Source: Oscillospiraceae bacterium (GTDB lineage Bacteria; Bacillota; Clostridia; Oscillospirales; Oscillospiraceae). From it: 64,000 nt of DNA. The stretch spans positions 62,001 to 126,000 of the forward strand of contig SVLH01000001.1 in NCBI GenBank assembly GCA_015068025.1, written 5' to 3'. Shown here in pieces: positions 1 through 64,000 of this stretch (within the stretch, counting starts at the first letter, position 1; every line of letters begins with the position of its first letter). The translations under genes were made by a program, and so were the position numbers. The notes beneath the pieces are model-generated. The model was given only the letters and a program-made list of their open reading frames with translations. It did not search any database and had not been told where the DNA came from.

Positions 1-1
1 C

Positions 2-1024
2 GTTGCAGATCTGCGGCAGGAGATTCGGCGGGGCAATTCCGGCCTGATCGGCGAAGCTTTGCAGGCGGAGCTTACGAAAAATATTGCCAACGACGAACAG
101 AGCATTCTGTTTTTAAATCGGCGAGGCAGCAGCAGAATGCTGCTTTGCGGCGAATGCGGACATGTTCCCGAATGTCCGCGCTGTAGCGTACCCCTGACCT
201 ATCACTCCGCCAACGAGCGACTGATGTGCCACTACTGCGGCCACTCCGAGCGCACACAGAACGAGTGTCCCGTCTGCGGCGGCATCATGAAGCGCGTTGG
301 CTGTGGTACCCAAAAGGTGGAGGAGGAACTGCGGCAGCTGTTCCCGGAGGCAGGCATCCTGCGTATGGACGCAGATACCGCATCCGGCGGCCACCGTGCA
401 CTACTGGAACGGTTTGAACGCGAGCGCATTCCGATCCTTCTCGGCACCCAGATGGTGGCCAAGGGCCTGGATTTTGAGAATGTGACCCTTGTAGGCGTGC
501 TTTCAGCCGATACGTCTTTGTATGTGGATCATTACCGCGCCGCTGAGCGAACCTTCAACCTGCTGACACAGGTCGTTGGGCGAGCAGGACGCGGCGGCAA
601 GATTGGCCGCGCCGTGATCCAGACCTATACCCCGGAAAACGATGTGATCCAATGCGCAGCCAGTCAGGATTACGCCCGTTTTTACGAAAGCGAGATCCGT
701 ATGCGCCGCCTGCGGCGCTATCCGCCCTTTGCCGACATCTTTACGGTGACTGTATCCGGAACGGAGGAGGGGGCGGTGCTGCGTTCCTCCGTCCTTGTGC
801 GGGAACAGCTCAAGCACCTGTTTCAGGAACAGGAAGCCGAGATCCTCGGTCCCGCTCCTGCCCCCGTGCTGAAACTGAACAACCGCTATCGCTACCGCTG
901 TACACTGGTAGGGAGGAACAACAAGGACACCCGGGACAAGCTTAGCTGGCTGCTGAAAGAATTTGCAAATGACCGCGCAAACCGCGGACAGAATATTTTT
1001 GTAGACTGCAACGTCATGGATTAA
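2..1024 (+). CDS. priA: Primosomal protein N' (replication restart helicase PriA), C-terminal part
   Basis: C-terminal 340 residues of PriA, the 3'-to-5' DNA helicase that reloads the replisome on stalled forks. The frame is open to the left window edge, so the DNA-binding N-terminus and Walker A lie outside; an internal TTG at 59 is not the real start. Visible are the zinc-binding insert with paired cysteines (CGECGHVPECPRC, then CHYCGHSERTQNECPVC), helicase motif V (TQMVAKGLDF) and motif VI (QVVGRAGRG), followed by the C-terminal domain. It heads the order priA-def-fmt-rsmB-rlmN-stp-prkC-rsgA, the same order as in Bacillus subtilis, which supports the call. The gap to def is only about 20 bp, so the genes are probably cotranscribed. 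Confidence 0.96.
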   Translation, partial: VADLRQEIRRGNSGLIGEALQAELTKNIANDEQSILFLNRRGSSRMLLCGECGHVPECPRCSVPLTYHSANERLMCHYCGHSERTQNECPVCGGIMKRVGCGTQKVEEELRQLFPEAGILRMDADTASGGHRALLERFERERIPILLGTQMVAKGLDFENVTLVGVLSADTSLYVDHYRAAERTFNLLTQVVGRAGRGGKIGRAVIQTYTPENDVIQCAASQDYARFYESEIRMRRLRRYPPFADIFTVTVSGTEEGAVLRSSVLVREQLKHLFQEQEAEILGPAPAPVLKLNNRYRYRCTLVGRNNKDTRDKLSWLLKEFANDRANRGQNIFVDCNVMD

Positions 1025-1045
1025 GCAGTCAAGGAGGAAACGATC

Positions 1046-1546
1046 ATGGCATTACGAAAAATCGTGGAACAGGGCGATGAGTGCCTGAACAAGGTATGTC
1101 GTCCCGTTACCGCATTTAACGCCCGTCTGCACGCTCTGCTGGATGACATGGCAGAAACCCTGGCTGATGCCAACGGCGCCGGTCTGGCCGCGCCACAGGT
1201 TGGTGTTCTGCGGCGGATCTGTCTGGTTCTGGACGAAGAAAACGAAGCCTATCTGGAGCTCATTAATCCCGAGATCATCGCCCAGAGCGGGGAACAGACC
1301 GGTCTGGAAGGATGCTTGAGCGTTCCCGGTAAATGGGGTATCGTGACCCGTCCCAATGTGGTGCGCGTCCGCGCACAGGATCGCTACGGTGATTGGTTCG
1401 AGGCAGAGGCCGAGGGACTTGGCGCTCGTGCGTTCTGCCATGAGATTGAACACCTCGACGGACATCTGTACACCGAGCATATCGACCGCTTCCTCACCGA
1501 CGAGGAAGTGATGGAATATTTCCGCGACGCAGAAGAAGAGGAGTGA
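1046..1546 (+). CDS. def: Peptide deformylase
   Basis: 166-residue metal-dependent deformylase that removes the formyl group from nascent N-terminal fMet. All three family motifs are present: GAGLAAPQVG (about 44-53), EGCLSVPG with metal ligand Cys90, and HEIEHLDG with ligands His132 and His136 and catalytic Glu133. The ATG has a good Shine-Dalgarno (AAGGAGG, about 1031-1037). It sits directly upstream of fmt, whose product makes the formyl-Met-tRNA that def later processes, and only 4 bp separate the two genes. A second, shorter deformylase-like gene occurs at 25619. Confidence 0.97.
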   Translation: MALRKIVEQGDECLNKVCRPVTAFNARLHALLDDMAETLADANGAGLAAPQVGVLRRICLVLDEENEAYLELINPEIIAQSGEQTGLEGCLSVPGKWGIVTRPNVVRVRAQDRYGDWFEAEAEGLGARAFCHEIEHLDGHLYTEHIDRFLTDEEVMEYFRDAEEEE

Positions 1547-1550
1547 TTGC

Positions 1551-2465
1551 ATGCGGATCCTGTTTATGGGAACGCCGGACTTCGCCGTTGCATCTTTAAA
1601 GCGGCTCGTAGAGGACGGGCACGACATCTGCGGCGTTATCACCCAGCCCGACAAACCGAAAAATCGCGGACACAAAATGCAGCCAACCCCTGTAAAGGAA
1701 TATGCTTTGACACAGAATCTGGAGGTCTTTCAGCCGCTGAAAGCCCGTGACGGTGAAGCCATGGGCATTGTGGAGCAGCTGAAGCCGGAATTGATCGTGG
1801 TTGCCGCATACGGCAAGATCCTGCCTGAAGATCTGCTGAACTATCCCAAATACGGCTCCATCAATGTCCATTCATCCCTGCTGCCTGCCTATCGCGGCGC
1901 AGCACCCATCAACTGGGCCATCCTGGACGGCCTTGCCGAAACCGGCGTGACCATCATGTATATGGCCAAGGAACTGGATGCCGGTGATATCATTCACCAG
2001 AAATCCACCCCCATCGGTGAGGACGAGGATGCCCTTGCCCTGACGGTGCGGCTGGCAGAGCTTGGTGCAGAAGCGCTCAGTGAAACTGTGGCAGCTCTGG
2101 CTGCCGGTACGGCCACCCGCACGCCGCAGGAACACGAAAAGCACACCTATGCCCCCATGCTCTCCCGCGAGATGTCCGACATCGACTGGAATCGCAGCGC
2201 CCGCGAGATCAACTGTCAGATTCGCGGCTTGATTCCGTGGCCCTGTGCCGCCGCAGAGCTGGCAGGCACCAAATTCAAGATTTATAAAACCACTCTGGGT
2301 GGAAATACTGAAAAAGCACCCGGAACGATCCTTTCCGCCGGAAAGCAGGGGATTGAGGTCGCCTGCGGCGATGGGCGCAGTCTGTATATCACAGAATTGC
2401 AGGCCGAGGGCGGAAAGCGGATGGCTGCGGCCGCATATCTGCTGGGACATCCCATCACCGTTTGA
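1551..2465 (+). CDS. fmt: Methionyl-tRNA formyltransferase
   Basis: 304-residue enzyme that formylates Met-tRNAi with 10-formyl-THF, giving the bacterial initiator tRNA. The N-terminal Rossmann-like catalytic domain starts MRILFMGTPDFA and holds the hallmark segment SLLPAYRGAAPINWAI with the invariant Asn/His surroundings (INVHSSLLP). The C-terminal OB-fold follows from about residue 205. Length is normal (usually 305-315). It is tightly packed between def and the metallopeptidase gene. Confidence 0.97.
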   Translation: MRILFMGTPDFAVASLKRLVEDGHDICGVITQPDKPKNRGHKMQPTPVKEYALTQNLEVFQPLKARDGEAMGIVEQLKPELIVVAAYGKILPEDLLNYPKYGSINVHSSLLPAYRGAAPINWAILDGLAETGVTIMYMAKELDAGDIIHQKSTPIGEDEDALALTVRLAELGAEALSETVAALAAGTATRTPQEHEKHTYAPMLSREMSDIDWNRSAREINCQIRGLIPWPCAAAELAGTKFKIYKTTLGGNTEKAPGTILSAGKQGIEVACGDGRSLYITELQAEGGKRMAAAAYLLGHPITV

Positions 2466-2488
2466 AATCATTTGAATCGAGGAAGACT

Positions 2489-3226
2489 ATGCCTTATTAT
2501 TCCAATGGATACGGCTATGGCGACTTTCTGGCCAATAATATCTATTTTCTGCTGCTGATCCCCGTGATGCTCTTTTCCGCTTGGGCGCAGCTGCAGGTCA
2601 GTGGAAACTTCCGGCGTTACAGCGGCGTCACCAACCGCCGTCGTCTCACCGGTTCACAGGCCGCCGAAGCAGTTTTGAAGGCACACGGCGTGTATGATGT
2701 GGCCATTCGCAGCGTCCGCGGCAACCTGACCGACCACTATGACCCCCGGGACAACACCATCTACCTTTCTGAAGGCGTGTATGGTGCGGCGACCATTGCG
2801 GCAGTGGGTGTTGCCGCCCACGAGGCCGGCCACGCGGTGCAGTACGCCGTGGGATACGGTCCGATCAAACTGCGCAGCCTGATCGTCCCAGCCACGCAGT
2901 TTGGTTCCAAAGCATCGTTCATCCTGCTGCTGGTGGGGCTGCTGATGTACAGCCAGCCGCTGTTTCTGGTGGGAATTCTTCTGTTTTCCCTGACCACTTT
3001 TTTCCAGCTGGTGACCCTTCCGGTGGAGTTTAATGCCTCCCGCCGCGCCATCGAAACCATTGAGGGCCGCCTCCTGCTGGATGAGGATGAACTGACCGGC
3101 GCAAAAAAAGTGCTGCGTGCCGCAGCTATGACCTATGTGGCCGCATTGCTGACCTCTGTGCTGCAGCTTCTGCGCTATGTTCTGATTTTTGCAGGCAGAA
3201 GCAATCGACGGGGAGGACGTGACTGA
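2489..3226 (+). CDS. Membrane zinc metallopeptidase, YugP-like (Zn_peptidase_2)
   Basis: 245-residue membrane protein of the YugP/Zn_peptidase_2 family. The zinc site HEAGH lies at residues 111-115, with a hydrophobic segment at about 18-38 and further membrane segments near 150-180 and 225-240. The physiological substrate is not known for the family. The frame is open to a TTG at 2462 that overlaps the fmt stop, but the ATG at 2489 is preferred because GAGGAAG (2478-2484) is correctly spaced before it. Its 3' end overlaps the start of rsmB (TGATG), so translation is probably coupled. YugP-like genes commonly sit between fmt and rsmB in clostridia. Confidence 0.88.
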   Translation: MPYYSNGYGYGDFLANNIYFLLLIPVMLFSAWAQLQVSGNFRRYSGVTNRRRLTGSQAAEAVLKAHGVYDVAIRSVRGNLTDHYDPRDNTIYLSEGVYGAATIAAVGVAAHEAGHAVQYAVGYGPIKLRSLIVPATQFGSKASFILLLVGLLMYSQPLFLVGILLFSLTTFFQLVTLPVEFNASRRAIETIEGRLLLDEDELTGAKKVLRAAAMTYVAALLTSVLQLLRYVLIFAGRSNRRGGRD

Positions 3227-4551
3227 TGAGCTCTGCCCGTGAATCCGCGCTGCGGGTTTTGATCCACTGCCGCACCAACCAAGCCTGGGCCGATGCTGCG
3301 TTGAAAGCACAGTTGAACCGTGACAGCTTGTCCGGCGCGGACGCCGCGCTTTGCAGCCGCATCGTCTACGGCGTGATGCAGCAGCAGATGTTGCTGGATC
3401 ACTATCTCGCAGCCTATTGTTCTCAAAAACCGGATCATTTACAGCCGCCTCTGCTGGAGATCCTGCGAATGGGCGCGTATCAGATCCTGTTTCTGGACAA
3501 GATCCCGGACAGCGCTGCTGTCAACACCTCCGTGGAACTTGCAAAGCTGCACAAAAGGGGACAGGCTGCCGGTCTGGTCAACGCCGTTCTGCGCAAAGTC
3601 TCCCAAAGCAAAGACGCATTGCCCGCCATTCCCGAGCAAAACGAACTCCAGTATCTTTCCGTTCGATACAGCCATCCCAAATGGCTTGTAAAGCGGCTGC
3701 TGACTTTGCTGGGCAGGGAGGAGGCCGAGGCCTTCCTCGCTTCCGACAACGCTGTGGCTCCCATCACCATCCAGATCAATCCTTTGAAAACAACGGTCGA
3801 GGATTTGACCGCGGAACTGACGGAAGCAGGCATTTCCGTTTCTCCCCACGGCTGGGTGCCGGACTGTCTGGAACTTTCGGAAACCGGCGACCTCACAAAG
3901 CTGTCCGCATTCCGGGAGGGAAAATTCATCGTTCAGGATCCGGCAGCCCGTCTGGTCTCTCTGGTTGCCGGCGTGCAGCCCGGACAGCGCGTGCTGGATG
4001 TGTGTGCCGCACCGGGCGGCAAGTCCTTTAGCTGCGCCTTTGCCATGAGAGATCAGGGCGAGATCATCGCCTGCGATCTGCATGAAAATAAGCTGATCCG
4101 GGTGAAGGAGAGCGCCGCGCGGCTGGATGTACGTTGTGTGCAAACCGCCGCGGCGGACGGCAGAGTATTCCGCCCGGAGTGGGAAGGCACCTTTGATACT
4201 GTCATTGTGGACGCGCCCTGCTCCGGTCTCGGCATCATCCGAAAAAAACCGGATACCCGGTATAAAAAAGCGGATGATCTGTTTACCCTGCCTGTGGTGC
4301 AGTCCGCTATTCTGGAAAACGCGGCGCGCTATGTGCGTCCGGGTGGCGTTTTACTCTATTCCACCTGTACCATCCTGCCGGAGGAAAACGAACAGGTCGT
4401 ACAGGAATTCCTGTCCACACAGCCCGCATTTGAGTTAAGTCCATTTTTGCTGCCGCATCCCATTGGAGAAAGCAACGGCAGCCTGACCCTTTGGCCTCAG
4501 CGCCACAATACCGACGGTTTTTATATCTGCCGCATGACACGGCACCAGTGA
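3226..4551 (+). CDS. rsmB: 16S rRNA (cytosine-967-C5)-methyltransferase RsmB
   Basis: 441-residue SAM-dependent methyltransferase that modifies C967 of 16S rRNA. Residues 1-130 form the NusB-like RNA-binding domain, and the C-terminal Rossmann fold carries the SAM motif LDVCAAPGGKS. Both family cysteines are present: DAPCSGLG (catalytic motif IV region) and YSTCTI (motif VI). Length matches the family (430-450). The start overlaps the preceding stop codon, and rlmN follows after 9 bp, giving two rRNA methyltransferase genes in series. Confidence 0.96.
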   Translation: MSSARESALRVLIHCRTNQAWADAALKAQLNRDSLSGADAALCSRIVYGVMQQQMLLDHYLAAYCSQKPDHLQPPLLEILRMGAYQILFLDKIPDSAAVNTSVELAKLHKRGQAAGLVNAVLRKVSQSKDALPAIPEQNELQYLSVRYSHPKWLVKRLLTLLGREEAEAFLASDNAVAPITIQINPLKTTVEDLTAELTEAGISVSPHGWVPDCLELSETGDLTKLSAFREGKFIVQDPAARLVSLVAGVQPGQRVLDVCAAPGGKSFSCAFAMRDQGEIIACDLHENKLIRVKESAARLDVRCVQTAAADGRVFRPEWEGTFDTVIVDAPCSGLGIIRKKPDTRYKKADDLFTLPVVQSAILENAARYVRPGGVLLYSTCTILPEENEQVVQEFLSTQPAFELSPFLLPHPIGESNGSLTLWPQRHNTDGFYICRMTRHQ

Positions 4552-4560
4552 GAGGTTTTT

Positions 4561-5607
4561 ATGACCGATTTAAAATCCATGACGCAGCAGGAGATCACCG
4601 CGCTGCTGCAAAATATGGGGCAGCCCGCCTTCCGTGGAAAACAGGTGTTCAGCTGGCTGCATAAAGGCGTGCGAAACTTCGAGGAGATGTCCAATCTCCC
4701 CAAGCCCCTGCGGGACAGACTTGCTGCGGAATGCAGCCTGACGCCGCCCACTGTGGCGCGCAAGCAGATCTCCCAGCAGGACGGCACCATCAAATACTTA
4801 TGGGAACTGGCAGACGGAAACTGCATTGAAACTGTTTTGATGCGCTACCATCACGGGAATACTGTTTGTATCTCCTCTCAGGTCGGCTGCCGCATGGGCT
4901 GTGCGTTCTGCGCTTCCACCATCGCGGGTAAGGTTCGCGATCTGACTCCGGCAGAGATGCTGGATCAGGTTCTCTTTACCCAACTGGACTCCGGTTTGAC
5001 CATTTCAAACATCGTATTGATGGGCATCGGAGAACCCACCGACAATCTGGACAATGTTCTGCGGTTTCTGGAGCTGGTCAATCATCCTGACGGACTGAAC
5101 ATCGGTATGCGGCACATTTCTCTGTCCACCTGCGGCATCGTTCCGGGGATCGAGAGGCTGGCCGAACTGGGACTGCAGCTGACCCTTTCCGTGTCCCTCC
5201 ACGCACCGGACAACGAGACCCGCACCCGCATCATGCCCGTAAACCGTGCCTACGATGTGGAATCGCTGTTTTGTGCCTGTCACGAATATTTCCGCAAGAC
5301 CGGCAGACGCATTTCCTTTGAATACGCCATGATCGACGGCGTCAACGATCAGGACTGGCAGGCCGACCTGATCGCCGAAAAACTCAAGGGCATGCCGGGA
5401 CACGTGAATCTTATCCCACTCAACGACGTTGTGGAAAGCCCATTCAAGCCCTCGAAACGCGTTTCCGCGTTTCAAAAACGACTGGAATCTCACGGTATCA
5501 CCGCAACCGTCAGGCGCAGCCTGGGCGGCGATATCGATGCATCCTGCGGACAGCTTCGCCGAAAGGCGATGGAAGCCGCGAAAAAAGGAGTTGATACGAA
5601 CCAATGA
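4561..5607 (+). CDS. rlmN: Dual-specificity rRNA/tRNA m2A methyltransferase RlmN
   Basis: 348-residue radical SAM enzyme that methylates C2 of A2503 in 23S rRNA and A37 of some tRNAs. The 4Fe-4S cluster cysteines are Cys110, Cys114 and Cys117 (CRMGCAFC). Cys329 near the C-terminus (DASCGQLR) is the position of the catalytic methyl-carrying cysteine. The SAM-binding GIGEPTDN motif is intact, so activity is expected. The stop overlaps the start of the downstream phosphatase gene by 4 bp. Confidence 0.97.
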   Translation: MTDLKSMTQQEITALLQNMGQPAFRGKQVFSWLHKGVRNFEEMSNLPKPLRDRLAAECSLTPPTVARKQISQQDGTIKYLWELADGNCIETVLMRYHHGNTVCISSQVGCRMGCAFCASTIAGKVRDLTPAEMLDQVLFTQLDSGLTISNIVLMGIGEPTDNLDNVLRFLELVNHPDGLNIGMRHISLSTCGIVPGIERLAELGLQLTLSVSLHAPDNETRTRIMPVNRAYDVESLFCACHEYFRKTGRRISFEYAMIDGVNDQDWQADLIAEKLKGMPGHVNLIPLNDVVESPFKPSKRVSAFQKRLESHGITATVRRSLGGDIDASCGQLRRKAMEAAKKGVDTNQ

Positions 5608-6341
5608 AAGCATGGGGTATTACCGATATCGGTCTGGTTCGGCGAGAGAATCAGGATTCGTACGCCATCTGTCAGGAAATGCCCTCCGGGCATCTTGTCT
5701 GTGTGGTCTGTGACGGCATGGGCGGCGCCGCCGGCGGCCAGGTGGCCAGCAGCATCGGCGTCGATGTTTACATCTCGGAACTCAAAAAGATCCTGACAGC
5801 GGAAATGAGCCCGGAACAGATCCGGGAGGCATCCTCCTATGTGGTTTCTCTGGCCAACGAAGCCATCCGCTCCGCTGCTGGCGAGCAGGAGGAGTATCAG
5901 AACATGGGCACAACGCTGGTGGCAGCGATCTCCTGCGGAAGCGGAATGGTCGTCAGCAATGTGGGCGACAGCCGCGCCTATCACATAACCCCCAACGGCA
6001 TCACTCGCGTCACGAAAGATCACTCCCTTGTGGAGTCCATGGTGGATCAGGGTACCATTACCGCCGAAGAAGCGCGCCGTCATCCCAACCGCAACCTGAT
6101 CACCCGGGCGTTGAGCCGGGACACCGACGCACAGTGTGACGGATACATCTGCACAATGGATGCAGGAGATTTCCTGCTTCTGTGTACTGACGGACTGGTG
6201 GATACCGTAAGCGATCAGGAGATCCTCTTTGAGGTTGTACATGGTGCAGGCCCGGACGACTGTCTGGACCGCCTGCTGGAAATTTCCAAACAGCACGGAG
6301 CCCCGGATAACGTGACGGCTGTTTTGGTACAAAATTTGTAA
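5604..6341 (+). CDS. prpC: Stp1/PrpC-type serine/threonine protein phosphatase (PP2C family)
   Basis: 245-residue metal-dependent phosphatase that reverses phosphorylation by the adjacent PASTA kinase. PP2C motifs in order: RRENQDSY at the N-terminus, CDGMGGAAGG with the metal-binding Asp, GDSRAY, CTDGLVD and PDNVTAV near the C-terminus. There is no membrane segment, so it is cytoplasmic. It overlaps rlmN by 4 bp and is followed after 15 bp by the kinase; the phosphatase-kinase pair is conserved throughout Firmicutes. Confidence 0.96.
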   Translation: MKAWGITDIGLVRRENQDSYAICQEMPSGHLVCVVCDGMGGAAGGQVASSIGVDVYISELKKILTAEMSPEQIREASSYVVSLANEAIRSAAGEQEEYQNMGTTLVAAISCGSGMVVSNVGDSRAYHITPNGITRVTKDHSLVESMVDQGTITAEEARRHPNRNLITRALSRDTDAQCDGYICTMDAGDFLLLCTDGLVDTVSDQEILFEVVHGAGPDDCLDRLLEISKQHGAPDNVTAVLVQNL

Positions 6342-6356
6342 GAAAGGAGGGAGACC

Positions 6357-8336
6357 ATGGATCAGTATATTGGAAAAATGCTGGACAATCGCTATGAGAT
6401 CCTGGAGCGCATCGGCACAGGCGGCATGGCGGTGGTCTACAAGGCAAAGTGTCATCGGCTGAATCGTCTGGTGGCCATCAAGATCCTGAAGTCCGATCTG
6501 GCGCAGGATGAAGATTTCCGCCGTCGTTTCAATGCGGAATCCCAGGCCGTTGCACAGCTGTCGCATCCAAACATCGTGTCTATCTACGATGTGTCCCGCG
6601 GCGGCGATACCGAGTATATCGTTATGGAACTTATCGATGGTATCACTCTGAAGCAATATATGGAAAAGCGGGGTCAGCTGAACTGGCGGGAATCCCTGCA
6701 CTTTATCTCCCAGATCATGAGAGGTCTGGCCCACGCCCACTCCCGCGGCATCGTCCACCGGGACATTAAGCCGCAGAACATCATGGTTTTGCGGGATGGC
6801 AGCGTGCGTGTTGCCGACTTCGGTATCGCGTGTCTTGAAAACTCCGCGCAGACGCTGACGCAGGAGGCACTCGGCTCCGTGCATTATATTTCTCCCGAAC
6901 AGGCCAGAGGGGATCGCATCGATGCCCGCAGCGACATTTATTCCTCCGGTGTCGTGCTGTATGAGATGCTCACCGGCCGGCTTCCCTTTGAGGGCGACTC
7001 CGCCGTTTCTGTTGCGATCCAGCACTTGAGTTCCATTCCTCTGGCACCCCGTGAGATCAATCCCGACATTCCCGAACAGCTGGAATTGATCTGCATGAAG
7101 GCAATGGCTCCCGATCTGGAAAAGCGGTATTTCTCTGCCGATGACATGACCGTTGATCTGGAGGAGTTCCGCAAAAATCCCGGCGTTCGTCTGGACTTCC
7201 AGTTGGAGGATCTGCGTCCCGAGGAAACAGATGAGCCCACTCGTCCTCTGCGTGCTGCGGCCGATCCGCACGGTGCCAAAAACGCGCCGCAGCGAGAGCG
7301 CCGCCGTGAGCAGGAAGAGGAAGACGAGGACAATGAGCCTCCGCGAAGCACCAGACGACAGACGATCCTGATGATTATCGTGGCTGCTCTGGCTCTGGCC
7401 GTGGCAGGCGTCCTGCTGCACTCCATCATCACCTCCTTTGACAGCGAACCCATCGAGCAGTATATGGTGCCTGATGTCCTGGGTCTTACGATCGAACAGG
7501 CTTATGAACGCGCCGGTGTCAAGGGGATCTTCACCATCGAAGAAGCCGGCAGCGAATTCAACAAAGACGTCCTTCCCGGTCAGATCATCAGACAGGATCC
7601 CTCGGAAGGTGAGTACCGCAAGGGCGACAACCGTGTCATTCGCGTCTGGGTCAGCGCAGGCGAGGATACCGTGCCCATGCCGAATGTGGAGGGAATCACC
7701 CCCGTACAGGCGGAGGTGGAGCTGAAAAAGCTGCTCAACCAGTACAATCTCGTTCTGGAGGCACTGGAGAAGGATAAGCAGTACAGCGATACCATCACTC
7801 CCGGCTATATCGTTTCCACCATCCCGGCAGAGGGCGAGCCTTTGAGAAGGGGCGATACCATCCGTCTCCTGGTCAGCAAGGGCCCCAAGCCCCCCGATAC
7901 CATTGTGGTCCCCCAATTTGTGGGGCAGCAGATCGATATGGTTCTGCCGCAGCTTTCCACATGGAAGCTGGTCTGCGATGAGGAAACTGACATCGAACTG
8001 GTAGACAGTCTGGAACCCGCCGGAAAGATCATCTGGCAGAGCCTTGACGTCATAGCCGAGGTGCCCGAAGGCTCCACCATCCAGTTCCAGGTCAGCACAG
8101 GCAAGCCTCCCAAAATCTCCGAAAGTTATGATCTGCCGCAGGATGGACGGGAATCCGTCTATGTTGAGGTCTATGTAGGAGACGAGGATGAACCCCAATT
8201 TGCCGAAACCGTCGACTGTTCCAAGGAAACTGTCACGGTTACGCTGGACGGCGAGGGCGTACAATTCATTTCCGTCTACTTCGATGGTGAATTGGACGAC
8301 TATTCCTCCCACTTCCTGGACTTTAGTTTGCAGTAA
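6357..8336 (+). CDS. prkC: PASTA-domain Ser/Thr protein kinase (PrkC/Stk type)
   Basis: 659-residue transmembrane kinase. In the family the outside PASTA repeats sense muropeptides or lipid II, and the kinase controls cell-wall metabolism, growth and spore germination. Residues 10-270 are the cytoplasmic Hanks-type kinase: glycine loop (GTGGMAVVYKA), VAIKIL lysine, HRDIKPQN catalytic loop, DFG and an SPEQARG activation segment. An Arg/Glu-rich linker precedes one membrane helix at about 335-357. Three PASTA repeats follow (starting near 370, 440 and 515), then about 80 residues of unassigned C-terminal sequence. The RBS is AAGAAAGGAGG just before the ATG. Confidence 0.96.
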   Translation: MDQYIGKMLDNRYEILERIGTGGMAVVYKAKCHRLNRLVAIKILKSDLAQDEDFRRRFNAESQAVAQLSHPNIVSIYDVSRGGDTEYIVMELIDGITLKQYMEKRGQLNWRESLHFISQIMRGLAHAHSRGIVHRDIKPQNIMVLRDGSVRVADFGIACLENSAQTLTQEALGSVHYISPEQARGDRIDARSDIYSSGVVLYEMLTGRLPFEGDSAVSVAIQHLSSIPLAPREINPDIPEQLELICMKAMAPDLEKRYFSADDMTVDLEEFRKNPGVRLDFQLEDLRPEETDEPTRPLRAAADPHGAKNAPQRERRREQEEEDEDNEPPRSTRRQTILMIIVAALALAVAGVLLHSIITSFDSEPIEQYMVPDVLGLTIEQAYERAGVKGIFTIEEAGSEFNKDVLPGQIIRQDPSEGEYRKGDNRVIRVWVSAGEDTVPMPNVEGITPVQAEVELKKLLNQYNLVLEALEKDKQYSDTITPGYIVSTIPAEGEPLRRGDTIRLLVSKGPKPPDTIVVPQFVGQQIDMVLPQLSTWKLVCDEETDIELVDSLEPAGKIIWQSLDVIAEVPEGSTIQFQVSTGKPPKISESYDLPQDGRESVYVEVYVGDEDEPQFAETVDCSKETVTVTLDGEGVQFISVYFDGELDDYSSHFLDFSLQ

Positions 8337-9227
8337 ATGGGAGAAGGACGAATTCAAAAGGCCCTCAGCGGCTTCTATTATGTGGATACAGGCGCAGAAC
8401 TCCTGACCTGCCGCGCCAGAGGAAAATTCCGCAAGGAAGGGATCTCTCCTCTGGTGGGCGATCGGGTGGAGGTGCGTGAACTGGGAAACGGTGAAGGCTT
8501 TATCGAGCGCATCTGTCCGCGACGCAATGCTTTTACGCGCCCGGCGGTGGCTAACATCGATCAGCTGGTTATCATTGCCTCCGGTGCCATTCCGAAAACA
8601 GACCCGTTTCTGATCGACCGTGTTGCTTCGATTGCGGAATTGAAGGGCTGCGATGTGCTGATCCTGCTGAACAAATGTGATCTGGATCAGGCGGACGAGT
8701 TATATGATATCTACCGTGCGTCCGGCTTCCGTATTTTGCGCGTCAGCGCCGAAACAGGGGAGGGGCTGGAGGAGCTGATCCCCCTGATTTCCGGAAAACT
8801 GTCGGCCTTTACCGGCAATTCCGGCGTGGGAAAATCCAGCATTTTGAATGCGCTGGATCCCGCATTTCAGCTGCAGGTAGGCGAGGTCAGCAATGCCCTG
8901 GGCCGCGGACGGCATACCACCCGCCACGTGGAGTTGTTGCGTCTTGGCTGCGGAGCAGAGATTGTGGATTCTCCCGGTTTTTCCTCCTTTGAAACAGAGG
9001 AGTTGAATCTGGAGCTGAAGCATCGCCTGCCCGAAACCTTCCGGGATTTTGTACCCTATACGGCGGACTGCCGCTTCGTAGGATGCAGCCATACGAAGGA
9101 GAAGGGCTGCGCCGTTCTGGATGCTCTGCGGCAGGGAAGGATCCAAAAAAGCCGTCACGCCAGCTATCTGCGTCTTTTCGAAGAACTGAAGTCCCTGAAA
9201 GACTGGCAGGAACGCCAGAAAACCTGA
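8337..9227 (+). CDS. rsgA: Ribosome small subunit biogenesis GTPase RsgA
   Basis: 296-residue circularly permuted GTPase that checks late 30S maturation. An OB-fold (residues 1-70) is followed by the GTPase motifs in permuted order: G4 (LNKCD, about 106), G1 (GNSGVGKS, about 160) and G3 (DSPGF). The C-terminal zinc site is CRFVGCSHTKEKGC. The ATG follows the prkC stop directly (TAA-ATG), so translation is coupled. A strong terminator 10 bp downstream ends the priA-rsgA operon. Confidence 0.96.
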   Translation: MGEGRIQKALSGFYYVDTGAELLTCRARGKFRKEGISPLVGDRVEVRELGNGEGFIERICPRRNAFTRPAVANIDQLVIIASGAIPKTDPFLIDRVASIAELKGCDVLILLNKCDLDQADELYDIYRASGFRILRVSAETGEGLEELIPLISGKLSAFTGNSGVGKSSILNALDPAFQLQVGEVSNALGRGRHTTRHVELLRLGCGAEIVDSPGFSSFETEELNLELKHRLPETFRDFVPYTADCRFVGCSHTKEKGCAVLDALRQGRIQKSRHASYLRLFEELKSLKDWQERQKT

Positions 9228-9234
9228 AAAACGA

Positions 9235-9266
9235 GAGCCGCCGGTTCATTCCGGCGGCTCTTTTTG
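9235..9266 (+). terminator. Rho-independent terminator after rsgA
   Basis: Perfect 10-bp GC-rich stem (GAGCCGCCGG / CCGGCGGCTC) with a 6-nt loop, followed by TTTTT. It closes the long housekeeping operon. Confidence 0.93.
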
Positions 9267-9320
9267 CACCAACCTCCATTCCGTTGTATATACTGAAACA
9301 GAAGAAAGGAGGTGCAGCAT

Positions 9321-9482
9321 ATGTTTTTTCACGGACGGGGAAGCGGAAGCTTTCTTCTGGGTGTCTGCGCCGTAGCGCTCGGTGCCGGCATTCTGATCGC
9401 CGCGATTTTTCCGGTGGGAGCGCTTTTGTTTCTGGTTGCATTTCTGCTGATCGCATGCGGCTGCGCCTGCTGCCGGCGTTAG
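9321..9482 (+). CDS. Small hydrophobic membrane protein (53 residues), unknown function
   Basis: 53-residue ORF with a strong ribosome-binding site (GAAAGGAGG, 9305-9313) ending 7 nt before the ATG. The first ten residues are Gly/Ser-rich and polar. Two hydrophobic stretches (about 11-30 and 32-45) join at an Ile-Phe-Pro turn and could form a membrane hairpin. The end is cysteine-rich (CGCACCRR). No family was recognised. It lies between a terminator and spoVM, about 15 bp upstream of the latter, so a role in sporulation is inferred from position only. Confidence 0.6.
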   Translation: MFFHGRGSGSFLLGVCAVALGAGILIAAIFPVGALLFLVAFLLIACGCACCRR

Positions 9483-9497
9483 AAAGGAGTTTCTGAT

Positions 9498-9575
9498 ATG
9501 AATATCGTTGTCTGGAAATCGCCCAAAGCCCTGCGCGGCATCCTGCGGAAATTGTTTCGGGTCAAAGAGGCATAA
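9498..9575 (+). CDS. spoVM: Stage V sporulation protein M (SpoVM), 25 residues
   Basis: A 25-residue ORF with RBS AAAGGAG (9483-9489) and ATG at 9498. SpoVM is the amphipathic peptide that marks the convex forespore membrane and anchors SpoIVA. The sequence opens MNIVVWKSPKAL: Pro9, the residue that gives B. subtilis SpoVM its helix kink, is at the right place after Lys7, and the rest (LRGILRKLFRV) is an amphipathic basic helix. Length is 25 against 26 in B. subtilis. In B. subtilis spoVM also lies downstream of the prpC-prkC-rsgA genes, and here sipL and spoIVA, its functional partners, are close. Its stop codon overlaps the -35 box of the sipL promoter. Confidence 0.85.
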   Translation: MNIVVWKSPKALRGILRKLFRVKEA

Positions 9576-9598
9576 TGCCGCCCTGCAGGTCATACAGT
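9570..9598 (+). promoter_or_regulatory. Sigma-E-like promoter for sipL
   Basis: GCATAAT, a 14-bp spacer, then CATACAGT. Against the B. subtilis sigma-E consensus (KMATATT, 14-15 bp, CATACAHT) this matches 6 of 7 and 7 of 8 positions. Predicted transcription start is near 9605, which places the initiation codon at 9635. Confidence 0.65.
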
Positions 9599-9634
9599 GA
9601 GGATATGAACTGCAGGGAAAGGAAGGATACCTTC

Positions 9635-11173
9635 ATGGAGCTGGAATTGAAAAAAACCTGCCTGGATGCGTATGAAGCAGGGGCAGAATTGACTTTGACA
9701 CAGGAAGAAACCGCAGAAACCATCGTACCGGACTACTGCCCGGATATTGCCCGCATCATTGCAACCGAGGGAAAAGTTTATGTACATAGCCGGGAATTGC
9801 GGGAAGGGAAGGCAGAGGTCTCCGGCACAGTCCGGATCACCGTCCTGTACACACCCGATGGGGAAGGCGGGATCCGGATTCTGGAGTTTGCCATTCCCTT
9901 TACCACAGAAAGCGACAACCACGCTTTAAACGGCTGCGTATACCTGACAGGCGATGCCGAAGTGGAATATCTGGAAAGCAGAATGCTGAACCCCCGCAAG
10001 ATCTTCACCCATTGCAAGCTGATCGTCCGCATGGCAGGATACCGAAAAGCGCCGCTGTGCTTCTGCGAAGATTTCAAAAGCGAGCCGCAGCTCTATCTGG
10101 AGAAAAGGCAGGAGCATCAGCGCGCAATGCTTTTAACCGGAATTACAGAAAAGGATTTTACCTTTACAGATACTATGAATCTTTCCCCCGGGCGGGAGGG
10201 AGCGGCAGAGCTGCTGAACGGACGAGTTTGCAGTTCTGTCACGGAAAGTAAGCTGGTTGGGAACAAACTGATCGTGAAGGGCATGTTCACTGTTTCCGTC
10301 CTGTATCGCACCGCCGGGGGCAAGTACTGCTGTCATAGTGCAGAACTGCCCTTTTCGCAGATCATGGAAGCCGACGGCGCGGCAGAGGGAAGTTTGGCTT
10401 CCATCCAGTTGCAGCTGACCGGAACAGACTTCCAGATTGATGGGGAGGATGCCGAAGGACGACAGATCGCCGTTACCTTCTATCTACACGCCACTGCCCT
10501 GGTACGGCAGGAACAGGAACTGACGCTCCTCAGCGACCTCTATTCCACCGCATACCACACGGATCATGAAGCCGCGCCCCTCTGCGTTTCCGGTTTCTGG
10601 GAAAGCTTCAACCGCCGGCAGACCATCAGGGAAGTACTGGAGATTGGCGTGGTTGCAGAATCGATTCTTCTGGTCTCTGCCGCCTGTGGCGGGGTTTCCG
10701 TCAGCAGGGAAGGTGACCACACCGTTTTGCGCACTGCCGCAACTGTTCGTGCGCTTTATCTGGACGAAGGCGGCGTGCCTCTCGTTGCGGAGCGCCGCAT
10801 GGACGTATCCTGTCAGCTGGATCTCCCGCAGGATTGCAAGGTGAACGCCAAAGCCATCTGTCCGGAGGAAGTGCAGGCCACCATCGGCGACCGCGGCATC
10901 GAGGTACGCTTTCCCATTGATTTTCGCATCGAAGCGGCGACCCAAACAAAAAAGGTCTGCATTTCTTCGGTGACGGTAAACACGGATGCACCAAAAGACA
11001 TGAGCGGCGCGCCCTCTCTTGTGCTACGCTGTCTTGGCAAACAGGAATCGACCTGGGAGCTGGCAAAGGCCAATAACACCACCATCGAGACTATCCTTGC
11101 TGCCAATCAGCTGGATTCGGAAGCTGACATTCCTCGAGAAACTCTGCTGCTAATTCCCAGAAAAAGAGCATAA
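9635..11173 (+). CDS. sipL: SipL-like spore morphogenesis protein (DUF3794/SPOCS repeats plus LysM)
   Basis: 512-residue protein with DUF3794 (SPOCS) repeats through most of its length and a C-terminal LysM domain (about 465-508, with the LysM-like run STWELAKANNTT and a final LLLIPRKRA). This is the architecture of Clostridioides difficile SipL (522 residues), which binds SpoIVA and takes the place of SpoVID in spore coat localisation. Upstream in-frame ATGs (9575, 9605) are rejected because the sigma-E-like promoter starts near 9605 and GGAAAGGAAGG (about 9614-9624) precedes the ATG at 9635. spoVM is just upstream and spoIVA 2.6 kb downstream. A terminator follows. Confidence 0.88.
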   Translation: MELELKKTCLDAYEAGAELTLTQEETAETIVPDYCPDIARIIATEGKVYVHSRELREGKAEVSGTVRITVLYTPDGEGGIRILEFAIPFTTESDNHALNGCVYLTGDAEVEYLESRMLNPRKIFTHCKLIVRMAGYRKAPLCFCEDFKSEPQLYLEKRQEHQRAMLLTGITEKDFTFTDTMNLSPGREGAAELLNGRVCSSVTESKLVGNKLIVKGMFTVSVLYRTAGGKYCCHSAELPFSQIMEADGAAEGSLASIQLQLTGTDFQIDGEDAEGRQIAVTFYLHATALVRQEQELTLLSDLYSTAYHTDHEAAPLCVSGFWESFNRRQTIREVLEIGVVAESILLVSAACGGVSVSREGDHTVLRTAATVRALYLDEGGVPLVAERRMDVSCQLDLPQDCKVNAKAICPEEVQATIGDRGIEVRFPIDFRIEAATQTKKVCISSVTVNTDAPKDMSGAPSLVLRCLGKQESTWELAKANNTTIETILAANQLDSEADIPRETLLLIPRKRA

Positions 11174-11177
11174 AAAC

Positions 11178-11222
11178 GCGGACTTGGGCGGTACGTTGCC
11201 GTCCAAGTCCGCTTTCATTTTT
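11178..11222. terminator. Bidirectional terminator between sipL and the ABC transporter operon
   Basis: Long stem (GCGGACTTGG...CCAAGTCCGC) with flanking A and T runs on both sides, between two convergent genes, so it can serve both strands. Confidence 0.85.
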
Positions 11223-11988
11223 AATTATCGGCGTACCGTGTCAGGAACTGGCGGGTACGTTCTTCCTTGGGATGCTCAATGACCTCCCGGGGATCGCCTT
11301 GTTCCACGATCACGCCGCCATCCATAAAGATCACATGATCCGCAACATCGCGGGCGAACGCCATCTCGTGGGTGACGATGATCATCGTGGTGTTCTGTTC
11401 GGCCAGATTGCGAATGACCCGCAACACTTCGCCTGTCAGCTCGGGGTCCAGGGCAGAGGTAGGCTCGTCGAAGCAGAGGATGTCGGGATGCATGGCCAGC
11501 GCACGGGCGATCGCCACACGCTGCTGCTGACCGCCGGAGAGCTGGTGAGGATAGTAATCCGCACGATCGGCCAGACCCATCTGGTCAAGCAGCTCCCGTC
11601 CGGCTTTTTCGATCTCTTCCTTGCTCTCGCCGCCGTGCTCCTTGGCCATCAGTTCGCGAGCCAGCGTGACGTTCTGCAGAGCAGTATACTGGGGAAACAG
11701 GTTGAAATTCTGGAACACCAGGCCAAAGTGGAGGCGCTTTTTCCGAATTTCCTTTTCCAGCTGCGTGGCGGGATCTGCGGCGTCAAAAATGATATTTCCG
11801 TTGACGGAGATCGTGCCCTGATCCGGCTTTTCCAAAAAATTCAGGCAGCGCAGCAGGGTGGTCTTACCGCTGCCGGAGGAGCCGATGATGGAGATGACCT
11901 GTCCCTTTTCCAGGGAGAAGCTGATGTCGTTCAGAACCTGCGTGGCTCCGAAATGCTTTTCAATATTCTTAACTTCCAGAATAGCCAT
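11221..11988 (-). CDS. Polar amino acid ABC transporter, ATP-binding protein (GlnQ-like)
   Basis: 255-residue ATPase of the polar amino acid uptake family. Walker A GSSGSGKTT (about 36-44), Q-loop (LVFQNFNLFPQ), signature LSGGQQQR, Walker B ILCFDEPTSALD and the switch histidine (VTHEM) are all present. It is the last gene of a three-gene operon (binding protein, permease, ATPase), 12 bp after the permease gene. The substrate cannot be read from the ATPase. Confidence 0.95.
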   Translation of the reverse strand: MAILEVKNIEKHFGATQVLNDISFSLEKGQVISIIGSSGSGKTTLLRCLNFLEKPDQGTISVNGNIIFDAADPATQLEKEIRKKRLHFGLVFQNFNLFPQYTALQNVTLARELMAKEHGGESKEEIEKAGRELLDQMGLADRADYYPHQLSGGQQQRVAIARALAMHPDILCFDEPTSALDPELTGEVLRVIRNLAEQNTTMIIVTHEMAFARDVADHVIFMDGGVIVEQGDPREVIEHPKEERTRQFLTRYADN

Positions 11989-12000
11989 ATCGGAACCTCC

Positions 12001-12702
12001 TTATTTGAAATAACTCAACTTCTTTTCTGCGTAGTTCAGAAGAAGCGTCAGAACGCCGCAGGCGATCAGGAAGAAGACGGCGGTAGAGAACAGCGGCCAA
12101 ATCAGCGCTTTGCTGGAAGCATACTCCTGCGCCATCATAATGATTTCCTTGTTGGCAATGATGCGTGCCAGAGAGGTATCCTTTACCAGCGTGATGAACT
12201 CGTTTCCCATCGGGGGAACGATGCGCTTAATGACCTGCAACAGAGTGATCTTGAAGAAGATCTGCGTCTTGGTCATGCCCAGCACTTCACCGGCCTCTTT
12301 CTGTCCCGCAGGCATACTCTGGATGCCGCCGCGGAAGATCTCAGAAAAGTAACAGGCATAGTTGATCACAAAGGCCAGTAGGGCGGCCTCCATACGACCC
12401 ATTGCCTTGCCGCCCCAGATAAGACCAGGGCCGTAGAAGACAATAATGACTTGCAGCATCAGGGGTGTTCCGCGGATGATCCACACAAACGTCTGTGTCA
12501 GCCAGCGCAGAGGGGTAAATTTGCTCATAGAGCCAAAGGAAATCAAAAGTCCCAAAGGCAGACCAAAAAGAAGGGTGATAAAGAAAATTTCCAGATTCAA
12601 CTGGGAACTTTCCAGCAGTCTGCCAATGATAACGTGTGCCTCAGTTGTCCACCAAGTAACGACTCCGTCCCACCAGGCGGCAATCTCAGCAATGAAGTTC
12701 AT
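12001..12702 (-). CDS. Amino acid ABC transporter permease
   Basis: 233-residue integral membrane protein of the HisM/GlnP type. It has about five hydrophobic segments and the cytoplasmic EAA loop (EAGEVLGMTKTQIFFKITLLQ) that contacts the ATPase. One permease gene only, so a homodimeric channel is likely. RBS GAGGAGAG precedes the ATG. Confidence 0.94.
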   Translation of the reverse strand: MNFIAEIAAWWDGVVTWWTTEAHVIIGRLLESSQLNLEIFFITLLFGLPLGLLISFGSMSKFTPLRWLTQTFVWIIRGTPLMLQVIIVFYGPGLIWGGKAMGRMEAALLAFVINYACYFSEIFRGGIQSMPAGQKEAGEVLGMTKTQIFFKITLLQVIKRIVPPMGNEFITLVKDTSLARIIANKEIIMMAQEYASSKALIWPLFSTAVFFLIACGVLTLLLNYAEKKLSYFK

Positions 12703-12727
12703 AAGTGTCTCTCCTCATAAACAGGGA

Positions 12728-12763
12728 AATAGGGCCAGACGAAAATCGCCTGGTCCTATCACC
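12728..12763 (-). other. Stem-loop between binding-protein and permease genes
   Basis: Imperfect hairpin (ATAGGACCAGGCGA, 3-4 nt loop, TCGTCTGGCCCTAT) in the 76-bp gap. Hairpins here in uptake operons often protect the abundant binding-protein mRNA or reduce read-through; that role is inferred. Confidence 0.5.
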
Positions 12764-12778
12764 TGATTGTTTCGTGTG

Positions 12779-13576
12779 TTAGCCGGCGATGGCGGGAGCC
12801 AGAGCCAGACCGTACTTTTCAGCCAGAGCGGGCAGAGTGCCGTCGGCAACCAGAGCCTTGATAGCGGCGTCAACTTCAGCGGTGAAATTGCTGTCCTTAC
12901 GGAAGGCGATGCCGTACTCCTCGGTAGCCAGTTCCAGATCGGCAACCATCTTCAAATCGGCAAAATCAGTGCCTTCGCCAACCATAGACTTGGCCAGCGT
13001 CCAGTCCAGAACAGCAGCGTCAGCAGTGCCGGCCTTGACTTCCATCAGACAGTCGGTCTGCTTGGCCATACCAACATACTCTGCCTGAGCCAGGTCAGCG
13101 TTGGCGTCCTCGCCCTTGATCTGAGCCTCGCCAGCGGAGCCGATCTCGGCAACCACGGTCTTGCCGATCAGGTCGGCGGTAGCAACAATGGCGCTGTCAG
13201 CCTTGACAACGATGACCTGGGCATTCTTGACATAGGGAACAGAGATGCTCATATTGGCAGCGCGCTCCTCGGTGATGGTCATACCGTTCCAGATGCAGTC
13301 GATACTCTTGGCGTTCAGTTCCACTTCCTTGGTGTCCCAGTTGATCTCGACGAACTCGGCTTTCAGGCCCAGTTTCTCACAGACAGCCTGCGCAAACTCG
13401 GTATCAAAGCCAGTCAGATTACCGGCTTCGTCATAATAGTTCATAGGCTCATAAATGGTAATGCCCACGAGAACCTTGCCGTTTCCCTTGATGTACTCGG
13501 CATCGTGCTTGGCGTCGCAGGCGGCCAGAGAGAGAACCATAATTGCTGCCAGCAGCAGAGTGAACAACTTCTTCAT
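12779..13576 (-). CDS. Amino acid ABC transporter substrate-binding lipoprotein
   Basis: 265-residue extracellular binding protein (SBP_bac_3 type). It starts with a lipoprotein signal: two lysines, a hydrophobic core, and lipobox LAAC with the acylated cysteine near residue 19. The ligand-binding fold shows the usual family segment (NYYDEAGNLTGFDTEFAQAV, then WNGMTITEERA). The start at 13576 is chosen over an upstream in-frame codon because GGAGGATTC precedes it and the signal peptide begins there. It is the promoter-proximal gene of the transporter operon. Confidence 0.94.
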   Translation of the reverse strand: MKKLFTLLLAAIMVLSLAACDAKHDAEYIKGNGKVLVGITIYEPMNYYDEAGNLTGFDTEFAQAVCEKLGLKAEFVEINWDTKEVELNAKSIDCIWNGMTITEERAANMSISVPYVKNAQVIVVKADSAIVATADLIGKTVVAEIGSAGEAQIKGEDANADLAQAEYVGMAKQTDCLMEVKAGTADAAVLDWTLAKSMVGEGTDFADLKMVADLELATEEYGIAFRKDSNFTAEVDAAIKALVADGTLPALAEKYGLALAPAIAG

Positions 13577-13595
13577 AACGAATCCTCCAAATTTC

Positions 13596-13612
13596 CGGAC
13601 GGTCATCGTCCG
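13596..13612 (-). other. Small hairpin in the binding-protein leader
   Basis: Six-bp perfect stem (CGGACG / CGTCCG) with a five-nt loop, 20 nt upstream of the start codon. No regulator could be assigned. Confidence 0.35.
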
Positions 13613-13626
13613 TTTATTACAGTAGC

Positions 13627-13655
13627 AGTTTACCACACTAAATTATTTTTGTAAA
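13627..13655 (-). promoter_or_regulatory. Sigma-A-type promoter of the amino acid transporter operon
   Basis: On the minus strand TTTACA, 17-bp spacer, TAAACT, about 50 bp upstream of the binding-protein start. Confidence 0.55.
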
Positions 13656-13727
13656 GTTCAAAAACGCATAACCTCAGTTGAAAATCCGGAAATTTTTTCT
13701 ACATTTCAAACAAAGAAAGACGGGCTG

Positions 13728-13756
13728 TCATACTTTTTACCCCGGAATCATAGAGT
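13728..13756 (+). promoter_or_regulatory. Sigma-E-like promoter for spoIVA
   Basis: TCATACT, 14-bp spacer, CATAGAGT: 6 of 7 and 6 of 8 matches to the B. subtilis sigma-E consensus with the correct spacing. The predicted leader is about 30 nt long. spoIVA is a classical sigma-E gene. Confidence 0.55.
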
Positions 13757-13793
13757 TGGAACATGACTATGGAGCGCAAAAGGACGGGATGAT

Positions 13794-15269
13794 ATGAATA
13801 CCAGTATCTATCAGAATATTGCCACCCGCACTGCGGGAGACATCTACATCGGCGTGGTGGGTCCCGTGCGGACGGGAAAATCCACCTTCATCAAACGGTT
13901 TATGGAAACGCAAGTGATCCCCAATATTGAAAATGTATATCGTCGGGAGAGAGCCAGAGACGAACTGCCCCAGAGTGGCTCCGGCCGCACCATCATGACA
14001 GCGGAACCCAAGTTCGTTCCAGAAGAAGCTGCCCAGATCCAGCTGGAAGGCGGTGCCGCGTTCTCTGTCCGCCTCATTGACTGCGTAGGCTACATGGTAA
14101 ACGGCGCCATCGGGCAGTTCGAGGATGACGCACCCCGTATGGTCACCACCCCCTGGTACGACCACGAGATCCCCATGACGGAAGCAGCGGAGATCGGCAC
14201 CCGCAAGGTCATTGCGGAGCATTCCACCATCGGGATCGTCATCACCTGCGACGGCAGCATTTCCGACATCCCCCGGGAAGACTATCTGGAAGCGGAGGAG
14301 CGGGTCATTCGGGAACTTCAGGAACTGGGGAAGCCCTTTATCGTCCTGCTGAATTCCGAATTTCCGCAGTCCGAAAAAGCCACCGCCATCGCCCGGGACA
14401 TCACCTCCCGCTATGAGGTCAACTGCATTCCCGTGAACTGTCTGGAATTGAATGAGGAGGATGTGTCCGGCATCCTCAAGGCAGTCCTGTACGAATTCCC
14501 CATGCAGGAGCTGGATCTGTTCCTGCCGCCCTGGGTAGATGCCTTGCCGGAGAACCATCCTCTCAAAGCCGGTCTATATGACGCCGTGCGCCGCACCGCC
14601 GGCACTCTGCGACACATTCGGGAGGTGGAGGATGTCATTGCGGCGCTGGGAAACTGCGAGTCTATCAGCGAGGCGAAAATATCCTCCATCGATCTGGGGA
14701 CCGGCGTTGCCTCCGCCGTGCTGCATCTGCCGCGGGAGCTGTTCTATCACACGCTGTCGGAGCAGTCCGGTTTCGAGATCGGAGATGATGGAGACCTGAT
14801 GAGCCTCCTGACCCATCTTGCCGCAGTAAAAACAGAGTATGACAAAGTTTCCGGCGCTCTGCGGGACGTAAAAGAAACGGGATACGGTATCGTGGTTCCG
14901 GGGATCGATGAACTGCAGCTGGAGGAACCGGAGATCATGAAGCAGGGGGGACGCTACGGCGTGAAGCTGAAAGCCAGCGCGCCCAGCATCCACATGATCC
15001 GCGCAGACATCGAAACCGCCGTTTCACCCATTGTCGGAAACGAAAAGCAGTCCGAGGACATGGTAAATTATCTCCTGCAGGAATTCGAGGGAGATACCAG
15101 CAAGATCTGGCAGTCCAATATTTTTGGCCGCAGCTTCCATGAACTGGTCAGCGACGATCTGCAGACCAAGCTGAAGCGCATGCCGGATGATGCCAGAAAA
15201 AAGCTGCAGGAGACCCTGACCCGCATCATCAACGAGGGAAGCGGCGGGCTGATCTGTATCATTCTATAA
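13794..15269 (+). CDS. spoIVA: Stage IV sporulation protein A (SpoIVA)
   Basis: 491-residue spore coat morphogenesis ATPase that polymerises on the forespore surface and anchors the coat. The N-terminal P-loop is GPVRTGKST (23-31), in the characteristic context DIYIGVVGPVRTGKSTFIKRF. The central and C-terminal domains follow over the normal length (492 in B. subtilis), ending in a glycine/hydrophobic tail (GSGGLICIIL) like that required for SpoVM contact. RBS AGGACGGG precedes the ATG. A terminator follows. Confidence 0.97.
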   Translation: MNTSIYQNIATRTAGDIYIGVVGPVRTGKSTFIKRFMETQVIPNIENVYRRERARDELPQSGSGRTIMTAEPKFVPEEAAQIQLEGGAAFSVRLIDCVGYMVNGAIGQFEDDAPRMVTTPWYDHEIPMTEAAEIGTRKVIAEHSTIGIVITCDGSISDIPREDYLEAEERVIRELQELGKPFIVLLNSEFPQSEKATAIARDITSRYEVNCIPVNCLELNEEDVSGILKAVLYEFPMQELDLFLPPWVDALPENHPLKAGLYDAVRRTAGTLRHIREVEDVIAALGNCESISEAKISSIDLGTGVASAVLHLPRELFYHTLSEQSGFEIGDDGDLMSLLTHLAAVKTEYDKVSGALRDVKETGYGIVVPGIDELQLEEPEIMKQGGRYGVKLKASAPSIHMIRADIETAVSPIVGNEKQSEDMVNYLLQEFEGDTSKIWQSNIFGRSFHELVSDDLQTKLKRMPDDARKKLQETLTRIINEGSGGLICIIL

Positions 15270-15273
15270 AAGT

Positions 15274-15308
15274 AACCGGAGTCGATGGATTCATCGACTC
15301 CGGTTTTT
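15274..15308. terminator. Bidirectional terminator between spoIVA and ogt
   Basis: Stem ACCGGAGTCGATG / CATCGACTCCGGT with a 4-nt loop and a T run on the plus strand; A residues on the other side allow use by the convergent ogt gene. Confidence 0.85.
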
Positions 15309-15791
15309 CATTTCCAGTTCCAGCAAAAACAACTTTCGTTCCAGACCCCCGGCATAGCCTGTCAGGCTTCCGTCCGCACCCACAACACGGTGACAGGGAA
15401 TAAGGATGGCAATCGGATTGTGTCCCACAGCACCGCCCACCGCCTGCGGAGACGCAGGAATTCCGCGGCTCTGAAGCGTTTTTGCCAGAGCGCCGTAAGT
15501 TGTTGTTTCGCCGGCGGGAACCTCAAGGAGAAGCTTCCACACCGCCTTCCGAAACGCGCTGCCCTGCGGGGAGAGGGGCGGCAGGGGAGGGAGCGTCTCA
15601 TCGTTGGAAAAATAGCTGTCCAGCCAGGCAGCGGTTTGGAGAAAGACCGGAAGCTGCGGCGCTTCTTTTGTATCTGCGGTGAGGAACGGCGCAAAATACT
15701 TCTGTCCCTCGATCCATAATCCGGTCAGCGCTGTGCCGTCCGATGCGAGCGTCAATGTTCCCATCGGGGAGGGAAGTGTCATCTTGTACAA
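15291..15791 (-). CDS. ogt: Methylated-DNA--protein-cysteine S-methyltransferase
   Basis: 166-residue suicide enzyme that transfers methyl groups from O6-methylguanine to its active-site cysteine. The active site is IPCHRVVGADG, with the C-terminal tail YAGGLERKLFLL typical of the family. The TTG at 15791 is chosen because AGAGGTGAG lies 6 nt upstream; the ATG at 15782 is the alternative. No Ada-type regulatory domain is attached. Confidence 0.9.
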   Translation of the reverse strand: MYKMTLPSPMGTLTLASDGTALTGLWIEGQKYFAPFLTADTKEAPQLPVFLQTAAWLDSYFSNDETLPPLPPLSPQGSAFRKAVWKLLLEVPAGETTTYGALAKTLQSRGIPASPQAVGGAVGHNPIAILIPCHRVVGADGSLTGYAGGLERKLFLLELEMKNRSR

Positions 15792-15904
15792 AGAAATCTC
15801 ACCTCTCTTTTTCAGTATAACAACGATGTGCAGCCCTTGCAAGGGCGTAAAACTCGTGTTACCATATACAGAAAAGAACAAAACATCGGAAAGGGGCGCA
15901 CACC

Positions 15905-16675
15905 ATGCTGCTCGCCATTGATGTAGGCAATTCCACCACGTCTGTCGGCCTGTTTGACCGGGACAAGACCCTGTGTTTTCTGGCCTCTCTGGATACCGAC
16001 AGCCGAAAAACCGCCGACCAGATCAGCGTTGACCTGATGAACCTGTTTACGCTGTATCGCTATGACTACACCTGCGTGACGGGTGCCATTCTGTGCAGCG
16101 TGGTGCCGCCGCTGAACTTCATGATGGAGAAGGCACTGACCCGTCTGCTGGGCAAGCCTCCTATGGTAGTCGGCCCCGGTGTGAAAACCGGCTTGAACAT
16201 CCGCCTGACCAACCAGACGCAGGTGGGCGCGGACATCGTGGCCGACGCCGTAGCCGCGCTGGAAAAATTTGAAGCACCAATCGTGACCATCGACATGGGA
16301 ACCGCCACTACCATCGGTATCATCTCCGAGGGGCGAAACTATGAGGGCGGCATGCTGCTGCCGGGTGTCAATGTGTCCCTGGAAGCGCTCAGCCGCCGTG
16401 CCGCACAGCTGCCGGATATCTCCCTGCAGCACCCCAAGGCACTAATCGGCAAAAACACAGAGGACTGTATGCGCTCCGGCATCGTGTACGGCACCGCCGG
16501 AATGCTGGACGGGATCATCGACCGCCTCCGCGGGGAATTTCCCGGGAAAAAGCTGACGGTGGTCGCCACCGGCGGCAACGCGCCGGTCATCGTGCGGTAC
16601 TGCCGCAACGAGATCATTTACGATAAGTATCTGCTGATGGACGGTCTGTGGACCATCTACCAGAAAAATAAGTGA
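15905..16675 (+). CDS. coaX: Type III pantothenate kinase
   Basis: 256-residue kinase catalysing the first step of coenzyme A synthesis. Two ASKHA-fold phosphate motifs are visible: DVGNSTTSVGLF at residues 5-16 and DMGTATTIG near 128-136. Type III enzymes are insensitive to CoA feedback. The 3' end abuts the pyruvate kinase-like gene, suggesting cotranscription. Confidence 0.96.
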   Translation: MLLAIDVGNSTTSVGLFDRDKTLCFLASLDTDSRKTADQISVDLMNLFTLYRYDYTCVTGAILCSVVPPLNFMMEKALTRLLGKPPMVVGPGVKTGLNIRLTNQTQVGADIVADAVAALEKFEAPIVTIDMGTATTIGIISEGRNYEGGMLLPGVNVSLEALSRRAAQLPDISLQHPKALIGKNTEDCMRSGIVYGTAGMLDGIIDRLRGEFPGKKLTVVATGGNAPVIVRYCRNEIIYDKYLLMDGLWTIYQKNK

Positions 16676-16683
16676 GGCACTCC

Positions 16684-17667
16684 ATGACCCAAATTTACGG
16701 AACCATTGGCCCTGCCTGCAAAGAACAGACCGTTCTGGAAGCAATGTTTCGTGCCGGAATGACCGGTATCCGACTGAATCTCTCCCACTGCGACCTCGCA
16801 GACATCGCCGCACAGATCAGTGCCTTTCACGCAGCCGCAGAAGCAGCAGGAATCCACCCGCAGCTGGTGGTGGACACACAGGGCCCGGAGCTGCGCATCG
16901 GCGCATTGGAACTGCCCGTTTTCTTGGAAAATGGGATGCTCGTTTCTCTGGGTGAGACCGGGATCCCGATCCCTGCTGTGGTGGCAGAAGCGCTGGAAGA
17001 TGACTGCGAAGTTCTTCTGGATGACGGCAGGATCTCTCTGCGTGTAACATCGGCCCAAAGGGGAGAGGCAACCGTTTTTCGCGGCGGTACGCTTACCGGG
17101 CACAAGAGCATCAAGCTTCCTGGGAAAGACATCCGTCTGCCGGTTTTAACAGAACGGGACATCAAAAACCTCCGACAGGCAGCGAAATATGGCGTGACCG
17201 GACTGCTGCAACCCTTTGTCCGCAGCGAAAAAGACCTTCTGGAGCTGCGCCGGCTTTTGAATGAAAACGGAGCCGGGCATCTGCAGGTCTTTGCCAAAAT
17301 TGAAACGATGGAGGGCGTGGACAATCTGCCCCACATTCTTCCCTATGCGGATGTGATCGTGATTGCCCGGGGCGACCTCGGAAACGATATGCCTTTGTGG
17401 CAGCTGCCTGCCGTGCAGAAGCGCATCGCAAATACCTGCCGTGCCGCAGGGAAGCCCTTTATCGTCGTAACCCAGATGCTTGCATCCATGGAACACGCCG
17501 CTGTACCCACGAGAGCGGAGGTCAGCGACATCTTCAATGCCGTGGCAGACGGTGCCTGGGGCGTGATGCTGACAGGGGAGACCGCCGTGGGGCAGTATCC
17601 CGCAGAGGCTATTCGTTACCTCTCCAATACAGCGGCAGAAGCCTGCCGCTGGCTGGGAGCGCAATAA
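16684..17667 (+). CDS. Pyruvate kinase lacking the C-terminal domain
   Basis: 327-residue protein with the pyruvate kinase barrel and a somewhat shortened B domain, ending right after the barrel; the allosteric/oligomerisation C domain (normally about 120-250 more residues) is absent. Catalytic elements are kept: TIGPA, RLNLSH, FAKIETMEGV with the catalytic lysine and metal ligand, ARGDLG with the second metal ligand, TQMLASM, PTRAEVSDIFNA and LTGETA. The ATG at 16684 is preferred to the GTG at 16672 because AAGTGAGG precedes it. The protein ends with a clean terminator, so truncation looks evolved, not accidental. It lies next to pfp and fba; whether it is a true pyruvate kinase is inferred. 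Confidence 0.82.
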   Translation: MTQIYGTIGPACKEQTVLEAMFRAGMTGIRLNLSHCDLADIAAQISAFHAAAEAAGIHPQLVVDTQGPELRIGALELPVFLENGMLVSLGETGIPIPAVVAEALEDDCEVLLDDGRISLRVTSAQRGEATVFRGGTLTGHKSIKLPGKDIRLPVLTERDIKNLRQAAKYGVTGLLQPFVRSEKDLLELRRLLNENGAGHLQVFAKIETMEGVDNLPHILPYADVIVIARGDLGNDMPLWQLPAVQKRIANTCRAAGKPFIVVTQMLASMEHAAVPTRAEVSDIFNAVADGAWGVMLTGETAVGQYPAEAIRYLSNTAAEACRWLGAQ

Positions 17668-17703
17668 ATAAACACCCGCGCGCCACGCGTCCGCATAACA
17701 AGC

Positions 17704-17745
17704 AAAAAGGAAGCATATCCGATCGGATATGCTTCCTTTTTTCGT
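17704..17745. terminator. Bidirectional terminator between pyruvate kinase-like gene and pfp
   Basis: Near-perfect palindrome (AAGGAAGCATATCC / GGATATGCTTCCTT) flanked by A and T runs, between convergent genes. Confidence 0.9.
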
Positions 17746-17751
17746 TTGTTC

Positions 17752-18990
17752 TTACTTTGCCAGAACCTTCTTCAGCTTGGCAAAGCGGGGCAGGCCGTTC
17801 TCCTTGGGCAGGTTGGGCTCGCCCTGGATCAGAGGCAGTGCGTAATCGATGAAGGGCTTCTCCACGCCGTTGCCCTCGGCGTTGATCCACTCCAGAGGCA
17901 CCTTGTTCTCGGTGTTGGCAACATCCGTCAGGTTGAAGAGCTTGGTCTTGCAGACGTACTTGCCGTCCTCATAGCTGCGCTCGAAGCCGACCATCTTATC
18001 GGTCAGACCGGCAACGGCGTTTTCAACGGCAGCCTTACCGGACATGTAGGACTCCTCGATGTCGGTCAGAGAGGCCAGGTGTGCACCGCAGCGCTGCAGC
18101 AGGCTCAGCTCGATGCCGCGGACCTTGACACCCAGCTTGGACTTCACGACTTCAGCCAGCATAGCGGCCAGACCGCCCAGCTGAGCATGACCGAAACCGT
18201 CGGTAGCGGAGGTCTTTGCCTCGGAAACGAAGGAACCGTCGGCATAGTGGATACCCTCGGAAACGGCGACCATGCAGTTGCCCTTTTCTTTGTAGATGCG
18301 CTCCACGTCAGCCAGGAACTTGTCCATATCAAAGTCGACCTCGGGGAGGTAGACCAGATCGGGGCCTGCGCCCTGTGCGGTAGCCAGAGCGGCAGCGCCA
18401 GCCAGCCAGCCGGCATGACGACCCATGATCTCGATGATGCAGACCATGCCCTTATCATACACGCGGGCATCCTGATAAACTTCCATGCAGGAAGTAGCAA
18501 TATATTTGGCAGCGGAAGCAAAGCCGGGGCAATGATCGGTGCCGAACAGGTCGTTGTCAATGGTCTTGGGCACGCCCATCACGCGGCACGCATAACCAAC
18601 CTTCTGCATATACTTGGAGATCTTGTTGCAGGTATCCATGGAGTCGTTGCCGCCGTTGTAGAAGAAGTAACGGACGTCATACTTCTTGAAGATCTCCAGA
18701 ATACGCTTGTAATCGGTATCATCCACATCAGGATCGGCGATCTTATAACGGCAGGAACCCAGCGCAGAAGAGGGAGTGTACTTCAGCAGTTCCAGTTCTG
18801 CGGGATCTTCTTCAGCCATATCGTACAGTCGGTCGTTCAGGACACCAACGATACCGTTTGCGGCACCCAGAACGCGGGTAATAGCGGGATTCTTCAGCGC
18901 AGTGTCGATGACACCGTATGCACTGGAATTGATGACGGAAGTAGGACCACCGGACTGGCCGATGATACATGCGCCTTTCAGTTCATTCAT
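17752..18990 (-). CDS. pfp: Pyrophosphate-dependent 6-phosphofructokinase
   Basis: 412-residue phosphofructokinase that phosphorylates fructose 6-phosphate, reversibly, probably with PPi. Two markers indicate PPi use: PKTIDND (141-147) in place of the PGTIDND of ATP enzymes, and GGNDS (113-117) in place of GGDGT. The MGRHAGWLAG motif also fits the PPi group. AGGGAGG stands before the ATG. The gene is divergent from fba, and the two promoters lie side by side. Confidence 0.92.
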   Translation of the reverse strand: MNELKGACIIGQSGGPTSVINSSAYGVIDTALKNPAITRVLGAANGIVGVLNDRLYDMAEEDPAELELLKYTPSSALGSCRYKIADPDVDDTDYKRILEIFKKYDVRYFFYNGGNDSMDTCNKISKYMQKVGYACRVMGVPKTIDNDLFGTDHCPGFASAAKYIATSCMEVYQDARVYDKGMVCIIEIMGRHAGWLAGAAALATAQGAGPDLVYLPEVDFDMDKFLADVERIYKEKGNCMVAVSEGIHYADGSFVSEAKTSATDGFGHAQLGGLAAMLAEVVKSKLGVKVRGIELSLLQRCGAHLASLTDIEESYMSGKAAVENAVAGLTDKMVGFERSYEDGKYVCKTKLFNLTDVANTENKVPLEWINAEGNGVEKPFIDYALPLIQGEPNLPKENGLPRFAKLKKVLAK

Positions 18991-19022
18991 GAGAAAATGC
19001 CTCCCTAGAATATAGTAGAATC

Positions 19023-19051
19023 ATCATAACATTGAAAAAAAGAATTGTAAA
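19023..19051 (-). promoter_or_regulatory. Sigma-A-type promoter of pfp
   Basis: Minus strand TTTACA, 17-bp spacer, TATGAT, 33 bp upstream of the start codon. Its -35 box is only 3 bp from the -35 box of the opposite fba promoter. Confidence 0.7.
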
Positions 19052-19054
19052 TAC

Positions 19055-19082
19055 TTGCAATTTAATTTTTCTATGATATTAT
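19055..19082 (+). promoter_or_regulatory. Probable promoter of fba
   Basis: TTGCAA, 16-bp spacer, TATTAT in an A/T-rich gap. This would give a leader of about 105 nt before the fba ATG. Confidence 0.45.
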
Positions 19083-19196
19083 CAAAGAGGAAAATCGTTT
19101 TCGTCTTTTCGAATGAACAATTACGCTCATTTGATTCCGTCCTTTTTATCCGGGAAAGGGTGGGGCGGAAACAAATAAATTTCAGGAGATGATTGT

Positions 19197-20162
19197 ATGG
19201 CACTCGTAACCACTACCGAGATGTTTAAGAAGGCCTATGACGGCGGCTATGCCATCGGCGCTTTCAATGTAAACAACATGGAGATCGTTCAGGGCATCAC
19301 CGAGGCTGCAAAGGAAGTCAACGCTCCTCTGATCCTGCAGGTTTCCAAGGGCGCCCGCGCCTACGCCAACCACACCTATCTGATTAAGCTGGTGGAAGCC
19401 GCTGTGATCGAGACCGGTCTGCCCATCGCTCTGCATCTGGACCATGGCGACAGCTTTGAGACCTGCAAGAGCTGCATCGACGGCGGTTTCACCTCCGTCA
19501 TGATCGACGCTTCTTCTCACTCCTTCCAGGAGAACATTGAGATCACCAAGAAGGTCGTTGAGTATGCTCACGATCACGGCGTCGTCGTTGAGGCCGAGCT
19601 GGGCTCTCTGGCCGGCATCGAGGATGAGGTCAACGTTTCCGCCGAGAACGCTTCCTACACCCGTCCCGAAGAGGTCGAGGAGTTCGTCGCCAAGACCGGC
19701 TGCGACTCTCTGGCCATCGCCATCGGCACCAGCCACGGCGCTTACAAGTTCACTCCCGAGCAGTGCACCGTGAACGAACAGGGCATCCTGGTGCCTCCTG
19801 CTCTGCGCTTTGACATTCTGGAGGAAGTCTCCAAGCGCCTGCCCGGGTTCCCCATCGTTCTGCACGGCTCTTCTTCCGTTCCTCAGGACTTTGTCGCCAA
19901 GGTCAACCAGTTCGGCGGCGCTATGCCCAACGCCATCGGCGTGCCCGAGGAGCAGCTGCGCAAGGCCGCCGCTCTGTCCGTCTGCAAGATCAACATCGAC
20001 TCCGACCTGCGTCTTGCCATGACCGCTTCCGTGCGTGAGTATCTGGCACAGAATCCCGGTCATTTCGATCCCCGCCAGTACCTGAAGCCCGCTCGTACCG
20101 CCATCAAGGAGATGGTTAAGCACAAGCTCATCAACGTTCTGGGCTGCGACGGCAAGGCTTGA
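19197..20162 (+). CDS. fba: Class II fructose-bisphosphate aldolase
   Basis: 321-residue zinc aldolase joining DHAP and glyceraldehyde 3-phosphate. HLDHGD (residues 80-85) gives catalytic Asp82 and zinc ligand His83; further zinc-site residues are in VVEAELGSLAG, GTSHGAY and LHGSSSVP. Codon choice is strongly biased (CTG, ATC, GAG), as expected for a highly expressed glycolytic gene. RBS AGGAG about 10 nt before the ATG. A terminator follows the stop by about 15 bp. Confidence 0.97.
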   Translation: MALVTTTEMFKKAYDGGYAIGAFNVNNMEIVQGITEAAKEVNAPLILQVSKGARAYANHTYLIKLVEAAVIETGLPIALHLDHGDSFETCKSCIDGGFTSVMIDASSHSFQENIEITKKVVEYAHDHGVVVEAELGSLAGIEDEVNVSAENASYTRPEEVEEFVAKTGCDSLAIAIGTSHGAYKFTPEQCTVNEQGILVPPALRFDILEEVSKRLPGFPIVLHGSSSVPQDFVAKVNQFGGAMPNAIGVPEEQLRKAAALSVCKINIDSDLRLAMTASVREYLAQNPGHFDPRQYLKPARTAIKEMVKHKLINVLGCDGKA

Positions 20163-20176
20163 TCACAATCATAAAA

Positions 20177-20207
20177 ACACCGCCGGATGTTCCGGCGGTG
20201 TTTTTTG
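20177..20207 (+). terminator. Terminator after fba
   Basis: Stem ACACCGCCGG / CCGGCGGTGT with a 4-nt loop and TTTTTT. Confidence 0.93.
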
Positions 20208-20268
20208 CCCTTTTGACGGTGGCCGTTTTTCTCCTCCCGCATAGGATGAAAGGAAAGGGAGGAGACTT

Positions 20269-20772
20269 ATGCGCTTTTTGCAGGACTACGACCGCGCCGC
20301 CGCCGTGCTGTATGCCCACCGCTGGGCCTACGGGCGCAATCCGCGGTTCTATGATTACGAAAAACTGGGCGGTGACTGCACCAACTTCGCCTCACAGTGC
20401 ATTTTTGCCGGAAGCGGCATCATGAATTTCACACCCACTTACGGCTGGTATTATATCGATGCAAACCAGAAGGCGCCCGCCTGGACAGGCGTGGAATACC
20501 TCTGGAATTTTTTGACCCGCCGCAACATTTCTCTGGGGCCGGTAGGGGAGCCATGCGAGCTGGGAGATCTTCGTCCCGGTGATATCCTCCAGCTATCCTT
20601 TGACGGCGAGCGGTTTCAGCATTCTCCGGTGGTGGTGTTCACGGAACGCCCGGCAACGCCGGAAACCATCCTGCTGGCAGCCCACAGCTATGATGCCGAC
20701 AACCGGCCACTGTCCACATATGAGTATCAAAAGGCCCGATATCTGCACATTACCGGCACCGTGCGTCCGTGA
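20269..20772 (+). CDS. Amidase domain protein (Amidase_6 family)
   Basis: 167-residue protein of the putative amidase family found in spore-forming Firmicutes. The segment YDRAAAVLYAHRWAYGRNP leads to GGDCTNFASQ with the presumed nucleophile Cys37; a possible catalytic His is in RFQHSPVVVF, followed by AAHSYDADNRP. No signal peptide, so it would act inside the cell. Substrate unknown; a wall-peptide substrate is often assumed because of the NlpC/P60-like motif. RBS AAAGGGAGGAG. Confidence 0.85.
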   Translation: MRFLQDYDRAAAVLYAHRWAYGRNPRFYDYEKLGGDCTNFASQCIFAGSGIMNFTPTYGWYYIDANQKAPAWTGVEYLWNFLTRRNISLGPVGEPCELGDLRPGDILQLSFDGERFQHSPVVVFTERPATPETILLAAHSYDADNRPLSTYEYQKARYLHITGTVRP

Positions 20773-20812
20773 AGGGGAAGGGATGGATGGATGTGTTTTC
20801 TGAACGATAAGA

Positions 20813-20845
20813 AAAGTCCCGACCGCGTATTCCGCGGTCGGGACC
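20813..20845 (-). terminator. Terminator of RNase P RNA
   Basis: Minus-strand stem GTCCCGACCGCG / CGCGGTCGGGAC with a 5-nt loop, followed by TTTTCTTA. Confidence 0.88.
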
Positions 20846-20855
20846 GTATCTTTAT

Positions 20856-21339
20856 GCGAGCAAAACTGTAAGCCGGGTTCTGTATTTGACAGTCATCTAT
20901 CTAGGCGTACCGTTGCCGGCACGCTCAAGCCACCTCCCGGGAACGGCCGGGCCAGCCATATGTCCCCTCCACGGTGTTGCTCCGGATAGAGTTTACAGCG
21001 ATGGTCAGTCTCCAGCCATCGGGTGCGCTCTTACCGCACCTTTCCACCCTTACCCTCGTCGTCGCAAGCTTCATATCGCTCGCTTCGCCGCATACGGCAA
21101 AGCTCACTCATTGCGCTGCTCCGCCTCTTTCCGGCAGAACCGCTTTGCTGGGTTCAGCCGGAATATGGAGAGAAACGAACAATATGAAACCTGCAACAAC
21201 AAAGGCGGTATATCTCTGTTGCACTTTTCCTGAAGTCGCCTTCGGCGGGCGTTACCCGTTATCCTTGCCCTGTGGAGCCCGGACTTTCCTCATGGACGGC
21301 CTTTCGGCCTGCCCACGCGACCGTCTGTCTTCCTCGCGG
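20856..21339 (-). ncRNA. rnpB: RNase P RNA (rnpB), with enlarged P12 arm
   Basis: Catalytic RNA that trims tRNA 5' leaders. On the minus strand the conserved core is clear: GAGGAAAGTCCGGGCTCC, ACAGGGCAAGG, GTGCAACAGAGA, GGTAAGGGTGGAAAGGTGCG, GTAAGAGCGCACC and the 3' ACAGAACCCGGCTTA. Ends are set from helix P1 (GCGAGGAAGAC with GTTTTGCTCGC) and from the promoter. At about 484 nt it exceeds the usual 350-400 nt, because of extra helices between ACCGCC and GGTAAGGG (about 21055-21200). Ends are accurate to a few nucleotides. Confidence 0.95.
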
Positions 21340-21343
21340 CTAC

Positions 21344-21372
21344 ATTGTACAAGATGGCTCGGCGATTGTCAA
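21344..21372 (-). promoter_or_regulatory. Promoter of rnpB
   Basis: Minus strand TTGACA, 17-bp spacer, TACAAT; transcription would begin at the P1 helix a few bases downstream. Confidence 0.85.
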
Positions 21373-21408
21373 CGGTGGGAATTCGGTTACGAAAATTTGG
21401 GTTTCACA

Positions 21409-21437
21409 TTGTTTTTTTCTGCCGTTTGCGGTATAAT
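21409..21437 (+). promoter_or_regulatory. Probable promoter of murD
   Basis: TTGTTT, 17-bp spacer, TATAAT, about 55 bp upstream of the murD ATG and divergent from the rnpB promoter. Confidence 0.6.
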
Positions 21438-21493
21438 TTATTGATATCTTTTCCCGAAAAAATCGAAAACCAGCATCATATAAGGAGCGTTTT

Positions 21494-22870
21494 ATGAGAT
21501 TCGAGGAATATCTGAACGCATTACAGAATAAAACCGTGGCGGTCATCGGCATCGGCGTTTCCAACCGCCCACTGATCGACCTGCTCTGCAGCCGCGGCAT
21601 TGCCGTCACCGCCTGCGACAAAAAGAGCAGGGAGGCTTTGGGCAGCATTGCAGAGGAGCTGGAAGCCAAAGGTGTCACGCTGCGTCTGGGCCAGGCCTAT
21701 CTGGAAAACCTGACGGAAGACGTCATTTTCCGCACCCCCGGTATGCGTCCCGACCTTCCGCAGCTGACTGCGGCTGTTGCGCGGGGCAGCATCCTGACCA
21801 GTGAGATGGAAGTCTTTTTTGATGTCTGCCCCTGTGCCAAAATCGCTATTACCGGGTCGGACGGCAAAACCACCACGACCACCATCATCGCAGAACTCCT
21901 CCGCGCGGCGGGAAAAACTGTCCATCTGGGCGGTAATATCGGCCATCCGCTGCTGGCAGAAACCGGCACGATGCGGAAAGAGGACATTGCCGTTCTGGAA
22001 CTCAGTTCCTTCCAGCTGATGACCATGTCTTCCAGCCCCAAAATCGCAGTAGTTACCAACCTTGCGCCCAACCATCTTGATGTTCACAAGGATTACGGGG
22101 AGTATATTGCTGCAAAGGAAAATATCTTTACACATCAGGAATCGCAGGATATCTGCATTTTCAACGCAGATAATACCGACTCCGTTCTCTCCGCAAGCAA
22201 GGCGGTGAGCCGTGTGCGCTGGTTCTCTCGTCAAAAGGAACTCGACGAGGGTGTATTCCTACGGGGAAACGCCATCATCCTGCGGGAAAACGGTACAGAA
22301 CGGGAGGTTATGAAAACCACGGACATCAAGCTCCCCGGCGTTCACAACATTGAAAATTATATGGCTGCCATCGCAGCGGTAAACGGCCTTGTGCCGGACG
22401 ATATCATCCGGAATTTTGCCCGGGAATTCGGCGGTGTAGCCCACCGCATCGAACTGATCCGCACCCACCGCGGCATCCGCTGGTACAACGATTCCATCGC
22501 TTCCAGTCCCAGCCGTACCATGGCCGGCTTGCGCGCCTTTCCGGAGCAGGTCATCCTGATTGCCGGTGGCAAGGATAAAGGAATCCCCTACGATGAACTG
22601 GGACCCGTGGTCAACGAACACGTAAAACTGCTGATCCTTTGCGGCGCAACCGCCGGCGTGATCCGGCAGGCAACAGAAAAGGCTGTAAATTACGGCGGAC
22701 TTCCCATCGTGGATGTGGCTGATTATCACGAAGCCGTGGCCGTCGCAGACAGCCATGCGACAGAGGGAGATGTGGTCATTCTCTCGCCCGCAAGCACCTC
22801 CTTTGACCGGTTTGCAAACTTCATGGAGCGGGGACAGGTGTTCAAGGACATCGTAAACAGCCTGAAATAA
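21494..22870 (+). CDS. murD: UDP-N-acetylmuramoylalanine--D-glutamate ligase
   Basis: 458-residue cytoplasmic ATP-dependent ligase adding D-Glu to UDP-MurNAc-L-Ala in peptidoglycan synthesis. N-terminal Rossmann domain (VAVIGIGVSNRP), ATP loop GSDGKTTTT (121-129), ELSSFQL, NHLDVHKDYGEYIAAK and the C-terminal domain motif YNDSIASSPSRTMAGL. RBS AAGGAG. It is not in a dcw cluster here; the neighbours are rnpB and the sporulation gene yunB. Confidence 0.97.
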   Translation: MRFEEYLNALQNKTVAVIGIGVSNRPLIDLLCSRGIAVTACDKKSREALGSIAEELEAKGVTLRLGQAYLENLTEDVIFRTPGMRPDLPQLTAAVARGSILTSEMEVFFDVCPCAKIAITGSDGKTTTTTIIAELLRAAGKTVHLGGNIGHPLLAETGTMRKEDIAVLELSSFQLMTMSSSPKIAVVTNLAPNHLDVHKDYGEYIAAKENIFTHQESQDICIFNADNTDSVLSASKAVSRVRWFSRQKELDEGVFLRGNAIILRENGTEREVMKTTDIKLPGVHNIENYMAAIAAVNGLVPDDIIRNFAREFGGVAHRIELIRTHRGIRWYNDSIASSPSRTMAGLRAFPEQVILIAGGKDKGIPYDELGPVVNEHVKLLILCGATAGVIRQATEKAVNYGGLPIVDVADYHEAVAVADSHATEGDVVILSPASTSFDRFANFMERGQVFKDIVNSLK

Positions 22871-22914
22871 GGCCATGCCCTTTCCGCATATGCTGTGCGG
22901 AGGGGGGAATTTAG

Positions 22915-25604
<2,690 letters not shown>

Positions 25605-25618
25605 CCAAGGGGTTCAGT

Positions 25619-26029
25619 ATGATTCGTTCCATTATGAAAGACCCCATTTTTCTGGCACAGAAATCGGTTCCGGCTACACCGGACGATCTGCCCCTGGCAC
25701 AGGATCTGCTGGACACCCTGGCAGCAAACCGGGAGCACTGTGTCGGAATGGCTGCCAATATGATCGGCGCGGCAAAGCGGGTCATCGTCTTTGATGACAA
25801 CGGCACTCCCACGGTGATGTTCAACCCCGAGATTGTAAAAAGCTCCCAGCCGTATCAAACAGAGGAGGGCTGTCTTTCCTTGCCCGGCGTGCGGAAAACA
25901 ACGCGATACCAAAATATAAAGGTACAGTACCAAAACGCGGATTTTCAGGTGCGTTTGAAAACCTTTACCGGCTGGACGGCCCAGATCATTCAGCACGAGA
26001 TCGACCACTGCAACGGAATTCTGATCTGA
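25619..26029 (+). CDS. Second peptide deformylase-like protein
   Basis: 136-residue protein with deformylase metal ligands: EEGCLSLPG (Cys85), and QHEIDHCNG (His126, Glu127, His130). The first motif is changed to GMAANMIG, against GLAAPQVG in the def product at 1046. Such short paralogues are common in clostridia. The active-site triad is complete, so activity is likely; substrate preference is unknown. It follows ligA after 14 bp and is followed by a terminator. Confidence 0.85.
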   Translation: MIRSIMKDPIFLAQKSVPATPDDLPLAQDLLDTLAANREHCVGMAANMIGAAKRVIVFDDNGTPTVMFNPEIVKSSQPYQTEEGCLSLPGVRKTTRYQNIKVQYQNADFQVRLKTFTGWTAQIIQHEIDHCNGILI

Positions 26030-26033
26030 TAAA

Positions 26034-26066
26034 AAACCGCCATCTCACTATGAGATGGCGGTTTTC
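26034..26066. terminator. Bidirectional terminator
   Basis: Stem AACCGCCATCTCA / TGAGATGGCGGTT with a 3-nt loop, A run before and T run after, between two convergent genes. Confidence 0.9.
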
Positions 26067-26082
26067 ATATTGGATCGTTTCA

Positions 26083-26307
26083 TCAGTCTCCCACGCCGGA
26101 GTTAATCACCTTGCCCACGTTCCACAGGCTGACCGCCTGCTGAGCAACACGGAGACGCTCCTCCGGGGAATTGTAGGGCAGTTCTGCCGTGTGGCAGGCG
26201 CAGTCCATGCACTCCACATACAGGCACCAGCCGTTTTCCACCTGAATCATGCCGGTGCCGTGGCAAACCGGGCAGTCAAATACGTCGATATCTTCAAACG
26301 GATTCAT
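26083..26307 (-). CDS. Lar-like small zinc-ribbon protein
   Basis: 74-residue protein with two CxxC pairs (CPVCHG and CMDCAC) and the C-terminal pattern QQAVSLWN. This layout (CPxC, an aromatic/hydrophobic VEC strand, a second CxxC, then AxxxWN) is that of the restriction-alleviation (Lar) family of phages and prophages; homology is judged by pattern only. The start at 26307 is set by AAGGAGAA upstream. No restriction genes or phage genes adjoin it, and it may have another role. Confidence 0.6.
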   Translation of the reverse strand: MNPFEDIDVFDCPVCHGTGMIQVENGWCLYVECMDCACHTAELPYNSPEERLRVAQQAVSLWNVGKVINSGVGD

Positions 26308-26379
26308 AGCAGATTCTCCTTTTTTGATTTCCAAGCACAGTATAGCATACTCACAAACAAAGAGCAACACACCGACGCA

Positions 26380-26412
26380 GAAAACACCCGGACAGCCAGG
26401 AGGCTGCCCGGG
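26380..26412 (-). terminator. Terminator of the cotJ operon
   Basis: Minus-strand stem CCGGGCAGCC / GGCTGTCCGG with TCCT loop, followed by GTGTTTTC. Confidence 0.75.
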
Positions 26413-26419
26413 GTAAGGT

Positions 26420-27016
26420 TTACTTGTCGAAGCTGGGGTTCACGAAATACAGGTTCTTCTCATTCATTCTGTCCTTCGCCAGCCGCAGGCCTTCGCCGAA
26501 TCTCTGGAAGTGTACCACTTCCCGCTGCCGCAGGAACTTGATGACATCGTTCACATCCGGGTCATCCGAGAGCCGGAGAATGTTGTCATAGGTCACGCGG
26601 GCTTTCTGCTCGGCAGCCAGATCCTCCGTCAGATCCGCGATCAGATCGCCCTTGACCTGCATGGTCGCCGCCGTCCACGGCGTGCCGGAGGCAAACTGCG
26701 GGTAAACTCCGGCGGTGTGATCCACGAAATAGGTGTCAAAGCCGGCGGTTTTGATCTGATCCTCGTTGAGGTTTCGGGTCAGCTGATGGACGATGGCTCC
26801 CACCATCTCGAGATGCCCAAGCTCTTCCGTACCGATGTCGGTCAGCAGACCTTTCAGTTCGGGGTAGGGCATGGAGTACCGCTGGCTCAAATAACGCAGC
26901 GATGCGCCCAGTTCGCCGTCCGGCCCGCCGTATTGCGAGATAATGACCGCCGCCAGTTTGGGGTTGCAGTTTTTGATCTTTACGGGATACTGCAGTTTCT
27001 TCTCATATACAAACAT
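26420..27016 (-). CDS. cotJC: Spore coat protein CotJC, manganese catalase family
   Basis: 198-residue di-manganese catalase-like protein of the spore coat. The helical-bundle metal motifs are visible: DIGTEELGHLEMVGAIVHQL near 60-80, and DLAAEQKARVTYDNIL and REVVHFQRFGEGL further on, each giving Glu/His ligands. Length matches CotJC (about 190). It directly follows the cotJA-cotJB gene, the stop of which overlaps its start, as in B. subtilis cotJ. Confidence 0.95.
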   Translation of the reverse strand: MFVYEKKLQYPVKIKNCNPKLAAVIISQYGGPDGELGASLRYLSQRYSMPYPELKGLLTDIGTEELGHLEMVGAIVHQLTRNLNEDQIKTAGFDTYFVDHTAGVYPQFASGTPWTAATMQVKGDLIADLTEDLAAEQKARVTYDNILRLSDDPDVNDVIKFLRQREVVHFQRFGEGLRLAKDRMNEKNLYFVNPSFDK

Positions 27017-27489
27017 CAGTCATTCCCTCCTACTTCCCAGGGCCAGGGATCCTTCAGCCAGGCGTATCCGTCCTCGGGAGTCAGGTCGGTCTGGAGCAGG
27101 GGGCCGTACATCTTTTGGTATTTCTCCCGTCCCTCTTGTGCCAGCTTGATATAAGACCAATACAGCCGCAGGACCTCCTGATCGTCGGCATGGGTCACCA
27201 GATAAAGCCCCAGTTCATCGATGGCAAAGTCCAGCGCCATCAGCTCCACAAGGGCAGTATTTGCCATTTTGGTTTTCGCCCGAATGGCCGCCTTAAAGGG
27301 GAGGTCCAGCCCCGGAAACAGCGTGCCGGTCTGCAGAGCCTCCATGCGGCTGTATCGCACAGGATTTTCATCCTGTACGGGAATATACGGAAACGCCAGC
27401 GGCGCACAATAGCCGGGCAATGCGCCCTTTCCCGTGCCGCATGCCGCGGACGGTCTGTTTGCGCCCTGATTGTTTTCAGGTTTTTCCAT
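27016..27489 (-). CDS. cotJAB: Fused CotJA-CotJB spore coat protein
   Basis: 157-residue ORF joining two proteins that are separate in B. subtilis. Residues about 25-72 are CotJA-like (LAFPYIPVQ, then YSRMEALQTGTLFPGLDLPF). Residues about 75-157 are CotJB-like (ALVELMALDFAIDELGLYL, LYWSYIKLAQEGREKYQKMY, ending PWPWEVGGND). No stop or start codon separates them. The ATG at 27489 is chosen because AAAGGAGG lies 12 nt upstream. CotJA is needed for CotJC incorporation in B. subtilis. An alternative is a sequencing deletion that removed the intergenic stop. Confidence 0.85.
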   Translation of the reverse strand: MEKPENNQGANRPSAACGTGKGALPGYCAPLAFPYIPVQDENPVRYSRMEALQTGTLFPGLDLPFKAAIRAKTKMANTALVELMALDFAIDELGLYLVTHADDQEVLRLYWSYIKLAQEGREKYQKMYGPLLQTDLTPEDGYAWLKDPWPWEVGGND

Positions 27490-27587
27490 CTGCAATCGCA
27501 TCCTCCTTTGCAGGATAGTCTGTACGCGCCGTATCCGCCGCGTACTCAAACCATTCTATGCAGCCGGCAGGGCAGGGGAGCCTGACC

Positions 27588-27616
27588 TTGATTTCACCTG
27601 AAAAATCCGCTATAAT
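27588..27616 (+). promoter_or_regulatory. Promoter upstream of cwlD-radA
   Basis: TTGATT, 17-bp spacer, TATAAT, about 50 bp upstream of cwlD. This is a sigma-A-type signal, so cwlD and radA would also be read in growth. Confidence 0.65.
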
Positions 27617-27666
27617 CGGTATATGGGATAAGCAGGCAGGCATAGCCTCTCTCGGAGGTGTTTGCC

Positions 27667-28395
27667 ATGATCCTGCTGATTCGTAAACACACAGTCTTTT
27701 ATGTCGCGCTGTCCTGCTGCGGTATCCTTGCACTGTCTGCTGTTCTCTGGTCTTTGCCCAACCTCCGCCTGCCTGCGTTTGCCGCCGCCGACGGCACTCC
27801 CGTCACGGTGGTGGTCGATCCCGGCCACGGCGGCGAAGATGGCGGTGCAGTCTCCCCGGATGGGGTAGAGGAGAGCGGTTTGAATCTGGGAATTGCCATC
27901 CGCGTCAATGACCTTCTCCGCTTCGCCGGACGCCAAACAAAGATGGTGCGAACGGAAGACGTTTCCATCCACACAGAAGGCGAAACCATCCGCACACGAA
28001 AAGCCTCCGACATCCGTAATCGGGTAGCACTTGTAAACAATACGCCCGGCGCAGTTCTGCTGAGCATTCACCAGAACAGTTTGCCGTCCTCTCCGGTGAC
28101 CCATGGGGCGCAGGTCTTTTGGAACCGGCAGGAGGGAGGGGAGGCGCTGGCGCGGCTGATGCAGGATTCCCTGAATCGCAGCATCAACCCGGGAAACGAA
28201 AAACAGCCAAAACCTATCCCGTCTACGATCTATTTGATGAAGAACGTCACTGCGCCGGCAGTTTTGGTGGAATGCGGATTCCTGTCCAACCAAGCCGAAA
28301 CCGCCCTGCTGACGCAGCCATCCTACCAAACGAAACTTGCCATGGCCATTACCGCAGGCTTCCTGCGTGCAATGGCCGGAGAGGAAGCACCATGA
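27667..28395 (+). CDS. cwlD: N-acetylmuramoyl-L-alanine amidase CwlD
   Basis: 242-residue Amidase_3 enzyme. In spore formers CwlD helps make muramic-delta-lactam in the cortex. A hydrophobic signal/anchor (about 10-30) is followed by the zinc-site motifs DPGHGGEDGG, GVEESGLNL and LLSIHQN, and the catalytic Glu in VLVECGFLSN. The ATG at 27667 is preferred over a GTG at 27658 that lies inside the GGAGG ribosome-binding site. Identity as CwlD, not another cell-wall amidase, rests on size and the presence of a single catalytic domain. Confidence 0.82.
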   Translation: MILLIRKHTVFYVALSCCGILALSAVLWSLPNLRLPAFAAADGTPVTVVVDPGHGGEDGGAVSPDGVEESGLNLGIAIRVNDLLRFAGRQTKMVRTEDVSIHTEGETIRTRKASDIRNRVALVNNTPGAVLLSIHQNSLPSSPVTHGAQVFWNRQEGGEALARLMQDSLNRSINPGNEKQPKPIPSTIYLMKNVTAPAVLVECGFLSNQAETALLTQPSYQTKLAMAITAGFLRAMAGEEAP

Positions 28396-29765
28396 AGGCA
28401 AAAACCATGTTTTACTGCACGGAATGCGGCAACGAAACCGCGAAATGGGCAGGGAAGTGCCCTGCCTGCGGCGCGTGGAATACCATCACAGAACAGCCGG
28501 AGCTGCCCAAAAATCCGGTGCGCGGCAAAACTGTCCGTGGTACCGATGCGCCGCGCCGCGCCTGTCCTGTCACGCAGTTGGAAACCGATGCAGAACTCCG
28601 TTTTTCCACCGGAATGGGGGAGCTGGATCGGGTTCTGGGCGGCGGTGCGGTAAAAGGCTCTCTGGTTTTGGTCGGCGGTGCGCCCGGCATCGGCAAATCC
28701 ACCTTAATGTTGCAAATTTGCAGCAAATTGTGTGAATTTTCCAAAGTTCTCTATGTATCCGGTGAGGAATCGGAACATCAGTTAAAGCTCCGCGCTAAAC
28801 GTTTACGCGTGGAACACAGCAATCTGTATGTCCTGTCCGAAACCTCTCTTGGGGATATGACCGCCTCGGTCGCCGCCGAAAAGCCGGACGTCCTCATCGT
28901 GGACTCCATCCAAACCCTCTATAATGATGCACTGGATTCTCCGGCCGGAAGCATCAGTCAGGTCAAGGATTGCACTATGACCCTCATGCAGCTGTCCAAG
29001 GGGCAGGGCATTACCGTGTTTGTGATCGGTCATGTGAACAAGGAGGGCTCTATTGCAGGCCCGAAAGTCCTGGAACATATGGTGGATTGCGTGCTGTACT
29101 TTGAAGGAGAGCAACACACCACGCACCGCATTCTGCGGGCAGCCAAAAACCGTTTCGGTGCCACCAACGAGATCGGCGTCTTTGAAATGCGGGAAGAAGG
29201 CCTTGTCGAGGTAGAAAACCCTTCTGAAATGCTGCTTTCCGGCCGTCCCACGGACGCGCCGGGCACCTGCGTCACCTGCGTTATGGAGGGCGTACGGCCC
29301 GTTCTGGCGGAGATCCAGGCGCTGACAGCCACCTGCGCCGCCGGCAATCCCCGCCGCACCAGCAACGGCTTCGATTACAATCGGGCCGCCATGCTGCTGG
29401 CTGTGCTGGAAAAGCGCGGCGGCCTGAAAGTATCTGCCTGTGACGCCTACATCAATATCATCGGCGGCCTGCGGCTGGACGAGCCCGCAGCCGACCTTGC
29501 CACTGTCATCGCGCTGGCATCCAGTTATCTGGATCGCCCTGTGCCCGCCCAACTGGTGGCCATTGGGGAAGTCGGCCTGACAGGGGAGCTGCGGAATGTG
29601 AACCAGTTGTCACAGCGCATTTCCGAAGCCCATCGCCTTGGCTTTACCAGGTGCATCATTCCTGTGCAGAAAAAGAACGCGATCTCTGCGCCGCCAAATC
29701 TGGAGCTGATCCAGGTTCAAAATATCGGTGAGGCGATCCGAGCCGCGCTGCGTCCGGCGGAATAA
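28392..29765 (+). CDS. radA: DNA repair protein RadA
   Basis: 457-residue RecA-like ATPase that promotes branch migration in recombination. N-terminal C4 zinc finger (CTECGNETAKWAGKCPACGAW), Walker A GGAPGIGKST (about 96-105), the RadA-specific KNRFG motif (AKNRFGATNEIG), and a Lon-like C-terminal domain. Length is normal (about 455). The ATG overlaps the cwlD stop (ATGA), so translation is coupled. Confidence 0.97.
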   Translation: MKAKTMFYCTECGNETAKWAGKCPACGAWNTITEQPELPKNPVRGKTVRGTDAPRRACPVTQLETDAELRFSTGMGELDRVLGGGAVKGSLVLVGGAPGIGKSTLMLQICSKLCEFSKVLYVSGEESEHQLKLRAKRLRVEHSNLYVLSETSLGDMTASVAAEKPDVLIVDSIQTLYNDALDSPAGSISQVKDCTMTLMQLSKGQGITVFVIGHVNKEGSIAGPKVLEHMVDCVLYFEGEQHTTHRILRAAKNRFGATNEIGVFEMREEGLVEVENPSEMLLSGRPTDAPGTCVTCVMEGVRPVLAEIQALTATCAAGNPRRTSNGFDYNRAAMLLAVLEKRGGLKVSACDAYINIIGGLRLDEPAADLATVIALASSYLDRPVPAQLVAIGEVGLTGELRNVNQLSQRISEAHRLGFTRCIIPVQKKNAISAPPNLELIQVQNIGEAIRAALRPAE

Positions 29766-30012
29766 TGTGAATACATGCGCCGCCCATAGAAGGTGCGCCG
29801 GCTGCGGCAGCGCTGTGCAGCGAACAAAGACCGTCACACTGATACACACACTTACTGACACACGGGATCAAACTCATTTGCATCATCCGTTTCTTTGGTG
29901 ATACGATAGGTTGACCCGTTCCGTGAAAATTATGACCGAGGGAAGGAGGTTTACGGAGCGATACATATAATTGAACAAAATAAAAATTTTGTTTAATTTA
30001 GGGGAGGACAAA
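29766..30012. other. Intergenic region after radA
   Basis: No gene of normal size. It holds a GC-rich segment able to form weak hairpins just after radA without a good T run, a purine-rich GGAAGGAGG (about 29941-29949) without a following ORF, and an A/T palindrome at 29969-29998. Confidence 0.5.
29969..29998 (+). promoter_or_regulatory. AT-rich palindrome overlapping a TATAAT box
   Basis: 13-bp inverted repeat (AATTGAACAAAAT, AAAA, ATTTTGTTTAATT) with one G:T pair. It begins inside TATAAT (29966-29971), a position expected of an operator; no convincing -35 box was found. Located upstream of the small ORF and recombinase. Confidence 0.4.
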
Positions 30013-30150
30013 ATGCCCTTATTGCGGTTTACAGCCATTCCGGGCTGTTTTCGGGCACCTCCGGCTATTCCGGCGGTTCTGCAGCAAATTGCATTCTTTT
30101 GCTGTAACTACTTGCCGGGTTCTGCAATTCTTTCTGTATCGTTCCCGTAA
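30013..30150 (+). CDS. Possible 45-residue leader ORF of the recombinase gene
   Basis: ATG preceded by GGGGAGG (30001-30007). The 45-residue product is hydrophobic, begins MPLLRFTAIPGCF and resembles no family. It ends 4 nt before the recombinase ATG, which has no ribosome-binding site of its own, so translational coupling is plausible. It could also be chance. Confidence 0.35.
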   Translation: MPLLRFTAIPGCFRAPPAIPAVLQQIAFFCCNYLPGSAILSVSFP

Positions 30151-30154
30151 TGCT

Positions 30155-31159
30155 ATGGCTGATTATCGTACTGAAGCGCCGCAGATCCTGCGTGATTTCC
30201 TGGCGTATCACGAAACCATCAAAGCCCACTCCAGACGCACAGTCGATGAATATTTCCTTGACCTGCGGAATTTCTTCCGCTATCTGAAACAGATCCGCGA
30301 TCCCGCGCTCTCTGACAAGGCGCTGGATGAGATCGACATTATGGACGTGGATCTGGCGTTTGTCAGTTCCGTAACGTTGACGGACATCTACGGCTATATG
30401 ACCTATTTGAGCCGGGATCGCATCCTGCATCACAACAGCCAGAACTCCGAATATGGCCTGAATGCCGCCTCCCGCGCCAGAAAAATTGCCACGATTCGCT
30501 CGTTTTACAATTACCTGACCAACAAGATGCACCTACTTCGTGAAAATCCTGTCAAAGATATTGATTCTCCTAAATTGAAGAAAACTCTGCCGAAATTCCT
30601 TACTTTGGACGAAAGTTTGCAGCTTTTGGAGTCTGTTGACGGCAAAAATCAGGAACGTGACTACTGCATTTTGACCCTGTTTTTGAATTGCGGACTGCGT
30701 ATTTCCGAGCTGGTTGCCCTGAATACCAACGATATTCAAGGCGAAACACTGCGCGTTCTCGGCAAGGGCAACAAAGTGCGGATCATTTACCTGAATGACG
30801 CCTGCCAGGACGCCTTAAAGAGTTATCTGGCCGTCCGGAGACCCATCACAGGCCGTGACGCCAACGCACTCTTTCTCTCCTCGCAAAACGAGCGCATCAG
30901 CCGCTCCACCATCCATGCCATGGTAAAAAAGCGCCTTTCCCAGGCCGGTATCGACTCCACCCAGTATTCCTCCCACAAACTGCGACACACAGCCGCGACG
31001 CTGATGCTGCAAAACGGCGTGGATGTCCGCGCTGTGCAGGAGGTTCTGGGCCACGAACACCTGAATACCACGGAAATTTATACCCATGTGGACAACGAAT
31101 CCCTGCGTATCGCTGCAAAGGCAAATCCCTTGTCACGCGTTAAAAACGCAAAGAAATAA
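30155..31159 (+). CDS. Tyrosine recombinase/integrase, XerC/XerD-like
   Basis: 334-residue tyrosine recombinase. N-terminal SAM-like core-binding domain (about 5-125) and catalytic domain with NCGLRISEL (Arg), SSHKLRHTAAT (His-x-x-Arg), LGHEHLNTTEIYTHV (His and the nucleophile Tyr). It is larger than a standard XerC/D (about 295-300) through an insertion in the N-terminal domain. It may be the housekeeping XerC partner of the xerD gene at 40053, or an integrase of the small element that follows; the context leaves both open. Confidence 0.88.
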   Translation: MADYRTEAPQILRDFLAYHETIKAHSRRTVDEYFLDLRNFFRYLKQIRDPALSDKALDEIDIMDVDLAFVSSVTLTDIYGYMTYLSRDRILHHNSQNSEYGLNAASRARKIATIRSFYNYLTNKMHLLRENPVKDIDSPKLKKTLPKFLTLDESLQLLESVDGKNQERDYCILTLFLNCGLRISELVALNTNDIQGETLRVLGKGNKVRIIYLNDACQDALKSYLAVRRPITGRDANALFLSSQNERISRSTIHAMVKKRLSQAGIDSTQYSSHKLRHTAATLMLQNGVDVRAVQEVLGHEHLNTTEIYTHVDNESLRIAAKANPLSRVKNAKK

Positions 31160-31169
31160 CCCATTTTAC

Positions 31170-31207
31170 ATTCAAAGAGCCTGTCCCATCCAGGGACAGG
31201 CTCTTTC
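31170..31207 (+). terminator. Terminator after the recombinase gene
   Basis: Stem AAAGAGCCTGTCCC / GGGACAGGCTCTTT with a 5-nt loop and following TC-rich tail. Confidence 0.9.
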
Positions 31208-31260
31208 TTTCCACCCACTCCTACTCCCTCTTCGCGTCCAACACATGAACCCTCATTCAT

Positions 31261-31292
31261 AAACTGCGCAAAACTAAAGATTTGTGCAGTTT
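31261..31292. repeat. Inverted repeat, 12 bp
   Basis: AAACTGCGCAAA, 8-nt loop, TTTGTGCAGTTT, one mismatch. It lies in the 277-bp gene-free gap after the recombinase and has no recognised role. Confidence 0.6.
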
Positions 31293-31368
31293 TCAGGCGA
31301 AATATTACTAGTGAATTTTCTCTTCCTGAATTTCCATATGCGAACGCAAGAAACTGATATTTTTCATA

Positions 31369-31392
31369 TTCGTAAAGGTGTACCCTTACGAA
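31369..31392. repeat. Near-perfect 24-bp palindrome
   Basis: TTCGTAA and TTACGAA arms around a GTAC centre, 22 of 24 positions symmetrical. It is immediately followed by a second, longer hairpin. Confidence 0.6.
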
Positions 31393-31430
31393 CAAAAATG
31401 AAGCGAGCAAAAGCTCGCTCCATTTTTGTG
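31393..31430 (-). terminator. Long hairpin, probable terminator of the reverse gene at 31437
   Basis: 16-bp stem with one mismatch (CAAAAATGAAGCGAGC, AAAA, GCTCGCTCCATTTTTG). On the minus strand it ends in ATTTTTG. Together with the adjacent palindrome it may also belong to a dispersed repeat. Confidence 0.6.
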
Positions 31431-31436
31431 GAGAAT

Positions 31437-32165
31437 TCAAGAACAAATCCAATCCTTAATGGCAGTACATTGTTCTTTAGATAATTGTTGATTAAAGTAA
31501 TCGGCTTTTGCCAGTTTGATAGCAAGATCAACGTTTCCTTGCTTAGTTGCCGCTTCAATCTGTTGAGCATATTTGGACTTCACATTATTGGAAAGAGTTA
31601 ATGTTCCATCCGGACTTAGATACTGATTGATATCTGCAGTTTTCTTTGCAGCATTAACTAAAGATGAATGAAGTTTTATTACTTCTATCGGGCAGTAATC
31701 CTCGGAAGTGACGTCCGCCCCTCTATAAATCAAATGGTATTTTTTTGTACTTGTTCCGTCAATTGTGTGGTAATTGCCTATATCGCAGAATCCACCGGTG
31801 TGAACACCACCAACCGTTACACCCGTATAAACAATCTCAGAGGGATGGTAGGTAAGATTGTAGTCCACCATTTCTGCAACTTTGATTACATGTGCATTTT
31901 CAGGTTTTCTATCTCTAACAGTTAGAGTCTTTGTCTTTTTGTCGTAAGACAAATAGCTGATTGCTGCAGCTTTTCTTTTTGCTCGTATTTTTTCAAAAAG
32001 AATAACAACAGCGATAGAGATCACAATAGAAAGAAATGTCAAAAAATCAGTAGAAAACATTGTCCTAAACTCATGACCAAGATAATTGTTAAAGGGAATT
32101 AAAGTGCACACCGACATAATTATGCCAGCCACAAATTCAAGAGTAATTCTCATTTGCCAAGCCAA
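31437..32165 (-). CDS. Membrane protein of unknown function in accessory region
   Basis: 242-residue protein, or 238 if the inner ATG at 32153 is used; the TTG at 32165 is preferred because GAGGGA lies 6-7 nt upstream. Two hydrophobic helices at the N-terminus (about 8-28 and 38-60) are followed by a basic stretch (KIRAKRKAAA) and a soluble domain of about 175 residues. The C-terminal 50 residues (QQIEAATKQGNVDLAIKLAK) look like a short-helix domain of the type found in phage-encoded DUFs. Base composition is clearly AT-richer than the flanks. No family was recognised. Confidence 0.65.
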   Translation of the reverse strand: MAWQMRITLEFVAGIIMSVCTLIPFNNYLGHEFRTMFSTDFLTFLSIVISIAVVILFEKIRAKRKAAAISYLSYDKKTKTLTVRDRKPENAHVIKVAEMVDYNLTYHPSEIVYTGVTVGGVHTGGFCDIGNYHTIDGTSTKKYHLIYRGADVTSEDYCPIEVIKLHSSLVNAAKKTADINQYLSPDGTLTLSNNVKSKYAQQIEAATKQGNVDLAIKLAKADYFNQQLSKEQCTAIKDWICS

Positions 32166-32187
32166 ATTCTATCCCTCGTTTCTAAAT

Positions 32188-32376
32188 TTATGTTTTCTGT
32201 GATAATGTTTCAACCGCGATACGGATATTGCGGGGGACATCTTTCATCTGCACATACTTTGAAACGGCAGATGCACTTCTTCCCATCTTCCGCGCTACGG
32301 CTGCGTAAGTACCTAACTCCCGGTAGAGCTGTTGCATTTGGATGATCTCGCTGGGCGTAATTCTCGGAGCACCCAT
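32188..32376 (-). CDS. Small helix-turn-helix protein (62 residues)
   Basis: 62-residue protein consisting of a single HTH unit of the resolvase/sigma-70 region 4 type: ITPSEIIQMQQLYRELGTY, then AAVARKMGRSASAVSKYVQ. Probably binds DNA, perhaps regulating its neighbours. It is the middle gene of a three-gene reverse unit, with 1 bp to the upstream gene and about 20 bp to the downstream one. Confidence 0.7.
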   Translation of the reverse strand: MGAPRITPSEIIQMQQLYRELGTYAAVARKMGRSASAVSKYVQMKDVPRNIRIAVETLSQKT

Positions 32377-32377
32377 A

Positions 32378-32599
32378 TCACTTCTTCTCGGGCTTCTTAG
32401 GCTTGTCGGCGGTTTTCAAGCACTTGTCACTATTCGCCATGCACTCTTTCCAGACATCGTCAATGAAGGACTTGAAGTCTTTCTTTTTATTCGTATCTCC
32501 GGAAATCTGCATGACCATGTTGTTATAGGCTTCCAGCTTGTCAGCATAGTTCCAAGGAACAGTAATGGTTTTCTTTTCAGTATCCAGAATAATACGCAT
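32378..32599 (-). CDS. Small phage/mobile-element type protein (73 residues)
   Basis: 73-residue protein starting MRIILDTEKKTITVPWNYAD and ending in a Lys/Pro tail (KTADKPKKPEKK). Proteins of this look occur in prophages and conjugative elements of gut Clostridia (recollection, not searched). The start at 32599 is set by GGAGGGTCAT upstream. First gene of the reverse unit, read from the TA-repeat promoter at 32668-32692. Function unknown. Confidence 0.65.
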   Translation of the reverse strand: MRIILDTEKKTITVPWNYADKLEAYNNMVMQISGDTNKKKDFKSFIDDVWKECMANSDKCLKTADKPKKPEKK

Positions 32600-32667
32600 G
32601 ATATGACCCTCCAAAAATATAAAATGTGCGATCTTGGCATGACGATGTCCAAGAGTTCGCACAACAA

Positions 32668-32692
32668 ATTATATATATATATATATTGTCAA
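32668..32692 (-). promoter_or_regulatory. Promoter with TA-dinucleotide repeat spacer
   Basis: Minus strand TTGACA (32692-32687) and TATAAT (32673-32668), separated by only 13 bp, all of it alternating A/T. The unbroken TA tract is 17 nt long (32670-32686). Two more TA units would give the ideal 17-bp spacing. Confidence 0.5.
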
Positions 32693-33042
32693 GAATTCCC
32701 TCGAAAATTGTCATATTCCTTTCGTATTTCATCAAATATTCAAAAAAATTATTATATTTCCGTGTTTTTTACGAAAATACATAAGGAAATGCAAAAACAC
32801 AAAGAAATTCTCCGTGTTTTTCTTCGTGTTTTTGTAAAACTCTGCGTTATTTTATAATTCCAAATGAAACTAGAGTATTTTGGTGTGTTTTCACTGCAAC
32901 GATGACGGTAAAACAAAAATCCACTACGTAACGATGCCGACCACCCATTTTCAAAGTCTGGCTTCTAAATTTTTATTTGCCCGTATTATACCCCGCCGTC
33001 TCTCGTACAAGGTATTCCAAGGTTTACGCCATCCGGTCTTTT
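32693..33042. other. AT-rich gene-free stretch
   Basis: 350 bp with no supportable gene. It contains three copies of CGTGTTTTT (near 32760-32835) with partial inverted copies (AAAACAC), many stop codons in all frames, and no terminator. It separates the small element from the broken ORF. Confidence 0.5.
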
Positions 33043-33071
33043 TTGATTTTTAACAAAAAATTTGTTATAAT
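33043..33071 (+). promoter_or_regulatory. Sigma-A-type promoter for the broken small ORF
   Basis: TTGATT, 17-bp spacer, TATAAT, followed 50 bp later by AGGAGG and an ATG. Confidence 0.6.
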
Positions 33072-33131
33072 ATTTATAGAAAGTAAGAGAAAAATTTTAC
33101 TTTTGAATACATTTTATTTAGGAGGTTCTTT

Positions 33132-33416
33132 ATGAAGAACACAGACTTTGTTACTCATTTTTTTGACGGACTGGATGCCAAAGGTTAGGCATATTTGAAT
33201 TACTACTTTACCAGAGAAATGATGAAAGAGCAGTTCGTCCGCCGCGCTTACTGCGGCTTCGTATTCGCGCACATGGCGGGAAACGGTGCCGGGACTTCTA
33301 CGTGCTTCATGCCTCCAAGTATATATATTGTCAAGGTCTTCCAAAACCTTTTGACAGGTCAGGGAATGCGGGCAAAAAAAGAGTCCCCGCTGCTGTTTGC
33401 AGCGGGGACTTCTTGA
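33132..33416 (+). pseudogene. Small ORF broken by an internal TAG
   Basis: Strong promoter, AGGAGG (33120-33125) and ATG at 33132 lead into only 18 codons (MKNTDFVTHFFDGLDAKG) before TAG at 33186. The same frame stays open afterwards for 75 codons (beginning AYLNYYFTREMMKEQF) into the next terminator. It may be a gene with a nonsense mutation, or a short leader peptide. The later part overlaps the yebC terminator, so the true end is probably earlier. No family recognised. Confidence 0.4.
33375..33415 (-). terminator. Terminator of yebC
   Basis: Stem AGTCCCCGCTGC / GCAGCGGGGACT with a 5-nt loop; on the minus strand TCTTTTTTT follows. Confidence 0.9.
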
Positions 33417-33422
33417 TTCAGC

Positions 33423-34157
33423 TCACTCCTGATCCCAGTTGTGCCAGACGTTCTGGACGTCGTCGTTATCTTCCAGCATGTCGATGAGCTTGGTCATGTT
33501 CTTGATGTCGCCCTCATCGCTGAGTTTGATATCGTTCTGGGGAACCATTTCCACCTGTGCGCTGACGAAGGTGTAGCCCTTCTCCTCCAGCGCCTTGACC
33601 ACGTCGTTAAAGGCGTCGGGATCGGTGTAGATGGTGAAGCAGACGTCCTCGGGCTCGAAATCGTCGGCACCGCAGTCCATGGCATCCATCATCACGGTAT
33701 CCTCGTCCAGCTCGGCCTCTTCATTGTCGATCACAATGACACCCTTCTTGTCGAAAGACCAGCTCACACAGCCGGGAGCGCCCATGGAGCCGTTGCACTT
33801 GGAGAATGCGTGACGCACTTCGGGAGCGGTGCGCTGGCGGTTGTCGGTCAGAGCCTCCACGATGACGGCAACACCGGCGGGACCGTAGCCTTCGTAAGTA
33901 ACAGACTCGAAGTTTTCGGTGCTTCCGGCGCCCAGAGCTTTGTCGATGGTACGCTTGATGTTGTCGTTGGGCATGTTGGCTGCCTTGGCCTTGGCAATAA
34001 CAGTGGCCAGACGGGAGTTGTTGGCGGGATCGCCAGAGCCGCCCTCCTTCACCGCAACAAGGATCTCCTTTGCGATCTTGGTGAATGCAGCGCTGCGCTT
34101 GGCGTCGGCTGCGCCCTTGGTCTTTTGAATATTATGCCATTTGGAATGTCCGGACAT
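33423..34157 (-). CDS. yebC: YebC/PmpR family transcriptional/translation regulator
   Basis: 244-residue protein with the invariant family start MSGHSKWHNIQKTKGAADAK and the conserved core VTYEGYGPAGVAVIVEALT. The family has been assigned to DNA-binding regulators and, more recently, to relief of ribosome stalling. The C-terminus is acidic (DMLEDNDDVQNVWHNWDQE). RBS AAGGAGAA. It is followed by a terminator and preceded closely by the nif3-like gene. Confidence 0.96.
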   Translation of the reverse strand: MSGHSKWHNIQKTKGAADAKRSAAFTKIAKEILVAVKEGGSGDPANNSRLATVIAKAKAANMPNDNIKRTIDKALGAGSTENFESVTYEGYGPAGVAVIVEALTDNRQRTAPEVRHAFSKCNGSMGAPGCVSWSFDKKGVIVIDNEEAELDEDTVMMDAMDCGADDFEPEDVCFTIYTDPDAFNDVVKALEEKGYTFVSAQVEMVPQNDIKLSDEGDIKNMTKLIDMLEDNDDVQNVWHNWDQE

Positions 34158-34162
34158 GGTCG

Positions 34163-34957
34163 TTATTCTCCTTTAACGTAGTATTGAATGACTTCCCGAT
34201 GAGAAGCCGATTTGGTAACGGTCAGTTCCGGGAACCGACCGGTCAAATACGAGATGATTTTTTCGCAGACAGGATCTTCCGTTGGGAAATGGCCGGCATC
34301 GATCAAGTTGATGCCCTTCCCTGCCGCATCCAGAAAATCGTGGTACTTAATATCCGATGTGACAAAGGCATCACACCCTGCCGCAATGGCGGCATCCTGG
34401 CTGTCGGCACAGGCTCCGCCGCCCACTGCGACCCGACGAATCATGCCGCCCTTGCCGCTCCAGCGCACGCCGTTGGAGCCTAGTTTTTCGCAGACAAACC
34501 GGGCGAAAGCATCCGCCGTCATGGGTTCTCTCAATGTACCGACCCGGCAGAGCCGTTCTTCGCCCCAGTTCAGGGGCCCAGGGTCGACCAGCTCCAATGC
34601 CTCTGCAAGACAATCATTCACGCCGCCCGCTGCCGCATCCAGATTGGTATGCATACAGATGGCGGAAACGTCGCTGCGCAGCAGTTTCAGCAGCAGATGC
34701 CCCTGGGGGGTGTCGCTGCGAACGCTCTGCACAGGCAGCCACCGGCAGTTCATCACAGGGTGGTGTGCAACGATCAGCTGACAACTGGCAGCAATGGCCT
34801 CATCAGCCACAGCCTCGGTAATATCCAATGCCACAAGGACACGAGATACTTCCTGTTCAGGGTCGCCCAGCAGCTGGCCCACATTATCCCAGTCGAAGGC
34901 AAGCTCACGCGGAGCCAGTTCATAGAGCCGCTGCTCAATCTCGCGGACGGTTGGCAT
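34163..34957 (-). CDS. Nif3-like dinuclear metal centre protein (YqfO family)
   Basis: 264-residue member of the Nif3 family, in its short form. N-terminal DWDNVGQLLGDPEQEVSRVL, metal-ligand motif AHHPVMNCRW and MHTNLDAAAGGVND, and C-terminal INLIDAGHFPTE supply the His/Asp/Glu ligands. Many members are annotated as GTP cyclohydrolase I type 2, but that activity is not established. It overlaps trmK by 23 bp; the yqfN(trmK)-yqfO order is the same as in B. subtilis. Confidence 0.94.
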   Translation of the reverse strand: MPTVREIEQRLYELAPRELAFDWDNVGQLLGDPEQEVSRVLVALDITEAVADEAIAASCQLIVAHHPVMNCRWLPVQSVRSDTPQGHLLLKLLRSDVSAICMHTNLDAAAGGVNDCLAEALELVDPGPLNWGEERLCRVGTLREPMTADAFARFVCEKLGSNGVRWSGKGGMIRRVAVGGGACADSQDAAIAAGCDAFVTSDIKYHDFLDAAGKGINLIDAGHFPTEDPVCEKIISYLTGRFPELTVTKSASHREVIQYYVKGE

Positions 34958-35645
34958 GGCGCCACTCCTCTCTCAATTCCAGTAAGGCCGTCAGGATGTC
35001 CCGCAGCCCATCTGCCTTGATCCGATCTTCATACTTTTCGGAGCGGTTTGCACCCGCCACAGCGCCCTGAAGCCGGATGATCCTCTCAATGATGTAGCGG
35101 TCACCCAGAGGGTCTTGCAGCAGTTTTGCGCCGCCGTAAAGCTGACCCAGAGATAACTGCATCTCTCCCGCCGTTACTTCCATCACCGGATAGATCGTTC
35201 CACGGTCGCGAACCAGTGCCTCACGAAGGATCGTATAGTGATGCTCCATCAGCCACTGCCGAAGGCGCTCTGCGTGGGTGTGGGGCGCAAGGAGCAGTCT
35301 GTGCTGTCCGTCCCCCGTCCAGGGCGCCGCTTCCAGGATGGAAATGATGTTTTCTCCCCCCATACCAGCGATGGCAATGGTGTCCGCTTCCTCTGCACGG
35401 ATGCCCTCCAGACCATTTCCAAGGCGGTAATCGATCCCGTCCGCGCCGTAGGTTCGGCCAGTTTCTCTGGCTCGTTCCAGCGGACCCTTTCGCAGGTCGC
35501 TGGCAATGGCAGAAACCACTCTCCCCTGCAGCCGCAGCCACACAGGAAGGTAACCGTGATCTGTGCCAACATCAGCGAACGCCGCGCCGGGCAAAACCCA
35601 GTCGGCCAGCAGCTGCAGACGGGGAGAAAGTTCCAGTTGTTTCAC
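34935..35645 (-). CDS. trmK: tRNA (adenine-22-N1)-methyltransferase TrmK
   Basis: 236-residue SAM-dependent enzyme forming m1A22 in tRNA. SAM-binding motif ADVGTDHGYLPVWL, then IAIAGMGGENII, and a C-terminal coiled-coil-like region (LTALLELREEWRHAN). The start is a GTG at 35645 because GAGGAGGAA lies 6 nt upstream; an upstream ATG at 35711 has no such signal. Overlaps the nif3-like gene. Confidence 0.94.
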   Translation of the reverse strand: MKQLELSPRLQLLADWVLPGAAFADVGTDHGYLPVWLRLQGRVVSAIASDLRKGPLERARETGRTYGADGIDYRLGNGLEGIRAEEADTIAIAGMGGENIISILEAAPWTGDGQHRLLLAPHTHAERLRQWLMEHHYTILREALVRDRGTIYPVMEVTAGEMQLSLGQLYGGAKLLQDPLGDRYIIERIIRLQGAVAGANRSEKYEDRIKADGLRDILTALLELREEWRHANRPRD

Positions 35646-35745
35646 TATAAGTTCCTCCTCAAACGCGCTCTTGACCGTGGAAATCAGGCCGTCATCCATG
35701 GAAGGACGCATACGGGCAGCCCCGTATGCGTCTCAATCAGGTAAA

Positions 35746-35955
35746 TCAGTCAGCTTTTTTGTTGGCCTCTTCGTTCACCAGAGCCAACAGCTTATCGCAG
35801 TCAACGCCGTGCACCATGCAGGCTTCCTCAACCGTTTCGCCGCGGGAAGAGGGGCAGCCCAGGCAATGCATGCCGATAGACAGGAAAATGGGAGCGGTCT
35901 GGGGGGCGATATCGAGGACATCACCAATAATGGTGTCTTTCGTGATCTGAATCAT
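35746..35955 (-). CDS. DUF1858 domain protein (redox disulfide type)
   Basis: 69-residue protein made up of one DUF1858 domain, with the pair of cysteines in GMHCLGCPSSRGETVEEAC. Such domains are found alone or fused to hybrid cluster proteins and are thought to act in redox or nitrosative metabolism. RBS CGGAGGAAC before the ATG. It has its own promoter with a perfect palindrome at the start site. Confidence 0.88.
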   Translation of the reverse strand: MIQITKDTIIGDVLDIAPQTAPIFLSIGMHCLGCPSSRGETVEEACMVHGVDCDKLLALVNEEANKKAD

Positions 35956-35980
35956 ATTTGGTTCCTCCGTTCAGTAAATC

Positions 35981-36031
35981 ATCGGTTACAATAACCGATG
36001 GTATTATACGATATTATGGCCATAAATTCAA
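35981..36031 (-). promoter_or_regulatory. Promoter and palindromic operator of the DUF1858 gene
   Basis: Minus strand TTGAAT (36031-36026), 17-bp spacer, TATAAT (36008-36003). A perfect palindrome, ATCGGTTA-CAA-TAACCGAT (35981-35999), covers the predicted start site, where a repressor would block transcription. No regulator gene was identified. Confidence 0.6.
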
Positions 36032-36120
36032 TATAAAAATAGGCTTTTTTCCTATAAAGTCTGTCCTTTTTCAGGAATCTGTCAAAATTGGCACAGTATG
36101 GAACGCAACCTGTGTCGACG

Positions 36121-36158
36121 AAAAAACGGTGTCCGTCTTCACGGACACCGTTTTCCTG
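36121..36158 (-). terminator. Terminator after the zinc-ribbon gene
   Basis: Stem AAAACGGTGTCCGT / ACGGACACCGTTTT with a 4-nt loop, symmetrical enough for both strands; T run present on the minus strand. Confidence 0.9.
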
Positions 36159-36169
36159 AAACTGTATAA

Positions 36170-36448
36170 TTATCTGCCCTCGCGCATCTTGGCGAAGCAC
36201 TCGCTGCAGTAAACGGGACGATCGCTCTTGGGCTCGAAGGGAACCTTGGCATCGCCACCGCAAGCGGCGCAAGTAGCGGTGAAGAACTCACGGGGACCGC
36301 GAGCAGCATTCTTGCGAGCATCACGGCAGGTCTTGCAGCGCTGGGGCTCGTTCTGGAAGCCGCGCTCTGCGTAGAACTCCTGCTCACCGGCGGTGAACAC
36401 GAACTCGCTGCCGCACTCTTTGCACACTAAAGTCTTGTCTTCGTACAT
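36170..36448 (-). CDS. Zinc-ribbon protein with two zinc sites
   Basis: 92-residue protein. The first half is a probable zinc-ribbon (LVCKECGSEFVFTAGEQEFY ... RCKTCRDARK); the second holds further CxxC pairs (CAACGGDAKVPF, VYCSECFAKM). The aromatic FYAERGFQNEP segment is typical of the zf-trcl/CxxC-type family in Firmicutes. It follows sigH on the reverse strand and has its own terminator. Biochemical role unknown. Confidence 0.85.
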   Translation of the reverse strand: MYEDKTLVCKECGSEFVFTAGEQEFYAERGFQNEPQRCKTCRDARKNAARGPREFFTATCAACGGDAKVPFEPKSDRPVYCSECFAKMREGR

Positions 36449-36484
36449 GATTTTACCCTCTCTTTGAGAAAATTATATATGCGC

Positions 36485-37132
36485 TCAGCTTCTGCTGACA
36501 TCGCCGGATAGTAATTGCTGTGCCACCTTGCGACGAATGCGCTGCACAGCGTTGTCCACGGACTTCGGAGTCTTGCCGACCATCTCGGCAATTTCCCTGC
36601 ATGTAAGACCGTCTAAATAGTACCCCAAAATCTTCGCTTCAAATTCGGACAACTGCTTTCGGACACCGGCTAAGAGGGCTGCTGTGTGCTCCCGGTCGAT
36701 CAGGAAATCTTCCGGATTGCGCTGCGCCATGCTACTGGTACCAGAGGTGTAAGAATTGCTGTCAAAGTCAGGAGTATCGAGAGAAATCGACTGGTTCAAC
36801 GCTTTGTGCTTATCCCGTGCCGCAGCACGAAGGGCGGAGTACAGTCGATTGCGTATACAAATTTCTGCGAAGGTTCGGAAGGTCGCCGCCTTATCGGCAT
36901 CATATTCCCGAACCGCATGAATGAGACCTACCATGCCTTCCTGGGTAAGGTCCTCACTGTCGCCGCCGGCCAGAAAAAAGGGGCGGGCACAGGTGCGGAC
37001 CAGCCGATGATACCGTGCGACCAATTCTTCCTCGGCCTGACGGTTTCCCTTTCCCGTCAGGATACAAAGTTCCTCGTCGGGCAGGCGGTTTAACGACACG
37101 AACAAGTTTTCATTACAATTACACATATACAC
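36485..37132 (-). CDS. sigH: RNA polymerase sporulation sigma factor SigH
   Basis: 215-residue sigma factor. Region 2 reads RYHRLVRTCARPFFLAGGD, then LTQEGMVGLIHAVREYD, and region 4 is LEAKILGYYLDGLTCREIA-like followed by KTPKSVDNAVQRIRRK, the sigma-H signature. In Bacillus, sigma-H starts sporulation, including spoIIA (here at 59030). The start is uncertain: GTG 37132 and ATG 37126 are almost at the predicted transcription start; TTG 37105 or GTG 37099 would allow a leader. Confidence 0.92.
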   Translation of the reverse strand: MYMCNCNENLFVSLNRLPDEELCILTGKGNRQAEEELVARYHRLVRTCARPFFLAGGDSEDLTQEGMVGLIHAVREYDADKAATFRTFAEICIRNRLYSALRAAARDKHKALNQSISLDTPDFDSNSYTSGTSSMAQRNPEDFLIDREHTAALLAGVRKQLSEFEAKILGYYLDGLTCREIAEMVGKTPKSVDNAVQRIRRKVAQQLLSGDVSRS

Positions 37133-37139
37133 ATACAGT

Positions 37140-37169
37140 ATTATACCTATTTCTTTTGGAAAATGTCAA
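37140..37169 (-). promoter_or_regulatory. Strong sigma-A promoter of sigH
   Basis: Minus strand TTGACA, 18-bp spacer, TATAAT. The predicted start (about 37133) coincides with the first possible start codon. Confidence 0.75.
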
Positions 37170-37339
37170 GCAAATTATAAAAATTTGCCTGTATTATCGG
37201 TTATTTTGCATAATTTTATTAGAAAACATCCACTTGTTTACTTTTTCCGATCGCATACACGCCCGAAAAACCGGATTTCAGGCAAGCGACACCTCTTTCT
37301 GTAAAGCATCTTCCCTGTTCATTCCTGCGTTCAAGGTGG

Positions 37340-38404
37340 TTACAGCGACAATTGTTCCATGGACTGCTGCTCCGGCTCCGCTCCACCCGGAACGGGCCTG
37401 TGCAGATGCTGATAGGCCTTATGGGTCACACAGCGACCGCGAGGGGTGCGCGTCAGGAAGCCCAGCTGCATCAGGTACGGCTCATAGACATCCTCCAGCG
37501 TGACGGATTCCTCGCCGATGGTGGCGGCCAGCGTCTCCAGCCCCACAGGGCCTCCACCGTAATTATCAATGATCGCGTTCAGCATCCGGTGGTCGATGGG
37601 ATCCAGACCCAGTTCATCGATCTCCAGCGCGTGCAGCGCCTGATCCGCCAAAGAAGCAGTGATCACACCGTTCGCCTTCACCTGTGCAAAGTCCCGCACC
37701 CGGCGCAGCATCCGGTTCGCGATACGAGGCGTGCCGCGGCTGCGGCGGGCGATCTCGTAGGCGCCCTCCGGAACGATCTCCACATTCAGGATGCCGGCGG
37801 AGCGGGTCACGATCTTTGCCAGTTCCTCCGGGGTATACAGTTCCAGGCGCAGCGTCACACCAAAACGGTCGCGCAGCGGCGCAGACAGCTGACCGGCGCG
37901 TGTGGTAGCACCGATGAGCGTAAACCTGGGCAGATCCAGCCGAATAGAGTTGGCGGAAGGACCCTTTCCCACGATAATATCCAGCGCATAGTCCTCCATG
38001 GCCGGATACAGGATCTCCTCCACCGCCCGGTTCAGCCGGTGGATCTCGTCCACAAACAGAATATCCCCTTCGTTCAGGTTCGTCAGCAGCGCGGCCAGAT
38101 CGCCGGGTTTTTCAATGGCCGGGCCGGACGTGATGCGGATGTTGACGCCCATTTCCTGCGCAATGATGCCGGCCAGCGTGGTCTTGCCCAATCCCGGAGG
38201 ACCGTGAAGCAGCACATGATCCAGCGCCTCCTCCCGCTTACGGGCGGCTTCGATAAATACGGACAAATTATCCTTTGCCTTTTGCTGTCCGATGTATTCT
38301 TTCAGGGTTTTGGGGCGCAAAGAGCCTTCCTGCGCATCCTCCGCCAAAAAGGTCTTGGCCACAATGGGTTCTTCATAAATGTCGTTTCCGAAATCAATGC
38401 TCAT
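37340..38404 (-). CDS. ruvB: Holliday junction branch migration helicase RuvB
   Basis: 354-residue AAA+ motor of the RuvAB complex. Walker [10 protein letters not shown], Walker B FVDEIHR, sensor 1 [10 protein letters not shown], and the C-terminal winged helix ending TPRGRC. Length is normal; the last 20 residues ([11 protein letters not shown]) form a low-complexity tail. In the reverse ruvC-ruvA-(membrane ORF)-ruvB set. Confidence 0.97.
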
Positions 38405-38435
38405 TGCTTCACTTCCTCAGTACTGCTGAAATCTA

Positions 38436-38813
38436 TTATACCGCCAACGCTTGGCATATCATAAAAAAACCGGATAATGCTCCAAATATAAAACACAACA
38501 CAAACACCCATATTCGACTCAATGCTTTTTCCTTTACAGCAATTTCCTCGTCTTCTAAATAAGATTGCTGCCTGTATTGTTGATATGTTTTATATGCGCT
38601 CCACACCGGAGCTAAGAAAAAATAGCTTCCCAAAAAAAGAAGATACCCAAGAAGTTCTTTCCCGGATTCCAAAGCAAGCGTCATAGGCAGTATCAAAAAT
38701 AATCCGCCGGAAGCAAAGCAGCAGATGCCGGCTTCCTTATGTTTGCTGTTAAGAAACACGAGAAGACCGCCAATAAGAAGCCCGGCGCCAAGTAACATCA
38801 GCAACATCAGCAA
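38436..38813 (-). CDS. Small membrane protein between ruvA and ruvB, unknown
   Basis: 125-residue protein with about four hydrophobic segments (near 1-22, 28-50, 55-72 and 103-122) and a basic/polar loop (YKTYQQYRQQSYLEDEE). No family recognised. Its base composition is more AT-rich than the ruv genes on each side, and it splits a normally contiguous ruvA-ruvB pair. The gaps are short (about 13 and 31 bp), so it is probably cotranscribed. Confidence 0.7.
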   Translation of the reverse strand: MLMLLMLLGAGLLIGGLLVFLNSKHKEAGICCFASGGLFLILPMTLALESGKELLGYLLFLGSYFFLAPVWSAYKTYQQYRQQSYLEDEEIAVKEKALSRIWVFVLCFIFGALSGFFMICQALAV

Positions 38814-38826
38814 ATTCTCCTTCGAC

Positions 38827-39432
38827 TTACTTCACCATTTTTTTCAGGCTCTGCCGGATGATCTCCTCCAACGACAGCGTTTCCACATCCACGCCCTTGA
38901 GCGCCACCTGGATCTCCTGGGTGGAATAGCCCAGCACCGCCAACGCCTGTGCAGCCTCGGTGGCCTTGTTGGAAAATATGGCGGGAGCAGGCGTTCCCTT
39001 TCCGCCGGAGAAATCCAGCCCTGCGGCGGTTTCCTTGGCCATTTTGTCTTTCAGTTCGAGAATGATGCGCTGGGCGATCTTCTTTCCAATCCCCTGCGCC
39101 GCAGTCAGCGCCTTTTCGTCCCCCGTGACGATGGCCATAGCCAGCGTTTCCGGCGTACAGACGGAAAGGATGGCCAGCGCAGCCTTGGGCCCGACACCGG
39201 ACACGCCGATCAACAGCTTGAAACTGTTCAACTCGTTCTGCGTTGCAAAGCCATACAGGTCAAAGATGTTTTCACCCACATTCAGGTAGGTATAAACCCG
39301 CCCTTTCTGCCCCTTTTTCAGGCTGGAAAGGGTATTATTGGTGGTCATGCAGCCATAGCCGACGCCGCCGCAGTCAATGACCGCCACACCGGGCAGGATT
39401 TCCGATACGATACCGTCGAGATAGTAAAACAT
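38827..39432 (-). CDS. ruvA: Holliday junction branch migration protein RuvA
   Basis: 201-residue DNA-binding subunit that holds the junction open for RuvB. N-terminal OB-fold starting MFYYLDGIVSEI, the tandem HhH region with LIGVSGVGPKAALAIL and AQGIGKKIAQRIILELK, and the RuvB-binding domain III at the end. The start at 39432 is taken from this family N-terminus; the reading frame extends further upstream inside ruvC. Confidence 0.96.
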   Translation of the reverse strand: MFYYLDGIVSEILPGVAVIDCGGVGYGCMTTNNTLSSLKKGQKGRVYTYLNVGENIFDLYGFATQNELNSFKLLIGVSGVGPKAALAILSVCTPETLAMAIVTGDEKALTAAQGIGKKIAQRIILELKDKMAKETAAGLDFSGGKGTPAPAIFSNKATEAAQALAVLGYSTQEIQVALKGVDVETLSLEEIIRQSLKKMVK

Positions 39433-39433
39433 A

Positions 39434-39943
39434 TCAAACAGTCTCCTTGACTTCCTTTGTTTGCGGGAGCCGTGAAGTAAAACTCCTTGCATGGCACAGA
39501 GCGATCGCCAGCGCGTCGGCAGCGTCATCCGGCCGCGGAATATCGTTTAATTTCAGCAATCTGCGGGTCATATCCATGACCTGCCGCTTCTCCGCTTTTC
39601 CGTAACCGGTCACCGCCAGCTTCACCTGGGACGGCGTGTACTCAAACAGCGGAATGCCGCCCCTCTCCGCGGCACACAGCAGCACGCCCCGTCCGTGCGC
39701 AACGGCAATGCCGGTGGTGATGTTGGTGTTGAAAAACAGCTCTTCAATGGCGATCGCATCCGGCTTCAGCTGCGCGATGAGTTCCTGCATGTCTGTATCG
39801 ATCTGATACAACCGTCTGGACAGCGGCAAGCTTGCCGGGGTGGTGATGGCGCCGTAAGTCACCATATGCACTTGTCCCCGATTCGCTTCCACCAGCCCAA
39901 AACCGATGGTGGCATAGCCGGGATCGATCCCCAGGATGCGCAT
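39434..39943 (-). CDS. ruvC: Crossover junction endodeoxyribonuclease RuvC
   Basis: 169-residue resolvase that cuts Holliday junctions. The acidic metal ligands are visible in GIDPGYATIGFG (Asp7), AIEELFFN (Glu) and DDAADALAIALCHA near the C-terminus. The start at 39943 gives MRILGIDPG, the family N-terminus; GGAAGAAGG precedes it. ruvA follows after 1 bp. Confidence 0.96.
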   Translation of the reverse strand: MRILGIDPGYATIGFGLVEANRGQVHMVTYGAITTPASLPLSRRLYQIDTDMQELIAQLKPDAIAIEELFFNTNITTGIAVAHGRGVLLCAAERGGIPLFEYTPSQVKLAVTGYGKAEKRQVMDMTRRLLKLNDIPRPDDAADALAIALCHARSFTSRLPQTKEVKETV

Positions 39944-40021
39944 CCTTCTTCCTCCGTGCCGCATTTTTAATCAGTATACCAAATCGCGTGTCGTTTCGCA
40001 ACCAAAAAAGAACAAATGTAC

Positions 40022-40056
40022 GAAAAAGTCAGCACGGAACACCGTGCTGACTTTAT
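40022..40056 (-). terminator. Terminator of the spoIIM-xerD operon
   Basis: Stem AAAGTCAGCACGG / CCGTGCTGACTTT with a 4-nt loop and a T run on the minus strand; the stem begins at the xerD stop codon. Confidence 0.9.
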
Positions 40057-40934
40057 GCTCTGGGGTGTGCCTTCTGGTAGACATCCTTCAGCTGCCGTTT
40101 CACGACCTGTGTGTAGATCTGTGTGGAAGAAATGTCCGCATGGCCCAGCATCTCCTGAATAGAGCGCAGATCCGCGCCGTTTTCCAGCAGATGCACGGCG
40201 AAAGAATGGCGAAGGGTATGGGGGGTGATCTCCTTCTGGATGCCCGCCTTCTCCTGATAATGCTTGATGATCTTCCAGAAGCCCTGTCGGCTCATGCGCT
40301 CACCGCCCATGTTGACGAAAACCGCCGCCTCCCCACTGTCTGCAAGTAGCTGAGGCCGAATGTTGCGCACGTAGTCCTGCAAGGCCTTCACAGCCGTCTG
40401 GTACAAAGGGATAACCCGCTCTTTTCCGCGGTTTCTGCACCGGATTACACCGGCAGCAAGGTTCAGATCCATCATATCAAGGGAGATCAGCTCGCTGACA
40501 CGAATTCCGGTGGCATACAGCAGTTCCAGCATGGCATGGTCACGGAAGCCCTTTGCGTCAACGCACTGGGGCTGCTCCAAAAACAGTTCCACTTCCTTGC
40601 CGGTCAGGATCTCCGGGTATTTCCGCTCCACCTTGGCGGCCGTAACGCCTTTTGCAGGGTTTTCCTTCAGGTCGCCGGCAGCGATCAGGAAGTTGTAGAA
40701 AGACTTCACAGAGGCCAGAAAACGAGTCACAGAGGCGGCAGACTTGCCGTGACCCATCATCCAGTTCATGTAGCTGTGAACCATATCCCCGGTGGCATCA
40801 CGGAGAACACAGTCCTGATAGTTGTTCAGGTATTCGGAAAACTGCGTGATATCCCGCAGGTAAGAACTGACCGTGTTTTGAGAGGAGTGCTTCTCCTCCG
40901 TCAAATATTGTCCATAGCGAGCGATATCATCCAT
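40053..40934 (-). CDS. xerD: Site-specific tyrosine recombinase XerD
   Basis: 293-residue recombinase that resolves chromosome dimers. It starts MDDIARYGQYLTEEKHSSQN with the core-binding domain, and has the catalytic residues in ATGIRVSEL (Arg), TPHTLRHSFAVHLL (His-x-x-Arg) and MLGHADISSTQIYTQV (His and Tyr nucleophile). Length fits XerD. spoIIM is directly upstream; spoIIM and xerD (ripX) are also neighbours in B. subtilis. dif-like half sites lie 0.8 kb upstream. Confidence 0.93.
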   Translation of the reverse strand: MDDIARYGQYLTEEKHSSQNTVSSYLRDITQFSEYLNNYQDCVLRDATGDMVHSYMNWMMGHGKSAASVTRFLASVKSFYNFLIAAGDLKENPAKGVTAAKVERKYPEILTGKEVELFLEQPQCVDAKGFRDHAMLELLYATGIRVSELISLDMMDLNLAAGVIRCRNRGKERVIPLYQTAVKALQDYVRNIRPQLLADSGEAAVFVNMGGERMSRQGFWKIIKHYQEKAGIQKEITPHTLRHSFAVHLLENGADLRSIQEMLGHADISSTQIYTQVVKRQLKDVYQKAHPRA

Positions 40935-40957
40935 CAGGAAGCCCCCTTTCTTTCGTA

Positions 40958-41581
40958 CTATGCCAAGACCCGTCCCAGCACAATTTGCAAAAACCACGGC
41001 GAAACCAAAAGATCCAAACACATTCCTGCCAGCAAAACGGCAGCGCAAACAGCCATCCGCACCCAGCACGCCCGCCCGTAAGCCACAGGCGCCGCGCGGC
41101 GGCCTTTTCCAAACATAAGCGTTGCCAGCGCCGCAGAAGTACGCCAGGATGGGACTGCCAGTACAAAAAAGCACGGCAGCGTTACCGCGCAGCGAACGCC
41201 GGAAACCGCCAGCGCCACCAGAATCCCTTCCCTGCCGAAGGCTGCCGCAAAGCAACTGACGGAAAAGGACAGAAAAAAGCCGAAAGCTGTTGCCATACAA
41301 GGCAGCAGTGCCACGCCGATCGATGCAAAGCCAAGCAAAAAAGCCAGCAACGGATAGCGAAAATACAGCACCAGTGCGGAAACAACCGCTCGTGGAGAAA
41401 CCGGCTCCTCCAGCGTGACGAAATGGTGCAGATAGCGCTCCAATTCATCCCCCACGGAAGCCGGCATCCTGACAGCCAGAACCTGTCCTAAAACAACGCC
41501 GATGAAAAAAAACAGCGCCAGAAACAAAAGCTCCAGCAGCAACAATGTATTTCGATGCCGATTCCACTTCAATCCTCTCAC
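40958..41581 (-). CDS. spoIIM: Stage II sporulation protein M-like membrane protein
   Basis: About 207 residues with five or six membrane segments; the first (LLLLELLFLALFFFIGVVLGQ) has the SpoIIM N-terminal layout, followed by a charged extracytoplasmic loop and a series of hydrophobic helices. SpoIIM is part of the DMP complex that drives engulfment. The call rests on size, topology and its place next to xerD, since sequence conservation in the family is low. The start is uncertain (GTG 41581, TTG 41572 or further upstream at 41620). Confidence 0.72.
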   Translation of the reverse strand: MRGLKWNRHRNTLLLLELLFLALFFFIGVVLGQVLAVRMPASVGDELERYLHHFVTLEEPVSPRAVVSALVLYFRYPLLAFLLGFASIGVALLPCMATAFGFFLSFSVSCFAAAFGREGILVALAVSGVRCAVTLPCFFVLAVPSWRTSAALATLMFGKGRRAAPVAYGRACWVRMAVCAAVLLAGMCLDLLVSPWFLQIVLGRVLA

Positions 41582-41922
41582 CTCACCGCATTCTATGACA
41601 CAGAATGGCGGCGTATGCAAGAGCAGTTGATGTAAACCGGTTTCTATTTAAATATAGTTTAAATTCCCATATTTATCAAGGAATTCGCTGGAAAAAACTA
41701 TTTTTTGGCAGTTATGCCAAAATGTTATGTAAACAGCGTTATGTAAACCCGCGCAACAAATGGAGTAGGGGTCGAGCTGCACGTTCACGAAAGGCCAAGA
41801 TTTTGGGGTCGCTCCCGCGCAAGCGCCCCATATCTTCCACTTTCATGAAGAGCCTCATTTTTAAGGGACGCGCAAACAAAACCACGCCCCCTCTCTCCCC
41901 TTCCCTCCGTTTTTGTGGAAAT
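41582..41922. other. Gene-free region with XerD-arm-like repeats
   Basis: Between the start of spoIIM and the end of the yrzE-like gene. It holds two exact copies of GTTATGTAAAC (41724-41734 and 41738-41748) and a related GTTGATGTAAACC near 41630. The part 41760-41920 is GC-rich and can be read on the minus strand as MRLFMKVEDMGRLRG...; no gene is claimed. No clear terminator. Confidence 0.5.
41724..41748. repeat. Tandem 11-bp repeats resembling the XerD arm of dif
   Basis: GTTATGTAAAC twice, 14 bp apart. The B. subtilis dif site ends in TTATGTAAACT, identical over ten bases. The opposite XerC arm is not recognisable, so this is not a confirmed dif. Confidence 0.4.
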
Positions 41923-42339
41923 TCACAGTTTCCCCTTTTTCCGTTTCCGTTTCCCTTTTGTTCGCCCGCCGCCCAGTAACCCGGACAGAAGCCCGCCGCC
42001 GGCGACACAGAGCAGCAGAACTCCCCCGTGAGCCGACCACGCGATCCCCCGCAGGAACGCAGCACCAACCCCCAGCAGTACCGCCGCAAACAACGCCGCT
42101 GCCGCCAGCGAGGCCGGCAGCGTCCCCCAGGTCAAACTCCTCGCACACAGACCACCGCCGAACACTGCCGCTGCCACACACAGCACCGCCAGCACAGGAA
42201 AGGCCGCCGTTTCCGGCAAAACTCCCTTCACCAGAAGCAGCGCCAACACTGCCGCCCCTCCCATATAAAGGATCATCGCTACCACAAGGCTTCGCAGCAG
42301 CACAACCCAAACAGACGATGTTTTTTGTTGTTTGCCCAT
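41923..42339 (-). CDS. TIGR04086 family membrane protein (YrzE-like)
   Basis: 138-residue protein with four hydrophobic helices in an Ala/Gly/Leu-rich sequence and a strongly basic tail (GRTKGKRKRKKGKL). The family is defined from Firmicutes and usually lies next to yajC, as it does here and in B. subtilis (yrzE). Function unknown. The start MGKQQKTSS at 42339 follows GGGAGGATT. Confidence 0.78.
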   Translation of the reverse strand: MGKQQKTSSVWVVLLRSLVVAMILYMGGAAVLALLLVKGVLPETAAFPVLAVLCVAAAVFGGGLCARSLTWGTLPASLAAAALFAAVLLGVGAAFLRGIAWSAHGGVLLLCVAGGGLLSGLLGGGRTKGKRKRKKGKL

Positions 42340-42407
42340 AAAAAATCCTCCCTTGCAACACACTCGTTATCAGAGCATATTCCAAGGGAGGTTCTTTTTA
42401 TGAATGA

Positions 42408-42755
42408 TTACTGCTCCTCGGCAGGAATCTCGTTCACGGGTTCCTCGGGGACTTCGACCGCTTCTTCCTTCTTTTCCTTCTTGGAAGTCCCGGGGGTATC
42501 GCTGGTCTGGACGCCCACAGAGGAAACAGCCCACTTGGTGAACTCAACGCGCACACGATCCTCGCTGGTCTCGATCACGATGGTCTCATCCTTGACCGCC
42601 ACGATCTTACCGATGATGCCGCCGATGGTGGTGATGACATCGCCCTTCTTCAGATTGTCGCGCATCTCCTGCGCCTTCTGCTTGCGCTTCTTCTCGGGAC
42701 GGATCATCATGAAATACATCACCGCGAACAGTGCCACGAGCGTAATAATAGGCAT
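42408..42755 (-). CDS. yajC: Preprotein translocase subunit YajC
   Basis: 115-residue single-pass protein that associates with SecDF-YidC. Membrane helix at residues 3-18 (IITLVALFAVMYFMMIRP), conserved EKKRKQKAQEMRDNLKKGDV and the IGGIIGKIVAV core, then a Glu/Pro-rich acidic tail. It follows tgt on the reverse strand, the usual queA-tgt-yajC order. Confidence 0.95.
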   Translation of the reverse strand: MPIITLVALFAVMYFMMIRPEKKRKQKAQEMRDNLKKGDVITTIGGIIGKIVAVKDETIVIETSEDRVRVEFTKWAVSSVGVQTSDTPGTSKKEKKEEAVEVPEEPVNEIPAEEQ

Positions 42756-42843
42756 AGTTAAAAACTCCTTTACCTTCTATTGTTCCGTATGCAGAACATC
42801 GTTATTATACCAAAAAAACCAGACTTTGCAAGCACTTTCTTTT

Positions 42844-43977
42844 TCAGGCGCGTTCCTCCAGCTTCCCGCTGTATGTTTTGCGGAATTCCGCAAACGTCCC
42901 TTCATCCAGCGCCTGCCGGATCTTTGCCATAAGATCGTTGTAGAAATACAGATTGTGCAGCACCGCAAACCGCAGGGCAAGCACCTCATCCGCCTTAAAC
43001 AGATGGCGAAGATATGCTCGGGAAAAATTGCGGCACACCGGACACCCGCAGCTTTCACTGATGGGACGGTCATCTGTTTCATATTTCTGGTTCAGGATAT
43101 TGACCGTACCTTCCCATGTAAAGAGTTTTCCGTGCCGCCCGTTTCGGGAAGGCATCACACAATCGAAGAAATCCACACCGCGGCTGACCGCCTCAATGAT
43201 GTTGCTGGGCGTACCCACACCCATCAGATACCGGGGTTTCTCCTGCGGCATATAGGGCTCCACCGCGTCGATCATCTCGTACATGACCTCCGCCGGCTCA
43301 CCCACCGCCAATCCACCGATGGCATAGCCGTCACAGTCAATCTTCGCGATCTGCTGCATATGCCATTGGCGCAGATCCGCAAAGGTCGCGCCCTGATTGA
43401 TTCCAAAGAGCATCTGCTGCGGATTTACTGTGTCCGGCAGCGCATTCAGCCGGTCATGCTCCACTTTGCAGCGCTCCAACCAGCGCAGAGTCCGCTCACA
43501 GCTGGCCTTTGCATATTCATAGGTGGCAGGATTCTCCACGCATTCGTCAAAAGCCATCGCCACGTCACTGCCCAGATTGGACTGGATCTTCATGGACTCC
43601 TCGGGCCCCATGAAGATCTTGTGCCCGTCAATGTGGGAAGCAAAGGTGACGCCTTCCTCCTTGATCTTGCGCAGTGACGCCAGAGAAAACACCTGGAAGC
43701 CACCAGAATCCGTCAGGATCGGGCCATCCCAATCTATAAACTTATGCAGGCCGCCCAACTGCTTGACAACCTTGTCGCCGGGCCGCAAATGAAGATGGTA
43801 GGTATTGCTCAATTCGATCTGGCAGCCGACCTCTTTCAGGTCATGGGCGCTGACGCCGCCCTTGATCGCGCCCTGCGTGCCCACATTCATAAACACCGGG
43901 GTCTGGACGATCCCGCCATGGGCGCAGGAAAACTGGCCGCGGCGGGCTCGCCCTTCTGTTTTGAGGACTTTGAACAT
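42844..43977 (-). CDS. tgt: tRNA-guanine transglycosylase
   Basis: 377-residue enzyme exchanging guanine 34 for preQ1 in Asp, Asn, His and Tyr tRNAs. Catalytic Asp motif TDSGGFQVFSL, second Asp in FDCVMPSRNGRHG, and zinc ligands CGCPVCRNFSRAYLRHL. Length is normal. It lies between queA (next step of queuosine synthesis) and yajC. Confidence 0.97.
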   Translation of the reverse strand: MFKVLKTEGRARRGQFSCAHGGIVQTPVFMNVGTQGAIKGGVSAHDLKEVGCQIELSNTYHLHLRPGDKVVKQLGGLHKFIDWDGPILTDSGGFQVFSLASLRKIKEEGVTFASHIDGHKIFMGPEESMKIQSNLGSDVAMAFDECVENPATYEYAKASCERTLRWLERCKVEHDRLNALPDTVNPQQMLFGINQGATFADLRQWHMQQIAKIDCDGYAIGGLAVGEPAEVMYEMIDAVEPYMPQEKPRYLMGVGTPSNIIEAVSRGVDFFDCVMPSRNGRHGKLFTWEGTVNILNQKYETDDRPISESCGCPVCRNFSRAYLRHLFKADEVLALRFAVLHNLYFYNDLMAKIRQALDEGTFAEFRKTYSGKLEERA

Positions 43978-43999
43978 CTTCTATCTCCTATTTCGAATG

Positions 44000-45025
44000 T
44001 TACCGAAGGAACATCGCATCGCCGAAGCTGAAAAAGCGGTAGCGTTCCCTGACCGCCTCCTCGTAGGCAGAGAGAACATTCTCCCGCCCGGCAAAGGCGG
44101 ACACCAGCATGATCAGCGTACTCTCCGGCAGATGGAAGTTGGTCACCAGACCATCCATCACCTTGAAGCGGTAGCCGGGATAGATGTAAATACTGGTCCA
44201 TCCTGCTTTTGCAGTCATCGTGCCGTCTTCTTCCGCCCAGGACTCCAGCGTCCGGCAGGAGGTCGTTCCCACGCAGATGCATCGTCCGCCGCGGCGTTTC
44301 GTTTCATTGATTAGATCCGCTGTTTCCTGGGAGATCACACAATACTCGCTGTGCATCTCGTGATCTAGGATATCCTCTTCTTTCACCGGGCGGAAGGTGC
44401 CAAGACCCACATGGAGCGTCACATAACCGACCCCCACGCCCATAGTAGCGATCTTTTCCAGAAGTTCCGGCGTAAAGTGCAGTCCCGCCGTAGGCGCCGC
44501 GGCGCTGCCGACATGTTTGGAGTACACCGTCTGATACCGCTCCCGATCCTGCAATTCTTCTTTGATGTAAGGCGGCAGCGGCATCTTTCCCAGCCGCTCC
44601 AGCACCTCGAGGAAAATCCCCTCATACTCGAACCGGACCAGACGGTTTCCGCCCTCTACTTCCCCGACGACTTCCGCCGTCAGTTCTCCGTTACCGAAGG
44701 AAAGCTTCGCACCGGCACGCATCTTGCGTCCGGGACGCACCAGACACTCCCAGGTCTTTTCTCCCCGGTCGATCAGCAGCAGCACCTCACAGGCTCCGCC
44801 GCCGGGAACGCGCTGTCCCAGAAGCCGTGCCGGAAGCACTCTGGAGTCATTCAGAATCAGGCAGTCCCCGGGCCGCAGAAAATCCGGCAACTCGTAAAAG
44901 TGACGGTGTTCCACCGCTCCCGTTTCCCGCTCCAGCGTCATCAGCCGGGACGCGTCCCGCCGCTCGATGGGCGTCTGGGCGATCAATTCTTCAGGGAGAT
45001 CATAATAAAAATCACTGGTTTTCAT
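44000..45025 (-). CDS. queA: S-adenosylmethionine:tRNA ribosyltransferase-isomerase QueA
   Basis: 341-residue enzyme that turns preQ1-tRNA into epoxyqueuosine-tRNA. N-terminus [19 protein letters not shown], then [36 protein letters not shown] and [16 protein letters not shown]. The start at 45025 is chosen from this N-terminus; the frame continues upstream through the repeats of the next gene only by chance. It is 22 bp upstream of tgt. Confidence 0.97.
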
Positions 45026-45044
45026 CTTCGTTCCTGCTTTAACA

Positions 45045-46937
45045 TCATTCATCCCAGGGCAAGGGTCCGGATCCAGGCTCGGGTTCGGGTTCAGGCTCGG
45101 GTTCAGGCTCGGGTTCGGGCTCCGGCTCGGGTTCAGGTTCGGGTTCGGGCTCAGGTTCAGGCTCAGGCTCGGGTTCGGGTTCAGGTTCGGGCTCAGGTTC
45201 GGGCTCAGGCTCGGGCTCAGGTTCGGGTTCGGGTTCGGGCTCCACCACGATGATCTCGGTATCCACATATTCGATCGTAATCCCCGTGTAATAGAACCGC
45301 AGGATATCTTCGTAGGTATATCCCAGTTCCGCCATAGCCTTGGCACCATACTGGCTCATACCAAGATTGTGCCCGCTTCCGCTGCCGGTAATCAGGAACT
45401 GCCCTTCAGGAACAGAAATCGCGCCCGCTCCCGGTGCAAGCGTCGTTGTTCCCTCCGACGAGATCACGGAAACCGTCCCCGCAGGAAGCAGCGTCATCCC
45501 ATCCGCTGTAAGGACAGAGAGTCCCTCCAACTTCGTTGTGGACTGGGTCTCGTCATTCAGATAGACCGGGTTTCCGCCGCTTCCGGAATTCGCGCCATGG
45601 ATCGCAAAGCGCATACTTTTGACGGATTTTCCATAAGTACTGCTGTAAAAAACAGTTTTTCCGGACTCACCCGTAAACACCTTGGTTCCCTTCGTTCCTT
45701 CAAAGGTCACTGCAATGGCATTTCCCGTGGGGGAAACCTTGGACACATAAACGTTTTTTACCGTGCCGATATTGTGGCCCTTCTGTTCCAGGATCTGGGT
45801 CAGTTCTTCAGCAGAATAGGTGACCGACCAGCTCTTGTAACTGGCAGGCAGGGATGTCTGTGCCTCATAGGGGTCTTCCTTGCCGACCAGATACCCTCTT
45901 TCGCTGCCCCAGACGCTTGCCACATTTTCCGTGGCGCCGCCGTTGGCCGCGTGATACACCGCATTCTGCACCATGTCGCCGCCGTAATACAGAAGGAGTC
46001 CCTTCGTATTGTCAACAGCCGCATCCGTTCTCTCACTGGGGCTGCTGTTTCCGCTGCCGTAGCCGTAATAAACCTGACAGTCCGTGGTATTGCAGACGTC
46101 AAAGCCGTAGGATTTCAAATGCCTGCTGCTGCGGCAGGCATAGGTGCGCGCGCAGACAGCCTGCGCCTCCAGCGCCGCCATGGGCCAGCTGGGACTCATC
46201 TCGTAAGGAATAACACCCTTCACATAGTCTTCCAGCGGCAGCACGTTGATCACACTGATATTGCCGCCGGCGGCTCGGATGTACTCGAATGCGCCGGGGT
46301 ATTTTTTCGCCTTGAACCAGGTGACGGAGGCCTGCCCCTGTCCGTTGGGGCGGACACCAAGCTGCAGCGTTCCGCCGCCGTCAAACTCAAAGAGGATCTT
46401 GTCCGTGCGGGTGACGGTGACCATGACGCCGGTGGAAGACGACTGAACCGCCGTTCCTTCCCATGCCGCTGCCGCAGCCGCCGCTTCCTCTGCAGTCGCG
46501 TAGCAGCCCGTGCGGACAGCATACACACCATTGATCCACGCAGGCCAGCCTCCACAGGAAAGCGCCGCCTCGCTGGCAGAACGGTATCCGGCAAACTCAC
46601 CAGGAAGCTGCACATGCCAGGAGCCAAGATAGGCTTTGGGTGCGGAGGGCGCCGTGGGAGAATAGGCCCCGTTCCCGTCCACATAAATGTTGCCGGCAGC
46701 CGTCACGGAGATGGTGATCTCCTCCGTCTGGCCGATCTTGCGGTAGATGCGCTCCTCATCAAAGTAGCCAAAGTCATAGCCTGCGCCCACCGCGTTTTCC
46801 AGATTGGCGGAAAACAGTGCCGTGCTGCCGTAATACAGGCCGACTTTGATGGTATTATTCGCCAGAGCAGAGGCAGACGTCGCACTCACTGTAAAAAATG
46901 TCACAACGAAAGCCAGTGTTACCAGTAATTTTTTCAT
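45045..46937 (-). CDS. SpoIID/LytB domain protein with Glu-Pro repeat tail
   Basis: 630-residue secreted protein. A signal peptide ends near residue 25 (TVSATSASA). The first 210 residues include a SPOR-like segment ([10 protein letters not shown]). The SpoIID/LytB domain is at about 215-400 ([19 protein letters not shown], then [12 protein letters not shown], and [19 protein letters not shown] near 520). SpoIID is the lytic transglycosylase that trims glycan in engulfment; whether this is SpoIID itself or a wall hydrolase relative is unclear, since classical SpoIID is about 340 residues. The tail is 28 Glu-Pro pairs (45075-45242), then GSGPLPWDE. Confidence 0.83.
45075..45242 (-). repeat. 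28 hexanucleotide repeats coding (Glu-Pro)28
   Basis: 168 bp of imperfect 6-bp repeats (GAA/GAG followed by CCC/CCT). The synonymous codons vary, so the tract has been kept by selection on protein and not only by slippage. Confidence 0.95.
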
Positions 46938-46949
46938 GGAACCTCCCAA

Positions 46950-47134
46950 TACCGGCAGCCTTGACGCGGCCGCAAAAGAGTGGTATTATACACGAAGAAA
47001 ACAAATGTCCGCGTCGGGGATACATTTCTGCATTTTCTCAAATTATAGCTATTATACTACATAGACCGACGATATTCAACTAAAATTCGACAAAAACCCA
47101 ATATCTTGTATCAAACCAGCAGGAGGAGCATAGC
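46950..47134. other. Divergent intergenic region spoIID-like/asd
   Basis: 185 bp, AT-rich around 47040-47090. There is a minus-strand TATAAT (near 46983-46991) and plus-strand TATACT (near 47053), but no convincing -35 boxes, so promoters are only suspected. AGGAGGAG before asd is the ribosome-binding site. Confidence 0.4.
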
Positions 47135-48226
47135 ATGAAACAGTACAAAGTCGGAATCATCGGCGGCACCGGCATGGTGGGCCAGCGTTTTATCACTCTG
47201 ATGGAGAACCATCCCTGGTTCCAGCTCACCGCCATCGCAGCCAGCGGCCGCAGCGCCGGCAAGCCTTACGAGGAGGCTGTGGCAGGCCGCTGGGCGCTGG
47301 ATACCCCCATGCCCGAGGAGGCCAAGAAACTGGTGGTTCTGGACGCAGATGCAGATGCGGAAAAGCTGGCCAGTCTGGTGGATTTCTGCTTCTGTGCCGT
47401 GGATATGAAAAAAGATGAGATCCGCGCCCTCGAGGAGCGTTACGCGAAACTGGAGTGCCCCATCGTTTCCAACAACTCCGCTCACCGCTGGACGGACGAT
47501 GTGCCCATGGTAGTGCCCGAAATCAACGCAGAGCATCTGGAGGTTATCGAGGCGCAGCGCAAGCGTCTGGGCACCAAACGCGGCTTCATTGCCGTCAAGT
47601 CCAACTGCTCTCTCCAGAGCTATGTCCCCGCGCTGCACCCTCTGAAGAAATACGGTCTGGAATCCGCACTGGTCTGCACCTATCAGGCCATCTCCGGCGC
47701 CGGCAAGACCTTTGAACGCTGGCCGGAAATGGTGGATAACTGCATTCCCTACATTGGCGGCGAAGAGGAAAAGAGCGAGCAGGAGCCCCTGAAACTGTGG
47801 GGCAAGGTCGAGGATGGCAAGATCGTCAAGGCCGCCTCCCCCGCCATTACCGCGCAGTGCATCCGTGTGGCCTGCCAGGACGGTCACATGGCTGCCGTGT
47901 TTATGAAGTTCAAGGATGGCTGCAAGCCCTCCATCGAGCAGATCAAGGCCGACTGGGCCACATTCCGTGGTCCCGCCCAGGAGCTGGAACTGCCCTCCGC
48001 GCCCAAGCAGTTCCTTCACTACTTCGAGGAGGAGAACCGTCCCCAGACCCGTCTGGATCGCAACACCGAGGGCGGCATGGCTGTCTGCCTGGGCCGTCTG
48101 CGTGAGGATACCCAGTATGACTACAAGTTTGTTGGTCTGTCCCACAACACCCTGCGCGGCGCTGCCGGCGGCGCTGTTCTGCTGGCCGAATTGCTGTGCG
48201 CCAAGGGCTACATCGAAGCCAAATAA
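47135..48226 (+). CDS. asd: Aspartate-semialdehyde dehydrogenase (archaeal/fungal-type)
   Basis: 363-residue NADPH enzyme that reduces aspartyl phosphate to the semialdehyde for lysine, threonine and methionine. NADP loop GIIGGTGMVGQRF, active-site Cys158 in KSNCSLQSYVP and the catalytic His region CIRVACQDGHMAAV. The sequence around the active Cys is that of the archaeal/fungal-type group, longer than the standard enteric type. dapA follows, giving two consecutive enzymes of the DAP branch. Strong codon bias suggests high expression. Confidence 0.94.
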   Translation: MKQYKVGIIGGTGMVGQRFITLMENHPWFQLTAIAASGRSAGKPYEEAVAGRWALDTPMPEEAKKLVVLDADADAEKLASLVDFCFCAVDMKKDEIRALEERYAKLECPIVSNNSAHRWTDDVPMVVPEINAEHLEVIEAQRKRLGTKRGFIAVKSNCSLQSYVPALHPLKKYGLESALVCTYQAISGAGKTFERWPEMVDNCIPYIGGEEEKSEQEPLKLWGKVEDGKIVKAASPAITAQCIRVACQDGHMAAVFMKFKDGCKPSIEQIKADWATFRGPAQELELPSAPKQFLHYFEEENRPQTRLDRNTEGGMAVCLGRLREDTQYDYKFVGLSHNTLRGAAGGAVLLAELLCAKGYIEAK

Positions 48227-48238
48227 ATATTCACCTAC

Positions 48239-48278
48239 GAAAACGGCTTTCCGGCAATTCCGGCAAGCCGTTTTTCCT
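48239..48278 (+). terminator. Terminator-like hairpin between asd and dapA
   Basis: Stem AAAACGGCTTTCCGG / CCGGCAAGCCGTTTT with a 5-nt loop and one mismatch, then TTCCTTC. It would partly separate the two genes or act as an attenuator. Confidence 0.75.
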
Positions 48279-48311
48279 TCTCCTCAAAACCGAAAAAGGA
48301 GTGTTTTTACT

Positions 48312-49202
48312 GTGAAGCAACCTATCTTTACAGGATCTGGCGTTGCAATTGTTACGCCTTTCAATAACGAAACCGTGGATCTGAACACCATGGGCCGTCT
48401 GCTGGACTTCCAGCTGGAGTGTGGTACGGACGCCATCATCGTCTGCGGCACCACCGGAGAGGCCAGCACCATGACCTACTGGGAGCGAATGCGCACCATC
48501 GAATACTGCGTGGAATATGTGGCAGGGCGGGTACCCGTCATCGCAGGAGCCGGCTCTAACTCCACGGAAAACACCATCGCCCTTGCCCGGGACGCAGAGC
48601 GGGCAGGCGCCGACGGGCTGCTGCTGGTGACCCCCTATTACAACAAGGCCAGCCAACAGGGGCTGATCCGCCACTATACCGTGACGGCAGACGCCGTCCA
48701 CTCCCCCATCATTCTTTACAATGTACCTTCCCGAACCGGCGTGAACATTTTGCCGGAGACCTACGCCGCCCTCAGCACTCACCCCAACATCAACGGCACC
48801 AAGGAGGCCAGCGGCAATCTCAGCAATGTCCAGAGGACCCGAAACCTCTGTCCCGACGACTTCTACATCTGGTCCGGCAACGATGACGAAACCGTCCCCA
48901 TCTGCGTTTTGGGCGGCGTGGGTGTCATCTCCGTGGTGGCCAATCTTCTGCCGAAGCAGATGCACACGCTGGCCCAGTTGTGTCTGGATGAGGAATTCAC
49001 CGCCGCCGGAAACCTGCAGCTTCGCCTGAAAGATCTGTGCGACGCCATGTTCTGTGACGTGAATCCCATCCCGGTGAAGACCGCCCTGAACCTCATGGGC
49101 CGGCAGGCAGGCAGCCTGCGTCTCCCCCTCTGCCCGCCCTCGGAGGAAAATCTTGCGCGTATCCGAGCCACACTTCAGCAGTACGAACTGCTTCCGGCAT
49201 AA
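48312..49202 (+). CDS. dapA: 4-hydroxy-tetrahydrodipicolinate synthase
   Basis: 296-residue class I aldolase joining pyruvate and aspartate semialdehyde, first committed step to DAP and lysine, and in spores to dipicolinic acid. CGTTGEASTMTYWER holds the hydroxyl network; the Tyr motif is LYNVPSRTGVN; the Schiff-base lysine is in NINGTKEASGN. The start is a GTG at 48312 with AAAAAGGAG upstream; the frame runs further back across asd but that part is not coding. Confidence 0.95.
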   Translation: MKQPIFTGSGVAIVTPFNNETVDLNTMGRLLDFQLECGTDAIIVCGTTGEASTMTYWERMRTIEYCVEYVAGRVPVIAGAGSNSTENTIALARDAERAGADGLLLVTPYYNKASQQGLIRHYTVTADAVHSPIILYNVPSRTGVNILPETYAALSTHPNINGTKEASGNLSNVQRTRNLCPDDFYIWSGNDDETVPICVLGGVGVISVVANLLPKQMHTLAQLCLDEEFTAAGNLQLRLKDLCDAMFCDVNPIPVKTALNLMGRQAGSLRLPLCPPSEENLARIRATLQQYELLPA

Positions 49203-49203
49203 G

Positions 49204-49233
49204 AAAAACAGGCGGGGTGCCCCGCCTGTTTTG
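49204..49233. terminator. Bidirectional terminator between dapA and the ABC-F gene
   Basis: Stem AACAGGCGGGG / CCCCGCCTGTT with a 2-nt loop and T run; lies between convergent genes. Confidence 0.9.
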
Positions 49234-49249
49234 TCTGTTACAGATTCAT

Positions 49250-50854
49250 TTACTGCGCACGGATATAGGCAATATAGTCCTCATAAGTGCCCATCTTATC
49301 CACCAGCTTGCCGTCGCGGAAGTCCATAATGCGGTTGGCCACCGTCTGGATGAACTCATGGTCATGGCTGGAAAACAGCACCACACCCTTGTAGTCGATC
49401 AGGCCGTTGTTGACTGCGGTGATGGACTCCAGATCCAGATGGTTGGTGGGCTGATCCAGCACCAGCACATTGGAGCCGAACAGCATCATGCGGGAGAGCA
49501 TACAACGAACCTTCTCGCCGCCGGAGAGAACCTTAACAGGCTTGAACACGTCATCGCCGGAGAACAGCATACGACCCAGGAAGGAGCGCTTAAAGGATTC
49601 CGTACTCTCCTCTGCGTTGTTGGCCGTGTACTGGGCCAGCCAGTCCAGCAGGTTCAGGTCGCAGTCATTAAAGAAGGCGGAGTTATCCAGAGGGAAATAA
49701 CTGGTGGTGATGGTGGTGCCCCACTTGAATTCGCCCTCGTCCGGCTCCAGCTCACCCATGATAATCTTGAACAGGGTGGTCTTGGCGATTTCGTCCTCAC
49801 CGACAAAGGCCACCTTTTCGCCCTTGTTGATGCGGAAAGAAACCTTGTCCAGCACCTTGCGGCCGTCCACAGTCTTGGACAGATTCTCCACATACAGAAT
49901 CTCTTTGCCGCACTCGCGATCCATCTTGAAGCCCACAAAAGGATAGCGGCGGGAAGAACAGGGCATCTCCTCCACCGTCAGCTTGTCCAGCAGCTTGCGG
50001 CGGGCGGTTGCCTGCTTGCTCTTGGACTTGTTGGCGGAGAAGCGCTGGATGAACAGCTGCAGTTCACGGATCTTGTCCTCGTTCTTGCGGTTCTGGTCGC
50101 GGATCATCTTCTGCACCATCTGGCTGGACTCGTACCAGAACTCGTAGTTGCCCACGTACATCTTGATCTGGCCGTAGTCAACGTCAACGATGCTGGTGCA
50201 GACGGTATTCAGGAAGTGACGGTCGTGGCTGACCACCAGAACAAGGCTCTCGCACTCCATCAGGAAGTCTTCCAGCCACTCGATGGCCTGAATGTCCAGA
50301 TGGTTGGTGGGCTCGTCCAGCAGGATAATGTCCGGCTTGCCGAACAGCGCCTGTGCCAGCAGCACCTTCACCTTCTCCTTTGCGGTCAGACTGCTCATTT
50401 CGCTGTACAGGATGTCATTGGGCAGACCCAGACCCTGAATCAGGCGGGATGCGTCGGATTCTGCCTCCCAGCCGTCCATATCTGCAAACTCCGCCTCCAG
50501 TTCGCTGGCGCGGACGCCGTCCTCCTCGGAAAAGTCCTCCTTTTCGTAGAGGGCGTCTTTTTCTTTCATGATGTCATACAGGCGCTGGTTGCCCATGATG
50601 ACGGTATCCAGCACGGTATAGGCATCGTACTGGAAGTGATCCTGCTTCAGGATGGACATGCGCTGGTCCTTGGAGATGATGACCTCGCCGCTGGTGGGTT
50701 CCAGATCGCCGGAGAGAATCCGCAGGAAGGTGGATTTGCCGGCGCCGTTGGCGCCGATGATGCCGTAGCAGTTGCCGGGCACGAACTTCAGATCCACATG
50801 TTTAAACAGCTGCTGACCGCTGAAGTTCATACCAACATTGTTGACTGTGATCAT
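49250..50854 (-). CDS. ABC-F family ATPase (YkpA/YbiT-like)
   Basis: 534-residue soluble protein with two ABC domains and no membrane segment. ABC-F proteins bind ribosomes at the E-site. Domain 1: Walker A GANGAGKST (about 35-43), Walker B DIILLDEPTNHLD. The inter-domain linker is rich in Lys/Arg (FSANKSKSKQATARRK). Domain 2: LSGGEKVR signature and VLVLDQPTNHLD. Two motifs are altered: the signature of domain 1 is LTAKEKVKV, and Walker A of domain 2 is GEDEIAKTT. Subgroup by overall layout is YkpA/YbiT. Antibiotic resistance is not suggested. Confidence 0.9.
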   Translation of the reverse strand: MITVNNVGMNFSGQQLFKHVDLKFVPGNCYGIIGANGAGKSTFLRILSGDLEPTSGEVIISKDQRMSILKQDHFQYDAYTVLDTVIMGNQRLYDIMKEKDALYEKEDFSEEDGVRASELEAEFADMDGWEAESDASRLIQGLGLPNDILYSEMSSLTAKEKVKVLLAQALFGKPDIILLDEPTNHLDIQAIEWLEDFLMECESLVLVVSHDRHFLNTVCTSIVDVDYGQIKMYVGNYEFWYESSQMVQKMIRDQNRKNEDKIRELQLFIQRFSANKSKSKQATARRKLLDKLTVEEMPCSSRRYPFVGFKMDRECGKEILYVENLSKTVDGRKVLDKVSFRINKGEKVAFVGEDEIAKTTLFKIIMGELEPDEGEFKWGTTITTSYFPLDNSAFFNDCDLNLLDWLAQYTANNAEESTESFKRSFLGRMLFSGDDVFKPVKVLSGGEKVRCMLSRMMLFGSNVLVLDQPTNHLDLESITAVNNGLIDYKGVVLFSSHDHEFIQTVANRIMDFRDGKLVDKMGTYEDYIAYIRAQ

Positions 50855-50876
50855 TTCGATTCCTTTCTACACACAG

Positions 50877-50909
50877 CGGCGCGGGGGCGAACCCCCGCGT
50901 CGGCTGTAA
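50877..50909 (-). other. GC-rich hairpin between tyrS and the ABC-F gene
   Basis: Stem GCGGGGG / CCCCCGC extended by CG pairs, without a T run on the minus strand. It may be a weak terminator or a processing signal. Confidence 0.5.
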
Positions 50910-50914
50910 ACTTC

Positions 50915-52141
50915 TTATTTCACGAAGGCTCTGTGGAAAACTTTCTTGCCTTTCTTGATGATGACGCCCTCGCCCTCAAAGGCGCTCTGTGCAAAGACGC
51001 AGTCGATGGCAGACACCTTTTCGTCATTCACGGCGATACCGCCCTGCTGCACCAGACGGCGAGCCTCACCGTTGGAAGCGCACAGGCCGCAGGCCACCAG
51101 CAGATTCAGGACACCGATCTTGCCGCCCTCAAACTTGTCGGGCGTCAGCTCGGTGGCAGGCATATTTTCCAGACTGCCCTTGCCGGAGAACAATCCGCGG
51201 GCAGTCTCCTGCGCGCGGACGGCTTCTTCCTCGCCGTGAACCAGCTTGGTCAGTTCGTAGGCCAGGATCTCCTTGGCGGTATTGAGCTGGGCGCCTTCCC
51301 ACTTGTCCATCTCATCGATCTGCTCCAGAGGCAGGAACGTCAGCATGCGGATGCACTTGAGTACGTCGGCATCCTCGATGTTGCGCCAGTACTGATAGAA
51401 CTCATAGGGAGAGGTCTTGTTGGGATCCAGCCACACCGCACCGGAGGCCGTCTTGCCCATCTTCTTGCCCTCGGAGGTGAGCAGCAGGGTGATAGTCATG
51501 GCGTGGGCGTCCTTGCCCAGTTTGCGGCGGATCAGTTCGGTGCCGCCCAGCATGTTGCTCCACTGGTCGTTGCCGCCGAACTGCATATTGCAGCCATACT
51601 TCTGGTACAGATAGTAGAAGTCATAGGACTGCATGATCATGTAGTTGAACTCCAGGAAGCTCAGTCCCTTCTCCATGCGCTGCTTGTAGCACTCGGCACG
51701 CAGCATGTTGTTGACAGAGAAGCAGGCGCCCACTTCACGCAGCACATCCACATAGTTCAGATCCATCAGCCAGTCGGCGTTGTTGACCATCATAGCCTTG
51801 TCTTCGCCGAACTCGATAAACCGCTCCATCTGCTTCTTGAAGCAGTCGCAGTTGTGCTGGATGGTCTCACGGGTCATCATAGAGCGCATATCGGTGCGGC
51901 CGGAGGGGTCACCGATCATGGCAGTGCCGCCGCCGATCAGGGCGATGGGGCGGTTGCCGGCCATCTGCAGGCGCTTCATCAGGCACAGAGCCATAAAGTG
52001 GCCCACGTGCAGGGAGTCAGCGGTGGGGTCAAAACCAATGTAGAATGTGGCCTTTCCGTTGTTGATCATTTCGCGGATCTCGCTCTCGTCGGTCACCTGG
52101 GCGATCAGGCCACGGGCTATCAGTTCTTCATAAATCTGCAT
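50915..52141 (-). CDS. tyrS: Tyrosyl-tRNA synthetase
   Basis: 408-residue class I synthetase. HIGH-like motif DSLHVGH (about 42-48) and KMSKS-like motif KKMGKTASG, with a C-terminal S4 RNA-binding domain (SNGEARRLVQQGGIAVND). Expression is controlled by the T-box leader upstream, which carries a UAC specifier. Confidence 0.97.
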   Translation of the reverse strand: MQIYEELIARGLIAQVTDESEIREMINNGKATFYIGFDPTADSLHVGHFMALCLMKRLQMAGNRPIALIGGGTAMIGDPSGRTDMRSMMTRETIQHNCDCFKKQMERFIEFGEDKAMMVNNADWLMDLNYVDVLREVGACFSVNNMLRAECYKQRMEKGLSFLEFNYMIMQSYDFYYLYQKYGCNMQFGGNDQWSNMLGGTELIRRKLGKDAHAMTITLLLTSEGKKMGKTASGAVWLDPNKTSPYEFYQYWRNIEDADVLKCIRMLTFLPLEQIDEMDKWEGAQLNTAKEILAYELTKLVHGEEEAVRAQETARGLFSGKGSLENMPATELTPDKFEGGKIGVLNLLVACGLCASNGEARRLVQQGGIAVNDEKVSAIDCVFAQSAFEGEGVIIKKGKKVFHRAFVK

Positions 52142-52190
52142 TTGAATCTCTCCTGTTCAAATTAGTTTTTACCGAAACGGGCAAAGAAAA

Positions 52191-52457
52191 AACGCCCCGT
52201 CCCGTTAGGACAGAGGGCGAAAAACTTTCGCGGTACCACCTCTGGTTCGCTGACCTCTCACAAGGGCAGCCTCGTGTCGTGCAAGCACACGACGGCGCAG
52301 TAACGGGCGCACCCGGGGCACGCCTACTGCGCCTTTTCGGGCGGTTCGGGCACCGGCTCCGCGGTGTATTCAGCGGTCTTTCCTCACCTCTTTCCACCGA
52401 CCAGAGGCTCTCTTTGCAGGAAATGATCGCGTACTTCTCCGCATCAACGCTTTATTC
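52191..52457 (-). promoter_or_regulatory. Tyr T-box riboswitch in the tyrS leader
   Basis: Leader of about 270 nt on the minus strand. The T-box (AGGTGGTACCGCG) is at 52229-52242, followed by the terminator hairpin CGCCC...GGGACGGGGCGTTTTTT (52190-52218). In stem I the loop CTGAATACACCG contains the specifier UAC (52368-52366), a tyrosine codon. Uncharged tRNA-Tyr would stabilise the antiterminator. Confidence 0.93.
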
Positions 52458-52463
52458 GTGGGT

Positions 52464-52492
52464 ATTTTATCGAATAAAGCGCCTTTTGTCAA
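52464..52492 (-). promoter_or_regulatory. Promoter of the tyrS T-box leader
   Basis: Minus strand TTGACA, 17-bp spacer, TAAAAT. Confidence 0.85.
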
Positions 52493-52534
52493 CCGGATTT
52501 CGTGTATTTCAGTACCATTTCCGCCGACAGAAAA

Positions 52535-52564
52535 GAAAAAAGCACCTCCTGACGGAGGCGCTTT
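52535..52564 (-). terminator. Terminator of the DHHW/MBOAT operon
   Basis: Stem AGCGCCTCC / GGAGGTGCT with a 4-nt loop and TTTTTTC on the minus strand. Confidence 0.85.
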
Positions 52565-52573
52565 GCTTTATGG

Positions 52574-53695
52574 TTACTGCGTCAGCAGAACTATATTGTT
52601 GTCGGAAATGAAGTTCTGAATACTGTAAAGGATTACCACATCGTCGATGCCGTTTTCCGCGGCATAGGCAGAAACAGGTGTGCGGTTATAGCGGAGATCG
52701 ACCAGATGGACTTCCGCATACCGCTGTGCCAGGAAAGGCGCCAGCGCATCGGAATAGGAGTCACGAACCAGCAGGATCTTGCCTGCATCCTCACCCAAAG
52801 ACTCGTTTCTGATGATGCACAGAGGCTGATTGCCGCCCAGGAACGCGGAATACTTGTCCTTGACTTCCAGATAGGAGCGGTCATACAGGGGAGCAATGGC
52901 TTCCTTTCCGGTCAGCCAGGAAGAAAGGGTCAGCCCCTCCTCCTTCACCCAGAACTCAATGGTATCCGGCTGCAGCCAATGGATACCGGACTGGGAATAC
53001 AGGGTGCCGTTGAAGTCATCCGCGGCGGTTTCAGGTGTAAAGTCACTTTCCTTTAACGGCTCCTTACCCAAAGCCTCCAGAATGGCATTGGCGCCGTAAA
53101 AAGCACCCAGCGTCGTCCAATGATGGTCGGTGCGGTAATAGATCTGCTCCCCGGCGTGCTCTTTCAGTGCGGCGCTGATGTCGATCTGGGAAATCTTGTC
53201 GCTCACCGTCAGGTTTTCCAGAAATGCGCCCTGATCCCAGGAATCGGCTCCGGAGGGCAGCTTATCCTTCCAGATCTCCGCCGCGGAGGGGATCAGACCC
53301 AGATAGAGGTTCGCAGGAAGCTTCTCTGCCAGACGGTCAATATACGAGAGGTTTTTGTCCAACAATTCGGCATTGGGCTTCTCCACCTTGGAGATCAGGG
53401 TGTCCCCGGCAAGATAGATGTCATTGAACTCCCGCTTGCCCAGCAGCTGCTCTACACGAGCCTTCACTTCGGTCCACGCGTCACGCAGAGGAAACTGATC
53501 CGCAAAATAGGACTCGATGCCCTCGGTATAGCTGCCGTCCTTCAGTGCTTCCCAGGAAAACTCCGGCAGTCCGGCAAGCAGGCGGTTTTCCGTTTCTGAC
53601 TTCTCACGATCCGGCAGCACCACATGCCACACCAGCAATCCGCCAAGGAAGATGCAGAAAAACACCGCCAGGAAACGGCTGTATGCTTTTGTCAT
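52574..53695 (-). CDS. DHHW-family protein, AlgJ/AlgX-like
   Basis: 373-residue membrane-anchored protein: one helix at about 8-27, then an extracytoplasmic SGNH-hydrolase-like domain. The family motif YYRTDHHWTTLGAF is at about 190-203, and a nucleophile Ser is likely in LLVRDSYSDALAPFL. Proteins of this kind transfer acetyl groups delivered by the partner MBOAT. The partner gene is 15 bp upstream. Target polymer is not known. Confidence 0.88.
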   Translation of the reverse strand: MTKAYSRFLAVFFCIFLGGLLVWHVVLPDREKSETENRLLAGLPEFSWEALKDGSYTEGIESYFADQFPLRDAWTEVKARVEQLLGKREFNDIYLAGDTLISKVEKPNAELLDKNLSYIDRLAEKLPANLYLGLIPSAAEIWKDKLPSGADSWDQGAFLENLTVSDKISQIDISAALKEHAGEQIYYRTDHHWTTLGAFYGANAILEALGKEPLKESDFTPETAADDFNGTLYSQSGIHWLQPDTIEFWVKEEGLTLSSWLTGKEAIAPLYDRSYLEVKDKYSAFLGGNQPLCIIRNESLGEDAGKILLVRDSYSDALAPFLAQRYAEVHLVDLRYNRTPVSAYAAENGIDDVVILYSIQNFISDNNIVLLTQ

Positions 53696-53710
53696 GTCGT
53701 TTCCCTCCTT

Positions 53711-55138
53711 TTAGAATCGGAAATACAGGAACGGATTGTAGCTTCCGTCCACCAGATAGGCAGTACAAACCAACAACACCAGCGCCATCAGCACGGGAGA
53801 AAGGATCTTCTGGGTCTTGTCCGGCAGGCGGTTCCAGAGGTTCTTTCCGGCCTTTGTGGATGCGATGACCACCGCGATCAGCGTGATGGCATAGCTGCGC
53901 AGATAGTAGCCGTCCACAGCGCTCCACAGCTGCGCCTTGCCGAAACAGGAACCCAGATAACGGAAGCAGACTGTCAGATCGTCCATCGCGAAGAAGCCCC
54001 AGCCCACAAAGACCACGAGCAGGGTATACAGATGCTTGATGGCGGCAGGCGTCTTTTTCAGCACATTCTTCAGGGCGTATTTCTCGATCATCAGCCAGAC
54101 GAAGAAGTACAGTCCCCACAGGATAAAGTTCCAGCTGGCGCCATGCCAGAAACCGGTGCAGAACCAGACAATGAAAATATTGCGCAGCGTCTTGAGGGCG
54201 CCTCCACGGTTGCCGCCCAGAGGAATATAGAGATATTCACGGAACCAGTTGGTCAAAGACATGTGCCAGCGGCGCCAAAATTCCGTGACGGACTTGGACG
54301 TATACGGGTAGTCGAAGTTTTCATCGAAGCGGAAGCCGAAAACCTGTCCCAGACCGATGGCCATATCGGAATAACCAGAGAAGTCAAAATAAATCTGGGC
54401 GCCGAAGGCCAGCAGGCCCAGCCAGCCGCCGGCCACAGTCATCGTACCGGCATTCTGGGCCGCCAGCTGCGTTTCCCACAGAGCGCCGATAGAGTTCGCC
54501 AAAAGTACCTTTTTGGCAAGACCCACGCAAAAACGGCGCACGCCCATGGCGAAGTCCTGCGTGGTATTCACCCGGTGATCCAGATCCTCCGCCACCGTCT
54601 TATACTTGACGATGGGACCTGCGATCAGCTGCGGGAACATGGTGACAAAAGCGCCGAAATTGATGATGTTTTTCTGCATCGGCGCATCCTGGCGGTACAC
54701 GTCGATGGTGTAGCTCATCGTCTGGAAGGTAAAGAAGGAAATACCGATGGGCAGGGGGATATTCCGCAGCGGGATCGTAACGCCAAGAAGCGTAGCACTC
54801 ATAGGAAGTTCAATTCCGGTGAGCAGGAACAGGTTATCCGCAAAGAAATCGATATATTTGAAAAAGCCCAGAAGCAGCAGATTGAACACCACAGACTGCG
54901 CCACAAAATACCGAGCCAGTTTATCTCTGTGGCGGTACTTTTCCACCAGCCAGCCATGGGTATAGTCGATCAGGATCGAAGCGAACATAATGGTGATGTA
55001 CACCGGCTCGCCCCATCCGTAGAAAAACAGGCTGACTACGAGCAGGATGAAGTTCCGCCAACGCAGCGGCGCCGCAAAATACAGCAGCAGCGTCAGCGGC
55101 AGATAGGCAAATAAAAATGTCAAGCTACTGAAAATCAA
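53711..55138 (-). CDS. Membrane-bound O-acyltransferase (MBOAT, AlgI-like)
   Basis: 475-residue polytopic protein of about 10-12 helices. The MBOAT signature with the catalytic His is CTGFWHGASWNFILWGLY, preceded by EFWRRWHMSLTNWFREYLYIPLGG. These enzymes move acyl groups, commonly acetyl, across the membrane onto an extracellular polysaccharide; the DHHW protein downstream would complete the transfer. Confidence 0.94.
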   Translation of the reverse strand: MIFSSLTFLFAYLPLTLLLYFAAPLRWRNFILLVVSLFFYGWGEPVYITIMFASILIDYTHGWLVEKYRHRDKLARYFVAQSVVFNLLLLGFFKYIDFFADNLFLLTGIELPMSATLLGVTIPLRNIPLPIGISFFTFQTMSYTIDVYRQDAPMQKNIINFGAFVTMFPQLIAGPIVKYKTVAEDLDHRVNTTQDFAMGVRRFCVGLAKKVLLANSIGALWETQLAAQNAGTMTVAGGWLGLLAFGAQIYFDFSGYSDMAIGLGQVFGFRFDENFDYPYTSKSVTEFWRRWHMSLTNWFREYLYIPLGGNRGGALKTLRNIFIVWFCTGFWHGASWNFILWGLYFFVWLMIEKYALKNVLKKTPAAIKHLYTLLVVFVGWGFFAMDDLTVCFRYLGSCFGKAQLWSAVDGYYLRSYAITLIAVVIASTKAGKNLWNRLPDKTQKILSPVLMALVLLVCTAYLVDGSYNPFLYFRF

Positions 55139-55295
55139 AAAATTAACTCCCCTCGTCTAATATATGACACGCAGGTCAAACGGAAGTTCAGAAAAGCGTT
55201 CTCCCGACTGATTCCGGTATTATGACGGCATTTCCAACGAAAAAGTTCCCATGTTGAAAAAGTATTTCCTGTTTCGGGCGAAATTACGCCCTTAC

Positions 55296-55324
55296 TTGCT
55301 TTTATACAGGAAGTAAGGTATGAT
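55296..55324 (+). promoter_or_regulatory. Promoter of the threonine aldolase gene
   Basis: TTGCTT, 17-bp spacer, TATGAT, about 50 bp upstream of the ATG. A short inverted repeat (CTTACTT / AAGTAAG) lies across the spacer. Confidence 0.6.
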
Positions 55325-55372
55325 TTCAATATAAATGAGTGTAAATCTTTTACAGAAAGCAGGTAATCCTTT

Positions 55373-56395
55373 ATGTACAGTTTCCGAAATGATTATAGCG
55401 AGGGTGTCCACCCGAAAGTGCTGCAAGCGCTGACTGACACCAATCTGGAACAAAGCGTCGGCTATGGTATGGATCCCCGCTGCGATACCGCCCGCGCCAC
55501 CATCCGCCGCCTGTGCAGCGCCCCCAACGCCGATGTTCACTTCCTGGTAGGCGGCACCCAGACCAACCTGATTGTCATCGAATCTCTGCTGCGCCCCTAC
55601 GAGGCGGTCATCGCCGCCCATACCGGCCATGTCAACGTCCACGAGACAGGTGCCATCGAAGCCACCGGTCACAAGGTCTGCACCGTCTACGCCCCTGACG
55701 GCAAGCTGACGCCGGAACTGGTGGAATCCGTAGTAAAGGGTCACAGCAGCGAACATATGGTCCTCCCCCGTCTGGTCTACATTTCTGACACTACGGAACT
55801 CGGAACCATCTACACCAAGGCGGAGCTGACCGCCCTGCGTGCGTGCTGCGACAAGCACGGCCTTTTCCTGTTCCTGGATGGCGCCCGTCTCGGTTCTGCC
55901 CTCACTTCCCCCGAAAACGACCTGACGCTGGCCGACCTCGCCGCCCTGACAGACGCCTTCTACATCGGCGGCACAAAAAACGGCGCCCTGTTCGGCGAAG
56001 CACTCATCATGAATGCCGCCAACGACCACTTCCGCTGGCACATGAAGCAGCGCGGCGCCATGCTGGCCAAGGGTCGCCTGCTGGGCATTCAGTTCCAGAC
56101 CCTGCTGGAGGACGGGCTCTATTTCGACATCGCCCGTCACGCCAACGAAATGGCCTTCCGCCTGCGCGACGGCATCGCCGCGCTGGGCTATCCCTTCCCT
56201 GTGCCCTCCCCCTCCAATCAGCAGTTCCCCGTTCTGCCCAACACGGTAGTTCGTCAGCTGAACGAGATGGGCTACGAGTTCGAGATCGACCACGCCGATG
56301 GCAACGACCACACCTGCGTGCGTTTCGTCACCAGCTGGGCGACGCCCGAAGCCGCCATCGACCGCTTCCTGCAGGATCTGGCAGCCTGTAAATAA
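55373..56395 (+). CDS. ltaE: Low-specificity threonine aldolase (PLP enzyme)
   Basis: 340-residue fold-type I PLP enzyme that splits threonine or allo-threonine into glycine and acetaldehyde. N-terminal FRNDYSEGVHPKVLQAL; substrate/cofactor region HVNVHETGAIEATGHK; Asp for the pyridine nitrogen in LDGARLGSAL; PLP lysine in FYIGGTKNGALFGEA. L- versus allo-specificity cannot be told. Weak ribosome-binding site (AGCAGG). Confidence 0.92.
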   Translation: MYSFRNDYSEGVHPKVLQALTDTNLEQSVGYGMDPRCDTARATIRRLCSAPNADVHFLVGGTQTNLIVIESLLRPYEAVIAAHTGHVNVHETGAIEATGHKVCTVYAPDGKLTPELVESVVKGHSSEHMVLPRLVYISDTTELGTIYTKAELTALRACCDKHGLFLFLDGARLGSALTSPENDLTLADLAALTDAFYIGGTKNGALFGEALIMNAANDHFRWHMKQRGAMLAKGRLLGIQFQTLLEDGLYFDIARHANEMAFRLRDGIAALGYPFPVPSPSNQQFPVLPNTVVRQLNEMGYEFEIDHADGNDHTCVRFVTSWATPEAAIDRFLQDLAACK

Positions 56396-56426
56396 CCTGC
56401 TACCCCTCAAAAGGAGCTGTGGTCAT

Positions 56427-56657
56427 ATGAAATGTCCGTATTGTTCAAAAGAATTGGCTCTCGGCTATCTCTATAACGGCGCCCAGCCCGTACAATGGAT
56501 TCCTGACGGCAAAAAACCTTCCTACCTCAAATTTTCCGTTTCCGAAAACGCAATAGAACTACAAAACAAGTTTTCGTTTTTCAAGGTTGGAGGATATGCC
56601 GCCGAGGCGTATTATTGTGACGCCTGCCATATCGTGATTGCCAAAACGCAAAGATAA
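56427..56657 (+). CDS. Small zinc-ribbon protein (DUF6487/PF20097-like)
   Basis: 76-residue protein with N-terminal MKCPYCSKELALGYL and C-terminal YYCDACHIVIAKT, two CxxC pairs forming one zinc ribbon with a central beta-rich part containing LYNGAQPVQWIPDG. Common in Clostridia; function unknown. RBS AAAAGGAG. A hairpin terminator follows. Confidence 0.78.
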   Translation: MKCPYCSKELALGYLYNGAQPVQWIPDGKKPSYLKFSVSENAIELQNKFSFFKVGGYAAEAYYCDACHIVIAKTQR

Positions 56658-56676
56658 CGCTGACGATATCCGCACC

Positions 56677-56716
56677 CCCGCCCTTCTCCGCGTCGGTGAA
56701 GGGCGGGGTTTTATGT
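56677..56716 (+). terminator. Terminator after the zinc-ribbon gene
   Basis: Stem CCCCGCCCTTC / GAAGGGCGGGG with TTTTAT after it. It isolates the SOS-type promoter downstream. Confidence 0.85.
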
Positions 56717-56783
56717 ATAAACCGCTCTGGTTTCCAGAAAATCCCATTATCCGGCGGCATTTTTTCTCTTCCAAAATATTTAT

Positions 56784-56797
56784 CGAAAATTTGTTCG
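56784..56797 (+). promoter_or_regulatory. LexA (SOS) box 1, one mismatch
   Basis: CGAAAATTTGTTCG against CGAAC-N4-GTTCG. It ends 8 bp upstream of the -35 box. Confidence 0.5.
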
Positions 56798-56805
56798 ATT
56801 TTCTA

Positions 56806-56834
56806 TTGACAAGAACGTTTGTTCGAGTTATAGT
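56806..56834 (+). promoter_or_regulatory. SOS-type promoter of the repair operon
   Basis: TTGACA, 17-bp spacer, TATAGT. The spacer itself contains a perfect LexA box, so occupancy would block RNA polymerase. Confidence 0.85.
56812..56825 (+). promoter_or_regulatory. LexA (SOS) box 2, perfect core
   Basis: AGAACGTTTGTTCG: exact GAAC-N4-GTTC, lying between -35 and -10. Confidence 0.85.
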
Positions 56835-56840
56835 GTCAAT

Positions 56841-56854
56841 AGAACAAAAGTTCG
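56841..56854 (+). promoter_or_regulatory. LexA (SOS) box 3, perfect core
   Basis: AGAACAAAAGTTCG: exact GAAC-N4-GTTC at the predicted transcription start. Box centres are 28 and 29 bp apart. Confidence 0.8.
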
Positions 56855-56871
56855 ACAAGGAGGATTTTACA

Positions 56872-56994
56872 ATGACTTGGAGCTTCTTTTTCATGCTGCT
56901 GGGCGTTTCCCTGATGACCGCGCAGATCTTTCGGCTGGTCGATGCCATTGAACAGCCTCCCCGCCGCTCCCGTCGGCGCGCCATGGCTCGCTGA
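56872..56994 (+). CDS. SOS-controlled 40-residue membrane peptide, unknown
   Basis: 40-residue ORF with a strong ribosome-binding site (AAGGAGG, 56858-56864) and its own SOS-type promoter. Residues 3-24 (WSFFFMLLGVSLMTAQIFRLV) form one membrane helix; the tail is strongly basic (PPRRSRRRAMAR). It is the first gene of the LexA-controlled operon. Small single-helix SOS peptides are known as division inhibitors or toxins (B. subtilis YneA, E. coli TisB), but no similarity to either was seen; the role is open. Confidence 0.7.
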   Translation: MTWSFFFMLLGVSLMTAQIFRLVDAIEQPPRRSRRRAMAR

Positions 56995-57003
56995 AACAGT
57001 GCC

Positions 57004-58272
57004 ATGGACATTCTGGAAAAACTGACGATCCTGACAGACGCCGCAAAATATGATGCGGCCTGTACTTCCAGCGGCGGGAACCGCACACCTAAAAAAGGAT
57101 TTCTTGGCAACACATCTTCCTCTATGGCAGGGTGTTGCCATTCCTTTTCTGCGGACGGGCGCTGCGTGACGCTGCTGAAAGTCTTGATGACGAATTGCTG
57201 CATCTACGACTGCAAGTATTGCGTCAACCGCCGCAGCAACGATACCCGCCGCACCATGTTCACCCCGGAGGAACTGGCCGACCTGACCATCAGTTTCTAT
57301 CGACGGAACTATATCGAAGGACTGTTCCTATCCTCCGGTGTGTTTCGCTCACCGGACTACACCACAGAACTGATGATCCGCGCCCTGCGCCTTTTGCGCG
57401 AGCAGTACCGCTTCAACGGATACATCCATGCCAAGGCGATCCCGGGCACTTCGCCGGAACTGGTGGAGCAGCTGGGTCTTCTTTCCGACCGGCTCAGCGT
57501 CAACATCGAATTGCCCTCCGAAGCAGGTTTGACCGCTCTGGCGCCCGACAAGACCAAAAGCGCCATCCTTGCGCCCATGCGCCAGATCCAGGCCAGAAAT
57601 CACCAGAACAAGGAGGAACTGGTCAAGTACCGTCATGCACCGAAATTTGCACCGGCCGGACAGAGCACTCAGCTGATCGTCGGCGCAACACCGGATTCCG
57701 ACTTCCACATCCTGCGCCTGACACAGGGCCTCTATGACCGCTACCACTTGAAGCGCGTGTTCTATTCCGCCTATGTGCCGGTGGTGGAGCACGCCCTGCT
57801 GCCCTCCAAAGACGTAAAACCCCCTCTGCTGCGGGAACATCGCCTGTATCAGGCAGACTGGCTGCTGCGCTTCTATCACTTCCGTGCAGAGGAGCTGCTG
57901 GATCAGGCGCATCAGAACTTCGACACGCGGGTCGACCCCAAATGCAGCTGGGCGCTGGCGCATCTTGACCGTTTCCCTGTGGAAATCAACGCCGCAGATT
58001 ACGAAACCCTGCTGCGGATCCCCGGCGTGGGCGTCACCTCCGCCAAGAGGATCCTTGCCGCCCGCCGTGCCGGCAGACTGCAGGTCGACGATTTGAAAAA
58101 ACTGGGCGTTGTCATGAAGCGCGCTCAATACTTCCTCACCGCTTCCGGAAAAATGGCCGAGGGTCTGCGCTTCACACCGGACAGTCTCCTGCAAAATCTG
58201 ATCGCGGCAGAACGGTCTCTGCTGCCGCAACCGGAAACACAACAGCTGTCCCTGTTTGACAGCGCCGGATAG
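57004..58272 (+). CDS. Putative DNA modification/repair radical SAM protein (TIGR03916 family)
   Basis: 422-residue radical SAM protein of a family named for its link with a uracil-DNA-glycosylase-like partner. Cluster cysteines are in NCCIYDCKYCVN (CxxxCxxC, about 64-72). GLFLSSGVF and the NIELPSEAGL strand complete the SAM barrel. The C-terminal helix-hairpin-helix (LLRIPGVGVTSAKRILAARR) is a DNA-binding unit. The reaction is not known. The ATG is 9 bp after the 40-residue ORF and lacks a good ribosome-binding site, suggesting coupling. The partner follows 12 bp later. Confidence 0.9.
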   Translation: MDILEKLTILTDAAKYDAACTSSGGNRTPKKGFLGNTSSSMAGCCHSFSADGRCVTLLKVLMTNCCIYDCKYCVNRRSNDTRRTMFTPEELADLTISFYRRNYIEGLFLSSGVFRSPDYTTELMIRALRLLREQYRFNGYIHAKAIPGTSPELVEQLGLLSDRLSVNIELPSEAGLTALAPDKTKSAILAPMRQIQARNHQNKEELVKYRHAPKFAPAGQSTQLIVGATPDSDFHILRLTQGLYDRYHLKRVFYSAYVPVVEHALLPSKDVKPPLLREHRLYQADWLLRFYHFRAEELLDQAHQNFDTRVDPKCSWALAHLDRFPVEINAADYETLLRIPGVGVTSAKRILAARRAGRLQVDDLKKLGVVMKRAQYFLTASGKMAEGLRFTPDSLLQNLIAAERSLLPQPETQQLSLFDSAG

Positions 58273-58284
58273 AAAGGTTCCTCT

Positions 58285-59133
58285 ATGCCCGAAATGGTAT
58301 ACTATTACGATGGCAGCTTCGACGGATTTCTCTGCTGCATTTTCGAAAGCTATGCCAACAAAGAAGTCCTCACCGCGATCTATCGCGATGAGGACGATAT
58401 TCCCACACTATTTGCATCCCGCACAATTTTAACAGATAAAAACCACGCAAATCGCGTATTAAGAAAGATTGTAAAGTGTTCTTCCTTTGCAGCGGAACTG
58501 CTGCAAAAAGGCTTCCTCACCTGCTTGCCCGAGAAAGAAATGCACCTGTATCGGCTGGTGGTGAAACTACTGGAGGAAGGCTGCGGCTTTCTGCGCAACT
58601 TTTCCGACGAAACCTTATACCCGATAGCCGCCGCAGTCCGCCACCTGAACGGCGAAGCCCATTTGCTGAAGGGCTTTGTTCGCTTTTCCGAACTGGGCGG
58701 CGTTCTGGGTGGTGAGATTGAGCCGAAAAACAGGGTGCTTCCTTTGCTGCGCAGCCACTTCTGCGCCCGCTATCAGGGGGAATCCTTCTTCCTGTATGAC
58801 CGCACCCACAAGGAGGCGCTGTTCTATTCCGCGGGCAAGGCGGTGATCTGTCCGCTGGAGTCCTTTCAAATGGCTCCTCCGGACGAAGCAGAGGCCAGAT
58901 ACCGTCTCCTTTGGAAGCGGTTTTACGACACCATCGCCATTAAGGAACGTGAGAACCCCCGCTGCCGGATAACCAATATGCCAAAACGCTATTGGAATAC
59001 CATGACCGAATTCCAGAATGAGGATTGCTTCAAAGCTCAAAACTCTCCCGCAGCCGCATCAGCCCCCGCCGTTCCAGCCGCGACACCTGCACCTGCGATA
59101 CCCCCAGCACACGAGCCGTCTGCTCCTGCGTAA
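58285..59133 (+). CDS. Putative DNA repair protein, DUF4130/TIGR03915 family
   Basis: 282-residue protein starting YYYDGSFDGFLCCIFESYANKE, with LVRFSELGG-like core (FVRFSELGGVLGGEIEPKN) and ending its family domain near RYWNTMTEFQN (about 245). The family is linked to uracil-DNA glycosylases and always found with the radical SAM gene above. The last 30 residues (NSPAAASAPAVP... rich in Ala and Pro) are encoded over the 3' end of the opposite sigF and are probably not part of the fold. RBS AGAAAGG. Confidence 0.88.
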   Translation: MPEMVYYYDGSFDGFLCCIFESYANKEVLTAIYRDEDDIPTLFASRTILTDKNHANRVLRKIVKCSSFAAELLQKGFLTCLPEKEMHLYRLVVKLLEEGCGFLRNFSDETLYPIAAAVRHLNGEAHLLKGFVRFSELGGVLGGEIEPKNRVLPLLRSHFCARYQGESFFLYDRTHKEALFYSAGKAVICPLESFQMAPPDEAEARYRLLWKRFYDTIAIKERENPRCRITNMPKRYWNTMTEFQNEDCFKAQNSPAAASAPAVPAATPAPAIPPAHEPSAPA

Positions 59134-59734
59134 GGCTTTTGAAATAGCGAAGAAGAATGGTCACTTTTTCTTTTTCGGGCAAGCGGTCAATGGCCTCCCG
59201 CAGCGCGATCCGTTCCACCAGTGATTCCTCTGGTGCGTCTGTCCCCAGCACGCCCTCCAGCGTCAATCCGTCACCAGTCTCCTGCTGCAGCGATTCCGGC
59301 GCTTCCGTGGCCAGATCTGTCTGTGCGATCTCCTCTGCCGAAAACCCTGTAACCTCGGACAGCTCTGAAAGGAGAGGCTCCCTGCCCAATTCCTGCCGAA
59401 GGCGTTCCCGGGCGCCATAAATCGTCTGAGCCCGTTCCCGGATACTGCGGCCCACCTTTACGATACCGTCATCCCGCAGAAACCGCCGGATCTCCCCTGC
59501 GATCTTGGGAACCGCATAGGTGGAAAAGCAGGTGCCGTACCCGAAATCAAAGCCCTGCACCGCCTTTAAAAAGCCCATGCACCCCAACTGATACAGATCC
59601 TCCGCTTCTACGCCCCGTCCGTAATACCGCCGCACAATGCTCCAGATCAGGCCGCTGTTTTCCAGAATGACCTGCTGGCAGGCATCCCGGTCCCCTTCCT
59701 GTGCCGCCCGCAGCATCTCCAGCTCTACGCTCAT
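59030..59734 (-). CDS. sigF: RNA polymerase sporulation sigma factor SigF
   Basis: 234-residue sigma factor, first forespore-specific. Region 2 has LIWSIVRRYYGRG, DLYQLGCMGFLKAVQGFDFG and CFSTYAVPKIAGEIRRFLRDDG; region 4 ends with LTQEQTARVLGVSQVQVSRLE. The ATG at 59734 overlaps the spoIIAB stop (ATGA). Third gene of the spoIIA operon. Its 3' 104 bp overlap the opposite DUF4130 gene. Confidence 0.96.
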   Translation of the reverse strand: MSVELEMLRAAQEGDRDACQQVILENSGLIWSIVRRYYGRGVEAEDLYQLGCMGFLKAVQGFDFGYGTCFSTYAVPKIAGEIRRFLRDDGIVKVGRSIRERAQTIYGARERLRQELGREPLLSELSEVTGFSAEEIAQTDLATEAPESLQQETGDGLTLEGVLGTDAPEESLVERIALREAIDRLPEKEKVTILLRYFKSLTQEQTARVLGVSQVQVSRLERRGLMRLRESFEL

Positions 59735-60165
59735 TTGGATGCTTTCATCCGCGCTGCCAGCTTCTTTTTCATGGTGATCGTCGTCCCTTTGCCGGTCATA
59801 GACCGCACATTCAGCTGATCCATGAAGCTTTCCATAATGGTAAAGCCCATTCCGCTGCGCTCCTCTCCACCGGTGGTGAACATGGGTTCTCGCGCCCGTT
59901 CCACGTCCGGGATGCCGCGGCCATGATCCTTGACCGTGAGTTCCAGAACATTTCCCGGGAAAATCCTTGCTTTTACCCAAACCTTTCCGATGGAATCCGG
60001 GTATGCGTGCACGATGGCATTGGTCACCGCCTCGCTGACCGCCGTTTTGATGTCTTCCAGTTCATTGAGCGTGGGATCCAGCTGCGCCGCAAAACATGCA
60101 ACCGCAGAGCGGGCAAACCCCTCATTACTGCTTCGGCTGGGAAATTCCAGTGTGATCTCATTCAT
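59731..60165 (-). CDS. spoIIAB: Anti-sigma-F factor SpoIIAB (protein kinase)
   Basis: 144-residue GHKL-fold kinase that holds sigma-F and phosphorylates SpoIIAA. N box AVTNAIVHAYPD, G1 box KDHGRGIPD and G2 box RSGMGFTIMESFMD are complete. The start at 60165 (MNEITLEFPS) is the family N-terminus. Between spoIIAA and sigF, as in all spore formers. Confidence 0.97.
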   Translation of the reverse strand: MNEITLEFPSRSSNEGFARSAVACFAAQLDPTLNELEDIKTAVSEAVTNAIVHAYPDSIGKVWVKARIFPGNVLELTVKDHGRGIPDVERAREPMFTTGGEERSGMGFTIMESFMDQLNVRSMTGKGTTITMKKKLAARMKASK

Positions 60166-60192
60166 TGCCTTTGTCCTCATATGTAACCCTCC

Positions 60193-60498
60193 TTATTTGA
60201 TCGTAACCAGTCTGCTGATGCCTGCGGCATCCAGCACCCGTTTTGCCTGCGGCGGCACACCGCATACCAGCAGGCTGCCCTCCAGCATCTGCATCCGCTG
60301 CTGTGCCCGCAGGATCAATGCGATCCCGGAGCTGTCCATAAAGGTCACGCCCGACAGATCCATCACCAACCGCCTCGGCAGCGCCGCATCCACCGCCAGT
60401 TCCAGTTCCCGCAGGGCATCCTTTGCCCCGTGATGATCCAATTCTCCACGCAGTTCCAGCAGCAGATTGCGGTCTGCGCTTTTCGCCTGTATTTCCAT
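60193..60498 (-). CDS. spoIIAA: Anti-sigma-F factor antagonist SpoIIAA (STAS domain)
   Basis: 101-residue STAS protein. The phosphorylated serine is in TFMDSSGIAL (Ser56/57). When dephosphorylated it releases sigma-F from SpoIIAB. RBS GAGAAGGAGA. First gene of the spoIIA operon. Confidence 0.97.
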   Translation of the reverse strand: MEIQAKSADRNLLLELRGELDHHGAKDALRELELAVDAALPRRLVMDLSGVTFMDSSGIALILRAQQRMQMLEGSLLVCGVPPQAKRVLDAAGISRLVTIK

Positions 60499-60579
60499 AA
60501 AAATCTCCTTCTCCCGATTTTGATCTACCGATTGCTTTCCTCCCGTTCATTATAGGAGCCTGTCCTTCCTTTTTTTGTC

Positions 60580-60610
60580 GGATTCTTTCCGAGCCTGCCC
60601 GTTTTCCAAA
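60580..60610 (-). promoter_or_regulatory. Possible sigma-H-type promoter of spoIIA
   Basis: Minus strand TTTGGAAAA, 13-bp spacer, AAAGAATCC, compared with sigma-H boxes RnAGGAwWW and RnnGAATww; the -35 is imperfect and spacing about one base long. A TATAAT at about 60547-60552 without a -35 is the alternative. Confidence 0.3.
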
Positions 60611-60643
60611 ACTTTTTCAGGAAATTACGCCCAAGCAACAAAA

Positions 60644-60680
60644 AAACAGCTCTGCGGTCCTCCGCAGAGCTGTTTTTCTA
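60644..60680 (-). terminator. Terminator of valS
   Basis: Stem AAACAGCTCTGCGG / CCGCAGAGCTGTTT with a 4-nt loop and T run on the minus strand. Confidence 0.92.
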
Positions 60681-60686
60681 TGCAAT

Positions 60687-63323
60687 TTACATCTGCATCG
60701 CCTTTGCGGATTCCTCCAGCTTGGCGATCAGTTCCTTGAACTTGGCGGCCTTTTCACGCTCCACATTGACAACCGCTTCCGGTGCCTTGGAAACAAACTT
60801 CTCGTTGTTCAGCTTGCCTTCCACGATGCGCAGACCGTTCTGTGCCTTCTCAATTTCCTTGTTGATACGATCCAGTTCAGCCTGAATGTCCACCAGTTCC
60901 GCCATGGGCATATACGCAGTGGCGTTGGCGGTGACCACGGAAACCTGACCGGAAATATCGGCAGGCGCCGCCTCGGCAAAGGCCACCTGGGAGGCGTAGG
61001 CCAGACGCTGCATGAAGTGCAGACCCTGCTGATAGATCTCCGGCGTAGCAGTGACCAGCAGCACCTCCGCCTTCTTGGAGGGGGGCACGTTCATCTCGGC
61101 GCGGCGGGCACGAATGGCCTTGATGGTATCCATGACAGCTTCCATAGCAGCGGCTTCCGCGGGGAAGTTCAGGGTTTCCTGATACTCGGGCCACTGCGCG
61201 GTCATCAGGAAATCGCCGCTGTGAGGCAGAGCCTGGAAGATCTCCTCGGTGATGAAGGGCATGAAGGGATGCAGCAGCTTCAGAAGATCGGTCAGCACAT
61301 AGCACAGCACGTTCTGGGCAACCAACTTCGCTTCCTCATCCTCGCCGTTCAGGCGGGTCTTGGTCAGCTCGATATACCAGTCGCAGTAGGTGTCCCAAAT
61401 GAAGTCATAGACCTTGGCGGATGCCACGCCGATCTCGTAGGCATCCAGATTCTCCGTGACTTCACGCACCAGATCGTTCAGCTTGCTGAGGACCCACTTG
61501 TCCTCCTGCTCCAGCTTGTCCGCCGCGGGCAGGGCGCACTTGTCGATGCTCAAGTTCATCATCACAAAGCGGCTGGCGTTCCAGATCTTGTTGGCGAAGT
61601 TCCGCATGGCCTCACACTTTTCGGTATAGAAGCGGGTATCGTTGCCGGGGGAGTTGCCGGTAATCAGATTAAAGCGCAGAGCGTCCGCGCCGTACTTCTC
61701 CGCCATCTCCAGAGGATCAATGCCGTTGCCCAGAGATTTGGACATCTTGCGGCCCTTGTCGTCGCGCACCAGACCGTGGATCAGGACGGTCTCAAAAGGA
61801 ATCTTCTTCATCTGCTCACAGCCGGAGAAGATCATACGGGCGACCCAGAAGAAGATGATGTCATAGCCGGTGACCATGACGGAGTTGGGATAGTAGAAGT
61901 CCAGATCAGCGGTCTTCTCGGGCCAGCCCAGCGTGGAGAATGGCCACAGAGCAGAAGAGAACCAGGTGTCCAGAACATCCTCGTCGCGAGTCAGGTGGGT
62001 GCTGCCGCACTTGGCGCACTTGGTGGGATCCTCACGATCCACGTTGATATGGCCGCAGTCATCACAGTACCAGGCAGGGATCTGATGGCCCCACCACAAC
62101 TGACGGGAAATGCACCAATCGTGCACATTCTCCATCCAGTTGATATAGGTCTTGGAGAAACGCTCGGGGACGAACTTCACCTCGCCGTCCCTGACAACAC
62201 GCAGAGCCTCCTCGGCCAGAGGCGCCATCTTCACGAACCACTGGGCGGAGATCAGAGGCTCCACGTCATTGTGGCAGCGGTAGCAGGTGCCCACGTTATG
62301 GCTGTAAGGCTCGGTCTTGACCAGATAGCCCTGTGCCTCCAGATCCTTCACGATCTGCTTGCGGCACTCGTAGCGGTCCAGTCCGTTATAGGGACCGCCG
62401 TTTTCGTTGATGATACCGTCATCGCCAATGCAGCGGATAACCTCCAGATTGTGGCGCAGACCCACCTCGAAGTCGTTGGGGTCGTGTGCGGGGGTCATCT
62501 TCACCGCGCCGGTACCGAAGCCAAGCTCCACATAATCGTCCGCAACGATGGGGATCTCACGGTTCATAATGGGCAGGATGCAGGTCTTGCCCACCAGATG
62601 CTTGAAGCGCTCGTCCTCGGGGTTGACTGCCACGCCGGTGTCGCCCATCATGGTTTCGGGGCGGGTGGTAGCCACTACCAGGTCGCCGGAGCCATCGGTC
62701 AGAGGATAGCGGATATACCAAAGATTGCCGGGCTTGTCGGTGTATTCCACCTCTGCATCAGACAGAGCGGTGATGCAGTGAGGGCACCAGTTGATGATGC
62801 GGCTGCCTTTATAGATCAGACCCTTGTCATACAGGTCGCAGAAGGTCTCGCGGACGGCCTTGGCGCAGGTGTCGTCCATAGTAAAGCGGGAGCGGCTCCA
62901 ATCACAGGACACGCCCATCTTCTTCTGCTGCTCCACGATGCGGCTGCCGTATTCTTCTTTCCACTTCCAAACACGCTGGAGGAACTTTTCACGGCCGAGA
63001 TCGTAGCGGGTCAGACCTTCCTTGACGCGCAGCTCCTCCTCCACCTTGATCTGGGTGGCGATGCCGGCATGGTCAACACCGGGCAGCCACAGTGTGGCAT
63101 AGCCCTGCATGCGCTTGAAACGGGTCAGAATGTCCTGCAGGGTGCAGTCCAGCGCATGGCCCATGTGCAGCTGGCCGGTGACGTTGGGAGGCGGCATGGA
63201 GATGGAAAAGGGCTTCTTCTTGGGGTCGGGATCCCCGTTGAAGCAATTTCCGTCCATCCACATCTGGTAAATGCGGCCTTCGGCCTGCTGGGGTTCATAC
63301 ACCTTGGGCAGTTCTCTATTCAT
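60687..63323 (-). CDS. valS: Valyl-tRNA synthetase
   Basis: 878-residue class I synthetase. HIGH-type motif HMGHAL (about 45-51), editing (CP1) domain with ATTRPETMMGDTGVAV, KMSKSLGNG, the anticodon-binding domain and a C-terminal coiled coil (IQAELDRINKEIEKAQNGLR). Length is normal. It is second after the YcxB-like gene, and the T-box further upstream very probably controls both. Confidence 0.97.
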   Translation of the reverse strand: MNRELPKVYEPQQAEGRIYQMWMDGNCFNGDPDPKKKPFSISMPPPNVTGQLHMGHALDCTLQDILTRFKRMQGYATLWLPGVDHAGIATQIKVEEELRVKEGLTRYDLGREKFLQRVWKWKEEYGSRIVEQQKKMGVSCDWSRSRFTMDDTCAKAVRETFCDLYDKGLIYKGSRIINWCPHCITALSDAEVEYTDKPGNLWYIRYPLTDGSGDLVVATTRPETMMGDTGVAVNPEDERFKHLVGKTCILPIMNREIPIVADDYVELGFGTGAVKMTPAHDPNDFEVGLRHNLEVIRCIGDDGIINENGGPYNGLDRYECRKQIVKDLEAQGYLVKTEPYSHNVGTCYRCHNDVEPLISAQWFVKMAPLAEEALRVVRDGEVKFVPERFSKTYINWMENVHDWCISRQLWWGHQIPAWYCDDCGHINVDREDPTKCAKCGSTHLTRDEDVLDTWFSSALWPFSTLGWPEKTADLDFYYPNSVMVTGYDIIFFWVARMIFSGCEQMKKIPFETVLIHGLVRDDKGRKMSKSLGNGIDPLEMAEKYGADALRFNLITGNSPGNDTRFYTEKCEAMRNFANKIWNASRFVMMNLSIDKCALPAADKLEQEDKWVLSKLNDLVREVTENLDAYEIGVASAKVYDFIWDTYCDWYIELTKTRLNGEDEEAKLVAQNVLCYVLTDLLKLLHPFMPFITEEIFQALPHSGDFLMTAQWPEYQETLNFPAEAAAMEAVMDTIKAIRARRAEMNVPPSKKAEVLLVTATPEIYQQGLHFMQRLAYASQVAFAEAAPADISGQVSVVTANATAYMPMAELVDIQAELDRINKEIEKAQNGLRIVEGKLNNEKFVSKAPEAVVNVEREKAAKFKELIAKLEESAKAMQM

Positions 63324-63361
63324 GTGATTTCTCTCCTATCTTCAGAACCTGTCAGTTCAAA

Positions 63362-63889
63362 TTACAAACTATATTCCACCGGTTTTCCGGTTTTTTTCGC
63401 AATAAACGCACGAAATGCGTCAATTTCCCCATTCTCAAAGCCTTTTTTTGCAAAGATCTTTCCCTTTTCCTTGCTGATAAAAAACAGGAAGTGATCCTCG
63501 GTCTCATAGGAATAACGGATGCTTTCATAGGCGCATTCCATTTCCGTTTCTTCCGTTGAAACCACAAAGCCATCCTCATCGAACACCGTTTCATAATCCC
63601 GCATGGCAGGATCCAGTTTTCGCAGCGTGAATCTGGCTTGCAGCGTATCCTGCATAAGCAGGCAGAAAAACAAGGCCACCAAAACCACCATAAAAAAGGT
63701 GGAACTGAACAGTTGGCCGGGTTCTCCGGCCTGTAACGCCATGACCAGCGTGAAAAGCTCCGCCAGCGCCAACACTCCCAGCAGAATATACGGGATCCCG
63801 CGGCGCTTTCCGTGCAGCAGCTTCCGCCGCACACGGAAGTATACCGTCAGCGCAGCCCGGTCATAAACAGTTTGATTTACAAAACGCAT
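63362..63889 (-). CDS. YcxB-like membrane protein
   Basis: 175-residue protein: basic N-terminus, two membrane helices (about 37-55 and 62-80) separated by a short loop, and a C-terminal soluble domain with the pattern YESIRYSYETEDHFLFFI seen in YcxB-like proteins. No function is known. The start at 63889 (MRFVNQTVYDRAALTVY) follows AAAGGAGAT. It lies directly after a T-box leader and 40 bp before valS. Confidence 0.78.
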   Translation of the reverse strand: MRFVNQTVYDRAALTVYFRVRRKLLHGKRRGIPYILLGVLALAELFTLVMALQAGEPGQLFSSTFFMVVLVALFFCLLMQDTLQARFTLRKLDPAMRDYETVFDEDGFVVSTEETEMECAYESIRYSYETEDHFLFFISKEKGKIFAKKGFENGEIDAFRAFIAKKTGKPVEYSL

Positions 63890-63902
63890 CTCTATCTCCT
63901 TT

Positions 63903-64000
63903 ACAACAAAAAACGCCCCGAGCCCATAAGGCTCAGGGCGAACAAAACCGTCCGTGGTACCACCTGAATTCCGCATCAACACTGCGGCACTCGTCACTCT
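63903..64000 (-). promoter_or_regulatory. T-box riboswitch, 3' part (probably Val)
   Basis: T-box sequence AGGTGGTACCACGG (63951-63964 region), followed by terminator CGCCCTGAGCC / GGCTCGGGGCG and TTTTTT (63906-63940). Stem I and the specifier codon lie beyond the right window edge, so the amino acid is inferred from valS downstream. Confidence 0.9.

Follow-up and report, generated by a model that had tools for sequence, protein, structure and literature searches.

A peptide, radical SAM and DUF4130 operon of Oscillospiraceae behind a three-site array of predicted LexA operators

An operon encoding a 40-aa peptide, a TIGR03916 radical SAM protein and a TIGR03915/DUF4130 partner, in that order, lies behind three closely spaced GAAC-N4-GTTC-type sites in a gut bacterium. 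With a probability of roughly 0.78, we interpret it as a LexA-repressed SOS repair operon that also carries a membrane checkpoint peptide. The parts of this interpretation are held with differing confidence. Control by LexA is very probable on sequence grounds, and a role of the enzyme pair in repair or damage tolerance is likely. That the peptide serves as a checkpoint or growth-arrest factor is a tentative proposal, to which we give somewhat less than even odds. The layout of the operon, its operators, their conservation and their agreement with lexA operators can be read directly from the DNA. The window, by which we mean the whole 64-kb stretch analysed, derives from a metagenome-assembled genome (MAG) of 1.54 Mb that is 71% complete and that, judged from named relatives, belongs to the Oscillibacter/Dysosmobacter group of the Oscillospiraceae.

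The operon and its products

The three genes are separated by gaps of 9 nt (peptide to radical SAM) and 12 nt (radical SAM to DUF4130). Open reading frames and profile matches confirm the gene content given in a preliminary description of this DNA, namely a 40-residue peptide, a radical SAM protein with a helix-hairpin-helix (HhH) and a DUF4130-type partner. Upstream of the promoter are a beta-eliminating-lyase (threonine-aldolase-like) gene (55373-56395) and a gene for a DUF6487 protein (56427-56657), neither with an evident link to SOS. At the other end, the DUF4130 gene overlaps at its 3' end (window 59030-59133) with the end of an opposite-strand sigF-like gene.

Table 1. Promoter elements and genes of the operon (window positions)
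Feature	Position	Strand	Basis or conservation
LexA box 1, GAAAATTTGTTC, one mismatch, 5' of -35	56785..56796	+	Sequence; lowest conservation among the boxes of the 32-promoter stack
-35 element, TTGACA	56806..56811	+	Sequence; at least 70% conserved in the 32-promoter stack
LexA box 2, GAACGTTTGTTC, perfect, inside the promoter spacer	56813..56824	+	Sequence; conserved in relatives and in the stack
-10 element, TATAGT	56829..56834	+	Sequence; part-conserved in the 32-promoter stack
LexA box 3, GAACAAAAGTTC, perfect, just 3' of -10 at the expected transcription start	56842..56853	+	Best-conserved box of the stack (stack anchored on box 3)
Ribosome-binding site, AAGGAGG	56857..56863	+	By eye
Micropeptide ORF, 40 aa, net charge +5, single hydrophobic segment, basic tail	56872..56994	+	ORF; pN/pS 0.20-0.46
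TIGR03916 radical SAM protein, C-terminal HhH, 422 aa	57004..58272	+	Profile matches; model pLDDT 89.6
TIGR03915/DUF4130 partner, 282 aa	58285..59133	+	Profile matches; model pLDDT 90.5

The radical SAM protein matches TIGR03916 over all 415 of 415 positions (E 2e-195; 649.7 bits against a cut-off of 343.5) and the Pfam Radical_SAM model above its cut-off. Cysteines C66, C70 and C73 are invariant in 76 aligned rows, as are C20 and C54. HhH profiles match at residues 326-357 (E 2.2e-5, under the Pfam cut-off), and the radical-SAM family profile returned a ComEA match (E 5.7e-6). The predicted structure resembles a generic radical-SAM barrel joined to an HhH; SPL was absent from the 29 PDB sequence matches (E up to 1), and no SPL-like fold was among the 50 matches listed in each of two further comparisons.

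The partner matches TIGR03915 (E 3.2e-62; 210.4 bits against a cut-off of 112.25) as far as residue 243, and DUF4130 (E 3.8e-44; 150.7 bits against 27). Model confidence falls over its last ~39 residues, which extend past the family profile. A sequence search for solved relatives of DUF4130 reached a best E of only 0.17. The predicted model bears a weak resemblance to a DHH/RecJ-like fold. The DHH motif, the catalytic motif of the DHH/RecJ superfamily, is absent from the consensus and from the invariant columns of the partner (R133, R162, R222, N224, P233 and E242 in 76 rows). None of the three operon products matches a glycosylase model. An anti-phage role was rejected, as searching these products against the PADLOC defence models returned nothing.

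The first product has a hydrophobic N-terminal segment followed by a basic tail; the open reading frame and hydrophobic segment of what had been listed as a membrane peptide, with no interpretation attached, are borne out. For the window peptide, searches of Pfam, NCBIfam and PADLOC all came back empty, and 34 aligned members gave only weak matches (best E 0.0014 in PHROGs and 0.038 in Pfam). An automated ORF rule called it at 54 of 80 Oscillospiraceae loci, and three peptides that the rule had missed (L026, L038 and L079) were added by eye, giving 57 of 80. To judge from a pN/pS that rises from 0.20 among the closest pairs to 0.46 in the most distant class, the micropeptide is conserved under purifying selection.

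Searched against 200 genomes of the family, the peptide profile found matches in 10 at E<=0.001. Six of the best seven matches outside the genus lie directly 5' of a radical-SAM gene, behind three spaced sites in L354, L355, L356 and L359 and behind two in L353 and L357; the match at L358 has neither a radical-SAM gene next to it nor spaced sites. A further copy, at L360, is 5' of the radical-SAM gene with one site. The hydrophobic segment and the basic tail are retained in other genera. Peptide-like ORFs at L358, L361, L362 and L363, found as weaker matches, stand just 3' of an ORF of 91-110 aa (similar by eye) and away from the radical-SAM gene, and a recombinase-like ORF lies near the L358 peptide. 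The shared 91-110 aa ORF and this recombinase-like ORF suggest mobile DNA, making a mobile element a possible source of the micropeptide. The weaker match at L364 has neither the 91-110 aa ORF nor a recombinase-like ORF; one more (G060:C60) was omitted from the reading of loci.

Operators at the promoter and in relatives

The promoter, described beforehand as TTGACA-17-TATAGT with two perfect GAAC-N4-GTTC sites and a single-mismatch site above the -35, is exact to the base, including the 17-bp spacer and box centres 28 and 29 bp apart. All three boxes have an A/T-rich core and are directly followed by GA. An operator of the GAAC-N4-GTTY type overlaps the promoter, which would place the operon in the LexA (SOS) regulon. 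The strict form, CGAAC-N4-GTTCG, has a single copy in the MAG, at a different place from this promoter.

Individual sites are expected by chance. Allowing one mismatch, the window holds 30 where 24.3 are expected, and in the whole MAG perfect sites number 24 and matches to the reversed pattern 25. Single sites therefore carry no meaning, and position, clustering and conservation do; whole-genome motif counting was rejected as evidence for the same lack of enrichment. The cluster of three is beyond chance: none of 150 dinucleotide-shuffled windows had three sites within 70 bp. Two related genomes were also inspected. In G014, rated 100% complete, GAACNWWNGTTY occurs at 10 distinct places, including two at the radical-SAM operon promoter. 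Box-like sites look depleted there, since the pattern matches 7 times forward and 7 times in reverse where its reversed form matches 35 and 23 times; G045 shows no such deficit (15 and 18 matches, and 15 and 20 for the reversed form). Thirty other box-like sites were examined, 22 in G045 and 8 in G014, and 23 overlap an ORF of at least 100 aa. One is 134 bp 5' of an ORF that looks by eye like DNA polymerase I (L337); no uvr gene was recognised by eye among the ORF starts near these 30 sites.

The boxes are widely kept. If one mismatch is allowed, 79 of 80 named Oscillospiraceae loci have a site within 400 bp (L056 is the exception). A stricter box, either perfect or with one terminal mismatch, occurs within 300 bp in 69 of 80 relatives (shuffle mean 1.49, maximum 6), and a perfect box in 46 of 80 (mean 0.40, maximum 3); the corresponding counts among 2742 control windows taken from these loci were 51 and 7. 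Pairs of sites spaced 27-37 bp apart occurred in 1 of these 2742 control windows and triples in 0. Among the 54 machine-called peptide loci, 26 have a triple, with the third site at the spacing seen in the window, and 25 more have a pair; the boxes of L014 lie beyond the 300 bp scanned for arrays. When 32 promoters picked for their spaced boxes are stacked on box 3 without gaps, conservation reaches at least 70% at the -35, at boxes 2 and 3 and in part of the -10, the rest being variable.

Arrays and peptide go together. Arrayed boxes precede 51 of the 54 peptide loci called by the rule and 6 of the 26 remaining loci; with the three additions by eye the figures are 54 of 57 and 3 of 23. As the sequences are related, p-values on these counts serve as rough guidance. 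The array may exist to keep the peptide silent. At peptide-less loci a site starts 28-44 bp 5' of the radical-SAM gene in 22 of 23 cases. Cultured relatives with the operon layout preserved include Oscillibacter valericigenes Sjm18-20 (L047) and O. ruminantium GH1 (L042). The DUF4130 partner lies downstream of the radical-SAM gene at 69 of 80 loci of relatives and 83 of 89 loci across Bacillota. It is separated from the radical-SAM gene in L060 by a membrane-protein gene (7401-8282, presumably TraX-like as judged by eye) and is likewise distant in L061, L063, L064, L069 and L077.

Beyond the family, 398 Bacillota genomes were searched for TIGR03916, and 91 scored over its cut-off. Upstream regions were read for 88 of the 90 others (all save G249 and G352) and for the sub-cut-off genome G253, 89 in total. 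This survey 5' of TIGR03916 genes, which the preliminary description had proposed, found a box within 150 bp at 52 of 89 genes (shuffle mean 0.56, maximum 3) and a perfect box at 19 of 89 (mean 0.12). Control windows inside genes had a box in 2 of 534, and those at -600 to -300 had one in 5 of 89, perfect in 2 of 89. A loss of the boxes in close relatives that keep the operon, raised at the outset as a case against LexA control, is not the pattern found: 79 of 80 loci in the family have a box, as do 52 of 89 genes phylum-wide.

lexA, recA and the identity of the repressor

LexA scored over its cut-off in 76 of the 80 TIGR03916 genomes searched; the other nine of the 89 belong to genera already represented, and G316, whose LexA match is below the cut-off, was scored as LexA-less. 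A box precedes the radical-SAM gene in 49 of the 76 LexA-bearing genomes against 0 of the 4 judged LexA-less (Fisher p 0.02). The box is missing from the remaining 27 LexA-bearing genomes, which shows that LexA control is common and not universal. For 30 of the 80 genomes, with loci as returned by the searches, the radical-SAM promoter was compared with that of the genome's own lexA: boxes were present at both in 24, at neither in 3, at lexA only in 3 and at the radical-SAM gene only in 0. This agreement, along with the missing boxes in LexA-less genomes, points to LexA and not to another repressor.

Within the genus, LexA is matched at E<=0.001 in 50 of 61 genomes (the MAG itself counted), and in 44 of these the E-value is 2.2e-18 or lower. 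Of 30 lexA promoters from these 44, as returned by the searches, 25 have a box, which in most cases reads GAACAAATGTTT. G021, the nearest relative found, is among the LexA-bearing genomes; its radical SAM protein is 95% identical and its lexA promoter (L169) is boxed.

The LexA profile has no match in the 71% complete MAG. In G021, lexA sits between a sigma-factor gene, which we take to be sigK-like, and a secG-like gene. When this stretch is compared with the MAG, the strong match is confined to the sigma-factor side (81% over bases 1-646); the sigma-factor gene of the MAG breaks off, and a recombinase-like ORF lies between the break and the contig end. Neither lexA nor secG is present in the two matching MAG stretches that were read, and a short DNA match on contig C10 was rejected as secG. 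The lexA-secG stretch thus has no real counterpart in the MAG and the adjoining gene is broken off, which suggests that lexA is probably missing through an assembly gap and not through loss. The broken gene (L369, G000:C33:2717-3061) stops after residues ARCIEN, with the recombinase-like ORF at 947-1867 nearby, an arrangement that presumably resembles the sigK intervening elements of other spore formers.

Promoters of recA in the genus (L290-L316) have a box in 0 of 27 cases, two of these with less than 350 bp of upstream sequence. To judge from these promoters, recA seems to have left the LexA regulon of the genus, making this regulon unusual. With recA box-less and the operon usually preceded by two or three spaced sites, the operon is a leading candidate LexA target in the Oscillibacter group.

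Interpretation and comparison with known systems

We infer that LexA binds the array and that DNA damage induces the operon. LexA dimers on the three operators (above the -35, between -35 and -10, and at the start) would block RNA polymerase, and RecA filaments would promote LexA self-cleavage and so derepress the operon. The micropeptide, with its predicted single membrane span, would then hold division or a membrane activity during repair. The radical-SAM enzyme would bind DNA through its C-terminal HhH, and the DUF4130 partner, perhaps DHH/RecJ-like, might bind nucleotide or DNA, the pair repairing or modifying a damaged base by radical chemistry. Outside SOS, repression through the array would prevent synthesis of a potentially toxic peptide. 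SOS-induced repair of a specific lesion had been proposed beforehand, possibly by direct reversal combined with base excision. The LexA part is upheld by the boxes in relatives and at genus lexA promoters, and the direct reversal and base excision part finds no support in the lack of a glycosylase match, the weak DHH/RecJ-like model and the generic radical-SAM barrel.

An operator for some other repressor would explain a boxed operon in a MAG where LexA is not found and a genus where recA is box-less. Such a repressor is very improbable given the concordance with the genome's own lexA operator in 27 of 30 genomes, the missing box in all 4 genomes judged LexA-less and the signs of an assembly gap at lexA. 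The role of the enzymes leaves more latitude. A search of the literature returned no substrate for TIGR03916 or DUF4130, so the pair might instead modify or edit DNA in SOS mutagenesis or another stress. We regard this as rather unlikely, as LexA control and the HhH domain suit repair at least equally well and the PADLOC defence models gave no match.

The peptide, too, could be something simpler, an ORF that is merely a leader whose translation opens the radical-SAM start by translational coupling and whose product has no job. Its stop 9 nt before the radical-SAM start in the window, and in some relatives ~22 nt into the radical-SAM gene, would suit such coupling. It is nevertheless a doubtful explanation, because the pN/pS values indicate constraint on the amino-acid sequence and not on the frame alone, the hydrophobic segment and basic tail persist in other genera, and peptide-like ORFs also occur away from the radical-SAM gene. 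Proceeding from a LexA-repressed repair operon with a functional peptide, a more speculative extension, which we consider possible and not probable, is that the micropeptide founds a new Oscillospiraceae family of membrane peptides induced in SOS, arresting division or a membrane activity while the pair repairs DNA. The array would have evolved with the peptide to silence it, and a mobile-element peptide may be its source.

If the interpretation is correct, a checkpoint and a repair enzyme share a single transcript, and the micropeptide is a small candidate SOS checkpoint in common gut Clostridia. LexA boxes on TIGR03916/DUF4130 genes across much of Bacillota (52 of 89) would tie a widespread pair to DNA damage, and their distribution indicates which cultured species and which stress suit its study.

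LexA control of such a pair is not new in kind. For a like pair in Clostridium acetobutylicum, CAC3343-CAC3344, it was predicted earlier by footprinting combined with expression; the available text of that report mentions neither a micropeptide nor a multi-operator array, and the likeness is drawn from its description of the genes (PMC3828012). In another clostridium, GAAC-N4-GTTT boxes are described at lexA and recA (PMC4234289). A core SOS regulon of Gram-positive bacteria is said to include a radical SAM protein, which one not being specified in the text available (PMC7739468), and DUF4130 has been linked with SplB-like radical SAM proteins and uracil glycosylases (PMC3765255, as excerpted). 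Oscillospiraceae LexA was not mentioned among the literature matches listed. Judged against the literature searched, the breadth of LexA boxes on the pair in Bacillota is new to us. The COG4277 protein of other SOS operons is, we assume, the TIGR03916 protein. According to the accessible part of its description, the COG1573-COG4277 uracil-DNA glycosylase operon is SOS-regulated in Bacteroidetes, with Verrucomicrobia and Alphaproteobacteria cited too (PMC8565304). The likeness would lie in a two-gene pair under SOS regulation, predicted here; that operon has a uracil-DNA glycosylase and other LexA motifs (PMC8565304), whereas the partner here is DUF4130/TIGR03915 and matches no such glycosylase model.

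The micropeptide is the newest part of the locus, and together with the operator array it looks new against the literature searched, which for the peptide is that on SOS division inhibitors. SidA is a small SOS-induced membrane inhibitor of cell division, and both it and SosA span the membrane once. In the portions of the reports available, SosA is likewise a small SOS-induced membrane inhibitor of division (PMC6851548), and YneA is a LexA-controlled one with a single span and a LysM domain (PMC13396833), whereas the micropeptide matches no Pfam, NCBIfam or PADLOC domain model. What the micropeptide would share with YneA, SosA and SidA is the character of a small single-span peptide under LexA control, both this control and the membrane role being predictions here.
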